Assembly (NCBI GenBank): GCA_022823725.1
Contig: JAJEHL010000039.1
Location: 71,632-121,031, forward strand
Reading direction: 5' to 3'
Length of the DNA: 49,400 nucleotides
From: Candidatus Latescibacterota bacterium
GTDB lineage: Bacteria; Latescibacterota; UBA2968
How positions within the stretch are numbered: the first letter of the stretch is position 1; each line of letters opens with the position of its first letter. The position numbers and the translations under genes are program-made. This document shows, in pieces, positions 1 through 49,400 of the stretch. The notes below the pieces were generated by a model. It did no database searches and had not been told where the DNA came from. It saw nothing but the letters and a program-made list of their open reading frames with translations.

Positions 1-1
1 C

Positions 2-55
2 CACGACCGTGACCTCTCCGATATTCCCGACCTGCCATTCATCCGCGTACCTTGA
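2..55 (+). CDS. possible C-terminal end of a truncated protein
   Basis: A reading frame is open from the window edge and closes at TGA 53-55, encoding HDRDLSDIPDLPFIRVP. The composition is protein-like, but 17 residues are too few to assign a family. The other two forward frames are less convincing. It may be chance; the neighbouring contig sequence would settle it. Confidence 0.25.
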   Translation, partial: HDRDLSDIPDLPFIRVP

Positions 56-120
56 ATTAGAAATCTATTTTCTCTATACTTATATAGGGAACATAGAGAG
101 AAGAGAAAAGGCACAATAGA

Positions 121-348
121 ATGGCGGAGAAAACAGACGAAATAGAGGGTGTAAATTTCATGATCGTCCCAGTTCAAAAAATCCGTGCTGAGACTGAAAG
201 ATATCTTGAAAAACGCTTCCAGGATGGGCAAAGAAAAGGACATGAGGAAACCATTGCTATCGTTAAAAAGATGCATCCGGATATTGACATACAAGCCATA
301 CGCGCTGCCTTAGAAGATCAAAATGGGAATACAACAAACGGTCAGTGA
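121..348 (+). CDS. small hypothetical protein, possibly a remnant of a longer gene
   Basis: A 75-residue ORF whose ATG is preceded by a purine-rich stretch (gagagaagagaaaagg) that could serve as ribosome binding site. The centre is charged and likely helical (ETERYLEKRFQDGQRKGHEE), followed by KKMHPDIDIQAIRAALE, which resembles the helical tails of Rpn/PD-(D/E)XK transposase-like proteins. That resemblance is weak and by eye only. There is no signal peptide or membrane segment. It lies next to decayed genes, so it may itself be a fragment of a mobile-element protein. Function unknown. Confidence 0.4.
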   Translation: MAEKTDEIEGVNFMIVPVQKIRAETERYLEKRFQDGQRKGHEETIAIVKKMHPDIDIQAIRAALEDQNGNTTNGQ

Positions 349-466
349 GTATAAAACACTTTACAAAGAGAAGCCCACATGGACCACAACTACCCCATTT
401 CCCCTGTTTGCCTGTCATCGCGGCAGGGGGTTAGCCGCGATCCAGAACCAAAAGGGGAGAATGCCA

Positions 467-964
467 TCATTTCTCAAAAGACGCCTTACTGATATACCCC
501 CACTTGCCATCCTTTTTCACAGGCGCCAGGCCGTCTGAAAAAAATCGTGCATAGCCAAATTGGGGTTTGATAACCCATTGTCCTTCCTTATTGATATACC
601 CCCACTTGCCATCCTTTTCCACAGGCGCCAGACCTTCTGAAAAAGGTCTTGCATCGTCAAATTGTAGCTGGATAACCACTTGTCCTTCCTTATTGATATA
701 CCCCCATTTATCACCAATTTCCACAGCAGCCAGGCCTTCTAAAAAATTCCTGGCATCGTCAAATTGGGGGTTAGCAACAACTTGTCCTTCCTTATTGATA
801 TACCCCCACTTGTCACCAATATTCACTTTAGCCAGGCCTTCTGAAAAAGACCAGGCATCGTCAAATTGGGGTTTGATAACATATTCGACCTCGCCCTGTT
901 GCGCATCCGAGCTTGACAATAGCAGTGTTGAGAAAATCAGGATATAAATACTGTAACGATACAT
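467..964 (-). CDS. WG-repeat protein with signal peptide
   Basis: A 165-residue protein with an N-terminal signal-like segment (residues 1-22, basic then hydrophobic, ending SSSDAQQ), so probably exported. The rest is WG (beta) repeats of 34 residues. Each contains K-W-G-Y-I-N-K-E-G-Q, a hydrophobic strand, P-Q-F-D-D-A-R and F-S-E-G-L-A-x-V. Three full units and a partial fourth are visible, corresponding to a tandem DNA repeat with a period near 102 bases. The start is well supported by AAGGAG nine bases upstream. WG-repeat proteins usually have more repeats or extra domains. This one stops just after KWGYISK, so it may be truncated by repeat recombination. WG repeats are thought to mediate protein contacts; no partner is apparent. 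Confidence 0.8.
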   Translation of the reverse strand: MYRYSIYILIFSTLLLSSSDAQQGEVEYVIKPQFDDAWSFSEGLAKVNIGDKWGYINKEGQVVANPQFDDARNFLEGLAAVEIGDKWGYINKEGQVVIQLQFDDARPFSEGLAPVEKDGKWGYINKEGQWVIKPQFGYARFFSDGLAPVKKDGKWGYISKASFEK

Positions 965-975
965 TTTATCTCTCC

Positions 976-1703
976 TTATCTGATCTTATCGCCATCTTCG
1001 CATTCGTGGTCCCACACGCAAATTTTGAGGGTTCCCATCGTGCCCTTAATTTTCGCTGATAAAGCCACACGCGCATACTTGAAGAAGTGAAATGCGCTGA
1101 TATGGCATTGAGAATGGGGCAGAAGGGCGATAGACGTATGCTTAAAATCCCATCTATCGCCCTGGACCGGGCTGTCGAGGGATTCGCCCGGCATAATTCT
1201 TTTGATTAGCTTGAAAAACAAACCCCCATCTGGAATGACCAGACGGGGGTTGTTTGGCCGTGTGAATTGGTTTTCTACTATCGCGATTAGTGGTCGCCCT
1301 CAATGATCACGTACAGGTCTCCATGCACTGAGTCGTATCCGCCTCCACTTTAAAAAGAGGAGGTTATGGTTTGTTGGACCATTCCCGCTCTGCATGTTGC
1401 GGCAGAGGACCACAGGCTGACTACCAATCCGACCTGGCCCCTGCCGTTTCTGATGAGAAATATCACGGCGGATTCTTTTAGCCCCAAAACGGTTCAAATT
1501 TTGAGGCATATATTATTGTTCTGCACATATGATCTTAATCAGGCAATATCCGTGCCAACGTGAATTTGTCACAGATAATTTTACTCATAAGATATTATTT
1601 ATATTTAAGTAGATAAAAAAAGAAATATAAAAACCAGTCTGAATTTTTATATTCGCAATCACCATATATCGTGATATTTGACCATATATAGCGACTGTCG
1701 ATA
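976..1703. other. gene-poor stretch with decayed coding sequence
   Basis: No intact gene is evident in about 730 bases. A minus frame at 976-1221 would need a TTG start inside the terminator stem. It ends with CVWDHECEDGDKIR and then a stop, reminiscent of the start of a D-x-x-x-E-D-G-D beta-domain that would normally continue. Around 1288-1350 another minus frame gives a tail-like peptide. From about 1565 to 1735 the sequence is strongly AT-rich, with small palindromes such as ATATC-GT-GATAT near 1666. It reads as a boundary zone of broken genes. Confidence 0.4.
1211..1251 (-). terminator. rho-independent terminator without an adjacent intact gene
   Basis: A 13-bp arm at 1221-1233 (AACCCCCATCTGG) pairs with 1239-1251 across a 5-base loop, with one G-T pair. 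On the minus strand the stem is followed by TGTTTTTC, so it looks like an intrinsic terminator for leftward transcription. No intact minus-strand gene ends just upstream. The closest candidate is a short frame ending at a TAA at 1288 (GGYDSVHGDLYVIIEGDH), which looks like the tail of a lost protein. Confidence 0.6.
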
Positions 1704-1940
1704 TTAAGAATGTATGATACATAAGTTAAGGAAAATTGATCCTCGCAGGGTAGAAGGCGGTAATCCCAGCAGTGCCGCTGCTCCTCTATTCCCACTTATC
1801 TGATAGTTGGTGATTTTGAGCACTTCAAGAATATAGTGGCGTTCAAATTCATCCAAAGGCACGACTTCGCGGTCTTGAGAAACTGTCACGGTGCGCCTTT
1901 TAAGATCGAGATCTAGGCCTCCGATTCGGAAACCATACAA
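1704..1940 (-). pseudogene. C-terminal remnant of a sigma-54-dependent transcriptional regulator
   Basis: Residues 28-66 (LDEFERHYILEVL, then TNYQISGNRGAAALLGLPPSTLR) match the Fis-type helix-turn-helix that ends NtrC/FhlA-type sigma-54 activators, typically ...ISGxxGAAxLLGLxPSTLRSRMKKLGI. The AAA+ ATPase and any receiver domain are absent, and no open frame for them lies upstream. The normal ending is replaced by an unrelated tail after STLRG, so a frameshift or deletion removed the last helix. The short N-terminus (MYGFRIGGLDLDLKRRTV) may be the end of a preceding domain out of context. Identification of the HTH is fairly secure by motif; the gene is almost certainly dead. Confidence 0.65.
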
Positions 1941-1965
1941 TAAAAAATCTCTTTTTTAAGGGATT

Positions 1966-3846
1966 TTACTCGGGTTTGAATATGACAGCAGCGAGGGGAG
2001 GGAGGGTGATTTGTAGGGATTGCGGGTGACCGTGACTTGCGATGGGTTCGGTGTGGACGATGCCGAGGTTGCCCATGTTGCTGCCGCCATAGCGTTCGGA
2101 GTCGCTGTTGATGAGTTCTCGGTAGGTGCCGGGGGTGGGTACGCCAATACGGTAGTTTTCTCTTGGGATGGGGGTAAAGTTGCAGGCAAAGATCAAAGGG
2201 GCATCGTGTGATCGCGTGCGGCGCAGGAAGGATAGGACGCTGTTTGAGGCGTCGTGAAGCGAGATCCATTCAAAGCCTTCGGGATCAAAGTCCTGTTCGT
2301 AGAGTGCAGGTTCTCCCCGATAGAGGGTGTTGAGGTCTCTTACAAAGCGCTTCAGGCCCGCGTGGTCGGGTTCTGAGAGCAGGTGCCAGTGTATGCTTTC
2401 CTGTGAGTTCCATTCTTGCCATTGACCGAGTTCGCCACCCATAAAGAGCAACTTTTTGCCGGGATGGGCGTATTGAAAAGCATAAAAGACGCGCAGATTC
2501 GCAAATTTTTGCCAGCGGTCGCCGGGCATTTTGTCGATGAGGGCGCGTTTGCCGTGGACGACTTCGTCGTGGGAGAGTACGAGGATGAAGTTTTCGTGAA
2601 AGGCATAGACGAGTCCAAAGGTGAGGTTGTCGTGATGGTATTTGCGGTGGATCGGTTCTTTGGAGATGTAGGACAGGGTGTCGTTCATCCAGCCCATGTT
2701 CCATTTGAATCCAAAGCCGAGGCCGCCCAGATAAACGGGGCGGGAGACGCCGGGCCAGGAGGTCGATTCTTCGGCGATCATCAAGGCGCTTGGAAATTTT
2801 TCGTGGATCAGGGTGTTGAGCTGGTGCATAAAGGCGATGGCGTCTAAATTTTCTCTGCCGCCATATCGGTTGGGGATCCATTCGCCTTCTTTGCGCGAAT
2901 AATCGAGGTAGAGCATGGATGCAACCGCATCGACGCGCAATCCGTCAATGTGATATTTTTCGATCCAGAAGAGGGCATTGGCGATCAGAAAGTTGCGTAC
3001 TTCATTGCGTCCGTAATTGAAAATTAGAGTGCCCCAATCGGGGTGTGTACCTTGGCGCGGGTCGGCGTGTTCGTACAGGGCAGAGCCGTCGAATTGCGCG
3101 AGTCCATGCGCGTCTGTTGGGAAGTGTGCGGGCACCCAGTCGAGGATGACGCCTATGCCGTGGATGTGGCAGTGGTTGACGAGATATTTGAAATCATCTG
3201 GCGTGCCAAACCGGCTGGTCGGCGCGTAATAGCCCGTGACCTGATATCCCCAGGATTCGTCTAAGGGGTGTTCCATGACGGGGAGGAGTTCGATGTGGGT
3301 GTAGCCCATTTCGAGGACGTATTCGACCAGTTCATGCGCGAGTTCGCGATAGGTGAGCGATCGGTTGTCTTCATCCGGGTTGCGCCGCCAGGACCCGAGG
3401 TGTACTTCGTATATGGCGATGGGTTCTGTGTACGGGTCTCTTTTCTGGCGGGTTTGCAGCCAGTCGGCATCGGACCACAGGGCGTCGTCGGGCTGGTACA
3501 CGACAGAGGCTGTGCGCGGGCGGTGTTCCATATAGAAGGCATAGGGATCGCTTTTGGTGAAGATATCGCCGTTTTGAGCTTTGATTTCGTATTTGTAGAG
3601 GGTGCCGGGCGTCAGGTCGGGGACGAATAGTTCCCATATACCCGCGTTGCCTCTGTTTTGCATGGGGTGCTGGCATCCGTTCCAGGCGTTGAAGTCGCCA
3701 ATCACACTTACGCGCTGGGCGTTGGGTGCCCAGACGGCAAAATGCACACCTTTTTCTCTGGGGTGTGCGCCGAGGCAGTCGTAGATGTGATGGTGATTGC
3801 CTTCGCTGTGCAGGTGCAGGTCAAAATCGCTTAGAATAGGGGGCAT
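1966..3846 (-). CDS. glgB: 1,4-alpha-glucan branching enzyme
   Basis: Cytoplasmic glycogen branching enzyme (GH13), which cuts alpha-1,4 chains and rejoins them as alpha-1,6 branches. The 626 residues match the usual length. An N-terminal CBM48 domain (about residues 25-115, [19 protein letters not shown]) precedes the barrel. The catalytic set is visible: nucleophile D306 in DGLRVDAV, acid/base E359 in MIAEES, and D427 in [10 protein letters not shown], with the C-terminal beta domain after about 530. The ATG follows the TAG of the upstream dehydrogenase with no gap, with GAGGGA as ribosome binding site, so the two are cotranscribed. No glgA, glgC, glgP or glgX is in the window, so the glycogen genes are dispersed or lie outside. 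The assignment is secure. Confidence 0.96.
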
Positions 3847-4845
3847 CTATCCCTCAGGGATTTCTTGCGCGCAGGAGAGTGGGGGGATGTCAATCATGGT
3901 GCGCAGTCCGGGCGCGGCAGATGCGACTATTGGGATGGCATTGGCGATGACCGCACAGGTGGCGATGTCGCCGTTGATGCCACCGGGTATGATGAGGTCA
4001 TAAGCGGGCATGCCATTGATCTGGATGCGTTCCTGGGATTCGATTGATTCGCCATTGTGTATGAGTTGTCCGACGGCGGCTTTGAAAATGAGGGTGAGGA
4101 CTTCTCGTCCGTTGTGGTACCCCCGTCCCGTTTGCAATACGCCTGCACAACGCCCCGGTTCTGCGAGAACGGGTTCTACGATGTCTTCGGTGTGGTCGAG
4201 TTGCCACCCCAATCGCGCGGCGATCATGTGCATGGATTCGGTGAGGCCGACGTGGCGGATTTTTTGTTGGGCGACGAGGCTCTGGAATTCTTCAACGGTG
4301 AAGCCAGCACCTATTTTTTGCTGAAAGGGGAGACGGCGCGCGGAGGCATCCTGGATGCGTTCTATGCGAATGGAATGTACGGTGTGACATACGCCCGTGG
4401 CCGCTGTGGGCAAGAAGTCCATGAGAAAACCGGGGTTGATGCCGGTTCCGAGAACTGAGACTTCGCGTTCTTTTGCCCAGGTGTCGATGGTTGCGGATAA
4501 TTCGGGTTGTGTTGTCCAGGGATAAGACAGCTCTTCACAGGTTGAGACGATGTTGACGCCCCGGTCGATAATTTCTTTTAATGTGGGGGCGATGCGTTGG
4601 AGTTCTGATACGGTTGTCACTACGGCGAGATCTGCGTCGGCCAAGCCTCTGTCGAGATCGTCGGTGATGGCTATGCCGAGGGGTTGGTCGCATTGGCTCA
4701 CTTCGCCCAGGTCGCGATCTGTTTTGGATGGGTCGATGTCAACGGCACTGACGATTTCAATGCCCGATCGTTTTACCAGATAAGGAGTGAGCATCTGGCC
4801 GAGTGGCCCAAGGCCAATTTGTGCAATGCGTATTGGAGAATGCAT
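3847..4845 (-). CDS. DapB-fold NAD(P)-dependent dehydrogenase, 2,4-diaminopentanoate-dehydrogenase-like
   Basis: A 332-residue oxidoreductase with an N-terminal Rossmann fold (IAQIGLGPLGQ near residue 6, acidic D at the end of strand 2 in SAVDIDPSK). The conserved STCEELSYPW and GTGINPGFLMDFLP segments are characteristic of the dihydrodipicolinate reductase-like group that includes 2,4-diaminopentanoate dehydrogenase (ornithine breakdown). No other ornithine-degradation genes are nearby, so the substrate is uncertain. A frame-open upstream extension to 4908 exists, but ATG 4845 has GGAAA at proper spacing and begins MHSPIRIAQIGLG as the family does. It is the first gene of a pair with glgB, with no obvious metabolic link. 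Confidence 0.75.
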   Translation of the reverse strand: MHSPIRIAQIGLGPLGQMLTPYLVKRSGIEIVSAVDIDPSKTDRDLGEVSQCDQPLGIAITDDLDRGLADADLAVVTTVSELQRIAPTLKEIIDRGVNIVSTCEELSYPWTTQPELSATIDTWAKEREVSVLGTGINPGFLMDFLPTAATGVCHTVHSIRIERIQDASARRLPFQQKIGAGFTVEEFQSLVAQQKIRHVGLTESMHMIAARLGWQLDHTEDIVEPVLAEPGRCAGVLQTGRGYHNGREVLTLIFKAAVGQLIHNGESIESQERIQINGMPAYDLIIPGGINGDIATCAVIANAIPIVASAAPGLRTMIDIPPLSCAQEIPEG

Positions 4846-5000
4846 AATAGTTTCCAGTGAACAATGGATAGTGTGTGGAATGGGGATAAGATAAAGAGCA
4901 GAGTGCAAAGGGTAAAGGGTAAAGTAGGGGCTTTTACTTGCGCCAAAAGGTATTTCGCGTTAATTTGAATGTCTTTTAAACTTCTATTGATAGGTGGATT

Positions 5001-5564
5001 ATGAGTGATGAATTGATCGATGCTTTTGTCGAAAAGTACGCGTCGCTGTCCGGTATCGCGCATGTGGCTGAGGGTGCTGATGCAGTTGCGCCTATTGTGG
5101 TCAATGTACTCAGGGAGGTGGGTTGTAAGCGCGTTGTGTTCGCCGAGTTGCCCGATGGGTTAAACGATGCTATTGAACGCGCGTGTGTGGATGAGGGGAT
5201 TGATGTGCGCGTGTCGCCCTTTGATAGTTCCGAATTGCCCCACGCGATTGATGCTGCCGAGGTGGGGGTGTCCTGGGCGGTTTTTGCCGTGGCAGAGTCG
5301 GGTAGTCTCGTCGAGTTTGCTCTGGACGATGCCGTGCGTCTCGTTTCGACATTGCCCCGGGTACATATCGGCATTTTTAAGGCGAGTACGTTGCTGGAGA
5401 ATTTGAAGGATGCCGCCGCGCCGTTGCGCCAATTTTATCTGGATCATCCCGAAAATGCAACGGCGACTTTTATTTCTGGACCGAGCCGTACCGCAGATAT
5501 TGAAATGCGACTGACACTGGGTGTACACGGTCCCGAAGTTGCACACGCAATTGTTATTCGGTAA
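5001..5564 (+). CDS. lutC: LutC/YkgG-type LUD domain protein
   Basis: A 187-residue LUD-domain protein. The ending TFISGPSRTADIEMRLTLGVHGP is the conserved signature of LutC, the third component of the LutABC L-lactate oxidation complex. The N-terminal half carries the domain core (RVVFAELPDG, VSWAVFAVAESGSLV). ATG 5001 has AGGTGG seven bases upstream. The iron-sulfur partners LutA and LutB are not in the window, so this is either a stand-alone paralogue or the other subunits are elsewhere. It is followed after 13 bases by an aminotransferase in the same direction. The family call is secure; participation in lactate use is inference. Confidence 0.85.
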   Translation: MSDELIDAFVEKYASLSGIAHVAEGADAVAPIVVNVLREVGCKRVVFAELPDGLNDAIERACVDEGIDVRVSPFDSSELPHAIDAAEVGVSWAVFAVAESGSLVEFALDDAVRLVSTLPRVHIGIFKASTLLENLKDAAAPLRQFYLDHPENATATFISGPSRTADIEMRLTLGVHGPEVAHAIVIR

Positions 5565-5577
5565 GACGTGAGGTGAG

Positions 5578-6774
5578 ATGATGAATACTGCGGATCGCAT
5601 GTCGCTGTTAGGTACGGAGTCTGCATTTGAGGTGCTGGTGAAGGCGCGTGCGCTGGAGGCGATGGGGCACGATGTGGTGCATCTGGAGATTGGTGAGCCA
5701 GATTTTGATACACCCGCGCATATTGTGGAGGCGGGACAACGGGCACTGTCCGATGGGTTTACGCATTACGGTCCGCCCGTGGGATTGCCCGAGTTGCGCG
5801 AGGTAATAGCCGAAGAGATTTCGACGACGCGACAGATTGACGTGCATCCCGATCAGGTGGTGGTGACGCCCGGTGCCAAGCCGATTATGTTTTATTCCAT
5901 ACTGGCATTGGCAGAGCATGGCGATGAGGTGATTTATCCGAATCCGGGTTTTCCGATTTACGAGTCGGTGATTCGCTTTGCGGGTGCCAAGCCCGTGCCT
6001 GTGCCCCTGACGGAGGATCGTGGGTTTAGTCTGGATGCTGATCACTTACGCGATCTGGTGACGGAACGCACAAAGCTGATTATTCTTAATTCGCCGCAAA
6101 ATCCCACGGGTGGCGTGATTCCAGAAGGCGATTTGAAGGCGATTGCCGAGGTGGCGGTCGAGCATCGGATTCCCGTGTTGTCCGATGAGATTTATTCCCG
6201 GATGGTCTATGGCGATGCGTTTCACAGCATTTCGGCGTGTGAGGGTATTGCCGATCTGTTGATTATTCTCGATGGGTTTTCCAAGACGTATGCGATGACG
6301 GGCTGGCGCATTGGCTATGGTGTGATGCCGATGGGGCTCGTGCCGCATTTTGACCGGCTGATGGTCAATAGCAATTCGTGTACGGCTGCGTTTACGCAAA
6401 TGGCGGCTTTGGCTGCATTGAAGGGTCCGCAGGATGCGGTTGAGGACATGATGGCTGCGTTTCGCAAACGGTGTGCGATTATTGTAGAGGGGTTGAATGC
6501 GATTGAGGGGATTACATGCCCGATGCCCGAGGGTGCTTTTTACGCATTTCCAAATATTACGGGATTGGGCAAGTCGTCTGCGGAAGTCGCGGATGTGATT
6601 TTGAATGAGGGGCATGTCGCGTGTCTGGCGGGGTCGGATTTTGGAGAATACGGCGAGGGGTATCTGCGGTTTTCTTACGCGAATTCTGTGGAAAATATCG
6701 AAAAGGCGTTGGCGCGTATCCGAATGTGTGCGGAAAAATTGGTGTCTTCTAAAGCTGGTCCAGGAGCGGTATGA
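5578..6774 (+). CDS. class I/II PLP-dependent aminotransferase (aspartate aminotransferase-like)
   Basis: A fold-type I aminotransferase of 398 residues that transfers amino groups between amino acids and 2-oxo acids. The PLP lysine is K236 in DGFSKTYAMTGWRIGY. Other cofactor residues include N175 in SPQNPTGG, D203 and Y206 in SDEIYS, and the carboxylate-binding R in YLRFSYANS. The sequence resembles the branch of AspC/AlaA-like enzymes with broad specificity, so the substrate is unassigned. Two adjacent ATGs exist (5578 and 5581). AGGTGAG abuts the first, so the second has the better spacing and may be the real start. The 3' end overlaps the convergent HAD gene by 26 bases. Confidence 0.9.
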   Translation: MMNTADRMSLLGTESAFEVLVKARALEAMGHDVVHLEIGEPDFDTPAHIVEAGQRALSDGFTHYGPPVGLPELREVIAEEISTTRQIDVHPDQVVVTPGAKPIMFYSILALAEHGDEVIYPNPGFPIYESVIRFAGAKPVPVPLTEDRGFSLDADHLRDLVTERTKLIILNSPQNPTGGVIPEGDLKAIAEVAVEHRIPVLSDEIYSRMVYGDAFHSISACEGIADLLIILDGFSKTYAMTGWRIGYGVMPMGLVPHFDRLMVNSNSCTAAFTQMAALAALKGPQDAVEDMMAAFRKRCAIIVEGLNAIEGITCPMPEGAFYAFPNITGLGKSSAEVADVILNEGHVACLAGSDFGEYGEGYLRFSYANSVENIEKALARIRMCAEKLVSSKAGPGAV

Positions 6775-7318
6775 TCGCGTCTAATGACGCGACCTGGAGA
6801 TCGTGCGCGAGGTCGGATGCGCCACCGGTGAAGTGAATACAGCGCACGCGGGCGGCAGTACAGGCCATGAGATCGTAACGGCTATCGCCGATGCTTATGG
6901 CTTCGTTTGGGGAACTGCCGAGGGCCTGGAGCGTTTTGTGGATGAGGTAGGGGCTGGGTTTTATGGGACCGTCGTCGCGGCTGAGGGCGACGTCAAAGGC
7001 GCGGTTGAGTCGGTTGATCACGCAGTGCATGGCGGCACCGTGGTTGTTGGTGACCAGGCCGAGTTTGTAGTTGCGCGCCCGTAGGGCGTCGATGAGTTCT
7101 GTTGCGCCAGCGCGAATGGCGGCGTGTTGCGCAGCCTCCCATTCTTTTTGGAGAAGGATATCATTGGCCTGTTTGCGTTGTTTTGCGGGTAAGTTGTCGA
7201 TGTGTTCGATGATGGTTTTTTCGGGCGGACAATTGATTTTTGATCGCAACTCCGGCCAGTTGATGTACGATTCTGTGAGTGTACCGTCCATGTCGAAGAT
7301 GATGGCTCGAATAGTCAT
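6749..7318 (-). CDS. HAD-superfamily hydrolase
   Basis: A 189-residue haloacid dehalogenase-type phosphatase. Motif I is DMDGTLT at residues 9-15 (nucleophile D9, acid D11). Motif II is VTNNHG, the motif III lysine lies in DGPIKPSP, and motif IV is IGDSRYDLMAC. The helical cap between motifs I and II is of the phosphoglycolate-phosphatase type. A longer frame opens at 7390, but ATG 7318 begins directly before the HAD core, has AGGC upstream and lies five bases after the cupin stop, so it is preferred. The substrate (phosphoglycolate or another small phosphate ester) cannot be told. Confidence 0.88.
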   Translation of the reverse strand: MTIRAIIFDMDGTLTESYINWPELRSKINCPPEKTIIEHIDNLPAKQRKQANDILLQKEWEAAQHAAIRAGATELIDALRARNYKLGLVTNNHGAAMHCVINRLNRAFDVALSRDDGPIKPSPYLIHKTLQALGSSPNEAISIGDSRYDLMACTAARVRCIHFTGGASDLAHDLQVASLDAIIPLLDQL

Positions 7319-7325
7319 TGTTTGC

Positions 7326-7679
7326 CTATTCGAGAAATACGGTTTGACGGTCGCCCGATGAAAAGGAGATGATGGCGCGTAGCGGCTCATCGCCGTTGTT
7401 GATCGCGTGGTGGATTACGCCAGCGGGAACCCGAATGCTATCGCCCGGTTCGAGTTGATAGCTGTCGTCGCCGTATGTATGTTCGCATGTTCCGGAGACG
7501 ACATAGAGGATTTCTTCGCAATTGGGGTGATAATGCGGTGGGTTCTGCTGGCCGGGTTGAATGACAGCCATGCCAAAAGTCTGTTTGGCATCGGGATCAA
7601 TGGCCTGGCCCATGAGCCAGTTGAGGGTGCCCCAGGGAAATTCTTCGGCTGTGGTTTCCGATAGTCTCGTAACAGGCAT
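7326..7679 (-). CDS. single-domain cupin protein
   Basis: A 117-residue cupin_2 protein. The metal-binding motif 1 is PHYHPNCEEILYVVSG (two His, one Glu) and motif 2 is PGDSIRVPAGVIHHAIN (His). Members bind Fe, Mn or Zn and act as small isomerases, oxygenases or sensors; the reaction cannot be named. The ATG has AGGAAA upstream. It is the first gene of a pair with the HAD hydrolase, and a sigma-70-like promoter lies 45 bases upstream. Confidence 0.85.
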   Translation of the reverse strand: MPVTRLSETTAEEFPWGTLNWLMGQAIDPDAKQTFGMAVIQPGQQNPPHYHPNCEEILYVVSGTCEHTYGDDSYQLEPGDSIRVPAGVIHHAINNGDEPLRAIISFSSGDRQTVFLE

Positions 7680-7723
7680 AGCGTTTCCTTTTTTGCGTAT
7701 TGGTGATGGTTTTTAATGGGCAC

Positions 7724-7752
7724 AGAATATAGCGTTTCTCACACAGTGTCAA
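7724..7752 (-). promoter_or_regulatory. putative sigma-70-type promoter of the cupin-HAD pair
   Basis: On the minus strand a perfect TTGACA (7752-7747) is followed after 17 bases by TATTCT (7729-7724). An alternative TATATT overlaps at 15 bases spacing. It would start transcription roughly 38 bases before the cupin ATG. Motif-based only. Confidence 0.45.
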
Positions 7753-7800
7753 CAACGCATTTGATCGGATGCTATTGTGAGCCACATATTATTTTTTTGA

Positions 7801-8196
<396 letters not shown>

Positions 8197-8243
8197 TCCG
8201 CAGATGAACGCAGATAAACGCAGATGAGCGTTTTACGCAGATG
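8197..8243. repeat. short tandem ACGCAGATGA/ACGCAGATAA repeats, downstream copy
   Basis: After the glnB stop there are repeated units of about 11 bases: CGCAGATGAA, CGCAGATAAA, CGCAGATGAG, then ACGCAGATGA. They are the inverted counterpart of the TCATCTGCGT element upstream, so glnB is bracketed by inverted copies. In RNA the two ends could pair over ten bases. Confidence 0.55.
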
Positions 8244-8246
8244 ATT

Positions 8247-8273
8247 GTAGGGGCGAAAGATTTTTCGCCCGTC
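8247..8273. repeat. REP-like palindrome GGGCGAAA-loop-TTTCGCCC
   Basis: GGGCGAAA (8251-8258) pairs perfectly with TTTCGCCC (8263-8270) around a four-base loop, preceded by TTGTAGG. The form TGTAGGGGCGA...TCGCCC is a widespread intergenic palindrome type in several phyla. It could attenuate glnB-to-glnE read-through, but there is no T-tract after it. Confidence 0.5.
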
Positions 8274-8289
8274 GTATTGGATATCCATC

Positions 8290-11200
8290 ATGAACATTTT
8301 TGATTTTGACACATCCGGCGCGCAAGACGCGCTTGCACAGGCGGGATTTCGAGATGTTGAACGCGCGTTGCACAATCTCGAAGAATTGACCGAGTTAGAG
8401 GCTGATGGTCAACTCTCCGATAATTTTTTTTCTGCGTTAATCGATGCGCCCGACCCCGATATGGCGCTGCATAATTTTGTGCGCATCGTGCAGGCTGATC
8501 GCGCGTCGTTTTTGCACACGCTCAATGAGTATCCCGAGTTGTGGCGCATGTTGTTGTGCGTTTTGGGTAGTAGTCCTTTTATGGCTGATATGCTGGTGCG
8601 CGATCCCGATATTTTGGACTGGTTGATCGATGCCCCGGATCGCATTGCACAATCGTGTGAGAAAGAACAATTGCTGGCGTCTTTTGATCGGGCTGTCGAG
8701 GCTGTGGATACGCGCGAAGACAAACTCAATACTGTTCGGCGAAGTGCGCGACGCGAGTTGTTGCGTATTGGCGTGGGCGATCTGGCTGGTGGTCGCGCCA
8801 TTCAGTATGTTGCGGCTGATTTGTCGGTTTTGGCAGATGTGTGTTTGCAAAAGCTGATTGATATTTTGTTGCCCGACCTGCAAGCGCGTTATGGCATGCC
8901 GCGAAATGGTGATGGGCAGCCCGTGGAATTTGCGATTTTTGGGCTGGGCAAGTTGGGCGGTATGGAGCTTAATTTTAGTTCGGATATTGACTTGATGTTT
9001 GTCTATAGTGCCGAGGGCAATACGGATGGCGAACGCTCTGTGACCAATCAGGAGTTTTTCTCCCGATTGTGTGAGCAAATTGTGCGCGTGGCAACAGAGG
9101 TGACGCCAGAGGGGTTTTTATATCGCATGGATATGCGCCTGCGTCCCGATGGCGCGGCTGGCGCGCTTGTGATGCCTCTTGCCGGATATGAGGGCTATTA
9201 TATGCGGCGGGGCGAATTGTGGGAGCGGCAGATGTTGATCAAGTCCCGTTGTTGTGCCGGGTCTGAACATCTGGGACAGCGATTTTTGAATATGGTAGAA
9301 CCCTTTGTTTTTCCGCGCTATTTTGATACCAGTCCGGCAACGGAGATCAACCGCATTAAGGCGCGCATAGAAGATCAGATTGGAAGCAAAGGGCAGCGCG
9401 AAACGCATCTGAAGTTGCGCTCTGGAGGCATCCGGGATATCGAATTTATTGTGCAGTGTTTGCAATTGTTGGTGGGGCGCATACACGAGAATGCGCGATC
9501 GGACAATACGCTCGAGGCTATTCGGCAGTTGCAACGGGTATCTGCGCTGTCGGGTAAGGAAGCCGATCAACTAAGGGATGCTTACGTATTTTTCAGGCGT
9601 TTGGAACACCGATTGCAGATGATGCACAACCGCAGTGATTATTCGCTGCCCGAAGGGGAGGATGAACAGGGTGTATTGGCGCGCGCGATGGATATAGGAT
9701 CTGCTGAGGCGTATCGCAAAATACTGGATGTCCATTTGAAGGCTGTGCAGGAGGTGTATGCCCTGGTCTTTACGGAGGCGCGAGAAAGCGAGGGCCGTTC
9801 TATAGGCGCGCTGGTAAATATGGAAATAGGCGATGCAGAGGCCAGCGGATTGTTAGAAGAGATAGGGTTTGATCGACCGGGCGAAGCGCATCGCAATCTC
9901 ATTTATCTGGCTTTTGGACATGTGCCGCGGATTCGGGGCACGCGGGCGCGTCAGAGCTTTACAGAGCTGGCACCGGCATTGATGCAGGCACTTCAGGAGT
10001 CAGCCGATCCCGATCAGGGGTTGAGCAATCTGGAGAATCTGGTGTCTGCTTATGGGGCTGGCGATATGTTTTTCAGAATTTTGGAAACTCATGAAGGATT
10101 TCGCCAACTGATGTTGTCACTGTGTGTTGGCAGCCAATTTCTGGTGCAGGTGATGACGCGCAACCCCGGATTGCTCGATTGGCTGGTTCGCCCAGAGGTT
10201 TTGTATCTGGACCCAGAGGCAGAAGTGTTGCATCTCAGCCCGGGTGTGGACGCTTTGCAAGAACAATTTCGAGCAGAGATTGAACGGTATGGCGATACTC
10301 CCGAATTGGTGAGTGCGCTAAACAGGATAAAACATCGCGAGTTGCTGCGCTTTGGCACGCGCAATCTCGTGGGCCTGACCGATACGTTTGAAACATTTGA
10401 GGCGCTGACGATGTTGGCCGATGCGGTTGTGCAGGCGGTTTATGAGGTGGTTTATGCGCGCTTGGTTGAAAAGCGCGGGGTGCCGCGCAATCGCAGCGGT
10501 GAGGAGGTCGGGTTTGTGGTTCTGGGTCTGGGTAAGATGGGTGGGGGCGAGTTGAGTTTTGGTTCGGATCTGGATATCGTATTTGTATATGGGGAAGATG
10601 GCGAAACAGATGGTGCAAGGCCGCAGGGAAATTTGCAATTTTTCATCGATCTGGCACAGCAGATGATCGCGGTGCTAGAGCAGAATACGCCACAGGGAAA
10701 GCTCTATCCAGTGGATCCGAGGTTGCGTCCCGAGGGGGCGAGCGGGCTTTTGGCACTGTCTTTGGAATCTTATAGTCGCTATTTGGATACGCGCGCGTCC
10801 ACATGGGAGCGCCTGGCATTGTCTCGCAGCCGGGTCGTCGCTGGCGATGCAGTTTTGGGAGAAAAGCTGTTGAATTTGTTTGAGCCTTTTGTCGTGGGTA
10901 GCGGGTTTTCAGATGAAGAAGTTGCCACAATGCTGGATATTCGCAAGAAGATGGAGCGCAAAGAGGGGCAAAGATCTCGTAAAGTGTTGAGTATTAAAAC
11001 AGATGCGGGAGGGATTGTAGATATTGAGTTTATTGCACAAATTTTGCAGTTGAAGTTCGCCAAAGATCATCCGGAGTTGCGCAGTGCCAATACGCTTGAA
11101 GCACTGAGAAGATTGGTAGAAGGCGGGTTTTTAGGAGCAGAAGATGCACAACGTCTTCAGCAAGCGTATGTGTTTTTGCGTACTGTAGAAAAAGTGATCA

Positions 11201-11367
11201 GACGCCAGGATGAACAGGCACGTACCCATTTGCCGACTGAAGACCGCGCGTTGACAGCAGTGGCCCGGGCTATGGGGTTTGATACGGCTGAGGTGTTTGA
11301 AGATGTTTTGAAGGATGATATGGCACAGACACGAGCGATTTTTGAGCGGGTGGTAAATACCGCGTAG
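8290..11367 (+). CDS. glnE: bifunctional glutamine synthetase adenylyltransferase / deadenylase
   Basis: A 1025-residue GlnE, full length for the family. It attaches AMP to, and removes it from, the active-site tyrosine of glutamine synthetase under control of PII. Two nucleotidyltransferase domains are visible. The N-terminal adenylyl-removase domain has GLGKLGGMELNFSSDIDLM at about 218-236. The C-terminal adenylyltransferase domain has the paralogous GLGKMGGGELSFGSDLDIV near 745-765. Both keep the G-S/SSD-x-D metal motif. The gene lies 93 bases after glnB, separated by repeats and a palindrome, and ends before a strong terminator. The ribosome binding site is weak (GGATATCC), consistent with low expression. 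Confidence 0.96.
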   Translation: MNIFDFDTSGAQDALAQAGFRDVERALHNLEELTELEADGQLSDNFFSALIDAPDPDMALHNFVRIVQADRASFLHTLNEYPELWRMLLCVLGSSPFMADMLVRDPDILDWLIDAPDRIAQSCEKEQLLASFDRAVEAVDTREDKLNTVRRSARRELLRIGVGDLAGGRAIQYVAADLSVLADVCLQKLIDILLPDLQARYGMPRNGDGQPVEFAIFGLGKLGGMELNFSSDIDLMFVYSAEGNTDGERSVTNQEFFSRLCEQIVRVATEVTPEGFLYRMDMRLRPDGAAGALVMPLAGYEGYYMRRGELWERQMLIKSRCCAGSEHLGQRFLNMVEPFVFPRYFDTSPATEINRIKARIEDQIGSKGQRETHLKLRSGGIRDIEFIVQCLQLLVGRIHENARSDNTLEAIRQLQRVSALSGKEADQLRDAYVFFRRLEHRLQMMHNRSDYSLPEGEDEQGVLARAMDIGSAEAYRKILDVHLKAVQEVYALVFTEARESEGRSIGALVNMEIGDAEASGLLEEIGFDRPGEAHRNLIYLAFGHVPRIRGTRARQSFTELAPALMQALQESADPDQGLSNLENLVSAYGAGDMFFRILETHEGFRQLMLSLCVGSQFLVQVMTRNPGLLDWLVRPEVLYLDPEAEVLHLSPGVDALQEQFRAEIERYGDTPELVSALNRIKHRELLRFGTRNLVGLTDTFETFEALTMLADAVVQAVYEVVYARLVEKRGVPRNRSGEEVGFVVLGLGKMGGGELSFGSDLDIVFVYGEDGETDGARPQGNLQFFIDLAQQMIAVLEQNTPQGKLYPVDPRLRPEGASGLLALSLESYSRYLDTRASTWERLALSRSRVVAGDAVLGEKLLNLFEPFVVGSGFSDEEVATMLDIRKKMERKEGQRSRKVLSIKTDAGGIVDIEFIAQILQLKFAKDHPELRSANTLEALRRLVEGGFLGAEDAQRLQQAYVFLRTVEKVIRRQDEQARTHLPTEDRALTAVARAMGFDTAEVFEDVLKDDMAQTRAIFERVVNTA

Positions 11368-11395
11368 ATGCAGGGCATGTTGTATCGGATAGGAA

Positions 11396-11431
11396 AGGCG
11401 GTCCAGGAAATGGGATCGCCTTTATTTTTTT
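11396..11431 (+). terminator. rho-independent terminator of glnE
   Basis: AGGCGGTCC (11396-11404) pairs with GGATCGCCT (11413-11421) with one G-T pair and an eight-base loop, followed by TTATTTTTTT. The T-tract overlaps the stop codon of the convergent APH-like gene. Confidence 0.85.
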
Positions 11432-12405
11432 AAATACGCGCGGAATTTGTTTGTCAGGGGGTGGTCGGAGAGGGGCTGAGATATATGGTTTTTATGTTGT
11501 GTCAGGCGGGTTTTGGTATTTTTCCAGTGTGGCGTTGTCAAGCATATATGGGCTGCGGATATGTGATAGATGAGGTGATGTGCATCGAGGCGCAGAAGGA
11601 TGGTTTCGATTGAAGTCGAGTACAATTTTGATGCAAAATGTGCGTAGTGTTGGGCAAGCGATGGCGTGAGGAGACCAATGATGCGGCCGCGGGGATTGTG
11701 CGCGCCGAGTGATGTGGTGTATTGTATCAGGCGGCGTTCGGGCCAATCATAGCCAATTTTGGCGAGTTCGAGAACTGTTGCCGTTTCTGGATTTGGGCAG
11801 GCGATGTTGCGGGCGTTATAGTCGGTGGGGCCGAGTACTGGCGGTGCCTGGATAAGTTCGTTTACAAGGGTTTCCCAGGTGGATAGCAGATCTGGGGCAT
11901 TGGGGGCGCGTACGAGTATGGGAAGCGTTTCAGTGAGTGATTGGGTGGTGTTGTGCCACTGTTCGCGCAAGTCATCTGCGCTGCATCCGGGCGCGATGTG
12001 CGGGATGAATTTGGATCTGTGTTTGTAAAATGCTTTTTCAAGTGCGCAAAGGGTGTTGATGACGGTGTGTGCAAATGGTTTGGGGTCCGTGATCTGGCAG
12101 ATGTCGTCGAGGGTGTGATTGCCACACCATTCGTAGATGACCATGTCGTGGTCGGTCGCGATGATGCGGGGGACCGATACGCCATTGGCGAGCAGAAGAT
12201 CTGTAACCTTTTGTTCAACGGCGAGCAAGTGGTATGGTTTGCCGCGTGTGAGCGGCGCAAAGATGTGGTGTTTTACCGCAAATACCGAGCGGTCAGTCGT
12301 GACTTTCCAGACTGCGTGCGCCCGAGTTTCGGAGAGCGGTTCGATTTTTGCAATGGTCTGTTCGGGTAGTTTATTGCGGAATAGATGGTTAATGTTTTCG
12401 GTCAT
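11422..12405 (-). CDS. APH-fold phosphotransferase-like protein
   Basis: A 327-residue protein with the aminoglycoside/choline kinase fold. The N-lobe has a strand with an invariant-type lysine (SVFAVKHH) and a hinge region (MVIYEWCGNHTLDDI). The catalytic loop reads LGPTDYNARNI, where families normally have H-G-D-x-x-x-x-N; D and N are kept but the His is Thr. The usual D of the metal loop (VIDFE...) is Glu in VLELAKIGYDWPERR. It may act on a small molecule or be a degenerate kinase. ATG 12405 overlaps the DUF362 gene by 17 bases; longer starts would add unrelated sequence. It is the last gene of the yej operon. Confidence 0.65.
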   Translation of the reverse strand: MTENINHLFRNKLPEQTIAKIEPLSETRAHAVWKVTTDRSVFAVKHHIFAPLTRGKPYHLLAVEQKVTDLLLANGVSVPRIIATDHDMVIYEWCGNHTLDDICQITDPKPFAHTVINTLCALEKAFYKHRSKFIPHIAPGCSADDLREQWHNTTQSLTETLPILVRAPNAPDLLSTWETLVNELIQAPPVLGPTDYNARNIACPNPETATVLELAKIGYDWPERRLIQYTTSLGAHNPRGRIIGLLTPSLAQHYAHFASKLYSTSIETILLRLDAHHLIYHISAAHICLTTPHWKNTKTRLTQHKNHISQPLSDHPLTNKFRAYLKK

Positions 12406-13678
12406 GGGCGTGCAGGATGTTTTCTCTTTTTCGGGACTGGATGAACTCAGGGGCTTCAACAATGCAATCGCGCAAGATGCCGAGCGAATCCCACAGGGCT
12501 TGCAGATTCGTTTTTTTGAGTTTGGAAGAAGCGTCGCCCACATCGGGAAAGCCCTGTGCGTCGGGGGTGAGGTGTTCCCAGTTGCGGAAGAGGCGGCCCC
12601 AGTCGCTGTTTAGCACATCTTGCATTTTGTTTTTGGCATGGAAAGGATACCAGAAGCTGTCGTGGTAGAGTACCGAAGCCATATAAGCCCAGGGTGCGAG
12701 GATGGTTTTGAGCGACCATTCGATGGGTTTTTTGAGGCCCCCCCAGTAGATCTTGTGCTGCATTTTAGAGGCAAAGGTCATTTTTTTGTACGGGCCGACA
12801 AAGTCCCAGTTTTCTTCTGCGGCGTCCAGATCACCTGCAATTTCGATTTGGGAGGGATCTCCGCATCCCAGGCCCAGATCATGTGCCATGCGGATGTATT
12901 TGATTGAAAGTGGATCAAAGCCCATCATTTTGGCGGCGACTGCGTCAATGGCGACCTGGTCGGCACTGGCGAGGATGACGTTTTTGGTGTGGGGGATCAT
13001 ACACCGCGGACCGGGACCATCGCCTGCAAAGGTGCCGTCCATAACTGCGAAGACACCGCGATGGATTTTCTTTTGTATCATGAGCAGATCGACGAGGGTT
13101 TCGTGAATGACCGGGTGGGTCCAGTGGCGACGCTCGTTGAGCAGGCCGCCAAAGGCATTTTTCATGGCGCCTGTGGTGGTAGTAAAGACATGGGTTTTGA
13201 CGGTGGGGAAATGGATGATGTTTTCATCGAGAAAGCGTTTGGGAATGTGAAAGCCCTTGGGATAGACTTCGTTCAGGCAGAAAAATTTTTCAGTTAGGTC
13301 GCCGACGGCATCGCGTATGTTGATCCATTCTTCGCCTTCGTAGAGATGTATGTTTCTCAAGCCGTGCGCTTCGATGACGGGGAGGTGTTTGTTTTCTTTT
13401 TCGCCCAAATGCGCGTCAATGACTACGGTTCGATTGTGGCAGCCGTGAATGAGATCGGGATCGTAGCCATCGCGTTTCATGGCGCGGATAACACCATCGA
13501 GTTGCCAGGGGGTTGTGGAACATCCGGGAAAGAAAAAGTGCCATGAAATGTTGATTTTGAGCGCGGTTTCTACTTCTTTGGCAATTATATTCTGGTAATC
13601 CGCCAGATTGAGCAGGCGGTGGTAGTCTTCAAAAACCGTACGCGGCGATGTGCGGAGAACAGCGACTTTGCTTTGCAT
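12389..13678 (-). CDS. DUF362 domain protein
   Basis: A 429-residue DUF362 protein, recognised by HFPTVKTHVFTTTTGAMKNAFGGLL, VMDGTFAGDGPGPR and the segment ILASADQVAIDAVAAKMMGFDP. Members often carry 4Fe-4S ferredoxin domains; none is visible here (no C-x2-C-x2-C-x3-C). The biochemical role of the family is unknown. The gene follows the esterase after 15 bases and overlaps the APH-like gene, so it belongs to the yej operon. The C-terminal 120 residues are rich in Trp and basic residues and look specific to this subgroup. Confidence 0.8.
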   Translation of the reverse strand: MQSKVAVLRTSPRTVFEDYHRLLNLADYQNIIAKEVETALKINISWHFFFPGCSTTPWQLDGVIRAMKRDGYDPDLIHGCHNRTVVIDAHLGEKENKHLPVIEAHGLRNIHLYEGEEWINIRDAVGDLTEKFFCLNEVYPKGFHIPKRFLDENIIHFPTVKTHVFTTTTGAMKNAFGGLLNERRHWTHPVIHETLVDLLMIQKKIHRGVFAVMDGTFAGDGPGPRCMIPHTKNVILASADQVAIDAVAAKMMGFDPLSIKYIRMAHDLGLGCGDPSQIEIAGDLDAAEENWDFVGPYKKMTFASKMQHKIYWGGLKKPIEWSLKTILAPWAYMASVLYHDSFWYPFHAKNKMQDVLNSDWGRLFRNWEHLTPDAQGFPDVGDASSKLKKTNLQALWDSLGILRDCIVEAPEFIQSRKRENILHAHDRKH

Positions 13679-13693
13679 GGGGATCTCGAGTCA

Positions 13694-14665
13694 TCAAAGG
13701 TGTTTTTCAAATAATTGATACGCCTGTTCGCGCATGGCGTTGGGAAAATCGTGTTCGCAATCGGGGTGTTCGACAATTAGATTTTCTGTTGCACCGTAAA
13801 GTTTATATACACGCGAGGCTGCGTTGGCAACGGCATCTACACTTTGCCATTTGAAATTGCTATCGTGCAGTGGCGCGGCTATAAAACAGGGGCGAGGTGC
13901 CAGAGCCGCGATCAGGTCGTGAAAATCAAAGGGAATATCCCACAGCCGCTGGACGTAATTTTTCAATTTGGGCATATACCGATCCTGCGTCCATCCAGCG
14001 AGATTTCCGTCTTTGTAGTCTATGTAGGAATCCAATCCACAACTCGATACCACAACGCCGATGCGCGGCTCAAAGACGGCAGTATAAACCGAATTGTGCC
14101 CGCCCAGTGAGTGCCCGATTGTCCCGACTGGTCCCCGCTTTACATACGGCAGTGTTTCCAGCAAATCAATTGCCCGGATATTGTCCCAGATCGCCTTCAT
14201 GGTTCCGCTTTCATAGCCCAGGCCAAATATATCGGGCCAATATTCCGCCAGCATGGGATAGGATGGTGCTATGGTGACAAAGCCGCGCTCGGCCAATTCG
14301 CTGGCATAAGCCCGATTGGGACGGTCGCCCAATCCCACGACGGTTTTGTATCCCAATGTCGCATGCGTTGGGTGCGGACACAAGACAGCCGGACACGCGC
14401 GTCCGTCTAAAGCCTGTTTTGGGATTAGCAAATACGCCTGTGCGCGGTCGCCGGGTTCAGCGGCGTAAGTGATCATCCGCCTTATGTAAGTGCCGCAATC
14501 TACTTCTTCTACCAGATCCACGGCGAGAGGACATCGCTTTTCGTCTCCCGGTAAAGGCCCCATGATTTCCTGCGCTGCTTCGATAATTTTCGCGCGTTTA
14601 TCTTCCCATTCTGTTAGTGAAGTGAGCGGAATAATTTGACTGTTTTGACTAACGAGTTGATTCAT
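13694..14665 (-). CDS. alpha/beta hydrolase (acetyl-xylan-esterase-like)
   Basis: A 323-residue serine hydrolase with the catalytic triad visible: S186 in GTIGHSLGGHN, probable D268 in APLHDSNF and H305 in PDCEHDFP. The oxyanion segment LCPHPTHATLG precedes it. It resembles the large group of acetylxylan-esterase or dienelactone-hydrolase-like enzymes with no signal peptide, so it acts in the cytoplasm. ATG 14665 overlaps the yejF stop by four bases (ATGA), suggesting translational coupling. A plausible job is de-esterifying the imported solute, which is inference from the operon. Confidence 0.8.
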   Translation of the reverse strand: MNQLVSQNSQIIPLTSLTEWEDKRAKIIEAAQEIMGPLPGDEKRCPLAVDLVEEVDCGTYIRRMITYAAEPGDRAQAYLLIPKQALDGRACPAVLCPHPTHATLGYKTVVGLGDRPNRAYASELAERGFVTIAPSYPMLAEYWPDIFGLGYESGTMKAIWDNIRAIDLLETLPYVKRGPVGTIGHSLGGHNSVYTAVFEPRIGVVVSSCGLDSYIDYKDGNLAGWTQDRYMPKLKNYVQRLWDIPFDFHDLIAALAPRPCFIAAPLHDSNFKWQSVDAVANAASRVYKLYGATENLIVEHPDCEHDFPNAMREQAYQLFEKHL

Positions 14666-16278
14666 TGGTCCTCCCCATCGACAACATCGATATCATAAGC
14701 CGCTGTAATCAATTCCCGCGTGTAATCCGTTTGTGGATTTGCAAATACGGTTTCTGTTGCGCCGTGTTCTACAACGACGCCATCCTTCATTACGACGAGT
14801 TCATTGGCCAGTGCGCGCACGACCCGCAAGTCGTGGCTGATAAATAAATAAGCCAGATCGTGGTCTTTTTGCAAGCGTCGAAGTAAGTCGATAATTTGCG
14901 ATTGTACGGTCATGTCCAGCGCACTTGTGGGTTCGTCCAGGACCACAAATCGGGGGCGCAATACCATCGCGCGGGCAATGGCGATGCGCTGCCGTTGGCC
15001 GCCTGAGAACTCGTGTGGAAAGCGATCCATCATTTCGGATTCAAGCCCTACTTCGTCCATTATTTCTGCTACGAGGTCTCGGCGTTTGTGATCGCTGCCT
15101 CCTATGTTGTGAACCCGCAACCCTTCGGCAATAATGTGAAAGACCGATAGGCGCGGGCTTAAGGACCCGAAGGGGTCTTGAAAAACAATTTGCATCTCTC
15201 GTCTTAAGGGACGCAGTGTCTTGCTCGGCAGGCTCTGAATGCCCTGTCCGTTAAACTCGATCGGTCCCTGACTGCTCAGCAATCGCAACAGAGCCAATCC
15301 CAATGTTGTTTTGCCTGAGCCAGATTCGCCGACAACGCCGACGGTATGCCCGGCGCGAATGGTTACTGAAATGCCATCTACGGCTTTTATATGCCCGATG
15401 GTTCGCCGCAAAAATCCCCGCTGAATGGGGAACCACACTTTCAGATTATCCGCTTCGACCACAATGGGTGCAGAGCCATTCAGCGCGGATGCGGTTCCCT
15501 TTGGTTGTGCATTCAGAAGTTTTTGTGTATAGGTGTGTTGCGGTTGCTCGAAGATGCGCGCGGTGTCTCCTTCTTCTACAATTTTTCCCTGTGTCATTAC
15601 ATAGACGCGATCCGCCACATGCCGCACGATTGTCAGGTCGTGCGTGATGAGCAAAATCGCCATGCCAAATTCGTCTTGCAGGTCTTTGAGCAAGTTTAAA
15701 ATTTGTGCCTGGATGGTCACATCCAGCGCAGTTGTAGGCTCATCGGCAATGAGCAAATCCGGCTCATTGGCCAGGGCCATGGCGATCATCACGCGTTGCC
15801 GCTGACCGCCCGATAGCTGGTGGGGATAAGATTTGAGGCGCGTTTCGGGATCGGGCAAGCCTACTTTTCCCAATAAGTTGAGCGTGTGTTCACGCGCTTG
15901 CTCCCGCGTCATTTTGCGGTGCAACATCAGGGTTTCGCCGATTTGTTTCTCAATGGTATGCAACGGATTCAACGAGGTCATCGGCTCCTGAAAAATCATC
16001 GCAATGCGGTCGCCGCGCAGTTGTTGCAGCCGCTCTTGTGGCGCGCCCAGCATTTCTTCTCCGTCAAATTGCACGCTGCCGTGTGGATGTACAGCGCGTG
16101 GATAGGGTAGCAATTGCATTACGGAAAGTGCCGAGACGGATTTGCCTGAACCCGATTCGCCTACCAGCGCGACGGTTTCGCCTTTTTCAATGTGAAATGA
16201 TACGCCGCGCACAGCTTCGACGACCTGGTCTTCGAGATGAAAATGTACGCCCAAATTTTGAACGTTCAGCAAGCTCAC
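14662..16278 (-). CDS. yejF: ABC importer ATP-binding protein with two ATPase domains
   Basis: A 538-residue fused ATPase energising the YejABEF importer (oligopeptides, microcin C in E. coli). Each half has a Walker A (GESGSGKS near 40, GESGSGKT near 318), a signature ([16 protein letters not shown]), a Walker B ([24 protein letters not shown]) and an H-loop (THD, SHD). An oligopeptide-transporter C-terminal segment follows the first half ([15 protein letters not shown]). The start overlaps yejE by four bases. All catalytic motifs are intact. Confidence 0.95.
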
Positions 16279-17381
16279 GCGCTATTGCCCTCCGTTTGCG
16301 ACAGGGTCTTGCGGACATCGAACGCATCGCGCACGGCCTCGCCGATAAATACGAGTAGCGACAACATAATTGCCAGGACAAAAAATCCAGATAGACCCAG
16401 CCAGGGAGCCTGCAAATTGCGCTTGCCCTGATTGAGCAATTCTCCCAGCGAGGGAGAGGGGGGTGGAAGGCCAAAACCGAGAAAGTCCAGCGAGGTCAAT
16501 ACCGTGACAGATCCCACCAGCACAAAGGGCAAGAAGGTCAGTGTTGCTACCATGGCATTGGGCAAAACGTGCCGCCACATAATTGTCAGATCACTGACAC
16601 CCAGAGCGCGTGCGGCGCGTACAAAATCGAAATTGCGCGCCCGCAAAAACTCGGCTCGCACCACGCCGACCAGGCGCATCCAGGAGAATAGCAACATAAT
16701 GAGCAAGAGTGTCCAAAAAGTTGGCTCAATAATGCTGGCGATAATAATGAGGATAAACAGGGTTGGTAGCCCGCCCCAAATTTCGATAAATCTTTGAAAA
16801 ATGAGATCGACCCACCCTCCCAAATAGCCCTGTACTGCGCCGGCTGCAATACCTACTACGGAACTGAATACCGTGAGCGCGAGGGCAAATAAGACCGATA
16901 ACCGAAATCCGTAGAGCAACCGCGAGGTTACATCACGCGCCTGATCATCGGTGCCCAGATAGTTTTGTATAGAAGGTGGTGCAGGGGCTGGATGTTTGAG
17001 GTCGTAGTTGATTGTATCGTATCGAAATGGCACCAGAGGCCAGATGATCCATCCGTCTTTTTCAATTAGTTCTTGTACAAACGGATCGCGGTACTCGGCT
17101 TCGGTTTCAAAATCGCCGCCAAAAAGCGTTTCGGGGTAGGCTTTTAATACTGGAAAATAAAACATCCCCTTGTGTCGAACCAAAAGGGGTTTGTCATTGG
17201 CGATAAATTCTGCTGGCAAGCTCAAGCCGAACAGGACGAGAAAAACCCACAGGCTATAATAGCCGCGTCGATTTGCCTTAAAATTGTCCAGACGTCGGCG
17301 CGTGAGGCTCGATATTCGAAAACCCCAAAACCGGTCTTCGCGGTCAGTTCGAGTGCTATACTTCTCTGCTTTCAAAATCAA
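16275..17381 (-). CDS. yejE: ABC importer permease, YejE type
   Basis: A 368-residue inner-membrane permease. The N-terminus has the YejE hallmark [20 protein letters not shown] and a long periplasmic loop (about 60-145, with ANDKPLLV and YDTINYD). It is followed by the BPD_transp_1 core of about five helices and the EAA loop ([25 protein letters not shown]). It pairs with YejB. It starts 26 bases inside yejB, and its stop overlaps yejF. The length agrees with E. coli YejE. Confidence 0.94.
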
Positions 17382-18462
17382 TCCTCGGATCTACCAGTGT
17401 ATAAGTCAAGTCACTTACCAATTGCATCACCAATCCCAGCAGGGTAAAAAAGTAAAGCGTGGCAAACATGATTGGATAATCGCGGTTGACCGTTGCTTCA
17501 TAGCCCAGGAGGCCCAGGCCATCGAGTGAAAAGATTATCTCGGTCAATAGCGAACCCGTGAACAAGATGTTGACAAATGCACTCGGGAATCCCGCGATTA
17601 CAATGAGCATTGCATTGCGAAAAACGTGACCGTACAATACGCGACGCTCTTCCAATCCCTTTGCCCGTGCTGTCATGACGTATTGTTTGTTGATTTCATC
17701 CAGAAACGAATTTTTTGTCAGGAGGGTCAATCCGGCAAATCCACCAATTACCATGGATGCGATGGGCAGTGCGAGGTGCCAGAAATAATCGGTAATTTTG
17801 TGAAATAGGCCAAACTGATCCCATTCGGGGGAGGTCAATCCCCGCAGTGGAAAAAAGTCGAAATAACTGCCGCCGGCAAATAATACGATTAAGAAGATCG
17901 CAAACATAAATCCCGGCACGGCATTGCCTATGACGATCACGCCCGAGGTCCATACGTCGAATTTGGATCCGTCGCGCACGGCTTTGGTCACGCCCAGTGG
18001 TATGGAGATCAGGTAAACGAGCAATGTTGTCCACAAGCCGAGGGAGATCGACACGGGCATTTTGTCCAGGACGATATCGACAACGGTTTGATCGCGATAA
18101 AAACTTTCGCCAAAGTCGAATTGCAAATAGCGCACGATCATCTGATAGAAGCGTTCATGCGCCGGTTTGTCAAAGCCATACATCCGCTCCAATTCCGCGA
18201 TGAGTTCGGGATCAAGCCCCTGCGCGCCGCGGTATTTGCTCGTCGATCCTTCACTGCGCTGTCGCGAGGTTTGGGAGGATGATAGTTCGCCGCCATCGCC
18301 GCCCACGCGGGCAGACGCATCTACTTCATGGCCCTGTATCTGTGCAATGGCTTGCTCAACAGGTCCACCAGGCGCGGCTTGTATGATCAAAAAATTGATC
18401 ACCATGACGCCGAGTAGTGTTGGGAAGAATAGCAAAAAGCGTCTTAAAATATAGGATCCCAT
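17356..18462 (-). CDS. yejB: ABC importer permease, YejB type
   Basis: A 368-residue inner-membrane permease. It begins [20 protein letters not shown] with a first transmembrane helix, as in E. coli YejB. The Ser/Gly/Gln-rich insert around residues 45-75 (periplasmic loop, ending [21 protein letters not shown]) is typical of YejB. The EAA loop reads [25 protein letters not shown], and it ends [10 protein letters not shown] longer frame reaches 18639 but would run into yejA; ATG 18462 lies five bases after the yejA stop and matches family starts. Confidence 0.95.
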
Positions 18463-18467
18463 AACAC

Positions 18468-20300
18468 TTAATTTTTCTTCAGTGCCGCTTCTTTTGCGGC
18501 ATCGACCCACCATGTATCGGGGAAATATTGCCAGGGTTGCGGCATGTACCTGGGCGAAATATCGGGTTTGCCAAATTTGTTCCAGTACACCACGCGGTGT
18601 GCGCGGATATGCCAGTGGGGCACTACGTAGTGACCCCACAGAAGGACGCGATCCAGTGCGTGGGTGGTCGATACGAGGGTTTTTCTGTCGGGTGCGTTAA
18701 TTAGCTGATCTACCAGCGCATCTACAACGGGGTCTTTGATGCCCGCATAATTTCTTGTACCGGGTTCATCCGCAGATGCCGATGTCCAGTAACCGCGCTG
18801 TTCGTTGCCAGGGCTTAACGATTGTCCCCTGGAGGATACGATGACGTCAAAATCGTATTCTTGAATGCGATTTTGATATTGCGATGTATCTACAATTTTA
18901 ATTGTCGCTTCTACGCCGAGTCGCTCCAGGCTTTGAATATACGGTCCCACAATGCGCTCCCACGAAGGCGAGTTGTTGATTAAAAATTCAATCACCATGG
19001 TTTCGCCCGATGCATCGCTGGTGAGCTTCCCTTCTTTTACGGACCACCCTGCTGCTTTTAACATTCGCGCGGCGACGCGCAAATTCTGGCGGATGTTGCC
19101 CGATCCATCTGTTGTGGGCGGTTTGTATTCTGAGGTGAATACTTCCTCGGGGACTTGTCCGCGAAATGCTTCCAAAATTTCGAGTTCCTGTCCCTCGGGG
19201 CGTCCCGATGATGCGAGTTCTGTGTTGGAAAAGTAGCTCGTTGAACGCGCGTATTGCCCATAAAATAGATTGGTATTGGTCCATTCAAAATCAAATGCAT
19301 GAGCCAGCGCGTGTCGCACTTTGGGATCGGCAAATTTGCTGCGTCGCGTGTTAAACCAGAATCCCTGCATCCCGGTGCCATTTTCGTGTGGGATTAATTT
19401 TTTTATCAATCTGCCTTCGGACACAGCCGGAATATCGTACGCGGTTGCCCAGGATTTGGAGTTGTTCTGCAATGCAAAATCAAATTCACCGCCTTTTTGT
19501 GCTTCGGTTGCTACGGTACTGTCTTTGTAATAATCGTAGTGAATGACGTCTGGATTATAACGTCCTTTTTTAGCGGGCAAATCTGCGCCCCAATAATTTT
19601 CGACGCGCCGATAGGTGATCGAACGCCCGGGATCGTGTGCTTCAATTTTGTAAGGTCCGCTACCGAGAGGTGGTTCCAGTGTTGTTTCTTCAAAATTTTT
19701 GCCTTCCCAATAGTGTTTGGGCAAGATCGCCATTTGTCCGACAATGAGTGGCAATTCCCGATTGTCCTTCCCTCCAAATGTAAATTTTACCTGTCGCTCG
19801 CCTACCTTCTCAACCTGTTTGATATCCGCATAATAATTGCGATAAAAAGGATGGCCTTTAGTCCGAAGTGTTTCAAGAGAAAAGACGACATCTTCCGGAG
19901 TAATGGGTTTGCCGTCGTGCCAGCGCGCTCCAGAGCGCAATGTGAAGAGTGCCCATGAACGATCAGGTGGTACTTCTATCGACTCTGCGAGCAAACCGTA
20001 TTCGGAGAAAGGCTCGTCCCGGGCGTGTTCTGTCAATGAATCGTAGATCAAACCCAGCCCATAAGCCGATACGCCTTTGAGGATGAATTGATTCAAGCAA
20101 TCATAGGTGCCACCAGCACTCATTTTCACGGTGCCGCCTTTGGGGGCGTTGGGGTTGGCATAGTCGAAGTGCTTGAAGTCAGGTCCATATTTTAAGTCGC
20201 CATACATCGAAATCGCATGGCCCTTGTAATTGGGCTGATCTGCCAATGGCATTGCGACGACCAATAGACTCAATACCAGCGCGAATAAAACTGTTTTCAT
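18468..20300 (-). CDS. yejA: periplasmic solute-binding protein of the Yej importer
   Basis: A 610-residue SBP_bac_5 (peptide/nickel) binding protein. An N-terminal signal peptide ([20 protein letters not shown]) has no lipobox, so the mature protein is soluble in the periplasm. The start of the mature part, [29 protein letters not shown], is diagnostic for YejA. ATG 20300 is chosen because AGGAG lies seven bases upstream and the signal peptide begins there. It is the first gene of the seven-gene operon and has its own predicted promoter and leader hairpin. The imported solute is likely a peptide or peptide-like compound. Confidence 0.94.
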
Positions 20301-20335
20301 GAACAGGCTCCTGTTGTTAAAATGTCTAAGAAAGA

Positions 20336-20369
20336 GGGCAGACACACAGATTTGTCTCTACGTCTGCCC
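20336..20369 (-). promoter_or_regulatory. 5' leader hairpin of the yej operon
   Basis: GGGCAGAC (20336-20343) pairs perfectly with GTCTGCCC (20362-20369). The predicted transcription start of the leftward promoter falls at or next to the outer base of the stem, so the mRNA would begin with a hairpin. That arrangement can protect a transcript from decay. On the plus strand it is followed by TTTT and could act as a terminator, but no rightward gene precedes it. Confidence 0.5.
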
Positions 20370-20375
20370 TTTTGA

Positions 20376-20404
20376 AGTATGTGGTATTTCCATTCTATTG
20401 TCAA
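20376..20404 (-). promoter_or_regulatory. putative sigma-70 promoter of the yej operon
   Basis: On the minus strand a perfect TTGACA (20404-20399) with 17 bases to CATACT (20381-20376). The -35 box overlaps that of the divergent birA promoter almost completely. Motif-based. Confidence 0.5.
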
Positions 20405-20427
20405 GAAACGGTGGTGAGAGATATACA
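20398..20427 (+). promoter_or_regulatory. putative promoter of birA
   Basis: TTGTCA (20398-20403) with 18 bases to TATACA (20422-20427), 50 bases before the birA ATG. It is less perfect than the divergent partner. Confidence 0.35.
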
Positions 20428-20477
20428 GGTTCTGTCCTATGACATAGACTTAAGCATACGAGATCAGGTTTTATTTT

Positions 20478-21221
20478 ATGAATTTTCTACCCCCCGAATG
20501 GCACGATCAACTCGCTTCGACCAATACGCATCTTCTCCAACGTCTATCTAATGGTGAAAGGCTTTCCTCTGGCTTTGTCCTTGTTGCGCGGGAGCAGACA
20601 GCGGGACGGGGGCGTTACCAGCGTCAATGGATCGCACGGGCGAATGAGAACCTGACGTTTTCCTTTCTTCTCATTACAAGAGCCGCGTTTTCCCAACTGA
20701 CTTCTCTTCCCATTTCCATTGCTCTGGGCGTATCCGATGCGCTGAAAATTTATGGTATAAGTACGCAAACCAAGTGGCCCAATGATGTTTTGATTGATCG
20801 CGCTAAAGTTTGCGGTATGCTCCTCGAGCGTAGCGACCAAAAACAGCCCGATGGTACGGCAATTGTCGTTGGTATTGGTCTCAATGTGAACATGGATGCG
20901 ACGACCGCGGCTCTTATTGACCGTCCCGTTACTTCTATGCGTCTTGAAACGGGACGCGAATACGATCTCGAACAGGTGCTCGCGCAAATTCTCTTAAGTA
21001 TTGCTCCCTGGATTGATCGGTGGGAACGAGAGGGTTTTCCGGCACTTCGCACAGCATGGGAGCATCGCTGTGTTTATGTGGGTGAGGAGATATCGGTTGG
21101 CGAAGGCGATGATGTGAAGACGGGTGTTCTCATGGGATTTGGCGACTGCGGCCAGCTTTTGTTGCGCGGGTCAGACGGTCGGGTTAGTGAGATTTGGGCA
21201 GGCGATGTTGCGGCGATTTAA
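20478..21221 (+). CDS. birA: biotin--[acetyl-CoA-carboxylase] ligase
   Basis: A 247-residue biotin protein ligase that makes biotinyl-AMP and attaches biotin to carrier-domain lysines. The catalytic loop GRGRYQRQW lies at residues 43-51 (family GRGRRGRxW) and the active lysine is K99 in TKWPNDVLI. The small C-terminal SH3-like domain follows from about 200. There is no N-terminal helix-turn-helix, so this is a monofunctional ligase and not a repressor. It converges on oadA, whose biotinyl lysine is an obvious substrate, with 11 bases between the stops. The ribosome binding site is weak (AGG at -12). Confidence 0.95.
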   Translation: MNFLPPEWHDQLASTNTHLLQRLSNGERLSSGFVLVAREQTAGRGRYQRQWIARANENLTFSFLLITRAAFSQLTSLPISIALGVSDALKIYGISTQTKWPNDVLIDRAKVCGMLLERSDQKQPDGTAIVVGIGLNVNMDATTAALIDRPVTSMRLETGREYDLEQVLAQILLSIAPWIDRWEREGFPALRTAWEHRCVYVGEEISVGEGDDVKTGVLMGFGDCGQLLLRGSDGRVSEIWAGDVAAI

Positions 21222-21232
21222 GGGCGTGTGTT

Positions 21233-23023
21233 TTATCCCACCATCGCAAGCGTCTGACCATTGGATACCTGGTCGCCGACGTTGACGGGCATTTCGACGA
21301 CTGTGCCCGCATTTGGAGAGGTGATCTGGACTTCCATTTTCATGGCTTCCAGAATGAGGATCGCCTCGCCCGCCTGGACTTGATCCCCTGCGTGTTTCAG
21401 AATCCGAATGACTTTTCCTGGCATTTGCGCGCTGACAGGTTCGGCATTGGTGGGTGTTGATGCCTGTGTGGATACTGTATTTTCTATATCCACTGTATAA
21501 GCCGTGCCATTTACGGTGGCAATATTGCCGTCAATTTGCACGTGCACGGATTTGCCATTGATCTGTAGCTTATATTCTGCTGCGCCGTCGGCAACTGGTA
21601 CGGGTGCGTCATCCTGTTTTTCGATTTTCCGCACGCCGATTTCGGCATTGCCTTTCAAGAAATCCATTCCCTTATCGCCGCATGTCGCTACGATAAAGAT
21701 GTGTTCATCCGTCGCCTCAATCCCCTCGGCGTCCAATAGTTTCTTTGCGGCATCCCTCCCTTTTTCGGGATCGGCATCATTGCGTTCCAAAGGCGGCTGG
21801 TCTGTGGGTTCAAGTCCCAGTTGATTTGACGCGATTTTCACAACTTCTGGATCGGGAGGGACGGGAGTTTTGCCAAAATAGCCGAGTACCATCTGTCCAT
21901 AAGGTTCGGCGATTCTTTCCCAGGGACCGAACATCACATTGTTAAATGCCTGTTGGAAATAGAATTGCGATACGGGTGTGACTGATGTGCCAAAACCACC
22001 CCGCTCCACCACGTCGCCCATGGCTTTGATCATGTCGGGATATTTGTCCATGATGCCATTGTCGCGCAACATCTGCGTATTGGCCGTGAGCGCGCCGCCC
22101 GGCATAGGACTCCAGGGGATCATGGGTTCAACCGCCGTGGCTTCTGGTGGCAAAAAGTAATCCGCCATGCATTCCTTAAATACTTCCTCGGCGTCGCGGA
22201 CTTTCTCTATATCGATATCCAGGTCGTAGTCTGTGCCGCGAAGTGCGTGCCACATGACCAGAATGTCGGGCTGGCATGTGCCTCCTGAACACGGTGCCAG
22301 CGACAGGTCAATGGCATCGGCTCCCGCTTCCAGCGCGGCCAGATTGGCCTGGACGCTGATCCCGGCTGTTTCGTGGGTGTGAAAGTGGATAAATGTGCCG
22401 TCGGGCAGCAGTTGGCGCGCCCGTTTAATGGTCTCATACACTTTTGATGGCACGGCCGTGCCCGAGGCATCTTTGAAACACACCGAGTGATATGGAATCT
22501 CGGCGTCTAAAATTTCGCGGAGTGTTTGCTCATAAAAATCCGCGTCGTGTGCGCCTGTGCAGCCGGGGGGCAATTCCATCAAGGTCACGCATACTTGATG
22601 GTGCAATCCCGCTTCTGCGATGCACTGCCCGCTATAGATCAAATTATTGACATCGTTGAGGGCATCAAAATTGCGAATGGTCGTAATACCGTGTTTTTTA
22701 AACAATTCGGCGTGTAGCTTGATGATGTCGCTCGACTGCGATTCCAGCCCTACCACATTCACGCCGCGTGCCAGGGTCTGCAAATTGGCCTCTGGTCCTG
22801 CGGCTTCGCGAAACGCATCGGTCATTGCAAACGCGTCTTCATTGCAATAGAAGTAAAGGGATTGAAATCGCGCTCCGCCACCGGCTTCATAATAATCGAT
22901 ACCCGCTTCGCGTGCGGCCTCTACCGCAGGTAAAAAGTCGGGCGTGAATACCCGCGCGCCATAAACAGACTGAAAGCCATCGCGAAATGCTGTATTCATA
23001 AATATTACTTTTTTCTTTGCCAT
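21233..23023 (-). CDS. oadA: oxaloacetate decarboxylase alpha subunit / pyruvate carboxylase subunit B
   Basis: A 596-residue carboxyltransferase with a C-terminal biotin carrier. The TIM barrel begins FMNTAFRDGFQS (metal Asp D15) and includes the metal-binding histidines of FIHFHTHETAG and the carbamylated-lysine-type motif CFKDASG. The biotin attachment site is K562 in LEAMKMEV, 34 residues from the C-terminus as expected. With oadB and oadG directly upstream it should act in a membrane Na+ pump that decarboxylates oxaloacetate. A role in the reverse or another acid (malonate, methylmalonate) cannot be excluded, but the barrel is of the oxaloacetate/pyruvate type. AAGGA precedes the ATG. 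Confidence 0.94.
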   Translation of the reverse strand: MAKKKVIFMNTAFRDGFQSVYGARVFTPDFLPAVEAAREAGIDYYEAGGGARFQSLYFYCNEDAFAMTDAFREAAGPEANLQTLARGVNVVGLESQSSDIIKLHAELFKKHGITTIRNFDALNDVNNLIYSGQCIAEAGLHHQVCVTLMELPPGCTGAHDADFYEQTLREILDAEIPYHSVCFKDASGTAVPSKVYETIKRARQLLPDGTFIHFHTHETAGISVQANLAALEAGADAIDLSLAPCSGGTCQPDILVMWHALRGTDYDLDIDIEKVRDAEEVFKECMADYFLPPEATAVEPMIPWSPMPGGALTANTQMLRDNGIMDKYPDMIKAMGDVVERGGFGTSVTPVSQFYFQQAFNNVMFGPWERIAEPYGQMVLGYFGKTPVPPDPEVVKIASNQLGLEPTDQPPLERNDADPEKGRDAAKKLLDAEGIEATDEHIFIVATCGDKGMDFLKGNAEIGVRKIEKQDDAPVPVADGAAEYKLQINGKSVHVQIDGNIATVNGTAYTVDIENTVSTQASTPTNAEPVSAQMPGKVIRILKHAGDQVQAGEAILILEAMKMEVQITSPNAGTVVEMPVNVGDQVSNGQTLAMVG

Positions 23024-23051
23024 AATTAAAATCCTTCACCAAATGCCGAAT

Positions 23052-24179
23052 CTACTGAACCAATACCGACCACAAGATCCCCGCGGCAACAGCTGAGCCG
23101 ATCACGCCAGCTACATTGGGTGCCATGGCGTGCATTAACAAAAAGTTGTGTGCATCTTCTTGTTGCCCCACCATTTGCACGACGCGCGCAGAATCGGGTA
23201 CTGCCGATACGCCTGCGGCACCTACAAGGGGATTGATTTTTTCTTTTGTCAACACGTTCATCAACTTTGCAAATAGGACGCCGCTGGCCGTAGCCACTGC
23301 AAAAGATAGCGCGCCCAGGCCAAAAATCAAAAGCGAATCAGGGGTCAAGAATGTCTGTGCTTCTGTGCTGGCACCCACGGAGAAACCGAGCAGGATTGTC
23401 ACAATATCGACCATTGCTGTGCGTGCGGACTCTGCCAACCGGTCTGTGACCATGCTCTCTTTTAACAAGTTGCCAAAAAATAGCATGCCCAGCAGGGTCA
23501 ATGCACCCGGTGCTATTAAGGTTGCAATCAAGAAACCAGCTATCGGAAAAATGATGCGTTCGCGCTTGGAGGGTTTGCGCGGTTCGGGCATGCGAATCAG
23601 TCGCTCACTTTTTGTGGTCAATAGCTTCATGACCGGCGGCTGAATTACCGGGACGAGCGCCATGTACGAATACGCGGCGATGGCAATGGCGCCCAAAAGA
23701 TGAGGAGCCAACTTGGCAGATAAGAAAATCGCCGTCGGTCCATCAGCCCCGCCAATGATTCCAATGGCTCCGGATTCAGATGGTGAGAACCCCAAATATA
23801 GCGCACCGATCAGGGTCAGGAATATGCCCATTTGCGCCGCAGCGCCCAACATTACCAGTTTGGGGTTGGATAGGAGTGTCGAAAAATCGGTCATTGCGCC
23901 AATGCCCAAAAAGATCAGCGGCGGGAATAGCCCCGATGTCACGCCGAAGTAAATATAGCGCAATACACTGCCTTCGTCGTAAACGCCGAGGGCCATGCTC
24001 GGTATAGCGGGGATGTTTCCCACGATCATGCCAAAACCAATTGGCAGCAACAACAAGGGTTCATAATCTCTGGTGATCGCCAGGTGGATAAATACAATGC
24101 CAATTGCGATCATAATGACATTGCCCCAACTCAAGTTGGCAAATCCAGTCGTGTTCAAAAAGTCGTAAAATATGTCCAT
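23052..24179 (-). CDS. oadB: Na+-translocating decarboxylase beta subunit
   Basis: A 375-residue polytopic membrane protein with about nine helices, of the OadB/GcdB/MmdB family. The conserved Na+ and carboxybiotin-proton site is the GGADGPTAIFLSAKL segment. Further family motifs are IFLGIGAMTDFSTLL, GASTEAQTF and the final AGVSAVPDSARVVQ with NFLLMHAMAPNVAGVIGSAVAAG. It decarboxylates carboxybiotin on OadA and drives Na+ export. AGG lies about nine bases before the ATG. The order gamma-beta-alpha in the operon is unremarkable for environmental bacteria. Confidence 0.95.
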   Translation of the reverse strand: MDIFYDFLNTTGFANLSWGNVIMIAIGIVFIHLAITRDYEPLLLLPIGFGMIVGNIPAIPSMALGVYDEGSVLRYIYFGVTSGLFPPLIFLGIGAMTDFSTLLSNPKLVMLGAAAQMGIFLTLIGALYLGFSPSESGAIGIIGGADGPTAIFLSAKLAPHLLGAIAIAAYSYMALVPVIQPPVMKLLTTKSERLIRMPEPRKPSKRERIIFPIAGFLIATLIAPGALTLLGMLFFGNLLKESMVTDRLAESARTAMVDIVTILLGFSVGASTEAQTFLTPDSLLIFGLGALSFAVATASGVLFAKLMNVLTKEKINPLVGAAGVSAVPDSARVVQMVGQQEDAHNFLLMHAMAPNVAGVIGSAVAAGILWSVLVQ

Positions 24180-24211
24180 CCGTTACCTGAAAGTTCTTAT
24201 GAATAATCGCG

Positions 24212-24475
24212 TCAAGTTTTTCCCGTGCGCCTCATGTGCATGACAAAGCCAATGGCAGCCAGTGCAGAGCTATCGTCTTCAGCCTGTACGGGGACGCCAT
24301 GATGTCCCGCAGATTCGGGAAATTTTTTTGCCACAACAGCCAATATTTTGGGCAATATTACAATAAATACACTGATCAATGTCAAAACGCTGAATACAAT
24401 GATCATCCCGGTCAACGCAATGCCCAGGCCCTGACCGTCTTCAATATTTTGCACGTTAAAGTTAAAATTGTACAT
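24212..24475 (-). CDS. oadG: Na+-pump decarboxylase gamma subunit
   Basis: An 87-residue OadG-type subunit. It has one transmembrane helix (about residues 17-40, GLGIALTGMIIVFSVLTLIS, the family signature), an acidic linker and a C-terminal SALAAIGFVMHMRR that resembles the OadA-contacting tail of OadG. It holds the alpha subunit to the membrane and binds metal in known complexes. It is the first gene of the oad operon; its ribosome binding site is weak. Confidence 0.88.
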   Translation of the reverse strand: MYNFNFNVQNIEDGQGLGIALTGMIIVFSVLTLISVFIVILPKILAVVAKKFPESAGHHGVPVQAEDDSSALAAIGFVMHMRRTGKT

Positions 24476-24528
24476 AGATTACCGCATAGAAGTCTTGAAA
24501 TAGGGACTCTTTCATCACTGTCCCGTAA

Positions 24529-24783
24529 TTAGTTGGTTAAGACAATCAATTCCCGCACATCCTCACATAACCCTTCATCGGCCATTTCCTGCTCAAATTG
24601 TGGATCTAATTTGACAAGTTCCCTCTCAAAGTCTTCCCTGTTCGCCTTTCTGAGCTTGTCCTCAACTGCCTCTTGAATCGCTCGATCACGACTTGAATAA
24701 GGAGCCACTTGCACGAGATGGTCAAGGCGTTTAAGCAATCCTTCATCCAGTGTTATGGTTATTCTCGATGTACTCACTGTCAT
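24529..24783 (-). CDS. ribbon-helix-helix antitoxin-like protein, orphan
   Basis: An 84-residue CopG/MazE9-type protein. The N-terminal strand and two helices, TSRITITLDEGLLKRLDHLV and SSRDRAIQEAVEDKLRK, form the RHH DNA-binding fold. The acidic tail (ELVKLDPQFEQEMADEGL) is typical of antitoxins that wrap a MazF or PIN toxin. No toxin gene lies on either side. ATG 24783 is preferred over a TTG at 24810 because the RHH strand begins there and AGGGG precedes it. A palindromic operator with promoter elements lies about 50-80 bases upstream. Confidence 0.8.
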   Translation of the reverse strand: MTVSTSRITITLDEGLLKRLDHLVQVAPYSSRDRAIQEAVEDKLRKANREDFERELVKLDPQFEQEMADEGLCEDVRELIVLTN

Positions 24784-24830
24784 TTCCCCTATGAATGGCG
24801 TCAAGGGCAATCCGCATTCTCTGAAGCAGA

Positions 24831-24871
24831 ATATTCAAATGTATAATATCCCTTGAATATAGGACACCCAA
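24831..24871 (-). promoter_or_regulatory. operator palindrome overlapping a putative promoter of the RHH gene
   Basis: A perfect 8-bp inverted repeat, ATATTCAA (24831-24838) and TTGAATAT (24853-24860), with 14 bases between. On the minus strand TATTAT (24848-24843) sits inside it as a -10 box, with TTGGGT (24871-24866) as a weak -35 at 17 bases. This is the layout expected for self-repression by an RHH antitoxin. Confidence 0.5.
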
Positions 24872-24892
24872 AGCAATTAGTCACTGACCAGC

Positions 24893-24978
24893 TCAGCCCC
24901 AGAACTTGAGCTTATATGCCTTCTGAGCGTTCATCAGAATTCTGGAGCCTGTCAAAAATAGATCCCCAGCGTGCTGTA
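24893..24978 (-). pseudogene. decayed higA antitoxin remnant
   Basis: The minus strand reads LGIYF-stop-QAPEF in one frame and, after a one-base shift, MNAQKAYKLKFWG-stop in another. Together they follow the HigA segment LGVYFGQTPEFWMNAQKTYEL of the intact antitoxin at 27644-27979. The nucleotide match is clear over about 60 bases (for example GCTCAGAA and CCAGAATT are shared). A Gly codon has become TGA and one base of the Trp codon is lost. Neither the N- nor the C-terminal part of higA can be recognised. Confidence 0.7.
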
Positions 24979-24984
24979 CCGTCG

Positions 24985-25458
24985 TTATTGTAGACTGAGA
25001 GATGCCTTATATACAATCTCTGCTTCATTCTTCTGTTCATCAAACTCCCAAATTTCAACTCCAATGGGAATTAAGTGGCAATATCTCTTAATGTAATACT
25101 CAGATAGAGTCTCTCCTGTTTTATCTTGCACATCTTTTAAAACAAAGAATATCTTACGAAATTTAGGTGGTGAACATGCAAAATAATACATCGCTTCGTT
25201 CCAGATAGTCAGTTTGGCACTCGGGACATTTCCACCTTTTGTCCATCTGTGAGATTTACACTCAACTATGGTAGGAGGGTGATCTGCACCTAAGTCAAAT
25301 TCGTGGTGCTTTTTGAAATTAGAGACTCCTACCTCTACAAAATATTTCTGTCGAACTTTTAAACCACGCTCGGCAAGCACATCCATTGCGGCGTCTTCAA
25401 AAGCTCTCCCAACCTGAGCATTGCTAACTGACCCTTCACGCTGAAAGTTATTTGTCAT
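24985..25458 (-). CDS. small PD-(D/E)XK nuclease-like protein
   Basis: A 157-residue protein with a restriction-endonuclease-fold core. E21 lies in an N-terminal helix (VGRAFEDAAMDVLAERG), D55 in HHEFDLGADHP, and E66-C-K68 in TIVECKSHRWTKGGN, giving E...D-x10-E-x-K. A helical segment (AKLTIWNEAMYYF) and strands (RKIFFVLKDV, GVEIWEFDE) follow. No target-recognition or methylase gene accompanies it. ATG 25458 has AGG nine bases upstream and is preferred to the longer start at 25512. It lies 120 bases downstream of the AIPR gene on the same strand and is probably part of the same defence unit. It is AT-rich compared with the core genes. Confidence 0.7.
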   Translation of the reverse strand: MTNNFQREGSVSNAQVGRAFEDAAMDVLAERGLKVRQKYFVEVGVSNFKKHHEFDLGADHPPTIVECKSHRWTKGGNVPSAKLTIWNEAMYYFACSPPKFRKIFFVLKDVQDKTGETLSEYYIKRYCHLIPIGVEIWEFDEQKNEAEIVYKASLSLQ

Positions 25459-25578
25459 TTTAGTATTACCTAATTCTCTGAATGAGTATATGATGAGCCT
25501 GTGCGGAGACAAGTAGCCCCGATTAGAAACCGAGCTTAGTCAGTGACTGCAATACTCAAATGGTAACAATTGCTATTA

Positions 25579-27504
25579 TTAATTCTCAACGAGCGCTTTG
25601 GCAACGAACTCCCTTTGCGTCGGGTTGTCTTCATACATTGGCATTGGAATGCTTGAGAACGCTTGATTGTGTTGTGCGAGCAATTGTACCAACAATGGCG
25701 AGTGGGTCTCTTTGCCCAGATTTTCAGCTTTCAAAAAGCCGTTTAAATCACCGTTATGAATTTCCATGAATGACGTTTCATTTTGAGCAGAATTATCGGT
25801 GCCGACCGTCAAGTATTGATCAAGCAATGTAATCGCCGCATTGCTAAGCATATTGAACTGATTTTCCGCGTCAGGATTAGCAAGTTTGAGTACAGCTTCA
25901 GTCAAGACACTCGTAGAAACAAAAGGACTCTGGAGTTCCGGAGTTAGCAAAATGACGTTGCCAAGCATCTTCATAAGGATGTAATAAAATAAAAAACGCG
26001 ACTGGCGTCTGCTAGCGCGATCAGCGTTGCGCGCAAAACCGATATTATCTGCTATACACTTGACTTTGTACGCTGCATACAAATCGCGTGCTCCAAACGG
26101 TTTATCTGCATCTTCTCGAGATACGATGCGCTCGTAGACTGAGCCTTGAGGTAGAAAAGGAGCGTTTTTGCCAAACGCCAAGCCAGGTACGCCAATCCAC
26201 CCAGCACCGTAAACCTTAATCAGGTCAAAGGCGTAAACGTAATCCTCAAATTTTGACTGGTCGGGATGCTGCTTCTCATATGCTTTTCGGGATTCTATAC
26301 CACCGCGCTGAATTTCAAAAAATATGTTGTATTTGTTATCCATCTCGTCGGCCCAGTTGCGGAAATCGCTGTGCAGCGCAATAAAATCCTGTTCCCGAAC
26401 GGAGTTCTGCGAGTTGGTGAACCGTGTGATATTGACAATCTCCGCTTCGTCACTAGAAACGATTTTGGTCACCACGCCACCCCGACTGGCCTTCTCTGTC
26501 CATTTTTCAATAGCTGTACCCTGACCGGTTCCACCGGCGTTGATCTTATTATCCAAAACTTGCCAAATGGTACGAGTTGTCTGACAACCATTAACGACGT
26601 AAGGATCATTCACAGTAATAGTGCCAGCATTGGGAGATTTTGAGAAACCAGACACAACGATCGTGATGCCGTTGTTGTAGAGCCCAAATTTTTCGGGATT
26701 TTCGTTCAAAGTGTTGGCAATGCCTTTGTTGATCTTCCGGCGATTGCCCAAAAATTGGCGCACATTTTTTTCATAAAGCTGATCCAGGTTGCCAGTCTTG
26801 ATTTGATATAACTTTAAGAATTCGAACAAGTCAATCAGCGAAACTGTACCAACTAACAAACCAGAATACTGGTCAACAAATTGTCCTTTAATATCTACTG
26901 ATAATTTTGGCTGTTCTGTTTCTTCCAGTGATTCCCAAATTGTCGTCAAGGATACTTCTTCTACATCGAAATTAGGACTGACTCGCTCTCGTCCAATAAG
27001 TTTTATATTTTCAAGATTTTCTCGTTCTTGTGAAGTAAGGGGATCTGGTGTTGCGAAAACCAGCACAATTCGGTCATTGTCAGATGCTTGCTGTCGAAAT
27101 ACGTTAAGCTTTTCCAAAAGCTGCTTAGCACTGTGGGACAAGGATTGATTTTGACCTTGAAGTGTGGTAATGACTTTGTTGCCTTCCTCCAAAATTTTGT
27201 ATGAATCGCCATATTTGCTTTGAACGAGGTACCAAGTATCGCCATCTTCTGAGTTATTGTCCCGGTTCCCCACGTCAATATCTGACCGCTTCAGATAAGC
27301 GATGTCAATGCCCCCATCGCCAGAGCCATCACAGATAACAAAATCGTCATCATCAGTAGTTACATCCAGATACTGGGTAATTATCTTGGTGGAAAACCTC
27401 GTACCCTTTTCAAACGGCGTGGGGCTCCCGGCTTCTATTTCAGTTAGCCATTCCTCGCGGAATTGCTCGTAACTAACTTTGTCAGTGGCACTTGTGCTAG
27501 ACAT
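25579..27504 (-). CDS. AIPR (abortive infection phage resistance) family protein
   Basis: A 641-residue protein. The central AIPR domain (about 240-520) is recognised by NVRQFLGNRRKINKGIANTL, FGLYNNGITIVV and PYVVNGCQTTRTIWQ. The family is linked to abortive infection systems, with no settled mechanism. The N-terminus looks like a second domain of PD-(D/E)XK type: D67 in GDGGIDIAYL and Q95-S-K97 in TWYLVQSKYG, the spacing seen in Mrr-like nucleases. An extended C-terminal helical part follows. It is cytoplasmic, with no signal or membrane segment. It is followed by the small nuclease and preceded by higBA. Codon and base use are more AT-rich than the flanks, suggesting transfer. Confidence 0.88.
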   Translation of the reverse strand: MSSTSATDKVSYEQFREEWLTEIEAGSPTPFEKGTRFSTKIITQYLDVTTDDDDFVICDGSGDGGIDIAYLKRSDIDVGNRDNNSEDGDTWYLVQSKYGDSYKILEEGNKVITTLQGQNQSLSHSAKQLLEKLNVFRQQASDNDRIVLVFATPDPLTSQERENLENIKLIGRERVSPNFDVEEVSLTTIWESLEETEQPKLSVDIKGQFVDQYSGLLVGTVSLIDLFEFLKLYQIKTGNLDQLYEKNVRQFLGNRRKINKGIANTLNENPEKFGLYNNGITIVVSGFSKSPNAGTITVNDPYVVNGCQTTRTIWQVLDNKINAGGTGQGTAIEKWTEKASRGGVVTKIVSSDEAEIVNITRFTNSQNSVREQDFIALHSDFRNWADEMDNKYNIFFEIQRGGIESRKAYEKQHPDQSKFEDYVYAFDLIKVYGAGWIGVPGLAFGKNAPFLPQGSVYERIVSREDADKPFGARDLYAAYKVKCIADNIGFARNADRASRRQSRFLFYYILMKMLGNVILLTPELQSPFVSTSVLTEAVLKLANPDAENQFNMLSNAAITLLDQYLTVGTDNSAQNETSFMEIHNGDLNGFLKAENLGKETHSPLLVQLLAQHNQAFSSIPMPMYEDNPTQREFVAKALVEN

Positions 27505-27643
27505 TATGAAGTCCTTTAATTATATGTATTTATGTTATCCCTGAAAGAACGACATTTGACAATCGGCTAATATGACTAATCCTTGCATATGCTCTCGTTA
27601 ACGGCGTCTGCAATTTCAGGGTAAAACGATCAGCATATTCGAC

Positions 27644-27979
27644 TCATGCTCTCTGGGTGGCTGACAGCACGGCTCGGGTCTCGGCACGTTGATGGATCCC
27701 CGCGCAAATTTTCTCACCGTTTTCAACTAATTCCTTTGATAGCTCATACGTTTTCTGAGCATTCATCCAAAATTCTGGCGTCTGACCAAAATACACCCCC
27801 AGCGCGATCGCTGTCTCTGCACTTACGCCGCGGCGTTCATGAACAATCTCATGCAAGCGGGTCGCTGGCAGATTGATGTCTCGGGCAACGCCATTCACGG
27901 TCAGTCCCATCTCCTCAATCTGTTCAAGTAGCAAAGCACCGGGATGTGTCGCAATTCGATTGCTGGGTACGCGGGCCAT
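27644..27979 (-). CDS. higA: HigA-family antitoxin
   Basis: A 111-residue XRE-type antitoxin. HPGALLLEQIEEMGLTVNGVARDINLPATRLHEIVHERRGVSAETAIALGVYFGQTPEFWMN is the standard HigA signature with the helix-turn-helix at about 20-60. It neutralises HigB and represses the operon. ATG 27979 has GGAG eight bases upstream; an in-frame ATG at 27991 is also possible. It follows higB after 15 bases. The C-terminal tail carries an extra 20 or so residues beyond the core. Confidence 0.93.
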   Translation of the reverse strand: MARVPSNRIATHPGALLLEQIEEMGLTVNGVARDINLPATRLHEIVHERRGVSAETAIALGVYFGQTPEFWMNAQKTYELSKELVENGEKICAGIHQRAETRAVLSATQRA

Positions 27980-27994
27980 GTTTTTCTCCATTCA

Positions 27995-28279
27995 TCAATC
28001 GTAGTGATTGTTTAATTCCACTTCAAATGCGTCTCCATCTCGCCAGACAAAGCATATACGCCAGCCCCGAGAGACGCGAATGCTGTGCTGCCCTTCGCGG
28101 TCTCCGACTAACCGTTCGAGGCGGTTTCCTGGTGGCACCCGGAGGTCATTGATGCTTGTCGCGTAGTTGATCCGGTCTAACTTGCTCCCTGCTCGCTTCA
28201 GGATCGAAGGCGGAAAAGAGCCATCTATTAGACCTCTAAAAACGTTCGCGGTGCGCTTGTCTGCGAAGGACTGAATCAT
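27995..28279 (-). CDS. higB: HigB-family toxin (RelE/ParE superfamily)
   Basis: A 94-residue ribosome-dependent mRNA interferase of the HigB type. It begins MIQSFADKRTANVFRGL, as most family members do, and contains LDRINYATSINDLRVPPGNRLERL and the basic catalytic strand segment GQHSIRVSRGWRICFVW. The usual key basic residues (H, R) are present, so it looks active. The longer frame to 28339 adds unrelated sequence. Toxin-first order is typical of higBA. Confidence 0.92.
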   Translation of the reverse strand: MIQSFADKRTANVFRGLIDGSFPPSILKRAGSKLDRINYATSINDLRVPPGNRLERLVGDREGQHSIRVSRGWRICFVWRDGDAFEVELNNHYD

Positions 28280-28383
28280 ACAGTTTCTATCATTATGACA
28301 GCCGTAATAAGCAAAGATTGCAAGCTGTAAAAAGTGCAAGAAATAGCGTGGATTGTCAAGGTAAATAGGAAGGAATGGTGGAT

Positions 28384-28638
28384 TTAAAGAACTATTTGAA
28401 TGCTGCTATGGTGTCTGAGTGCCTCAAAGATATTGAGGCGGTGGGATTCGTCGAGGACGACCATATCGAGGTTTAAGCTGCGATACTTCCCATGCCTGCT
28501 CTGATTTGAAAAGGTCAGGGTATAATCGCTGTTGCCCACAATTTCGGCAATCGCCCGACGCATATGTTTTTCTTCGCGGCCAATGACCTTAAAATTCCAT
28601 GGACACGGATACTCAATTTCTGATGGTCCTTCGATCAT
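28384..28638 (-). CDS. DUF493 (YbeD-like) protein
   Basis: An 84-residue protein matching the DUF493 pattern: an opening EYPCPWNFKVIGR (compare E. coli YbeD FPTPFTYKVMG), a central DYTLTFSNQSRHGKYRSLNLDMVV, and a final helix-strand. The fold is a small alpha-beta sandwich (ACT-like) without known enzymatic activity. The ribosome binding site is GAAAGG before a T-run at the ATG. It ends 100 bases from higB and may be the first core gene beyond the accessory island. Confidence 0.82.
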   Translation of the reverse strand: MIEGPSEIEYPCPWNFKVIGREEKHMRRAIAEIVGNSDYTLTFSNQSRHGKYRSLNLDMVVLDESHRLNIFEALRHHSSIQIVL

Positions 28639-28670
28639 AAAAAAATCCTTTCAAAAAGGTGAGAAGTAAG

Positions 28671-28722
28671 ACGTGAGAGGGACACGCCCAACATCGCGTC
28701 AAGGGGGTGCCTCGTCTCACGT
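28671..28722. repeat. long imperfect palindrome after the HEAT-repeat gene
   Basis: ACGTGAGA (28671-28678) pairs with TCTCACGT (28715-28722). Inside, CACGCCC faces GGGGGTG with one mismatch, giving a two-part stem. It begins one base after the stop of the HEAT gene on the minus strand and could end its transcript, although the T-tract is separated from the stem. It could equally be a dispersed palindromic repeat. Confidence 0.5.
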
Positions 28723-28723
28723 A

Positions 28724-29266
28724 TTATCCACAGTCTTCACATACCAATGCAAAGCGCATCTGCCCGCTGTCGGGTATTTCGGTGTCAAAATCTGTTTTTA
28801 CCCTGCCGGATGTTCCGCAAAAATCACATCGGCCAGTCTGATTGTATTCCGATTGGGCTGCGACTTTGAGCATGGTGCGTTCTTTGTGCGCGTAATTTTC
28901 GTTTTCCACCTGTCGCATAAAGTTCAGCACTGTCTTATTGGTTTCATTTTGACGGGCGCGTTCAAAAATTTCATCCATTCTCGGATCGTCTGGTACACCG
29001 CCATCTTCCAGCGTGTGCCAGGCGCGGGCGCGCACGTTTGAGTCGGGGTCTTCCATGAGCTTAAATAGCGCGGTCTGTATTTCGGGAACGGGATGCCGCA
29101 CATGGCACGGGCACAAATTGGCAGCGGCTTCGTGTCGGTCTGCCGGGTCGTCGCTCTCTGCCAGTGCGAGATAATGCGGAATATCTTCTCGCCGCAACCG
29201 AAGTTCGCCTACTTTTTTTGCTTTTTTCTGGTATTTATTCATTCCGTAGCGTTTCTTTTTTGGCAT
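28724..29266 (-). CDS. HEAT-repeat protein with C-terminal zinc ribbon
   Basis: A 180-residue protein. A very basic N-terminus (MPKKKRYGMNKYQKKAKK) is followed by one or two HEAT repeats (residues 30-110, DPADRHEAAANL and DPDSNVRARAWHTLED). A C-terminal ribbon has CDFCG at about 146 and CEDCG at the very end, a C-x2-C pair likely binding Zn. A basic tail plus zinc ribbon suggests contact with nucleic acid or the ribosome, but no function is known to me. AAGGAG precedes the ATG. Confidence 0.8.
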   Translation of the reverse strand: MPKKKRYGMNKYQKKAKKVGELRLRREDIPHYLALAESDDPADRHEAAANLCPCHVRHPVPEIQTALFKLMEDPDSNVRARAWHTLEDGGVPDDPRMDEIFERARQNETNKTVLNFMRQVENENYAHKERTMLKVAAQSEYNQTGRCDFCGTSGRVKTDFDTEIPDSGQMRFALVCEDCG

Positions 29267-29342
29267 GATATGTCTCCTTCAAATGAACGGGTAGATCCTT
29301 CTCGTAATCTTTAATAAGACGATGTAAACCCATTCCGGGTTT

Positions 29343-30374
29343 CTAAACCGGGTCAGCCAGTTCTATATCATTTTTCCCGCGGTTTTTTACGCGGTAAAGA
29401 GCAGTATCTGCTTGTCGAAACGCGTCTTCCATTGATTTGGGTACGCCGTGATAAACCCCAATGGATATCGTGCCTTCTGTGCGTTCATCAACGGCCCGGT
29501 TCAAACGGCGGGCTATCGCATAAGCACGCGCTCGCGACGTATCTTCAACCACCGCAGCAAATTCATCTCCCGCCCACCGCGATAACAAATCCGATGCGCG
29601 TAGCATGTCATTCAATACTTGTGCCAAATCTACAATAAATCGGTCGCCTGCATCGTGCCCTTTGCTGTCGTTGATCGCCTTGAGCGAATCGGAATCTATG
29701 TAGTAGAGCGCGAGGGGGTTTCCATTGCGATTTGCGCGTCGCACCATACGTGTAAATACTGCTTCAAAACCGCGCCGATTGTAAAGACCTGTCAAAAAAT
29801 CTGTGCGCGATTCCAATGTCATTCTTTGCACTCGCGTGGCGTTGATACGCGCAATTTCTCGAAAAAAGTTCAGGGAAATATCTGTTAGATATAATATATC
29901 CTCTGCGGATTTCTCGGTCAACCAGACCACCTGTGGGATTGCGTGTTGTTGCGCCCGGGCGAGTACGCATTGGGCAGTAGAAAAGATCATCTCGGACATT
30001 TGGGGATGCAGGTCATAATCTTCGCTCGAGATCTTAACACCACCGCAAGATACGCGGCGTCCTGTTTGTTCGGCAATCACGGCAGGCAGAGATGATGGGA
30101 TTTCACGAACACGCGCATCATCGGCATCAAAAAGCACGGCGATTTTGTCATCTGTTATGTGAAAGCTTTCGGGGGGGGGAATAACAATGGAATTTAGCAC
30201 TTTAAGCGCTTGCCCTATATTGTCTCCGGACGCCCGATTGAGGGGATCAATGCTAAAAATTAGCAATGCACCAAACTGCCTGCGATATAAAATATCGACG
30301 AGTGTGCGTTTCAAATCGGATGCGCCTGGCAATGCTCTGGTGTCCAGGCTATTTTGAAGTGCTGGAGATGCCAT
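29343..30374 (-). CDS. diguanylate cyclase (GGDEF domain)
   Basis: A 343-residue protein. The C-terminal GGDEF domain (about 185-340) starts with DFLTGLYNRRGFE and has the active-site motif as AGDEF at 268-272. A RxxD allosteric site (RASD, 259-262) lies five residues before it, as in product-inhibited cyclases. It should make cyclic di-GMP from GTP; AGDEF variants are often active. The N-terminal 180 residues form a soluble region with no recognised sensor, perhaps a degenerate GGDEF/GAF-like domain. ATG 30374 has GAGG eight bases upstream and lies seven bases after the dCMP deaminase stop. Confidence 0.9.
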   Translation of the reverse strand: MASPALQNSLDTRALPGASDLKRTLVDILYRRQFGALLIFSIDPLNRASGDNIGQALKVLNSIVIPPPESFHITDDKIAVLFDADDARVREIPSSLPAVIAEQTGRRVSCGGVKISSEDYDLHPQMSEMIFSTAQCVLARAQQHAIPQVVWLTEKSAEDILYLTDISLNFFREIARINATRVQRMTLESRTDFLTGLYNRRGFEAVFTRMVRRANRNGNPLALYYIDSDSLKAINDSKGHDAGDRFIVDLAQVLNDMLRASDLLSRWAGDEFAAVVEDTSRARAYAIARRLNRAVDERTEGTISIGVYHGVPKSMEDAFRQADTALYRVKNRGKNDIELADPV

Positions 30375-30381
30375 GACCGCC

Positions 30382-30870
30382 TCAGACTCTGAAATCAAGG
30401 ACAACGCGCTCTCGATGTTCTTTTAGAACGCGATAGCGAATACCCGAACTGTCAAACATGCGGTAAGTGGCTTTTATAGAATCGGACTTTGGATATTTAT
30501 TCGCCAGATAGATCACTTCGCGAATGCCCGACTGAATAATCACTTTTGCACATTCATTGCACGGAAATAAGGTGACGTAAAGCGTACATTCGTGTAAGTC
30601 TGCGCTGATTTTGTTCAGGATTGCATTCAATTCTGCATGGCAGACATAGGGATATTTTGTATCGAGAAAATCGCCCTCTCTGCCCCAGGGAAACTCATCG
30701 TCCGAACATCCAATGGGCAATCCGTTGTAACCAATACCCACGATTTTCTTTTTTTCATTGATAATACACGCGCCCACCTGTGTATTGGGGTCTTTGCTTC
30801 GGTGCGCCGATAGCAAGGCCACACCCATAAAGTACTCATCCCACGATAAATAATCTACGCGTTTTTGCAT
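30382..30870 (-). CDS. deoxycytidylate (dCMP) deaminase
   Basis: A 162-residue zinc enzyme that converts dCMP to dUMP for dTTP synthesis. The zinc and catalytic motif is H78-A-E80 in [10 protein letters not shown] with C104 and C107 in FPCNECAK. The family-specific [16 protein letters not shown] segment, which in homologues takes part in allosteric nucleotide binding, is intact. ATG 30870 has AGGAAGG at ideal spacing, so the extension to 30939 is rejected. It sits inside an operon of unrelated catabolic genes. Confidence 0.93.
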
Positions 30871-30880
30871 GATAGCCTTC

Positions 30881-31870
30881 CTATGCCAGCCGATCCAGCA
30901 TTTCTCGTTTGACTTGAAAAAGTTGGTCTTCGTTCGCAAAAAATCGGCGCAGTTCTTCGACTACCAGTGCGCCGATGCGATAGGATTGCAACCCGGCACA
31001 ATGCGGTGTTAAGACCACGTTGGGCAAACGGCGTAGCGGGCTGTCCATAGCAGGCGGTTCGGGATCGGTTACGTCTAAGAAAGCGGAGAATCGCCCTTTT
31101 TGCAATTCTGCGATCAGCGCGGCTTCGTCGATATTGGCACCGCGCGATGTGTTGATAAATACGCAATCGTCGCGCATGAGTTTGAAATGCGTCTCATTCC
31201 AGAGGTGATATGTCGCGTCCAATTTGGGTGCGTGAACGGTTACCACTTCGGCCTCGCGCGCTATTGTCTCCAGGTCCGCGAGTTCTGCGCCAAATTCCTC
31301 CGCGCGCTCTGGCGTCACAAAGGGGTCGTAGAGCAATGTGCGCGTCTGATAAGGTTGCAACAACCGCATCACCCGCTGTCCGACCTGGCTGGCGCTGATG
31401 ACGCCAACTGTGCGGCGATATAGCGAGCGGGATTCGGTCTTGCCCGGTTTTTTTTCGCCTTCTCTCATGGCGCGTGACAGGTAAAATACCCGGCGCAATC
31501 CCATGGTCATAAATCCCATGGTCATTTCTGCGACATCATCGGCAATTGCAGGCGCGGCACTTGTTACCACAATATCTTTTTCCCAGGCTTCATCGCAGAT
31601 TTTTCCCTTTACAGTGCCCGCGCCATAAGCCCAAATTTTTAGCGTTGGAACGCCTTCCAGAATGGCAGGTGTCAAATCGCCCGAGTTCCAACTCGTCATT
31701 GCCCCGTCCATTCCGTTCAGAAATTCAGCCGCTTCTTCTTCTACGATATCGCGGTCTTCATCGTTGATTGTCACATTTGCAAAACTTTCCAATTTCTCTA
31801 AATCCCAGTCGCTCAAAATTCTTTCTCTGAGCGATTTCCGAATGACAATACCAACTTTTGGTTTGCTCAC
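30881..31870 (-). CDS. D-2-hydroxyacid dehydrogenase family protein
   Basis: A 329-residue NAD-dependent dehydrogenase of the SerA/LdhA fold. The catalytic residues are present: R in [12 protein letters not shown] in DVTDPEPP and H in LTPHCAGLQ. The Rossmann loop is odd: [14 protein letters not shown] lacks the first two glycines of G-x-G-x2-G, so cofactor binding may differ. The start is a GTG (31870) with AAGGAG ten bases upstream; the ATG at 31900 lies upstream of that site. It follows another hydroxyacid dehydrogenase after 16 bases. Substrate unknown. Confidence 0.85.
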
Positions 31871-31886
31871 ACTGATACTCCTTTGG

Positions 31887-32855
31887 TTACTGATTCTCAT
31901 ATTCCGGATTGACCAGATGCACGGGTGTCTTTCCCGTCAGGACTCGCCGCGCTTCCCAGGCGGCTTTTTTTTGCAATTCAATGAGCGATTCTTCCGAATA
32001 AAAAGCCGAATGCGGGCTGTGAATTACCCGATCTGTGTGGATTAAACGATCCCCTGCTTCGGGCGGTTCCTGGCATCGCACGTCGAGAGCAGCACCCGCA
32101 ATGGTGTTGTTTTCCAATGCCGCGAGGAGTGCTGTTTCATCGACAATATCGCCCCGAGATGTGTTGATCAAACACGCTGTCGGCTTCATTTTTGCGAGAT
32201 TATCGGCATTGATCAGGCCTCGCGTTTCATCGGTAGATGGGCAGTGGAGCGATACAAAATCCGATGTGCGAAACAAGGTGTCCAAATCCGCAGCTTCGGC
32301 ACCACAGGCACGCGCTTGTTCTTGTGTTAAAGACCGCGAGTAGGCCAATACATGTAGCCCAAAAGCCCGTGCGCGGGGAACGACTTCGCGCGCAATTTGT
32401 CCAAAGCCGATCAAGCCGAGTACCTGTCCCGTTAAACGCCGCAAGGGCAAGCCAGCCTGAATGTCCCATGTGCCGCTGCGAATTAGCCGATCGAAGTGTG
32501 CGACTTTGTGCGAAAGCCCCAGTAGCAGGGCCATGGTTTGCTCGGCTACATCGATAAAACAATAATCGGGTACATTGGCTACGGGGATACCTCGTTTTGT
32601 TGCATACGCCACATCGATATTGTCCAACCCCACGCCGTATCGCACGATGACTTTCAAATCGGGCAATGCAGATGCGATGACCGCGCGCGTTGTTTGCGCC
32701 CAGCATGTCATGATGCCCTGACACCCCTGCGCCAGACGGACGAGCGTTTCTTCTTCGCCATCGGGTGCGGGAATGAGTTCGGCATTGATTTCACTCAGGA
32801 CACTTTTTTCGACGTCCAGATTTGCCCAGGCATAATCTGTCACCAGAATTTTCAT
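31887..32855 (-). CDS. CtBP-like D-2-hydroxyacid dehydrogenase
   Basis: A 322-residue enzyme close to the C-terminal-binding-protein branch of 2-hydroxyacid dehydrogenases. It has a normal Rossmann motif (VLGLIGFGQIAREV), catalytic R in LINTSRGDIVDE, E in DVRCQEPPEAG, and H in IHSPHSAFYSEES. VPDYCFIDVAEQTMALLLG is characteristic of the branch. ATG 32855 shares ATGA with the M20 peptidase stop and has GGAG upstream. Together with the next gene it makes a tandem pair of divergent paralogues. Confidence 0.9.
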   Translation of the reverse strand: MKILVTDYAWANLDVEKSVLSEINAELIPAPDGEEETLVRLAQGCQGIMTCWAQTTRAVIASALPDLKVIVRYGVGLDNIDVAYATKRGIPVANVPDYCFIDVAEQTMALLLGLSHKVAHFDRLIRSGTWDIQAGLPLRRLTGQVLGLIGFGQIAREVVPRARAFGLHVLAYSRSLTQEQARACGAEAADLDTLFRTSDFVSLHCPSTDETRGLINADNLAKMKPTACLINTSRGDIVDETALLAALENNTIAGAALDVRCQEPPEAGDRLIHTDRVIHSPHSAFYSEESLIELQKKAAWEARRVLTGKTPVHLVNPEYENQ

Positions 32856-34213
32856 GCCTTTTCTCCGGTTGAAGATCCGCAAAATCGCGTGACAATATCG
32901 TATAAAATGCGCGTTGCAAAGACGAGATTTTCGACTGAGGTGCGCTCGTTATGACCGTGTATCAGATTCATTTCTTTTTCTTCCCGCACTTGCCGGTGGG
33001 GCATGAATCCGTAAACCTGTACATGGGGCCAGCGCGGACAAATATGCTTGGCATCTGTGCCTCCACTCATCAGCGCGGGGACTACGGTGGCGTCTGGGTC
33101 GCGTTCTGCCATTACATGGACGATGGTTTCGTATAGAGGCGAATTTGTACTCGTCTCTAAGGGGGGGCTGTATTGATCTACGATGAGGTCAATTTCGTCG
33201 CCAATACAGGGTCGAATTTCGGCTTCAAAGCTCTTGTCGGTCTGCCCGGGTGCGAGCCGACCGTCAATTCGCGCAGTTGCTTCGGCGGGTATGACATTGA
33301 TTTTACTGCCTGCTTCGAGGATTGTTGGAGAGACCGTATTTTGCAATAGGGCACGCAGTGAGGCGATCATACCTGGCGTGAGGGGCAATTTTTGCAATGC
33401 GTTCTCACTGTTTTTTGCATCGAGTACTCGACGCAACTGTTGTGCAGTCTCATCGTCCTGAGTCGCTGCAATGCCTTCTAAAAACGCGCGCAGTGTTTCA
33501 GAGGGATGCATTGGAAGTTTGACCTGTCCCAAAGCAGCTATGGCGCGGCTGAGTTTGACGACGGCATTGTCGCGGTGTGGGCGGGAGCCGTGTCCTGGGC
33601 GTCCTTTTGCTTGCAGGCGAAAGCGAAAAATGCCTTTTTGTCCCGTTTGGCATGTATAGAAGTGTTTTCCATTTACATAAAAATCGCCGCCTCCGCCTTC
33701 TGTTAACACGTATTTTGCATTGACTTGCTCGGGATGGTGATCGATGAGCCAACCGATGCCGTGGTTTCCTTTGCCGGCTTCTTCATCTGCGGTTGCGGCA
33801 TAGATTACGTCGCGGTTTAGTGTCACACCCTGCCGTTTTAAGAGCAAGAAGACCATGAGTTCTGCGGCGACCATGTTTTTCATGTCCAGCGCGCCGCGCC
33901 CCCAGATATAGCCGTTGTGCAATTCCCCTCCAAAGGGGTCGCGCGACCATTTATCGGGTTCTACGGCGACGACGTCTGTATGTCCCAATAGCATGAGGGC
34001 GGGGTCGTTTCCACCTTTTAGGCGCGCTGTGACATTTCCGCGTCCAGGTTCTGATTCTGTGATCGTGGCGTCAATGCCCTCGCGCTTCAATACATCGGCA
34101 ATATAATTTGCACACAGGATTTCATTGCCCGGGGGATTGGTCGTGTTACACCGAATCAGGTGCTGTAAGAAATTCGTTACTTCTTTTTCGATGTGGTGCC
34201 AGTCTATTGTCAT
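32852..34213 (-). CDS. M20 family metallopeptidase/deacylase
   Basis: A 453-residue di-zinc hydrolase of the ArgE/DapE/CPG2 family. Metal ligands and catalytic residues are visible: H78-x-D80 in LLGHTDVV, D110 in GALDMKN, E144 and E145 in ADEEAG. A lid domain follows (GRPGHGS). It is cytoplasmic, with no signal peptide. It would remove acyl or aminoacyl groups from an amide substrate. The length and HTDVV motif fit the carboxypeptidase/succinyl-diaminopimelate desuccinylase-like group, but no lysine or arginine genes surround it. Confidence 0.9.
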   Translation of the reverse strand: MTIDWHHIEKEVTNFLQHLIRCNTTNPPGNEILCANYIADVLKREGIDATITESEPGRGNVTARLKGGNDPALMLLGHTDVVAVEPDKWSRDPFGGELHNGYIWGRGALDMKNMVAAELMVFLLLKRQGVTLNRDVIYAATADEEAGKGNHGIGWLIDHHPEQVNAKYVLTEGGGGDFYVNGKHFYTCQTGQKGIFRFRLQAKGRPGHGSRPHRDNAVVKLSRAIAALGQVKLPMHPSETLRAFLEGIAATQDDETAQQLRRVLDAKNSENALQKLPLTPGMIASLRALLQNTVSPTILEAGSKINVIPAEATARIDGRLAPGQTDKSFEAEIRPCIGDEIDLIVDQYSPPLETSTNSPLYETIVHVMAERDPDATVVPALMSGGTDAKHICPRWPHVQVYGFMPHRQVREEKEMNLIHGHNERTSVENLVFATRILYDIVTRFCGSSTGEKA

Positions 34214-34224
34214 GGTTTTAACTT

Positions 34225-35661
34225 TCAGGCGAGTTCATCTATGGTCCAGTTCGCGAGGGGGGTAAATTGAAGGGTGTCCAGTTCGAATCCATAACCAAAG
34301 GGTGCTTCGACGACGCTTTCTACGTTGAGGGCACCATTGTGTACATCTAGAATGGGAAAGCCCTGCGCGTGTTGGCGATAAAGGGTGCTGTGATGCGCGA
34401 GTACTTGTTTTTGGATGGCTTCGGGATACATGTGCAAGCCCGCAAAATAGTGATGTCCGTTGCGTTCCGAGTGATCTACGCCCAGTACTGCCAGTACCGC
34501 GAGGTCCTGTAACAAAGCTACGGGACCGACATTGGCGAGGTCTTCACTGCTTAAGACATAAGTTCCCGAGGGGTCGCGGTGTTGACGATGGGCTATTAAG
34601 CACGCATTGGCAATGCCCTTGAAAATGCCTTTACAATTTTTGTGGCTCGTGCCCACGTAACCGCAATCCAATGCCTGCGTTGCGCTGTTGAGCGCGCCGT
34701 CCGATTCGTCGATGATCATCGGGGGGCGATCGGTCCAGTCTGTCAGTACGGATTTGACGGTTGTGCTGAGGGCCATGTCGCGATGAAGCGGTTGCTCGAC
34801 AAAGATCAGTCCTCTCATAAAAGACGAGAGCAAGGCGTCGCCTTGAATAGTATTCCAGAGTTTTCTAAAGGGTTCGACCTCTGTGTACTGTTCGTTGCCA
34901 TCGAGTGTGAAGGCGCATTGATCGGGCATCAGGTCCGCGATTTGTCGAAGGCGAGCAAGGTCCTGTTCTGCATCGCCGCATAGCTTAATTTTTAGATGTG
35001 TCAACTGATAGGCTTCGATATTCTCGGACAATGACTGGGGCAAGCCGTCATCTACGCGATCTTCGTCTGCGATGTCTTCATCGGTCAATGGATCGGCGAG
35101 GCCCACGGTGTGCCGCACGGTGATTGATCGCCGCGCCGCATGTTGCAAGAGGTCGCCAGGGGCCTTGCCGCGCAATTCGCTGTGGATATCGGCAAGGCGA
35201 ATGCCCAATACATTTTCTTTTATAGATTGTGCAAATGTTATGCCTTTTGCCCTGCAGAAGGCGTCGATCACTGCGCGTTCGATCATGCTGACGCCGAATG
35301 ACCATAGGAGCGGCGGATAGGCCGTTGTTGTGGCCCATGCGCGCTGTTTGGCATAAATCGTTTGCCAGAGATTAAATACCGAATTTTCTGCATCGCTGTG
35401 CAGGGCGATATCACAGGCATTTTGAATAACGGTGAGCATTTCATCCAGATCAGACTCAAACGGCGCGTCGGGATTTTTGGTGAACCACTTTGGCGGCAAT
35501 CCCTCTGCAGCGAATCCCATTTCTGTTTTTCCATCGACTTTGACCCGCGCCCGCACAAATAAATGGGGCAATGCCACGAGCGATGCTATTCCGTATTTAA
35601 ACGGAAATCGCGTGTGCATGTTCAAGACATTGAGATCGATTTTCTCTACGGAAATACTCAT
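34225..35661 (-). CDS. enolase-superfamily enzyme
   Basis: A 478-residue protein with the mandelate racemase/muconate cycloisomerase-type barrel. Residues in order are K224-x-K226 (LKIKLCGD), metal ligands D254 (FTLDGNEQY), E289 (FVEQPL) and D318/E319 (IIDESDG), and K341 in GTSHKNCKG as the opposite base. A proton abstraction or dehydration/racemisation of a carboxylate is expected. It is longer than most family members (about 380), with an enlarged N-terminal capping domain. ATG overlaps the CreD-like gene stop (ATGA). Confidence 0.82.
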   Translation of the reverse strand: MSISVEKIDLNVLNMHTRFPFKYGIASLVALPHLFVRARVKVDGKTEMGFAAEGLPPKWFTKNPDAPFESDLDEMLTVIQNACDIALHSDAENSVFNLWQTIYAKQRAWATTTAYPPLLWSFGVSMIERAVIDAFCRAKGITFAQSIKENVLGIRLADIHSELRGKAPGDLLQHAARRSITVRHTVGLADPLTDEDIADEDRVDDGLPQSLSENIEAYQLTHLKIKLCGDAEQDLARLRQIADLMPDQCAFTLDGNEQYTEVEPFRKLWNTIQGDALLSSFMRGLIFVEQPLHRDMALSTTVKSVLTDWTDRPPMIIDESDGALNSATQALDCGYVGTSHKNCKGIFKGIANACLIAHRQHRDPSGTYVLSSEDLANVGPVALLQDLAVLAVLGVDHSERNGHHYFAGLHMYPEAIQKQVLAHHSTLYRQHAQGFPILDVHNGALNVESVVEAPFGYGFELDTLQFTPLANWTIDELA

Positions 35662-36881
35662 TGAGATGGTTCCTTGTTAAATACCGTGTTCCAGTCGATG
35701 CGACCAGTGAATTGCATGACAGCGAACAGAGTTGTGATGCACAAGAGGGTGACAGCGAGTCCAGTGTAGCCAGGAAAGAAAAAGGTGTAGGAAAAGAGCA
35801 CGAGATAGACAAATTGCCCCAGACCAATTTCGACAAAGGCCAGGCGCGTGCCCAGGACCAATCTCATGTACGAGGTGACGAGGACAATGGAGACCGCCGA
35901 AGACAGGATAAAAGCGTAGTGGATGATCAGGTGGTCAACCAGATAAGCCAGCAGCAGGTGAAAACTGAAGAAGGCGGCACCGATGAAGAAATAGTGCATC
36001 GGGTGCAGGTCGAGTCCGCGCACAATGGAAAAGATAAAGAGTAAAAAGAAAAAAAGAAAGAGGGAGATGGGGGCGGCGGTGATGACTTTTCCGACCCAGG
36101 GTCCGGGATTTAGACGGGAAGGAAGGATCATGCCCAGGTCAATGCCAGTGAGGAGGTGGTTGTATTTCCACGTCAGGGTCCAGGCGTCGCCATCGCGGGT
36201 CCTTGAGGTGGGGGACATGCTATCCTGGGGGAAGTCAATGGCGGCGAAGTCCGTGTGCATTACCAGCTCAAAGTCCGATACCTGGTTGACGTGGTCCCCA
36301 AAACTGTATCGCCATTCGTCCAGGCCCTGGGAGTGATAGGAGAGGTCAATGGAGAGTTCCTGCCCAGGTGAGAGATGGATGGGGTGAATTAAATGACCGT
36401 TGCGGATTGGGAGTTCGGCGATGGATTGGCCGCCAACGGTTAAGTTGAAGTTGTCGTACACTGCCTGCGGGGCTGGTAGTTCCAGGTCGAAGGACAGGTG
36501 CCGGTTCTGGTCGGTGGGGTTGACCAGAGTGTAAGAGGCTGCGAATTGCACCTGATAGGTGGAGTACCACAGCAAGCCTTTGCGACGGTGGTCCAGAGCG
36601 AGGCCAACTTCAATGCGACTGGCTTTGAGGTTCAGGAAATGTTTCTCATCTACTGTGCGTGAGACAGACTCGCCGTCGATGGTTTCGATATGGGTGACGC
36701 GCTCCAGCCAGTAGATTTGCGGTGCTTGCTGGGTCTGCGCTGTGCCCCAGAGTTGCCCCACAGCACTTTTGAGCTTGCCGTCCTGTTCCTCTGTGCGTAT
36801 GTAGGTGGTGGCACTCAGAATAATCCAGCCTACTGCGATGCAGAAATAGATGATGCCAATGGCGATAATGCGTTTGACCAT
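35658..36881 (-). CDS. CreD-like inner-membrane protein
   Basis: A 407-residue membrane protein. One N-terminal helix (residues 3-25) is followed by a long periplasmic beta-rich domain (about 30-265) and about five helices at the C-terminus. The helical part (FFSFHLLLAYLVDHLIIHYAF, then SSAVSIVLVTSYMRLVLG) resembles CreD, a cell-envelope-integrity protein. No CreBC two-component system is nearby, and the sequence is divergent. AAGGAG precedes the ATG. It is the first gene of the seven-gene operon. Confidence 0.6.
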   Translation of the reverse strand: MVKRIIAIGIIYFCIAVGWIILSATTYIRTEEQDGKLKSAVGQLWGTAQTQQAPQIYWLERVTHIETIDGESVSRTVDEKHFLNLKASRIEVGLALDHRRKGLLWYSTYQVQFAASYTLVNPTDQNRHLSFDLELPAPQAVYDNFNLTVGGQSIAELPIRNGHLIHPIHLSPGQELSIDLSYHSQGLDEWRYSFGDHVNQVSDFELVMHTDFAAIDFPQDSMSPTSRTRDGDAWTLTWKYNHLLTGIDLGMILPSRLNPGPWVGKVITAAPISLFLFFFLLFIFSIVRGLDLHPMHYFFIGAAFFSFHLLLAYLVDHLIIHYAFILSSAVSIVLVTSYMRLVLGTRLAFVEIGLGQFVYLVLFSYTFFFPGYTGLAVTLLCITTLFAVMQFTGRIDWNTVFNKEPSQ

Positions 36882-36990
36882 GAAATTCTCCTTTGTATGG
36901 TGTCTGTAAATTTCTTCTGTCTGTGCTGTTTATACACGCCATTGGTCAGAGTGTTCTTTCAGATTTCATTTTTTAGTATCATAAATTCCT

Positions 36991-37359
36991 TTATAGTGCT
37001 CGCCCGATTACAATGCCGATCCAGCACCCCGCGATGCAGAGGGTGACACTTAAGAGGATGTTCAGCAATGCGAGTAAAGGGTGACTCGTTTCCATCAGGT
37101 GCAGGGTTTCTATGGAAAAGGTCGAAAAAGTGGTGAACGCCCCCAGGAGACCTATTAGCAGGCCATCGCGCCAGGGCATGTCCATATATTCAGATAGGCA
37201 TACGTAAAGCAGCCCCATGAGGATCGATCCGGTGACGTTTACCGTGAGCGTGCCATAGGGAAAGCCGCGTCCGAGTAGGATGTGTATGCTTATGGACATC
37301 CCGTAGCGCAATAAGGCTCCCAGGGCACCTCCGCCAGCTATGAATAGAAGTTGCGCCAC
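36991..37359 (-). CDS. crcB: fluoride channel FluC/CrcB
   Basis: A 122-residue, four-helix protein. The family motifs are GGALGALLRYG, GTLTVNVTGSILMGLL and GLLGAFTTFSTFSIE, the last containing the fluoride-path Phe and Thr residues and the Na+ site. It works as an antiparallel dimer that exports F-. The start is GTG, one base after the upstream membrane-protein stop, so it is translationally coupled. I looked for a fluoride riboswitch before the operon and did not see the conserved core. Confidence 0.95.
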   Translation of the reverse strand: MAQLLFIAGGGALGALLRYGMSISIHILLGRGFPYGTLTVNVTGSILMGLLYVCLSEYMDMPWRDGLLIGLLGAFTTFSTFSIETLHLMETSHPLLALLNILLSVTLCIAGCWIGIVIGRAL

Positions 37360-37360
37360 T

Positions 37361-37783
37361 TTACTCGTCGTTGGCTCGTAGGAGAGATATGCCTATTGCA
37401 CCCAAAAGCAGAGGTAGGCTGGCGTCGATGAGTATCCACACGAGAGATACGGTCTCTGCCCCTATTGCGGTAAATGCATCACTGTGGAGGTTGAAATAGT
37501 TCCAAAAAAACAGGATGCCGACGAATAACAAGCCGTAGAACTGGGTGTTGGCGGCGAGGTATTCACGGGTGATGGCGTCGCCGCCATCAATGCCTTTCTT
37601 GCGAATGTATCCGAATATCAGGCCCAGAATGATTGATAGCACCATCAACGGATTCAGGATGTTCCAAAACGAGCTGTATGGCTGTCCGTTGCTGGAGACA
37701 TGATAGAGCGGTTCTATGACGGTGTGGATGGCAACCGCTACCCCTACAATGGTGAGAATTGCACCGACTATTTGCTTGAGCAT
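37361..37783 (-). CDS. small four-helix membrane protein, unknown
   Basis: A 140-residue protein with about four transmembrane helices (residues 5-25, 43-62, 83-100 and 112-134). A soluble hairpin (RKKGIDGGDAITREYL) lies between helices 2 and 3. I do not recognise a family. AAAGGGG precedes the ATG. It is coupled to crcB with a one-base gap, so it may accompany fluoride export, though that is only context. Confidence 0.7.
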   Translation of the reverse strand: MLKQIVGAILTIVGVAVAIHTVIEPLYHVSSNGQPYSSFWNILNPLMVLSIILGLIFGYIRKKGIDGGDAITREYLAANTQFYGLLFVGILFFWNYFNLHSDAFTAIGAETVSLVWILIDASLPLLLGAIGISLLRANDE

Positions 37784-37927
37784 AATAAACCCCTTTCAAA
37801 GGATGGTTATTTGTCAGATCTGGTGGCCTGGCCCCAAAAAAGTCCAGAGTCCAACGCTCTCTTTTTTGCATGATGCCAAAGTTTTGCTCGGTTGGCAATG
37901 TAAAGTTTGTGTCCTTACGGATGGATT

Positions 37928-38800
37928 TCATACTTCCGGTATTGCCAGTGCGGGAAGCGGTTGGAGCGGTCGCTGTGCGGCGATGGCGGCGGCCTGTTCG
38001 TCAGGGGTGAGGGGGACAAACCGCTCGGCGGCACTGAGGACTTTTGGCAGCAAGCTGATTTCGCCGCAGGTGGGGGCAGTGTGTACAGGCTGGGACAGGA
38101 CCCACCACAGGGACCGGTCAATGGCTTCTTGTTCCCGATGCGGGTCGTACCAGGTGTGGCAGTCTTTTGAGTTTTCACCCCAGCCGCCGCGTGCGATCAT
38201 TTTGATTGTTTGGATGCCGATGTTGCGCGCATTTGCCTCGGCGAGTAGTGCTTCGGCGTCCCGGCGATAGTTCGCGTCTCGCATGCTTGCCGGGTTTAGG
38301 GGGAACATGACGGTGTCGAAGTCGAAGCGTCCGAGGCTTTCCAGGATGGTACTCGGTACCTGCGGCCCGTGTCCGGTGATGCCCAGCCATTTGGTCAGAG
38401 CCTGTTCGCGCATTTCTATCAGGGTTTCAAGTGCGCCACCCGATGCGGTGGTTTTGTCCAGTTCGGATATATTGCCGACTGAGTGGAGTTGGAACAGGTC
38501 GAAGTTTTCGACGTTTAGTCGTTTCATCATTTGTTCCACATCGCGCCACGCTTCGTCGCGCGTGCGACCAGTTGTTTTTGCGCCGAGGAATACATCGTCC
38601 CGTATGTCGGGCATCCACGGGGCCACGCGTTCCATCGCGTGCCCATAACTCGGCGCGATGTCGATGTGGTTTACGCCGTGGTCGAGGACGAGTTGTATGG
38701 CGCGGTCCGCTTCGTCCTGATCCACATATCCCACCGAGAATGCGCCAAAGGTCGCTACTGTGCTCTGATGACCTGTGCGTCCAAGGGTTCGTTTTTGCAT
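37928..38800 (-). CDS. aldo/keto reductase
   Basis: A 290-residue NADP-dependent oxidoreductase. The catalytic tetrad is visible: D47 in NHIDIAPSYG, Y52, K75 in FLGAKT and H106 in FQLHSVGN. The shape (DTAPSYG-type start, no C-terminal 4Fe-4S cluster) fits the AKR group similar to YhdN/tas-like reductases. ATG 38800 has AGGAG eight bases upstream. It follows the pectate-lyase gene after 35 bases. Confidence 0.9.
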   Translation of the reverse strand: MQKRTLGRTGHQSTVATFGAFSVGYVDQDEADRAIQLVLDHGVNHIDIAPSYGHAMERVAPWMPDIRDDVFLGAKTTGRTRDEAWRDVEQMMKRLNVENFDLFQLHSVGNISELDKTTASGGALETLIEMREQALTKWLGITGHGPQVPSTILESLGRFDFDTVMFPLNPASMRDANYRRDAEALLAEANARNIGIQTIKMIARGGWGENSKDCHTWYDPHREQEAIDRSLWWVLSQPVHTAPTCGEISLLPKVLSAAERFVPLTPDEQAAAIAAQRPLQPLPALAIPEV

Positions 38801-38835
38801 TCGTGTTCTCCTTATGACCATTCTTCTTTGAACGG

Positions 38836-40161
38836 TTAATTTCCCTCAAGCTCTGCCGCGAGTCGCGCCAGCCACGCATCCACATCCGCGGGAATATTCA
38901 GCGGGCGTCTGACCATGTTTATCTGCGGATATCCGCCCACCTCCTGCTGGCTATCTATCATTCTACCTTTGCGTTCGAGAAACTCGCGTATAATCCTCTG
39001 ATCTGTCTCATCGCGGTCTTTTGGACGCGCACCCGCGTTTTGCATAACCTGTTCCATTACCGCCGATGCGGGCAGCGGTGTGATATTGCCCCAGATGGGC
39101 TTCTCTTCCAAGATGCGGATATTGCCCGAGGTTAGAGGTACGGCAGACCCCGTGCGATTCAGCGCGATATTATCTTCGAGATACGCATCGCCCTTTGAGG
39201 ATATCAATGCCAGTCCTGACCGCGTATTTTCACCGTGAATCATTACATTGCCCACCACACTCACGCGCGCATTTTGTGGAACGAGATTGGTATCGCTAAA
39301 TTCGGCATCTGAAAAACTCAGTTGAATCGCCCGAGACCCTGGATTGTAGATCAAATTGTTCACGATCACCCCGGTTGTAAATGCCTTGAAATACGGATTG
39401 CGATTTGCGTTGTGGGCATACAAATTGCCGATAATGGCGATTTCTCGACAGAAGTCGTGAATCAGCGATCCCATGGAGTGAGGACCTTTGCTGTGCGATG
39501 CATCATTCAGGCATTCGGCGATAATGCAATTGACAAATGCAATGCGTCGAGAAGTTGCGTCTGGTCCCTCGGTGTTTGGTCCAGATGCGCTCAAATTTTC
39601 ATCCACTGCCCATGAAATAGAACAGTGGTCGATCAATATATTGTACGCATCAGCACCTGCTGTGGAGATGCCATCTGGCTCCCATCCGCTTCTTTTTGCT
39701 TCGCCCGCATCGCCTGGGCGCACCCGAATATGCTGTAAAATTACATCGTGTGTCTGAATGAAAATGGCACCGCGAATGATCGTAATGCCCGGACTCGGCG
39801 CGGTTTGTCCCGCCACAGTTACATAAGGTTCGCGAATATTCAACCGGGTTTTGTTCAGATCAATTACCCCTCCCACTTCAAATACCACAATACGCGGTCC
39901 CGATGCAGATAGTGCCGCATCCAGTGATCCCTGTCCACTCGGCAACAGGTTTGTCACCCGAATGATCCTGCCCCCGCGCCCACCAGGCGTGTTCATACCG
40001 AAATCACTGGTCTGATTTTCCGTAATATCAAATCGGTGTGCATCCAGACCACTATCTGTGGGATTATCCCCGTTTTCTGGATCTGTGGGTTTATCACCAC
40101 CACACGCAATAAGCGCGACAAATGTATACAGCACAATTTTTTGGATTATATGCCAGGTCAT
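38836..40161 (-). CDS. pectate-lyase-type lipoprotein
   Basis: A 441-residue secreted protein. The signal peptide ends in the lipobox L-I-A-C20, so it is a lipoprotein, followed by a Pro/Asp/Gly linker (GGDKPTDPENGDNPTDSG). The rest is a right-handed beta-helix of pectate-lyase/polysaccharide-lyase type (GGRGGRIIRVTNL, REPYVTVAGQTAPSPGITI, DHCSISWAVDENLS), as seen in environmental PL1-like proteins. It would cut acidic polysaccharide at the outer surface. ATG 40161 (not 40209) starts the signal sequence. It follows the cupin after 13 bases. Confidence 0.86.
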   Translation of the reverse strand: MTWHIIQKIVLYTFVALIACGGDKPTDPENGDNPTDSGLDAHRFDITENQTSDFGMNTPGGRGGRIIRVTNLLPSGQGSLDAALSASGPRIVVFEVGGVIDLNKTRLNIREPYVTVAGQTAPSPGITIIRGAIFIQTHDVILQHIRVRPGDAGEAKRSGWEPDGISTAGADAYNILIDHCSISWAVDENLSASGPNTEGPDATSRRIAFVNCIIAECLNDASHSKGPHSMGSLIHDFCREIAIIGNLYAHNANRNPYFKAFTTGVIVNNLIYNPGSRAIQLSFSDAEFSDTNLVPQNARVSVVGNVMIHGENTRSGLALISSKGDAYLEDNIALNRTGSAVPLTSGNIRILEEKPIWGNITPLPASAVMEQVMQNAGARPKDRDETDQRIIREFLERKGRMIDSQQEVGGYPQINMVRRPLNIPADVDAWLARLAAELEGN

Positions 40162-40174
40162 AAAGCTCTTTCCC

Positions 40175-40489
40175 TCACGGATAATGTACGGCCAACCAAA
40201 TCGTATCATTGTCCGGGTCCGTCCACGCGACTCGGTGTTCAGTATGGGCGGGTATGTGAATATGATCTCCTGTTTTGAGGTGGACTGACGTGCCGTCTTT
40301 ATACGAGATGATGGCTTTGCCGCATACGACCATCACCCATTCGTTCTGATCCTGGTCGTACCAGCCTGAAGCAGGTGAGCGATGTCCGCGTGAAACAATA
40401 CGCTCTATTTTCAGGCTTTTATCCGTTAGCAAGACTTCAAAAAATTCATCTTGGAGAGATTTCGGAATACCTGTAAAGATATTGTCCAT
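40175..40489 (-). CDS. small cupin protein
   Basis: A 104-residue cupin. The pattern SPASGWYDQDQNEWVMVVCG and HLKTGDHIHIPAHTEHRVAW carries His/Glu metal ligands. It is typical of the small phosphoribosylaminoimidazole-like or oxalate-type cupins found beside sugar genes, but the reaction is unknown. It is the first gene of the cupin-pectate lyase-AKR cluster. Confidence 0.8.
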   Translation of the reverse strand: MDNIFTGIPKSLQDEFFEVLLTDKSLKIERIVSRGHRSPASGWYDQDQNEWVMVVCGKAIISYKDGTSVHLKTGDHIHIPAHTEHRVAWTDPDNDTIWLAVHYP

Positions 40490-40513
40490 TATTCATCCTC
40501 CAGATTTCTTCTC

Positions 40514-40542
40514 TTGTAGTACGCGGGAAATTTGGCTATTAT
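40514..40542 (+). promoter_or_regulatory. putative promoter giving an almost leaderless mRNA
   Basis: TTGTAG (40514-40519) with 17 bases to TATTAT (40537-40542). The ATG at 40552 lies nine bases after the -10 box, so transcription would begin within a few bases of the start codon. No Shine-Dalgarno site is visible. Confidence 0.4.
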
Positions 40543-40551
40543 TGAAATGCT

Positions 40552-40803
40552 ATGAAAAAAAATAAGGAAATGCGATCGGAATACGATTTCTCCGACGGGG
40601 TTCGGGGAAAACACTTTAAGGCTTACCGTGAAGGACATACGGTTAAAATAAAAAAAGAAGATGGCTCAATAGAAACCCGCTGTTTCACAGAGGAAGATGG
40701 TTCTATTATGTTAGATCCAGATGTAAAACAACATTTCCCCGATTCCAATTCTGTAAATAAAGCACTCCGTTCATTAATCTCAGAATCGCGATCTCCTGCA
40801 TGA
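40552..40803 (+). CDS. small conserved protein with EYDFS motif, antitoxin-like
   Basis: An 83-residue soluble protein. The start MKKNKEMRSEYDFSDGVRGKHFKAYREG and the end DVKQHFPDSNSVNKALRSLI follow a pattern seen in many small proteins of cyanobacterial and environmental genomes (EYDFS, VRGK, FPDSxSVNxAL). These are often found near toxins or restriction genes, so they may be antitoxins. No partner toxin is next to it. Function unknown. It converges on the M14 gene with a 17-base gap. Confidence 0.8.
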   Translation: MKKNKEMRSEYDFSDGVRGKHFKAYREGHTVKIKKEDGSIETRCFTEEDGSIMLDPDVKQHFPDSNSVNKALRSLISESRSPA

Positions 40804-40820
40804 ACTTGCTATCGCCTTAC

Positions 40821-41858
40821 TCAACGCCAACGTTCTTCAAAAACTGAGATCGCGGTTTGCGCTGCCAACATAGACGTTTGCACGCGCTCCTGATACCCGC
40901 CCTGCATGGTCATTCCCGTCTCGATCGTAAACGATGGACCGTATTGATGCGCTCCGTAATCGGCCAGGTTTAGTCCCTCGCCGCGTTCCTGGGCAATTAA
41001 CCAGAACACGCCGCGTTCTCCTATCTCAAAAAATGACCCGGGCGTATAACCTTCTGGCGCAAGTTTGGCTCCGGAATCGGCAACTGCTCGAATTATTGCA
41101 TCTGCCATCCGCTTTTCCCATATTTCATCATTCTCATTGCGCTGGTGGCGTGCGGAGAACCAGAAGCCGTCTCCTCCGTATTCGTGCAGGTCCAGGGTCA
41201 GTCCGGGTTGAATTTCAGCCATCAAATTGCGCGTGCAACGCGGTTCCACGGGCGACCAGGCTGTGTCGTGAAAGCGGTTGATGTGCAATACTTCGCCTTC
41301 TGGACTGACAATTAGCGTATAGGCTCTCTGGCAGAGGGCAGTGCCTTCAATGCCTTCGGCACTTGATGGAAAGAAAATGCGCCGTCCGAAGAGCGGTTTT
41401 AGAAAATCGACTCCTACTTCGAATTTTCCAAAAATTCCCACAGTCGAATATCCGTATTCGCCGATGATTGCGATTACTGTTTCATCTTCTTCGTAGAGTA
41501 CTTCGCCGCGTGTCTTCAGAATTTTTTCGACGTCCTCTATGGCGTTTAATTCTGGCTCTTCACCGAGGCTCAAACTCAGCGCGTACGCATATCCGTTCAT
41601 TCCCATTGGGTCGCGGGTGGGAATTATATAGACCTGGTGCTCTGTATCGAGCGCGTCCAGAAGTCCCATTGCCGCTCCTACCCCGGCCTGTTCTGTCGAA
41701 TGGCTGCCCGCACTGATGAAAATAGCCGGTGTTTTCTCGCCTCCGGTCCTGAGACATACCAGTGGTGACCCATCGGGTGTATGTCCGAGTACCTGGGATG
41801 GATATCCCTTTTGTTCAATCCGCTGCAGGATATCTGAATATCGATCAAAGATTTGCAT
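40821..41858 (-). CDS. M14-type zinc carboxypeptidase-like protein
   Basis: A 345-residue protein with the zinc carboxypeptidase fold. The metal motif is H53-S-T-E56 in SAGSHSTEQAG, the third ligand His in LTLDLHEYGGDG, and the catalytic Glu in FTIETGM. It is cytoplasmic and lacks a signal peptide. It resembles the succinylglutamate desuccinylase/M14-like group, so the substrate may be an N-acyl amino acid rather than a peptide. GGGAGAG precedes the ATG; it follows heparinase after 17 bases, as the last gene of the operon. Confidence 0.83.
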   Translation of the reverse strand: MQIFDRYSDILQRIEQKGYPSQVLGHTPDGSPLVCLRTGGEKTPAIFISAGSHSTEQAGVGAAMGLLDALDTEHQVYIIPTRDPMGMNGYAYALSLSLGEEPELNAIEDVEKILKTRGEVLYEEDETVIAIIGEYGYSTVGIFGKFEVGVDFLKPLFGRRIFFPSSAEGIEGTALCQRAYTLIVSPEGEVLHINRFHDTAWSPVEPRCTRNLMAEIQPGLTLDLHEYGGDGFWFSARHQRNENDEIWEKRMADAIIRAVADSGAKLAPEGYTPGSFFEIGERGVFWLIAQERGEGLNLADYGAHQYGPSFTIETGMTMQGGYQERVQTSMLAAQTAISVFEERWR

Positions 41859-41875
41859 GTGAAGCTCTCCCTATT

Positions 41876-44662
41876 TTAAAGCGCGACATGCGCCCAGGCG
41901 GAATTTAAGATTCTGACTGCGTCACAAGCGATCGCGGGATAGTCCCGTACAGTAATCGCGTTTTCTGTAGCCGATGCAATTTCAAAACCCGTCTGGGGTG
42001 ACTCTCCGGCGAGTAAATAAGAGCCGGTGACTGCCTGTGGATTCTGCAATGGTTCTGCGAGGTGAAATACACTTTCCTCTACCGACTGGACCTTCAGCGT
42101 GGTGCTCGCTTCTGTGAGTGATATTTTCAAATCGCCACACGTCAATACTGTGCCGTTCAACAAATAGCCCTGTAAGCCTTGATTATTTACTGATACAAAT
42201 GCGAATTGACCGGCAGCGGTTACTGGCCCGAATTGTCGCTCTTTTTGGTCCTTTGTGGAAATAATATAATCGGTGCGGTCCGGTAGTTTTACTTCAACGG
42301 CCAGAACACCGGCGTCTGGATTATCTGTGAGCAACCGTGCCCCAAGTAGTGGAGAACTTTCGGTTTTGTAGGGCGAGATCACAGCGGCGTACTGGCTTGC
42401 AAGTGTCTCATTGTCATCCTTGGCCGAGTTTTCTGCAAAGATTTGTCTGAGCGATGGTTTTTCCAATTCCTCAGGTGTTCCAACCCGCCAGCCGGGTGCA
42501 TCTGCGAGAATAATGCGGTCTGGCACATTTAACAACATCAGGTCCAGATTCACATTTCGGAATTGCCATGTAAATGTTGTCGGTTCCTGCGGTGCAATTG
42601 CCTGTGGATTTTCGAGCCATATATCCCAGGCGTCTCCCAAAGCTACTGCCTGTGGCGATGGCGTTGCCGGGTTCATGCCTGAGCCATTGCAGTGAAAATT
42701 GTACTGATGGATCCGTCCACCGTTGACCCTGAAAAGATCCACACTATAGGTTTGTCCTTCCGGCGTTGTCACCATCGCGCAGGTGCGTCGATATTCCCGG
42801 CACTGGGGGTACACATTTACGCCCGAGGCCTGTACTATCTCAATGCCGGGCGATGTGCCAAATAATTCCAGGTTGGAACCGCAAGCCGTGTTGTTCTGCT
42901 CTTCCTCATCGACTACTACCAGGTTGTGCGATAGGCTGCTTTTTACCCAAACCTGTCCGCTGCGTCCGTCTGGAAGCTGCTGGCTGCTGCCGGAAAAATA
43001 ACCGCGATCCGAGGCGAGTTCTTTCCCATAAGCGTAGTAGCTCAGGCTTAAGATATCTTGCTGCCGGTGACTGGTTTGCAGGGTCCATTGGTGTTCATTG
43101 CCGTTTAAATAGAGGGCGGTGTCATTTCGACCACCTCGCAAGACGCCTACATGCCAGCCGGGGAACCATTCGGTGTGCAGGGGTAGCGTCGCCGCATCTG
43201 ATCGCAGATTATAGGGGCGGTACCACAGGGCGTATTCCTGGCCTTTTTCGGATAAAGGTGCTCCCTGAACACTTTCCAACAGGCCAGCGTACTCACCGCC
43301 GAGACGAGCGGCGAGAATTTCAGCGGAAAGAAGGTTTGCTTCGGTATCGTACCGTGTATCACCGATTATTGGCATGCGGTTGCCGGGTGCGAGCATTCTT
43401 GCCAGAGATAGTAGGGAGAGAGGGTAACGCCCACTTGAGAACATGTCTAACTGCTCGATCCGCTCGCCTTCTTCTGGCTGATAACCGGGGGGATCGCTAT
43501 ATCCGTGTAGCAGGTCGGCCAGTTCATGTACGTTGGAGAGGTTGTGAGCCGAATAGGCTGGCGATTCCGAATAAAAACCATCGTGGTGATACCGCTCCGC
43601 CAACATCCGATTGAAGCCATCCAGCGCGTGTCGCACCTTCTGGGGGTGATCCAGAAGCGTTCCCACTGCGGCGCTTAATACAAAAACCGCTGTGCCCTTG
43701 TTGCTTAGAGAATTCCAGTGCATCATGTCCGCACACCCGGCGAGGATCAAGTCCTCTGTTATCCGTCGCGCTGTATCCCGATCTATCAGACGACGACCAG
43801 ACGTGTACTCTGCATCGCGGATGAGACCGTAGGCTATGGTTAATACAAATAGCGCCCCAGCATCGCTTCCCTTTCCGTGGACGTTCATGCGGCCCGCGCC
43901 CCAGAATCCGTTGTTCATCGTCGAATAATCCTCAAATTGGTGCAGACCGTAAGCATGGCGGATCGCATTTTTTGGAAAGCGTCCTCCGCGGGGACCACCT
44001 TCGGCCTCTTCTTTGCCCATGTTGGCCGCTACCTCTGCGGGCGGCAAGTCCGCAATGCTTCCGTCGTAGGAGTGGTAGAGATAATTTGGGAATACCCGGG
44101 CGATACGGTCGAGGATCCATACCGCGCGCTCGGCGTATTCAATTTCATCCGTTACTGCGTAGAGTTTGGCGAGTGTCAATGCCTGGCTTCGCGCCCAGCC
44201 TACTTTGCGATCTCGAATATGACCGCTAAAACTCGTCATTGTGGGGCGGTCTCCAAGCCATTTGAGCGCGTGCTTTGCGCGATTTTCGGAGTCGGCCACT
44301 TCTTCGGGTGTTTCGTAATAGGTGAATTGCTGGCCCATCCGCGGGCATACCAGTACGCCGGTCTCCGGGTACTGCGCGTTGGGATAAACTGCGCCACATG
44401 CGCGACACGTAATTTCATCCGGTCTGTCAATGTGCCAGCCAAAGAGTCCGCCGCCCATTAACGATTGTTTGCCCACACAGTTCGGACAGTTCTGACCGTA
44501 ATGCGTGCCGGGGGTCAATTCGGGGATCATTGTGTCGAAAAACGCTCGATCTTGCCGCATGGCAAATGCGACGCTTTGCGCCCAGCTATTTACGATTTCC
44601 TGCGCCCAACTGTAGCGAGAGAGATTTTGTCGGGCGTTTTCGATATCCTGGGGGTTGTACAT
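41876..44662 (-). CDS. heparinase II/III-family polysaccharide lyase-like protein
   Basis: A 928-residue protein. An alpha/alpha-toroid N-terminal half (about 20-480) contains a zinc-ribbon-like insert (CPNC near 58, CRAC near 88, with an upstream Cys). The C-terminal beta-sheet half begins near WHVGVLRGGRNDTALYLNGNEHQW and includes SLSHNLVVVDEEEQ, characteristic of heparinase II/III. It should cleave uronic acid-containing glycans by beta-elimination. There is no clear signal peptide, so it probably works on imported oligosaccharides. ATG 44662 is preferred over upstream ATGs because AGGGAAAGG precedes it and the upstream gene stops 13 bases before. Confidence 0.85.
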   Translation of the reverse strand: MYNPQDIENARQNLSRYSWAQEIVNSWAQSVAFAMRQDRAFFDTMIPELTPGTHYGQNCPNCVGKQSLMGGGLFGWHIDRPDEITCRACGAVYPNAQYPETGVLVCPRMGQQFTYYETPEEVADSENRAKHALKWLGDRPTMTSFSGHIRDRKVGWARSQALTLAKLYAVTDEIEYAERAVWILDRIARVFPNYLYHSYDGSIADLPPAEVAANMGKEEAEGGPRGGRFPKNAIRHAYGLHQFEDYSTMNNGFWGAGRMNVHGKGSDAGALFVLTIAYGLIRDAEYTSGRRLIDRDTARRITEDLILAGCADMMHWNSLSNKGTAVFVLSAAVGTLLDHPQKVRHALDGFNRMLAERYHHDGFYSESPAYSAHNLSNVHELADLLHGYSDPPGYQPEEGERIEQLDMFSSGRYPLSLLSLARMLAPGNRMPIIGDTRYDTEANLLSAEILAARLGGEYAGLLESVQGAPLSEKGQEYALWYRPYNLRSDAATLPLHTEWFPGWHVGVLRGGRNDTALYLNGNEHQWTLQTSHRQQDILSLSYYAYGKELASDRGYFSGSSQQLPDGRSGQVWVKSSLSHNLVVVDEEEQNNTACGSNLELFGTSPGIEIVQASGVNVYPQCREYRRTCAMVTTPEGQTYSVDLFRVNGGRIHQYNFHCNGSGMNPATPSPQAVALGDAWDIWLENPQAIAPQEPTTFTWQFRNVNLDLMLLNVPDRIILADAPGWRVGTPEELEKPSLRQIFAENSAKDDNETLASQYAAVISPYKTESSPLLGARLLTDNPDAGVLAVEVKLPDRTDYIISTKDQKERQFGPVTAAGQFAFVSVNNQGLQGYLLNGTVLTCGDLKISLTEASTTLKVQSVEESVFHLAEPLQNPQAVTGSYLLAGESPQTGFEIASATENAITVRDYPAIACDAVRILNSAWAHVAL

Positions 44663-44675
44663 TTCGGCCTTTCCC

Positions 44676-45488
44676 TTATGTGCCATAGAGTGTATCGGCT
44701 GTTTTGCCCAAAATCCATGCTCTGTCTTCATCTGATAGAAAATCCATCGCTTCAATTACGCGAAAACCAACGGCCTCTCCGCGCTGTGGATTTTCCGGAA
44801 ATCCCGTACACCCCAGCATCCGTTCAGGCCCAAAAGCCTCGTACACGGCTCTGACATAGGGATACACATCCTCGTATGGCCAAGGCTGCTCGGAAATCCC
44901 ATCAATCCGGGTCGCTTTAACAAAGAGATTGGGATACTTTGCCGCTGCCAGCAAGATCCCGAAATCCAGCCCCTCGGACAGTATCGGCTCGCCCAGGTGA
45001 TCTACTATCACATTTACCTCGGGAAATTGCTGTAACATCGGTTCCAGCAGTGGAATCTGATGGCAGCGTCCAAACCATGTAAACGGCACGCCCAGTCTTT
45101 GTGCCGTCTCCCAAAGCGCATGCTGCCCAGGATCTGACAACCACGACGCATCCCGATCTTTAATCGGATACAATCGCATTCCCTGCACCCCGTGGTCCCG
45201 GTGCAGACGCGCCAGTGTTTCGGGCGCGTCAGGTTTCAAGGGATTGATCAGTGCCACCCCGTGCAGGCGATCTGGAAATCGCCTCAAACAATCGCACATA
45301 TATCGATTGTCATACCCGTGATACATGCACTGGATCAGTACGGTGCGGTCGATTTTATTGAGATCCATGTACCTGATGAGATTTTCCACCAGCCCCGGAT
45401 AATCGGGCCGTTGCGTGGTCATGCCATCATTATGGGTAAACGGCGGTGCCCCCATTGTCCATACGTGTACGTGAGAATCGATGCGCAT
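44676..45488 (-). CDS. amidohydrolase_2-type metal-dependent hydrolase
   Basis: A 270-residue TIM-barrel hydrolase. The first metal motif is H6-V-H8 in RIDSHVHVW; other conserved segments are GVALINPL, GVQGMRLYP and VIVDHLGEP. In this family the last metal-binding Asp is usually in GTDWP or GSDFP; here the segment reads MLGCTGFPENP, so that Asp is replaced by Gly. Activity or metal need may be altered. The start has GGGAGGAG at ideal spacing. It is likely to act on lactones or aromatic/uronate-like products. Confidence 0.82.
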   Translation of the reverse strand: MRIDSHVHVWTMGAPPFTHNDGMTTQRPDYPGLVENLIRYMDLNKIDRTVLIQCMYHGYDNRYMCDCLRRFPDRLHGVALINPLKPDAPETLARLHRDHGVQGMRLYPIKDRDASWLSDPGQHALWETAQRLGVPFTWFGRCHQIPLLEPMLQQFPEVNVIVDHLGEPILSEGLDFGILLAAAKYPNLFVKATRIDGISEQPWPYEDVYPYVRAVYEAFGPERMLGCTGFPENPQRGEAVGFRVIEAMDFLSDEDRAWILGKTADTLYGT

Positions 45489-45501
45489 GGTCTCCTCCCG
45501 T

Positions 45502-46416
45502 TTAATAGGCTTCCCCATCCGCCAGAACAAGCTCACACAGGGTATCGAGCGTAATCCCCACGGGAATCATCTCCATTTGCTCGCAGAAATCCCCAATTGA
45601 TCTGAATATCAACTCCAGGTTCTGCCTTGCGGGATGTCCGGGATCGGAATAGTCCTGGTCATTATGGCTGTCCGTCACAAGGGTGCCAAACCGGGGATCT
45701 TCGGTTTGGAAACGATTCAGCACATCCCGAATAACCTCTCTGTGGTCGTACGTGTGCGGAACATAGGACCATTCATAACCCCGTTCGCCCGCATGGCCCT
45801 GCGCAACCGGCCTGCCAAATGCTGCGGATACCGGCACATTGATAAAGTCGCTATTTCCTCGAATCAAACGAAATCCCAGATGCGCCCGGTGAGGATAGGG
45901 TTCTGCACCGGCCCAAACACTGCAGTGTGCGGGCAAAACCCGTCCCGGATTTGAAAGACTGCCGCCCACAAATCCCAGTTCGCGCAGTACGCCGAATGTG
46001 CAATCATTGGCGGAAAAATAACCCGCTCTGAAATAACGGGGCGCTTTGCCCAGCGCAGACGTCCATATCTCCATTGCCTCTTGAATAATCTCGCGCTGTG
46101 TACGCGCAGAATACGCGCCCAGATCGTATTTGTATCTCCCTCTTCTGAGCTTGTATGGATGCAAATGCAGTCCCAAACACGCGCCCTGATCCTGCAGTGT
46201 CTGAAGCAGATCTGCATTTTCAAGTGCTACTTCCGGATGTGCAAAAAGCGTGACTGGAAACCCGTACGTCTTTGCCGTCTCAACGTAAAAATAGATCGAC
46301 CGTTCACTCTCCCGGTAATCCGCAGGACCACTGCCCGACATCCGCCTGGCATGTGGGGTCACGTCGGATCTGGCCGTCTCGCAGTCCATTGTCAGCAATA
46401 TATAAACTTTTTTCAC
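45502..46416 (-). CDS. polysaccharide-deacetylase-like protein
   Basis: A 304-residue NodB-fold protein. The catalytic D11 is in LLTMDCE, the metal histidines H84 and H86 in LGLHLHPYK (the usual H-x3-H is H-x-H here), and R in YFRAGYFSAN. It may remove acetyl groups from amino sugars, but the altered spacing makes the activity uncertain. It starts with GTG (AGGGG eight bases upstream). No signal peptide is present, so it is cytoplasmic. Confidence 0.75.
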   Translation of the reverse strand: MKKVYILLTMDCETARSDVTPHARRMSGSGPADYRESERSIYFYVETAKTYGFPVTLFAHPEVALENADLLQTLQDQGACLGLHLHPYKLRRGRYKYDLGAYSARTQREIIQEAMEIWTSALGKAPRYFRAGYFSANDCTFGVLRELGFVGGSLSNPGRVLPAHCSVWAGAEPYPHRAHLGFRLIRGNSDFINVPVSAAFGRPVAQGHAGERGYEWSYVPHTYDHREVIRDVLNRFQTEDPRFGTLVTDSHNDQDYSDPGHPARQNLELIFRSIGDFCEQMEMIPVGITLDTLCELVLADGEAY

Positions 46417-46444
46417 ACCATGCCCCTGTAGGATAGTCTGGTTC

Positions 46445-47272
46445 TCACAGGTTTAAAATTCTCACTGCATTGTTGTGCAAGATATCCTCCAGTGCATCGG
46501 GGGCGAGCATGCGCTTGAGGAACGGGAGACTCAATTGCGCGAAGCACGCGCCGCGGGAGAGGCCCGCACCTTTGCCATCTCTGCATGGACAATCTGTGGC
46601 AAACATCAATTTTTTGCCATGCCGCGCCAGGAATCCAGCGGTAAAGTCCTCGTCTCGCGTCAGTCCGCCCAGACCCGAACCCGCGGATAAGTCGGCAAAC
46701 ATATTGGGGTAGTCTGCCAATAGCCGATCTATTAAGCCGCCGGGTTTGACTGCGCCTTTGGGATACAGAGTTTCTGCGGGAGCGGGTACGTCGGCGCTGA
46801 TATGCGCCCACCACGATTGGGCATGGCCGATGAACTTAATATTGGGGAATTTTTTGAGTAGCACTTCGAGGTGTTCAATTCCCTGGTTATATCCCCGCGC
46901 GCCTTCTTGAAAATGCCAGGTTACGGGCCAGTTTAATTCATTGCAGACTGCCAGTACTTTTTCCAATCGCGGATCGTCCAATCGCAGGTGCTGTTTTTGT
47001 TCGCCATAGCCCTTAAAGATGCCGTTGGCGGCGCGTTTTTCCAGTTCGGGCACGGCGTCTTTCCGCGTGACATCTACATGGCAGAAGGGTATGATGGTGT
47101 CCGGATAATCCCGATGCGCCTTTACTATGTCTTCGGTCATCCAGCCAAACTCGTCGTCGCCATCTTCAATGGGTAGCAGGACGGCTTTTTCTGCGCCGAT
47201 GGCTTCGATATGTGTGATGGTTTCTTCAACCGATCTGCCGTTGTGTGTGAGATGTAAATGCGCGTCGATCAT
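46445..47272 (-). CDS. amidohydrolase-family protein
   Basis: A 275-residue metal-dependent hydrolase of the TIM-barrel type. H5-L-H7 in MIDAHLHLT is the first metal site; H in VTWHFQEG and in FIGHAQSWW and D in MFATDCPCRDG complete a normal set. It is similar to the family to which the other amidohydrolase belongs but keeps the final Asp. ATG overlaps the SelA-like gene's TGA by four bases (ATGA), so they are translationally coupled. Confidence 0.85.
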   Translation of the reverse strand: MIDAHLHLTHNGRSVEETITHIEAIGAEKAVLLPIEDGDDEFGWMTEDIVKAHRDYPDTIIPFCHVDVTRKDAVPELEKRAANGIFKGYGEQKQHLRLDDPRLEKVLAVCNELNWPVTWHFQEGARGYNQGIEHLEVLLKKFPNIKFIGHAQSWWAHISADVPAPAETLYPKGAVKPGGLIDRLLADYPNMFADLSAGSGLGGLTRDEDFTAGFLARHGKKLMFATDCPCRDGKGAGLSRGACFAQLSLPFLKRMLAPDALEDILHNNAVRILNL

Positions 47273-48357
47273 GTCAATACCTCCCGCAATTTTTCTGCGA
47301 CTACGGCTTCTTCTCCCATTTGCATGGTCATCGGGTCGATTAAAATACCTTTGGCACTTCGCCGCACGACAATTGATGGCTCGCCCTCTTTCAATGCGTG
47401 GATCACCGCGTCGCGCTGTTCTTCCGGCAGGTCTATGTATGCGCGGGGTGCGATCTCGGGCGCGGCATCCTGTCCTTTGGTCATTACATAGGCGTTTGTG
47501 ATGTTTTTGACTGCATCTACGACAACGCGAACTTGCCCGTGCCAGCGCTGGCAGTCTTCATCATCGCTTCGGCTCAAAAACAGATCTATAGCCGCGATCA
47601 AGCCCAGGATTTCTTCTTTGCCGACTTTCATGCCGCGTCCAATTGCCGAATGCGGACTCGCATTGATCCGCACGGCTTCTACGCAATCTTCTTTGCCCAC
47701 GACCAGACCGCTGTTTTGAGGTCCGCACAATCCCTTGCCGCCGCTGAATGTCACCAGGCTCGCACCCATTTCGACGAGTTCGGTTAAGTTTGAACGGGGA
47801 GGCAACTGTGCTGCCGCATCTACCATGACGGGTACGCCTTTTTTGTTGGCGCCAGCGATGACTTCTGCGAGCTGTTCTTTGTTCTGTTTGCCCAAAAAAT
47901 GCACGACAGCCGCTGTTTTCTCGCCGATCCCGCCAATGAGGTCTTCACTGGTTACCGCTTGTTTGCTGCCCACTCGCACGAGTTTGCCTCCGCAGACTTC
48001 TATGCCCTGATGGATGTACGTATGACTATCGACCAGGCTGATTACAAATTCGTTTTGCCATCCCTGTGTATGCGGCAACTGGCGCGCTTTTTCTATGTCA
48101 GGTCCTGTCAAACACGCCGCGGCGGACAATTGTACCCCGCTGGCTGCGCCACATGAGATAAAGGCTGCAGGTACGCCAATGCGGTCTGCCAGATATTCAC
48201 CTGCTTTTACGAGCAGGTCGTTTAAATCGACAAATGATCCTCCCGCCGCGCACATCGCCTCCAGGACTTCATCTGGCATTAAGCTGCCACCGAGTGTGGT
48301 AATGGTGCCACTCGCGTTGATAAATGGTTTTACGCCGAGTGTGTCGTAGGTGATCAT
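47269..48357 (-). CDS. SelA-like PLP-dependent enzyme
   Basis: A 362-residue fold-type I enzyme close to the L-seryl-tRNA selenium transferase (SelA)/D-glucosaminate-6-phosphate ammonia-lyase group. PLP residues: K208 in FSGGKGLCGPQ, D180 in VMVDAAAQLPP, and H112 in SLVDSHTYIHQG. It is shorter than SelA (about 460) and has no tRNA-binding N-terminal domain. It is therefore not a selenocysteine enzyme; ammonia-lyase or other beta-elimination of an amino sugar acid is more likely. It follows creatininase after 12 bases. Confidence 0.85.
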   Translation of the reverse strand: MITYDTLGVKPFINASGTITTLGGSLMPDEVLEAMCAAGGSFVDLNDLLVKAGEYLADRIGVPAAFISCGAASGVQLSAAACLTGPDIEKARQLPHTQGWQNEFVISLVDSHTYIHQGIEVCGGKLVRVGSKQAVTSEDLIGGIGEKTAAVVHFLGKQNKEQLAEVIAGANKKGVPVMVDAAAQLPPRSNLTELVEMGASLVTFSGGKGLCGPQNSGLVVGKEDCVEAVRINASPHSAIGRGMKVGKEEILGLIAAIDLFLSRSDDEDCQRWHGQVRVVVDAVKNITNAYVMTKGQDAAPEIAPRAYIDLPEEQRDAVIHALKEGEPSIVVRRSAKGILIDPMTMQMGEEAVVAEKLREVLT

Positions 48358-48369
48358 GCTAAGGTCCTT

Positions 48370-49149
48370 TCAATAAGGAAACGTCTCTGAGTCCTCTGCC
48401 TGTGACAGTTCAGCAAGGAATCGCCCGGTTCCTTCCACAGCTGAGTTTAAGACTGTTTCACCTTTTTGCGCTGAGGCTTTTCGCGCATCACCGCCTGCGG
48501 ATGTGGGCAAATACAAATGCCAGGGGCGAACAAAGTCGATGTGAAATTCCCGTAGTGTTTTCAATTTGGGATATTGGGGGGGATTGTTGGCTATCAGATC
48601 TTCGCGCACGAGTTCGGGGCGCAAGAACAGGATTTGAGAGGTTTCTTCTTCGCCTGCGTGATCGCTGCGATTCTCCCATATCGCTTTTGCGTCTTCCGAT
48701 GCACAGGATCCCGTGCTGATCAAGCAGGTGAAGAGTCCGTCTTGTGCGGCCAAATCGCGCTGTGTTGCGCGGATGGTGTCGGGATTGCCGCCGTGGCCAT
48801 TGATGAATACAATGCGGTGTACATTTTCCGCGCGGCACATTGTGACGAGGTCGTTCAACAGGTTCATAAATGTGGGGACTTGCATGCGGCACGCAAATGG
48901 GAAAGCGCGAAAGTTGTTGTTTAAGCTCACCCGCTGTGTGGGTAAACACACGACGCGACCGCCCAATTCATTGGCTTTGCGCGTGCCTCCGTAAGCCACG
49001 TATTCGACCTGAAAGCTGTCCGTTCCATAGGGCAATGCAGGTCCGTGCGGTTCGGTGGAGCCTATGGGGATGACCGCTACATTGGGTGCGAGTGATCGCA
49101 CATCGTCTATGGTCATTTCTTCCAGAATGCCCGAGAGTTTCTGGCGCAT
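48370..49149 (-). CDS. creatininase-family hydrolase
   Basis: A 259-residue creatininase/creatinine amidohydrolase-like protein. Metal ligands E33 and H35 in IPIGSTEPHGPALPYGTD, D44, H119 in FINGHGGN and E168 in HAGEEETS are all present. The family hydrolyses cyclic amides or N-formamides. The ATG has GAGG at -10. It is the first gene of the seven-gene operon, with no second creatinine-pathway gene nearby, so creatinine itself is an unlikely substrate. Confidence 0.9.
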   Translation of the reverse strand: MRQKLSGILEEMTIDDVRSLAPNVAVIPIGSTEPHGPALPYGTDSFQVEYVAYGGTRKANELGGRVVCLPTQRVSLNNNFRAFPFACRMQVPTFMNLLNDLVTMCRAENVHRIVFINGHGGNPDTIRATQRDLAAQDGLFTCLISTGSCASEDAKAIWENRSDHAGEEETSQILFLRPELVREDLIANNPPQYPKLKTLREFHIDFVRPWHLYLPTSAGGDARKASAQKGETVLNSAVEGTGRFLAELSQAEDSETFPY

Positions 49150-49325
49150 AATAAGCCTCGTCTATGTGTAATGCTGTGCGAATAGTGGGACGCTCATGAT
49201 AAGTCGCTATTTCTCCCATGTCAAGGTATCGACAGGGGAAGGGATAGGGTAATATTACGCAGCTTGACCGATGCTGTTCTCAGTGCTCTGTCAAATAAGT
49301 TTATTTACATTATTATAGTGTCGTT
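49150..49325. other. upstream region of the creatininase operon
   Basis: A region of 176 bases with AT-rich tracts. I do not see a convincing -35/-10 pair for the leftward operon. No coding potential is apparent. Confidence 0.3.
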
Positions 49326-49400
49326 TCATCTTGTCACGCGCATCAGCTTTCGCAAAGGTCCACATAAGACCCCGTCGCTGCTGATTCCGACGAGCAGCCC
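49326..49400 (-). CDS. possible C-terminal end of a gene cut by the window edge
   Basis: On the minus strand a frame is open from the last base to TGA at 49328-49326 and encodes GLLVGISSDGVLCGPLRKLMR followed by three more residues. It could be the tail of a protein entering from the right; 24 residues cannot be assigned. Chance is possible. Confidence 0.25.
   Translation of the reverse strand, partial: GLLVGISSDGVLCGPLRKLMRVTR

Follow-up and report, generated by a model that had tools for sequence, protein, structure and literature searches.

The locus raises the question of whether two adjacent nuclease-like genes, one for an AIPR protein of 641 residues and the other for a protein of 157 residues, belong to one phage-defence system or were acquired separately. 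We analyzed a window of 49,400 nucleotides from a Candidatus Latescibacterota genome, in which both genes lie on the minus strand with a gap of 120 bases between them. A preliminary description of this DNA had joined them into a candidate defence unit. Its account of the genes was confirmed, including residues D67 and Q95-x-K97 of the AIPR protein, E21, D55 and E66-x-K68 of the small protein, and the spacing. These motifs are beyond chance; the AIPR residues are conserved across 29 N-termini, and those of the small protein across 70 homologues.

The features considered below are collected in Table 1. The small open reading frame encodes 157 residues from an ATG start and 175 from a TTG start; the former is favoured because the extra N-terminal residues are absent from nearly all homologues. 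No terminator was called and no strong promoter was found in the gap between the two genes, so that their co-transcription is possible. There was also no sign of a structured RNA in this gap, the folding being not above that of shuffled sequences (z -0.48).

Table 1. Features of the AIPR locus, in window coordinates
Feature	Coordinates	Strand	Basis
Inserted segment (cargo site) from oadG to the DUF493 gene, holding all features below	24495..28301	.	
RHH antitoxin-like gene, orphan	24529..24810	-	PF01402
Small stand-alone protein of predicted PD-(D/E)XK type, 157 aa (E21, D55, E66-C67-K68)	24985..25458	-	
AIPR protein, AbiU1-like, 641 aa	25579..27504	-	PF10592 and PADLOC AbiU matches; full-length relatives
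AIPR core, Pfam domain residues 244-512, motifs YNNGIT (276-281) and NGCQTT (305-310)	25969..26775	-	
Putative N-terminal Mrr-like PD-(D/E)XK-type domain, AIPR residues 1-195, with D63, D67 and Q95-S96-K97	26920..27504	-	
HigA-family antitoxin, upstream neighbour of the AIPR gene	27644..27991	-	TIGR02607, E 3.7e-22
HigB/RelE-type toxin; true start likely near 28279	27995..28339	-	PF05015, E 2.7e-14

By its profile matches the AIPR protein is of the AbiU1 type, and a role in phage resistance is predicted from the same matches. The Pfam model PF10592 is matched at E 2.5e-44 (152.6 bits, above the gathering cut-off of 25), and the PADLOC model AbiU at E 5.7e-38 (residues 36-397 against model positions 27-376 of 537). 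The locus had earlier been described as matching no named system; for the AIPR protein, the AbiU match in fact supplies one. All five members of the subfamily that were tested match the AbiU model, and full-length relatives are 41-53% identical to the window protein. The similarity to AbiU/AbiU1, known from lactococcal abortive infection, includes the N-terminal domain, whereas the C-terminal third of the window protein lies outside the model match and the host phylum is unrelated. The conservation of the core motifs YNNGIT and NGCQTT was examined across the alignments of relatives, and DNA patterns for YNNGIT were used to look for AIPR genes in viral contigs. Sequence searches of the PDB with the AIPR family gave no matches.

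The AIPR core is shared with MzaE of the MZA system and with the AIPR proteins of Z1-methylase systems (residues 232-376, E 4e-14). However, membership in the MZA system is ruled out by a score of 55.7 bits against an MzaE cut-off of 1050, and the genes mzaABCD are absent from the vicinity, the actual neighbours being the HigBA, RHH, oad and DUF493 genes. A relationship of the core to the ParB-like GmrSD domain, which has similar motifs (NGxQ/DGQ), was also considered and rejected, as hhalign returned nothing.

The N-terminal region of the AIPR protein is probably a nuclease domain, as judged from residue conservation and a structural model. Among 29 AIPR N-termini that were chosen after inspection, D67 and Q95 are the sole invariant residues, and D63 and K97 are conserved in at least 90%. 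In an unselected set, a simple motif search found the D...QxK pattern in about 20 of 38 full-length AIPR proteins, a count that stays at 20 after the removal of one false match (L109) and the addition of one miss (L095). The remaining half or so, mostly MzaE-like proteins, have no QxK, unlike the window protein. The structure model of the whole protein is of moderate quality (pLDDT 78.5, pTM 0.47). Its N-terminus (H12-24, H30-45, E55-57, E68-72, E90-96, H104-115, H124-139, E145-152) shows the alpha-beta-beta-beta-alpha-beta order of PD-(D/E)XK nucleases, with D67 opening one strand and Q95 terminating the following one.

Profile comparisons point towards Mrr-type restriction endonucleases. The commonest Pfam match among the 29 N-termini, though weak, is Mrr_cat (6 of 29, best 8.8e-5), and matches to NgoMIV and Mrr_cat_2 occur as well; Mrr_cat does not match the window protein itself. 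A local hhalign match to Mrr proteins covers 30 columns at 29% probability. A Foldseek search with the whole, moderate-quality model gave no significant nuclease match, Bse634I appearing at E 0.76. The window domain has the same D...QxK layout as Mrr-type endonucleases and differs from them by its fusion to the AIPR core. This conserved domain sits outside the Pfam model. A relationship between it and the small nuclease was rejected (hhalign probability 0.3%). AIPR proteins have also been stated to carry an N-terminal HEPN domain (PMC3506569), and a later survey of HEPN proteins includes AbiU2 and not AbiU1 (PMC3710099). For the AIPR N-terminus we found no support for a HEPN assignment, as the 29 sequences lack any conserved Arg or His column from which an R-x4-6-H motif could be formed, and the model is a mixed alpha/beta structure rather than a helical domain.

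The small protein is very likely a PD-(D/E)XK nuclease, again as a prediction from alignment and model. An alignment of 70 homologues showed no variation at E21, D55 and K68, and E66 is kept in at least 90% of them. The AlphaFold2 model is confident (pLDDT 91.8; H13-30, E36-45, E48-59, E62-68, H80-95, E101-107), the second strand holding D55 and the end of the third strand E66 and K68. Its Foldseek neighbours, each weak, are mostly PD-(D/E)XK proteins, including Exo5, Cas4, Cdn1, SfsA and RecE, as well as MmcB-like proteins and PD-(D/E)XK phage proteins. The small protein thus has the PD-(D/E)XK order and the E, D and ExK residues in common with Cas4, Exo5, Cdn1 and MmcB-like proteins, but the TM-scores are only about 0.2-0.5. 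In contrast to these nucleases, it has a near-invariant motif of its own, NVPSAKxTxWNEAMYYF (residues 77-93, following the ExK strand). Much of this motif is conserved in at least 90% of homologues, which is unusually strong for a widely transferred nuclease. Neither Pfam nor NCBIfam has a family for the protein, and searches of the PDB sequences with its family gave no matches; scattered family members weakly match Mrr_cat, HSDR_N_2, PDDEXK_3 and SfsA.

Homologues of the small protein, roughly 40-62% identical to it, were found at no fewer than 80 loci when one genome was scanned per species. Their hosts include Proteobacteria, Firmicutes, Bacteroidota, Planctomycetota, Actinobacteria, Chloroflexi, Spirochaetes and one archaeon. 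The neighbouring genes, read without a background rate, include some of R-M, Mrr and GmrSD type, but gltX and clp genes occur among them too. Several Betaproteobacteria carry the small gene flanked by a clp-like gene on one side and gltX on the other. This setting is not one of defence and suggests a stably kept non-defence role in these bacteria. This order of genes was seen in Gallionella and related Betaproteobacteria (L061, 8001-8453; L034, L048, L058), with gaps that are often very short. Overall, a role in repair or restriction is more likely for the small nuclease than a partnership with AIPR.

Comparison with related genomes showed that the segment from 24495 to 28301 is an insertion between the gene for the gamma subunit of oxaloacetate decarboxylase (oadG) and the DUF493 gene. 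Homology to six relatives with an empty site ends at 24477-24494 and restarts at 28291-28302. Among ten genomes of the same genus, six are empty at this site, two carry a PemK-type toxin with the same RHH antitoxin (G002, G006), one carries a GmrSD restriction protein (G008), and one has the site split between contigs (G009). In the window, the segment contains the orphan RHH gene, the small nuclease gene, the AIPR gene, HigBA and a degenerate HigA copy. The RHH gene is about 90% identical in DNA to that of G002, where it stands beside a toxin matching PemK at E 1e-29; this toxin is absent in the window, and the RHH antitoxin looks orphaned of its PemK/MazF-type partner. The degenerate HigA part-copy, of 64 bases, lies at 24909-24971, beyond the AIPR-nuclease block, and is 80% identical to 27741-27804. 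A similar HigA relic occurs in G006 in the absence of AIPR. The adjacency of the AIPR and small nuclease genes can be accounted for by repeated insertion at this one site.

The genomic settings of AIPR relatives are varied. Three members of the subfamily lie beside R-M genes: one adjoins a type I HsdR gene, with a TIR gene and DUF3800 (L124), one is near a C5-methylase, recognized by inspection, and DUF2971 (L130), and one adjoins NotI and a D12 methylase (L183). These cases are consistent with the published statement that AbiU1/AIPR proteins are often associated with R-M systems (PMC3506569). The first of them is on a viral contig (1780-7622), where a lone HsdR, AIPR and DUF3800 form one same-strand cassette with the TIR gene just upstream and the AIPR start 15 bases past HsdR. 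Other relatives lie just downstream of a Gp49/HTH toxin-antitoxin pair (L142), among genes that inspection identified as phage tail genes (L128) or close to a UPF0175 gene (L141); one stands alone (L182), and two copies are broken (L181, L184).

These data bear on three alternative explanations. The preliminary description favoured a joint two-nuclease abortive-infection system, in which one protein senses and the other kills, or the two form a complex. The same strand, the short gap with no terminator and the nuclease-like character of both proteins speak for such an arrangement, but recurrent adjacency is absent: no AIPR gene was found within 8 kb of the small gene at the 80 loci among the matches listed (BLAST, and a profile at E 10), and no homologue of the small protein at 64 AIPR loci, many of which have flanks of only about 1 kb. 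An AIPR gene of any kind occurs in three of the 50 whole genomes that have the small protein, in none of them adjacent to it, against 47 of 399 Pseudomonadota with AIPR in a comparison sample. Within the phylum of the window, the small protein occurs in this genome alone (1 of 64), and a 53% identical AIPR orthologue in the same phylum (G042) stands without it. Also against the joint system are the gene order kept in some Betaproteobacteria, described above, and the GC contents of the small gene (39.2%) and the AIPR gene (44.0%), which differ from each other (flanking genes, 46-53%). The preliminary description had itself taken rarity of the small protein beside AIPR genes as grounds for giving up the joint system, and this rarity is what the survey shows. 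The neighbourhood survey therefore largely refutes the joint system, which we regard as highly improbable; the defence context as such is plausible, and it is the functional link between the two genes that is not supported. Slightly less remote, although still quite improbable, is a functional unit of HigB, HigA and AIPR, in which the toxin-antitoxin pair regulates or guards the AIPR effector. HigBA does lie upstream of AIPR on the same strand, and the relative with the Gp49/HTH pair has a comparable arrangement. However, the toxin families differ (PF05015 and PF05973), the genes upstream of other relatives are R-M genes, phage genes or nothing, and the cargo site gathers toxin-antitoxin genes also in genomes where it has no AIPR. 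HigBA is part of the same insertion as AIPR, and a functional tie between them is a candidate at most.

The third alternative concerns the AIPR protein itself. Its N-terminus may be a degenerate PD-(D/E)XK domain that only binds DNA, the core protecting the cell in another way, for example by blocking phage transcription. The motif is QxK and not ExK, and it is missing from the mostly MzaE-like half of the sampled AIPR proteins. Against this, no N-terminal residues of the AbiU-like half are better conserved than D67, Q95 and K97, and active Mrr-type nucleases with QxK are known. We consider the degenerate domain unlikely.

The window thus holds a further member of a known family, the AbiU1-type AIPR proteins, beside a member of an unnamed family of orphan nucleases. 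Taking as established the genes and their families, the conserved residues, the predicted fold order, the hotspot and the lack of co-occurrence, we find it likely that the AIPR protein is of the AbiU1 type and acts alone through an Mrr-like nuclease domain at its N-terminus, and that the small nuclease was acquired independently at the same hotspot. The AIPR protein would be self-contained, its PD-(D/E)XK domain (D63/D67...Q95-x-K97) being followed by the AIPR core. The core may sense an infection cue or a nucleotide or DNA ligand, and sensing would free the N-terminal nuclease, which might then cut phage DNA, host DNA or both. The outcome would be abortive infection or direct restriction. The small gene would encode a PD-(D/E)XK nuclease that stands alone, separate from the AIPR protein and widely transferred. 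Evenly balanced, in our judgment, is the broader proposal that AbiU1-type AIPR proteins are generally nucleases with the N-terminal Mrr-like domain as effector, that the MzaE-like branch has lost the catalytic residues, and that, separately, the small protein represents an unnamed and very widespread stand-alone family.

AIPR/AbiU1 proteins have been named for abortive infection for years, and to our knowledge there is no agreed mechanism for them. The conserved motif of D67 and Q95-x-K97 offers a directly testable catalytic site for the mechanism of this family. The small nuclease belongs to a family that is common across bacterial phyla, with at least one archaeon, and lacks a family name. 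Finally, the hotspot between oadG and the DUF493 gene is an example of how unrelated defence genes can come to resemble one operon.
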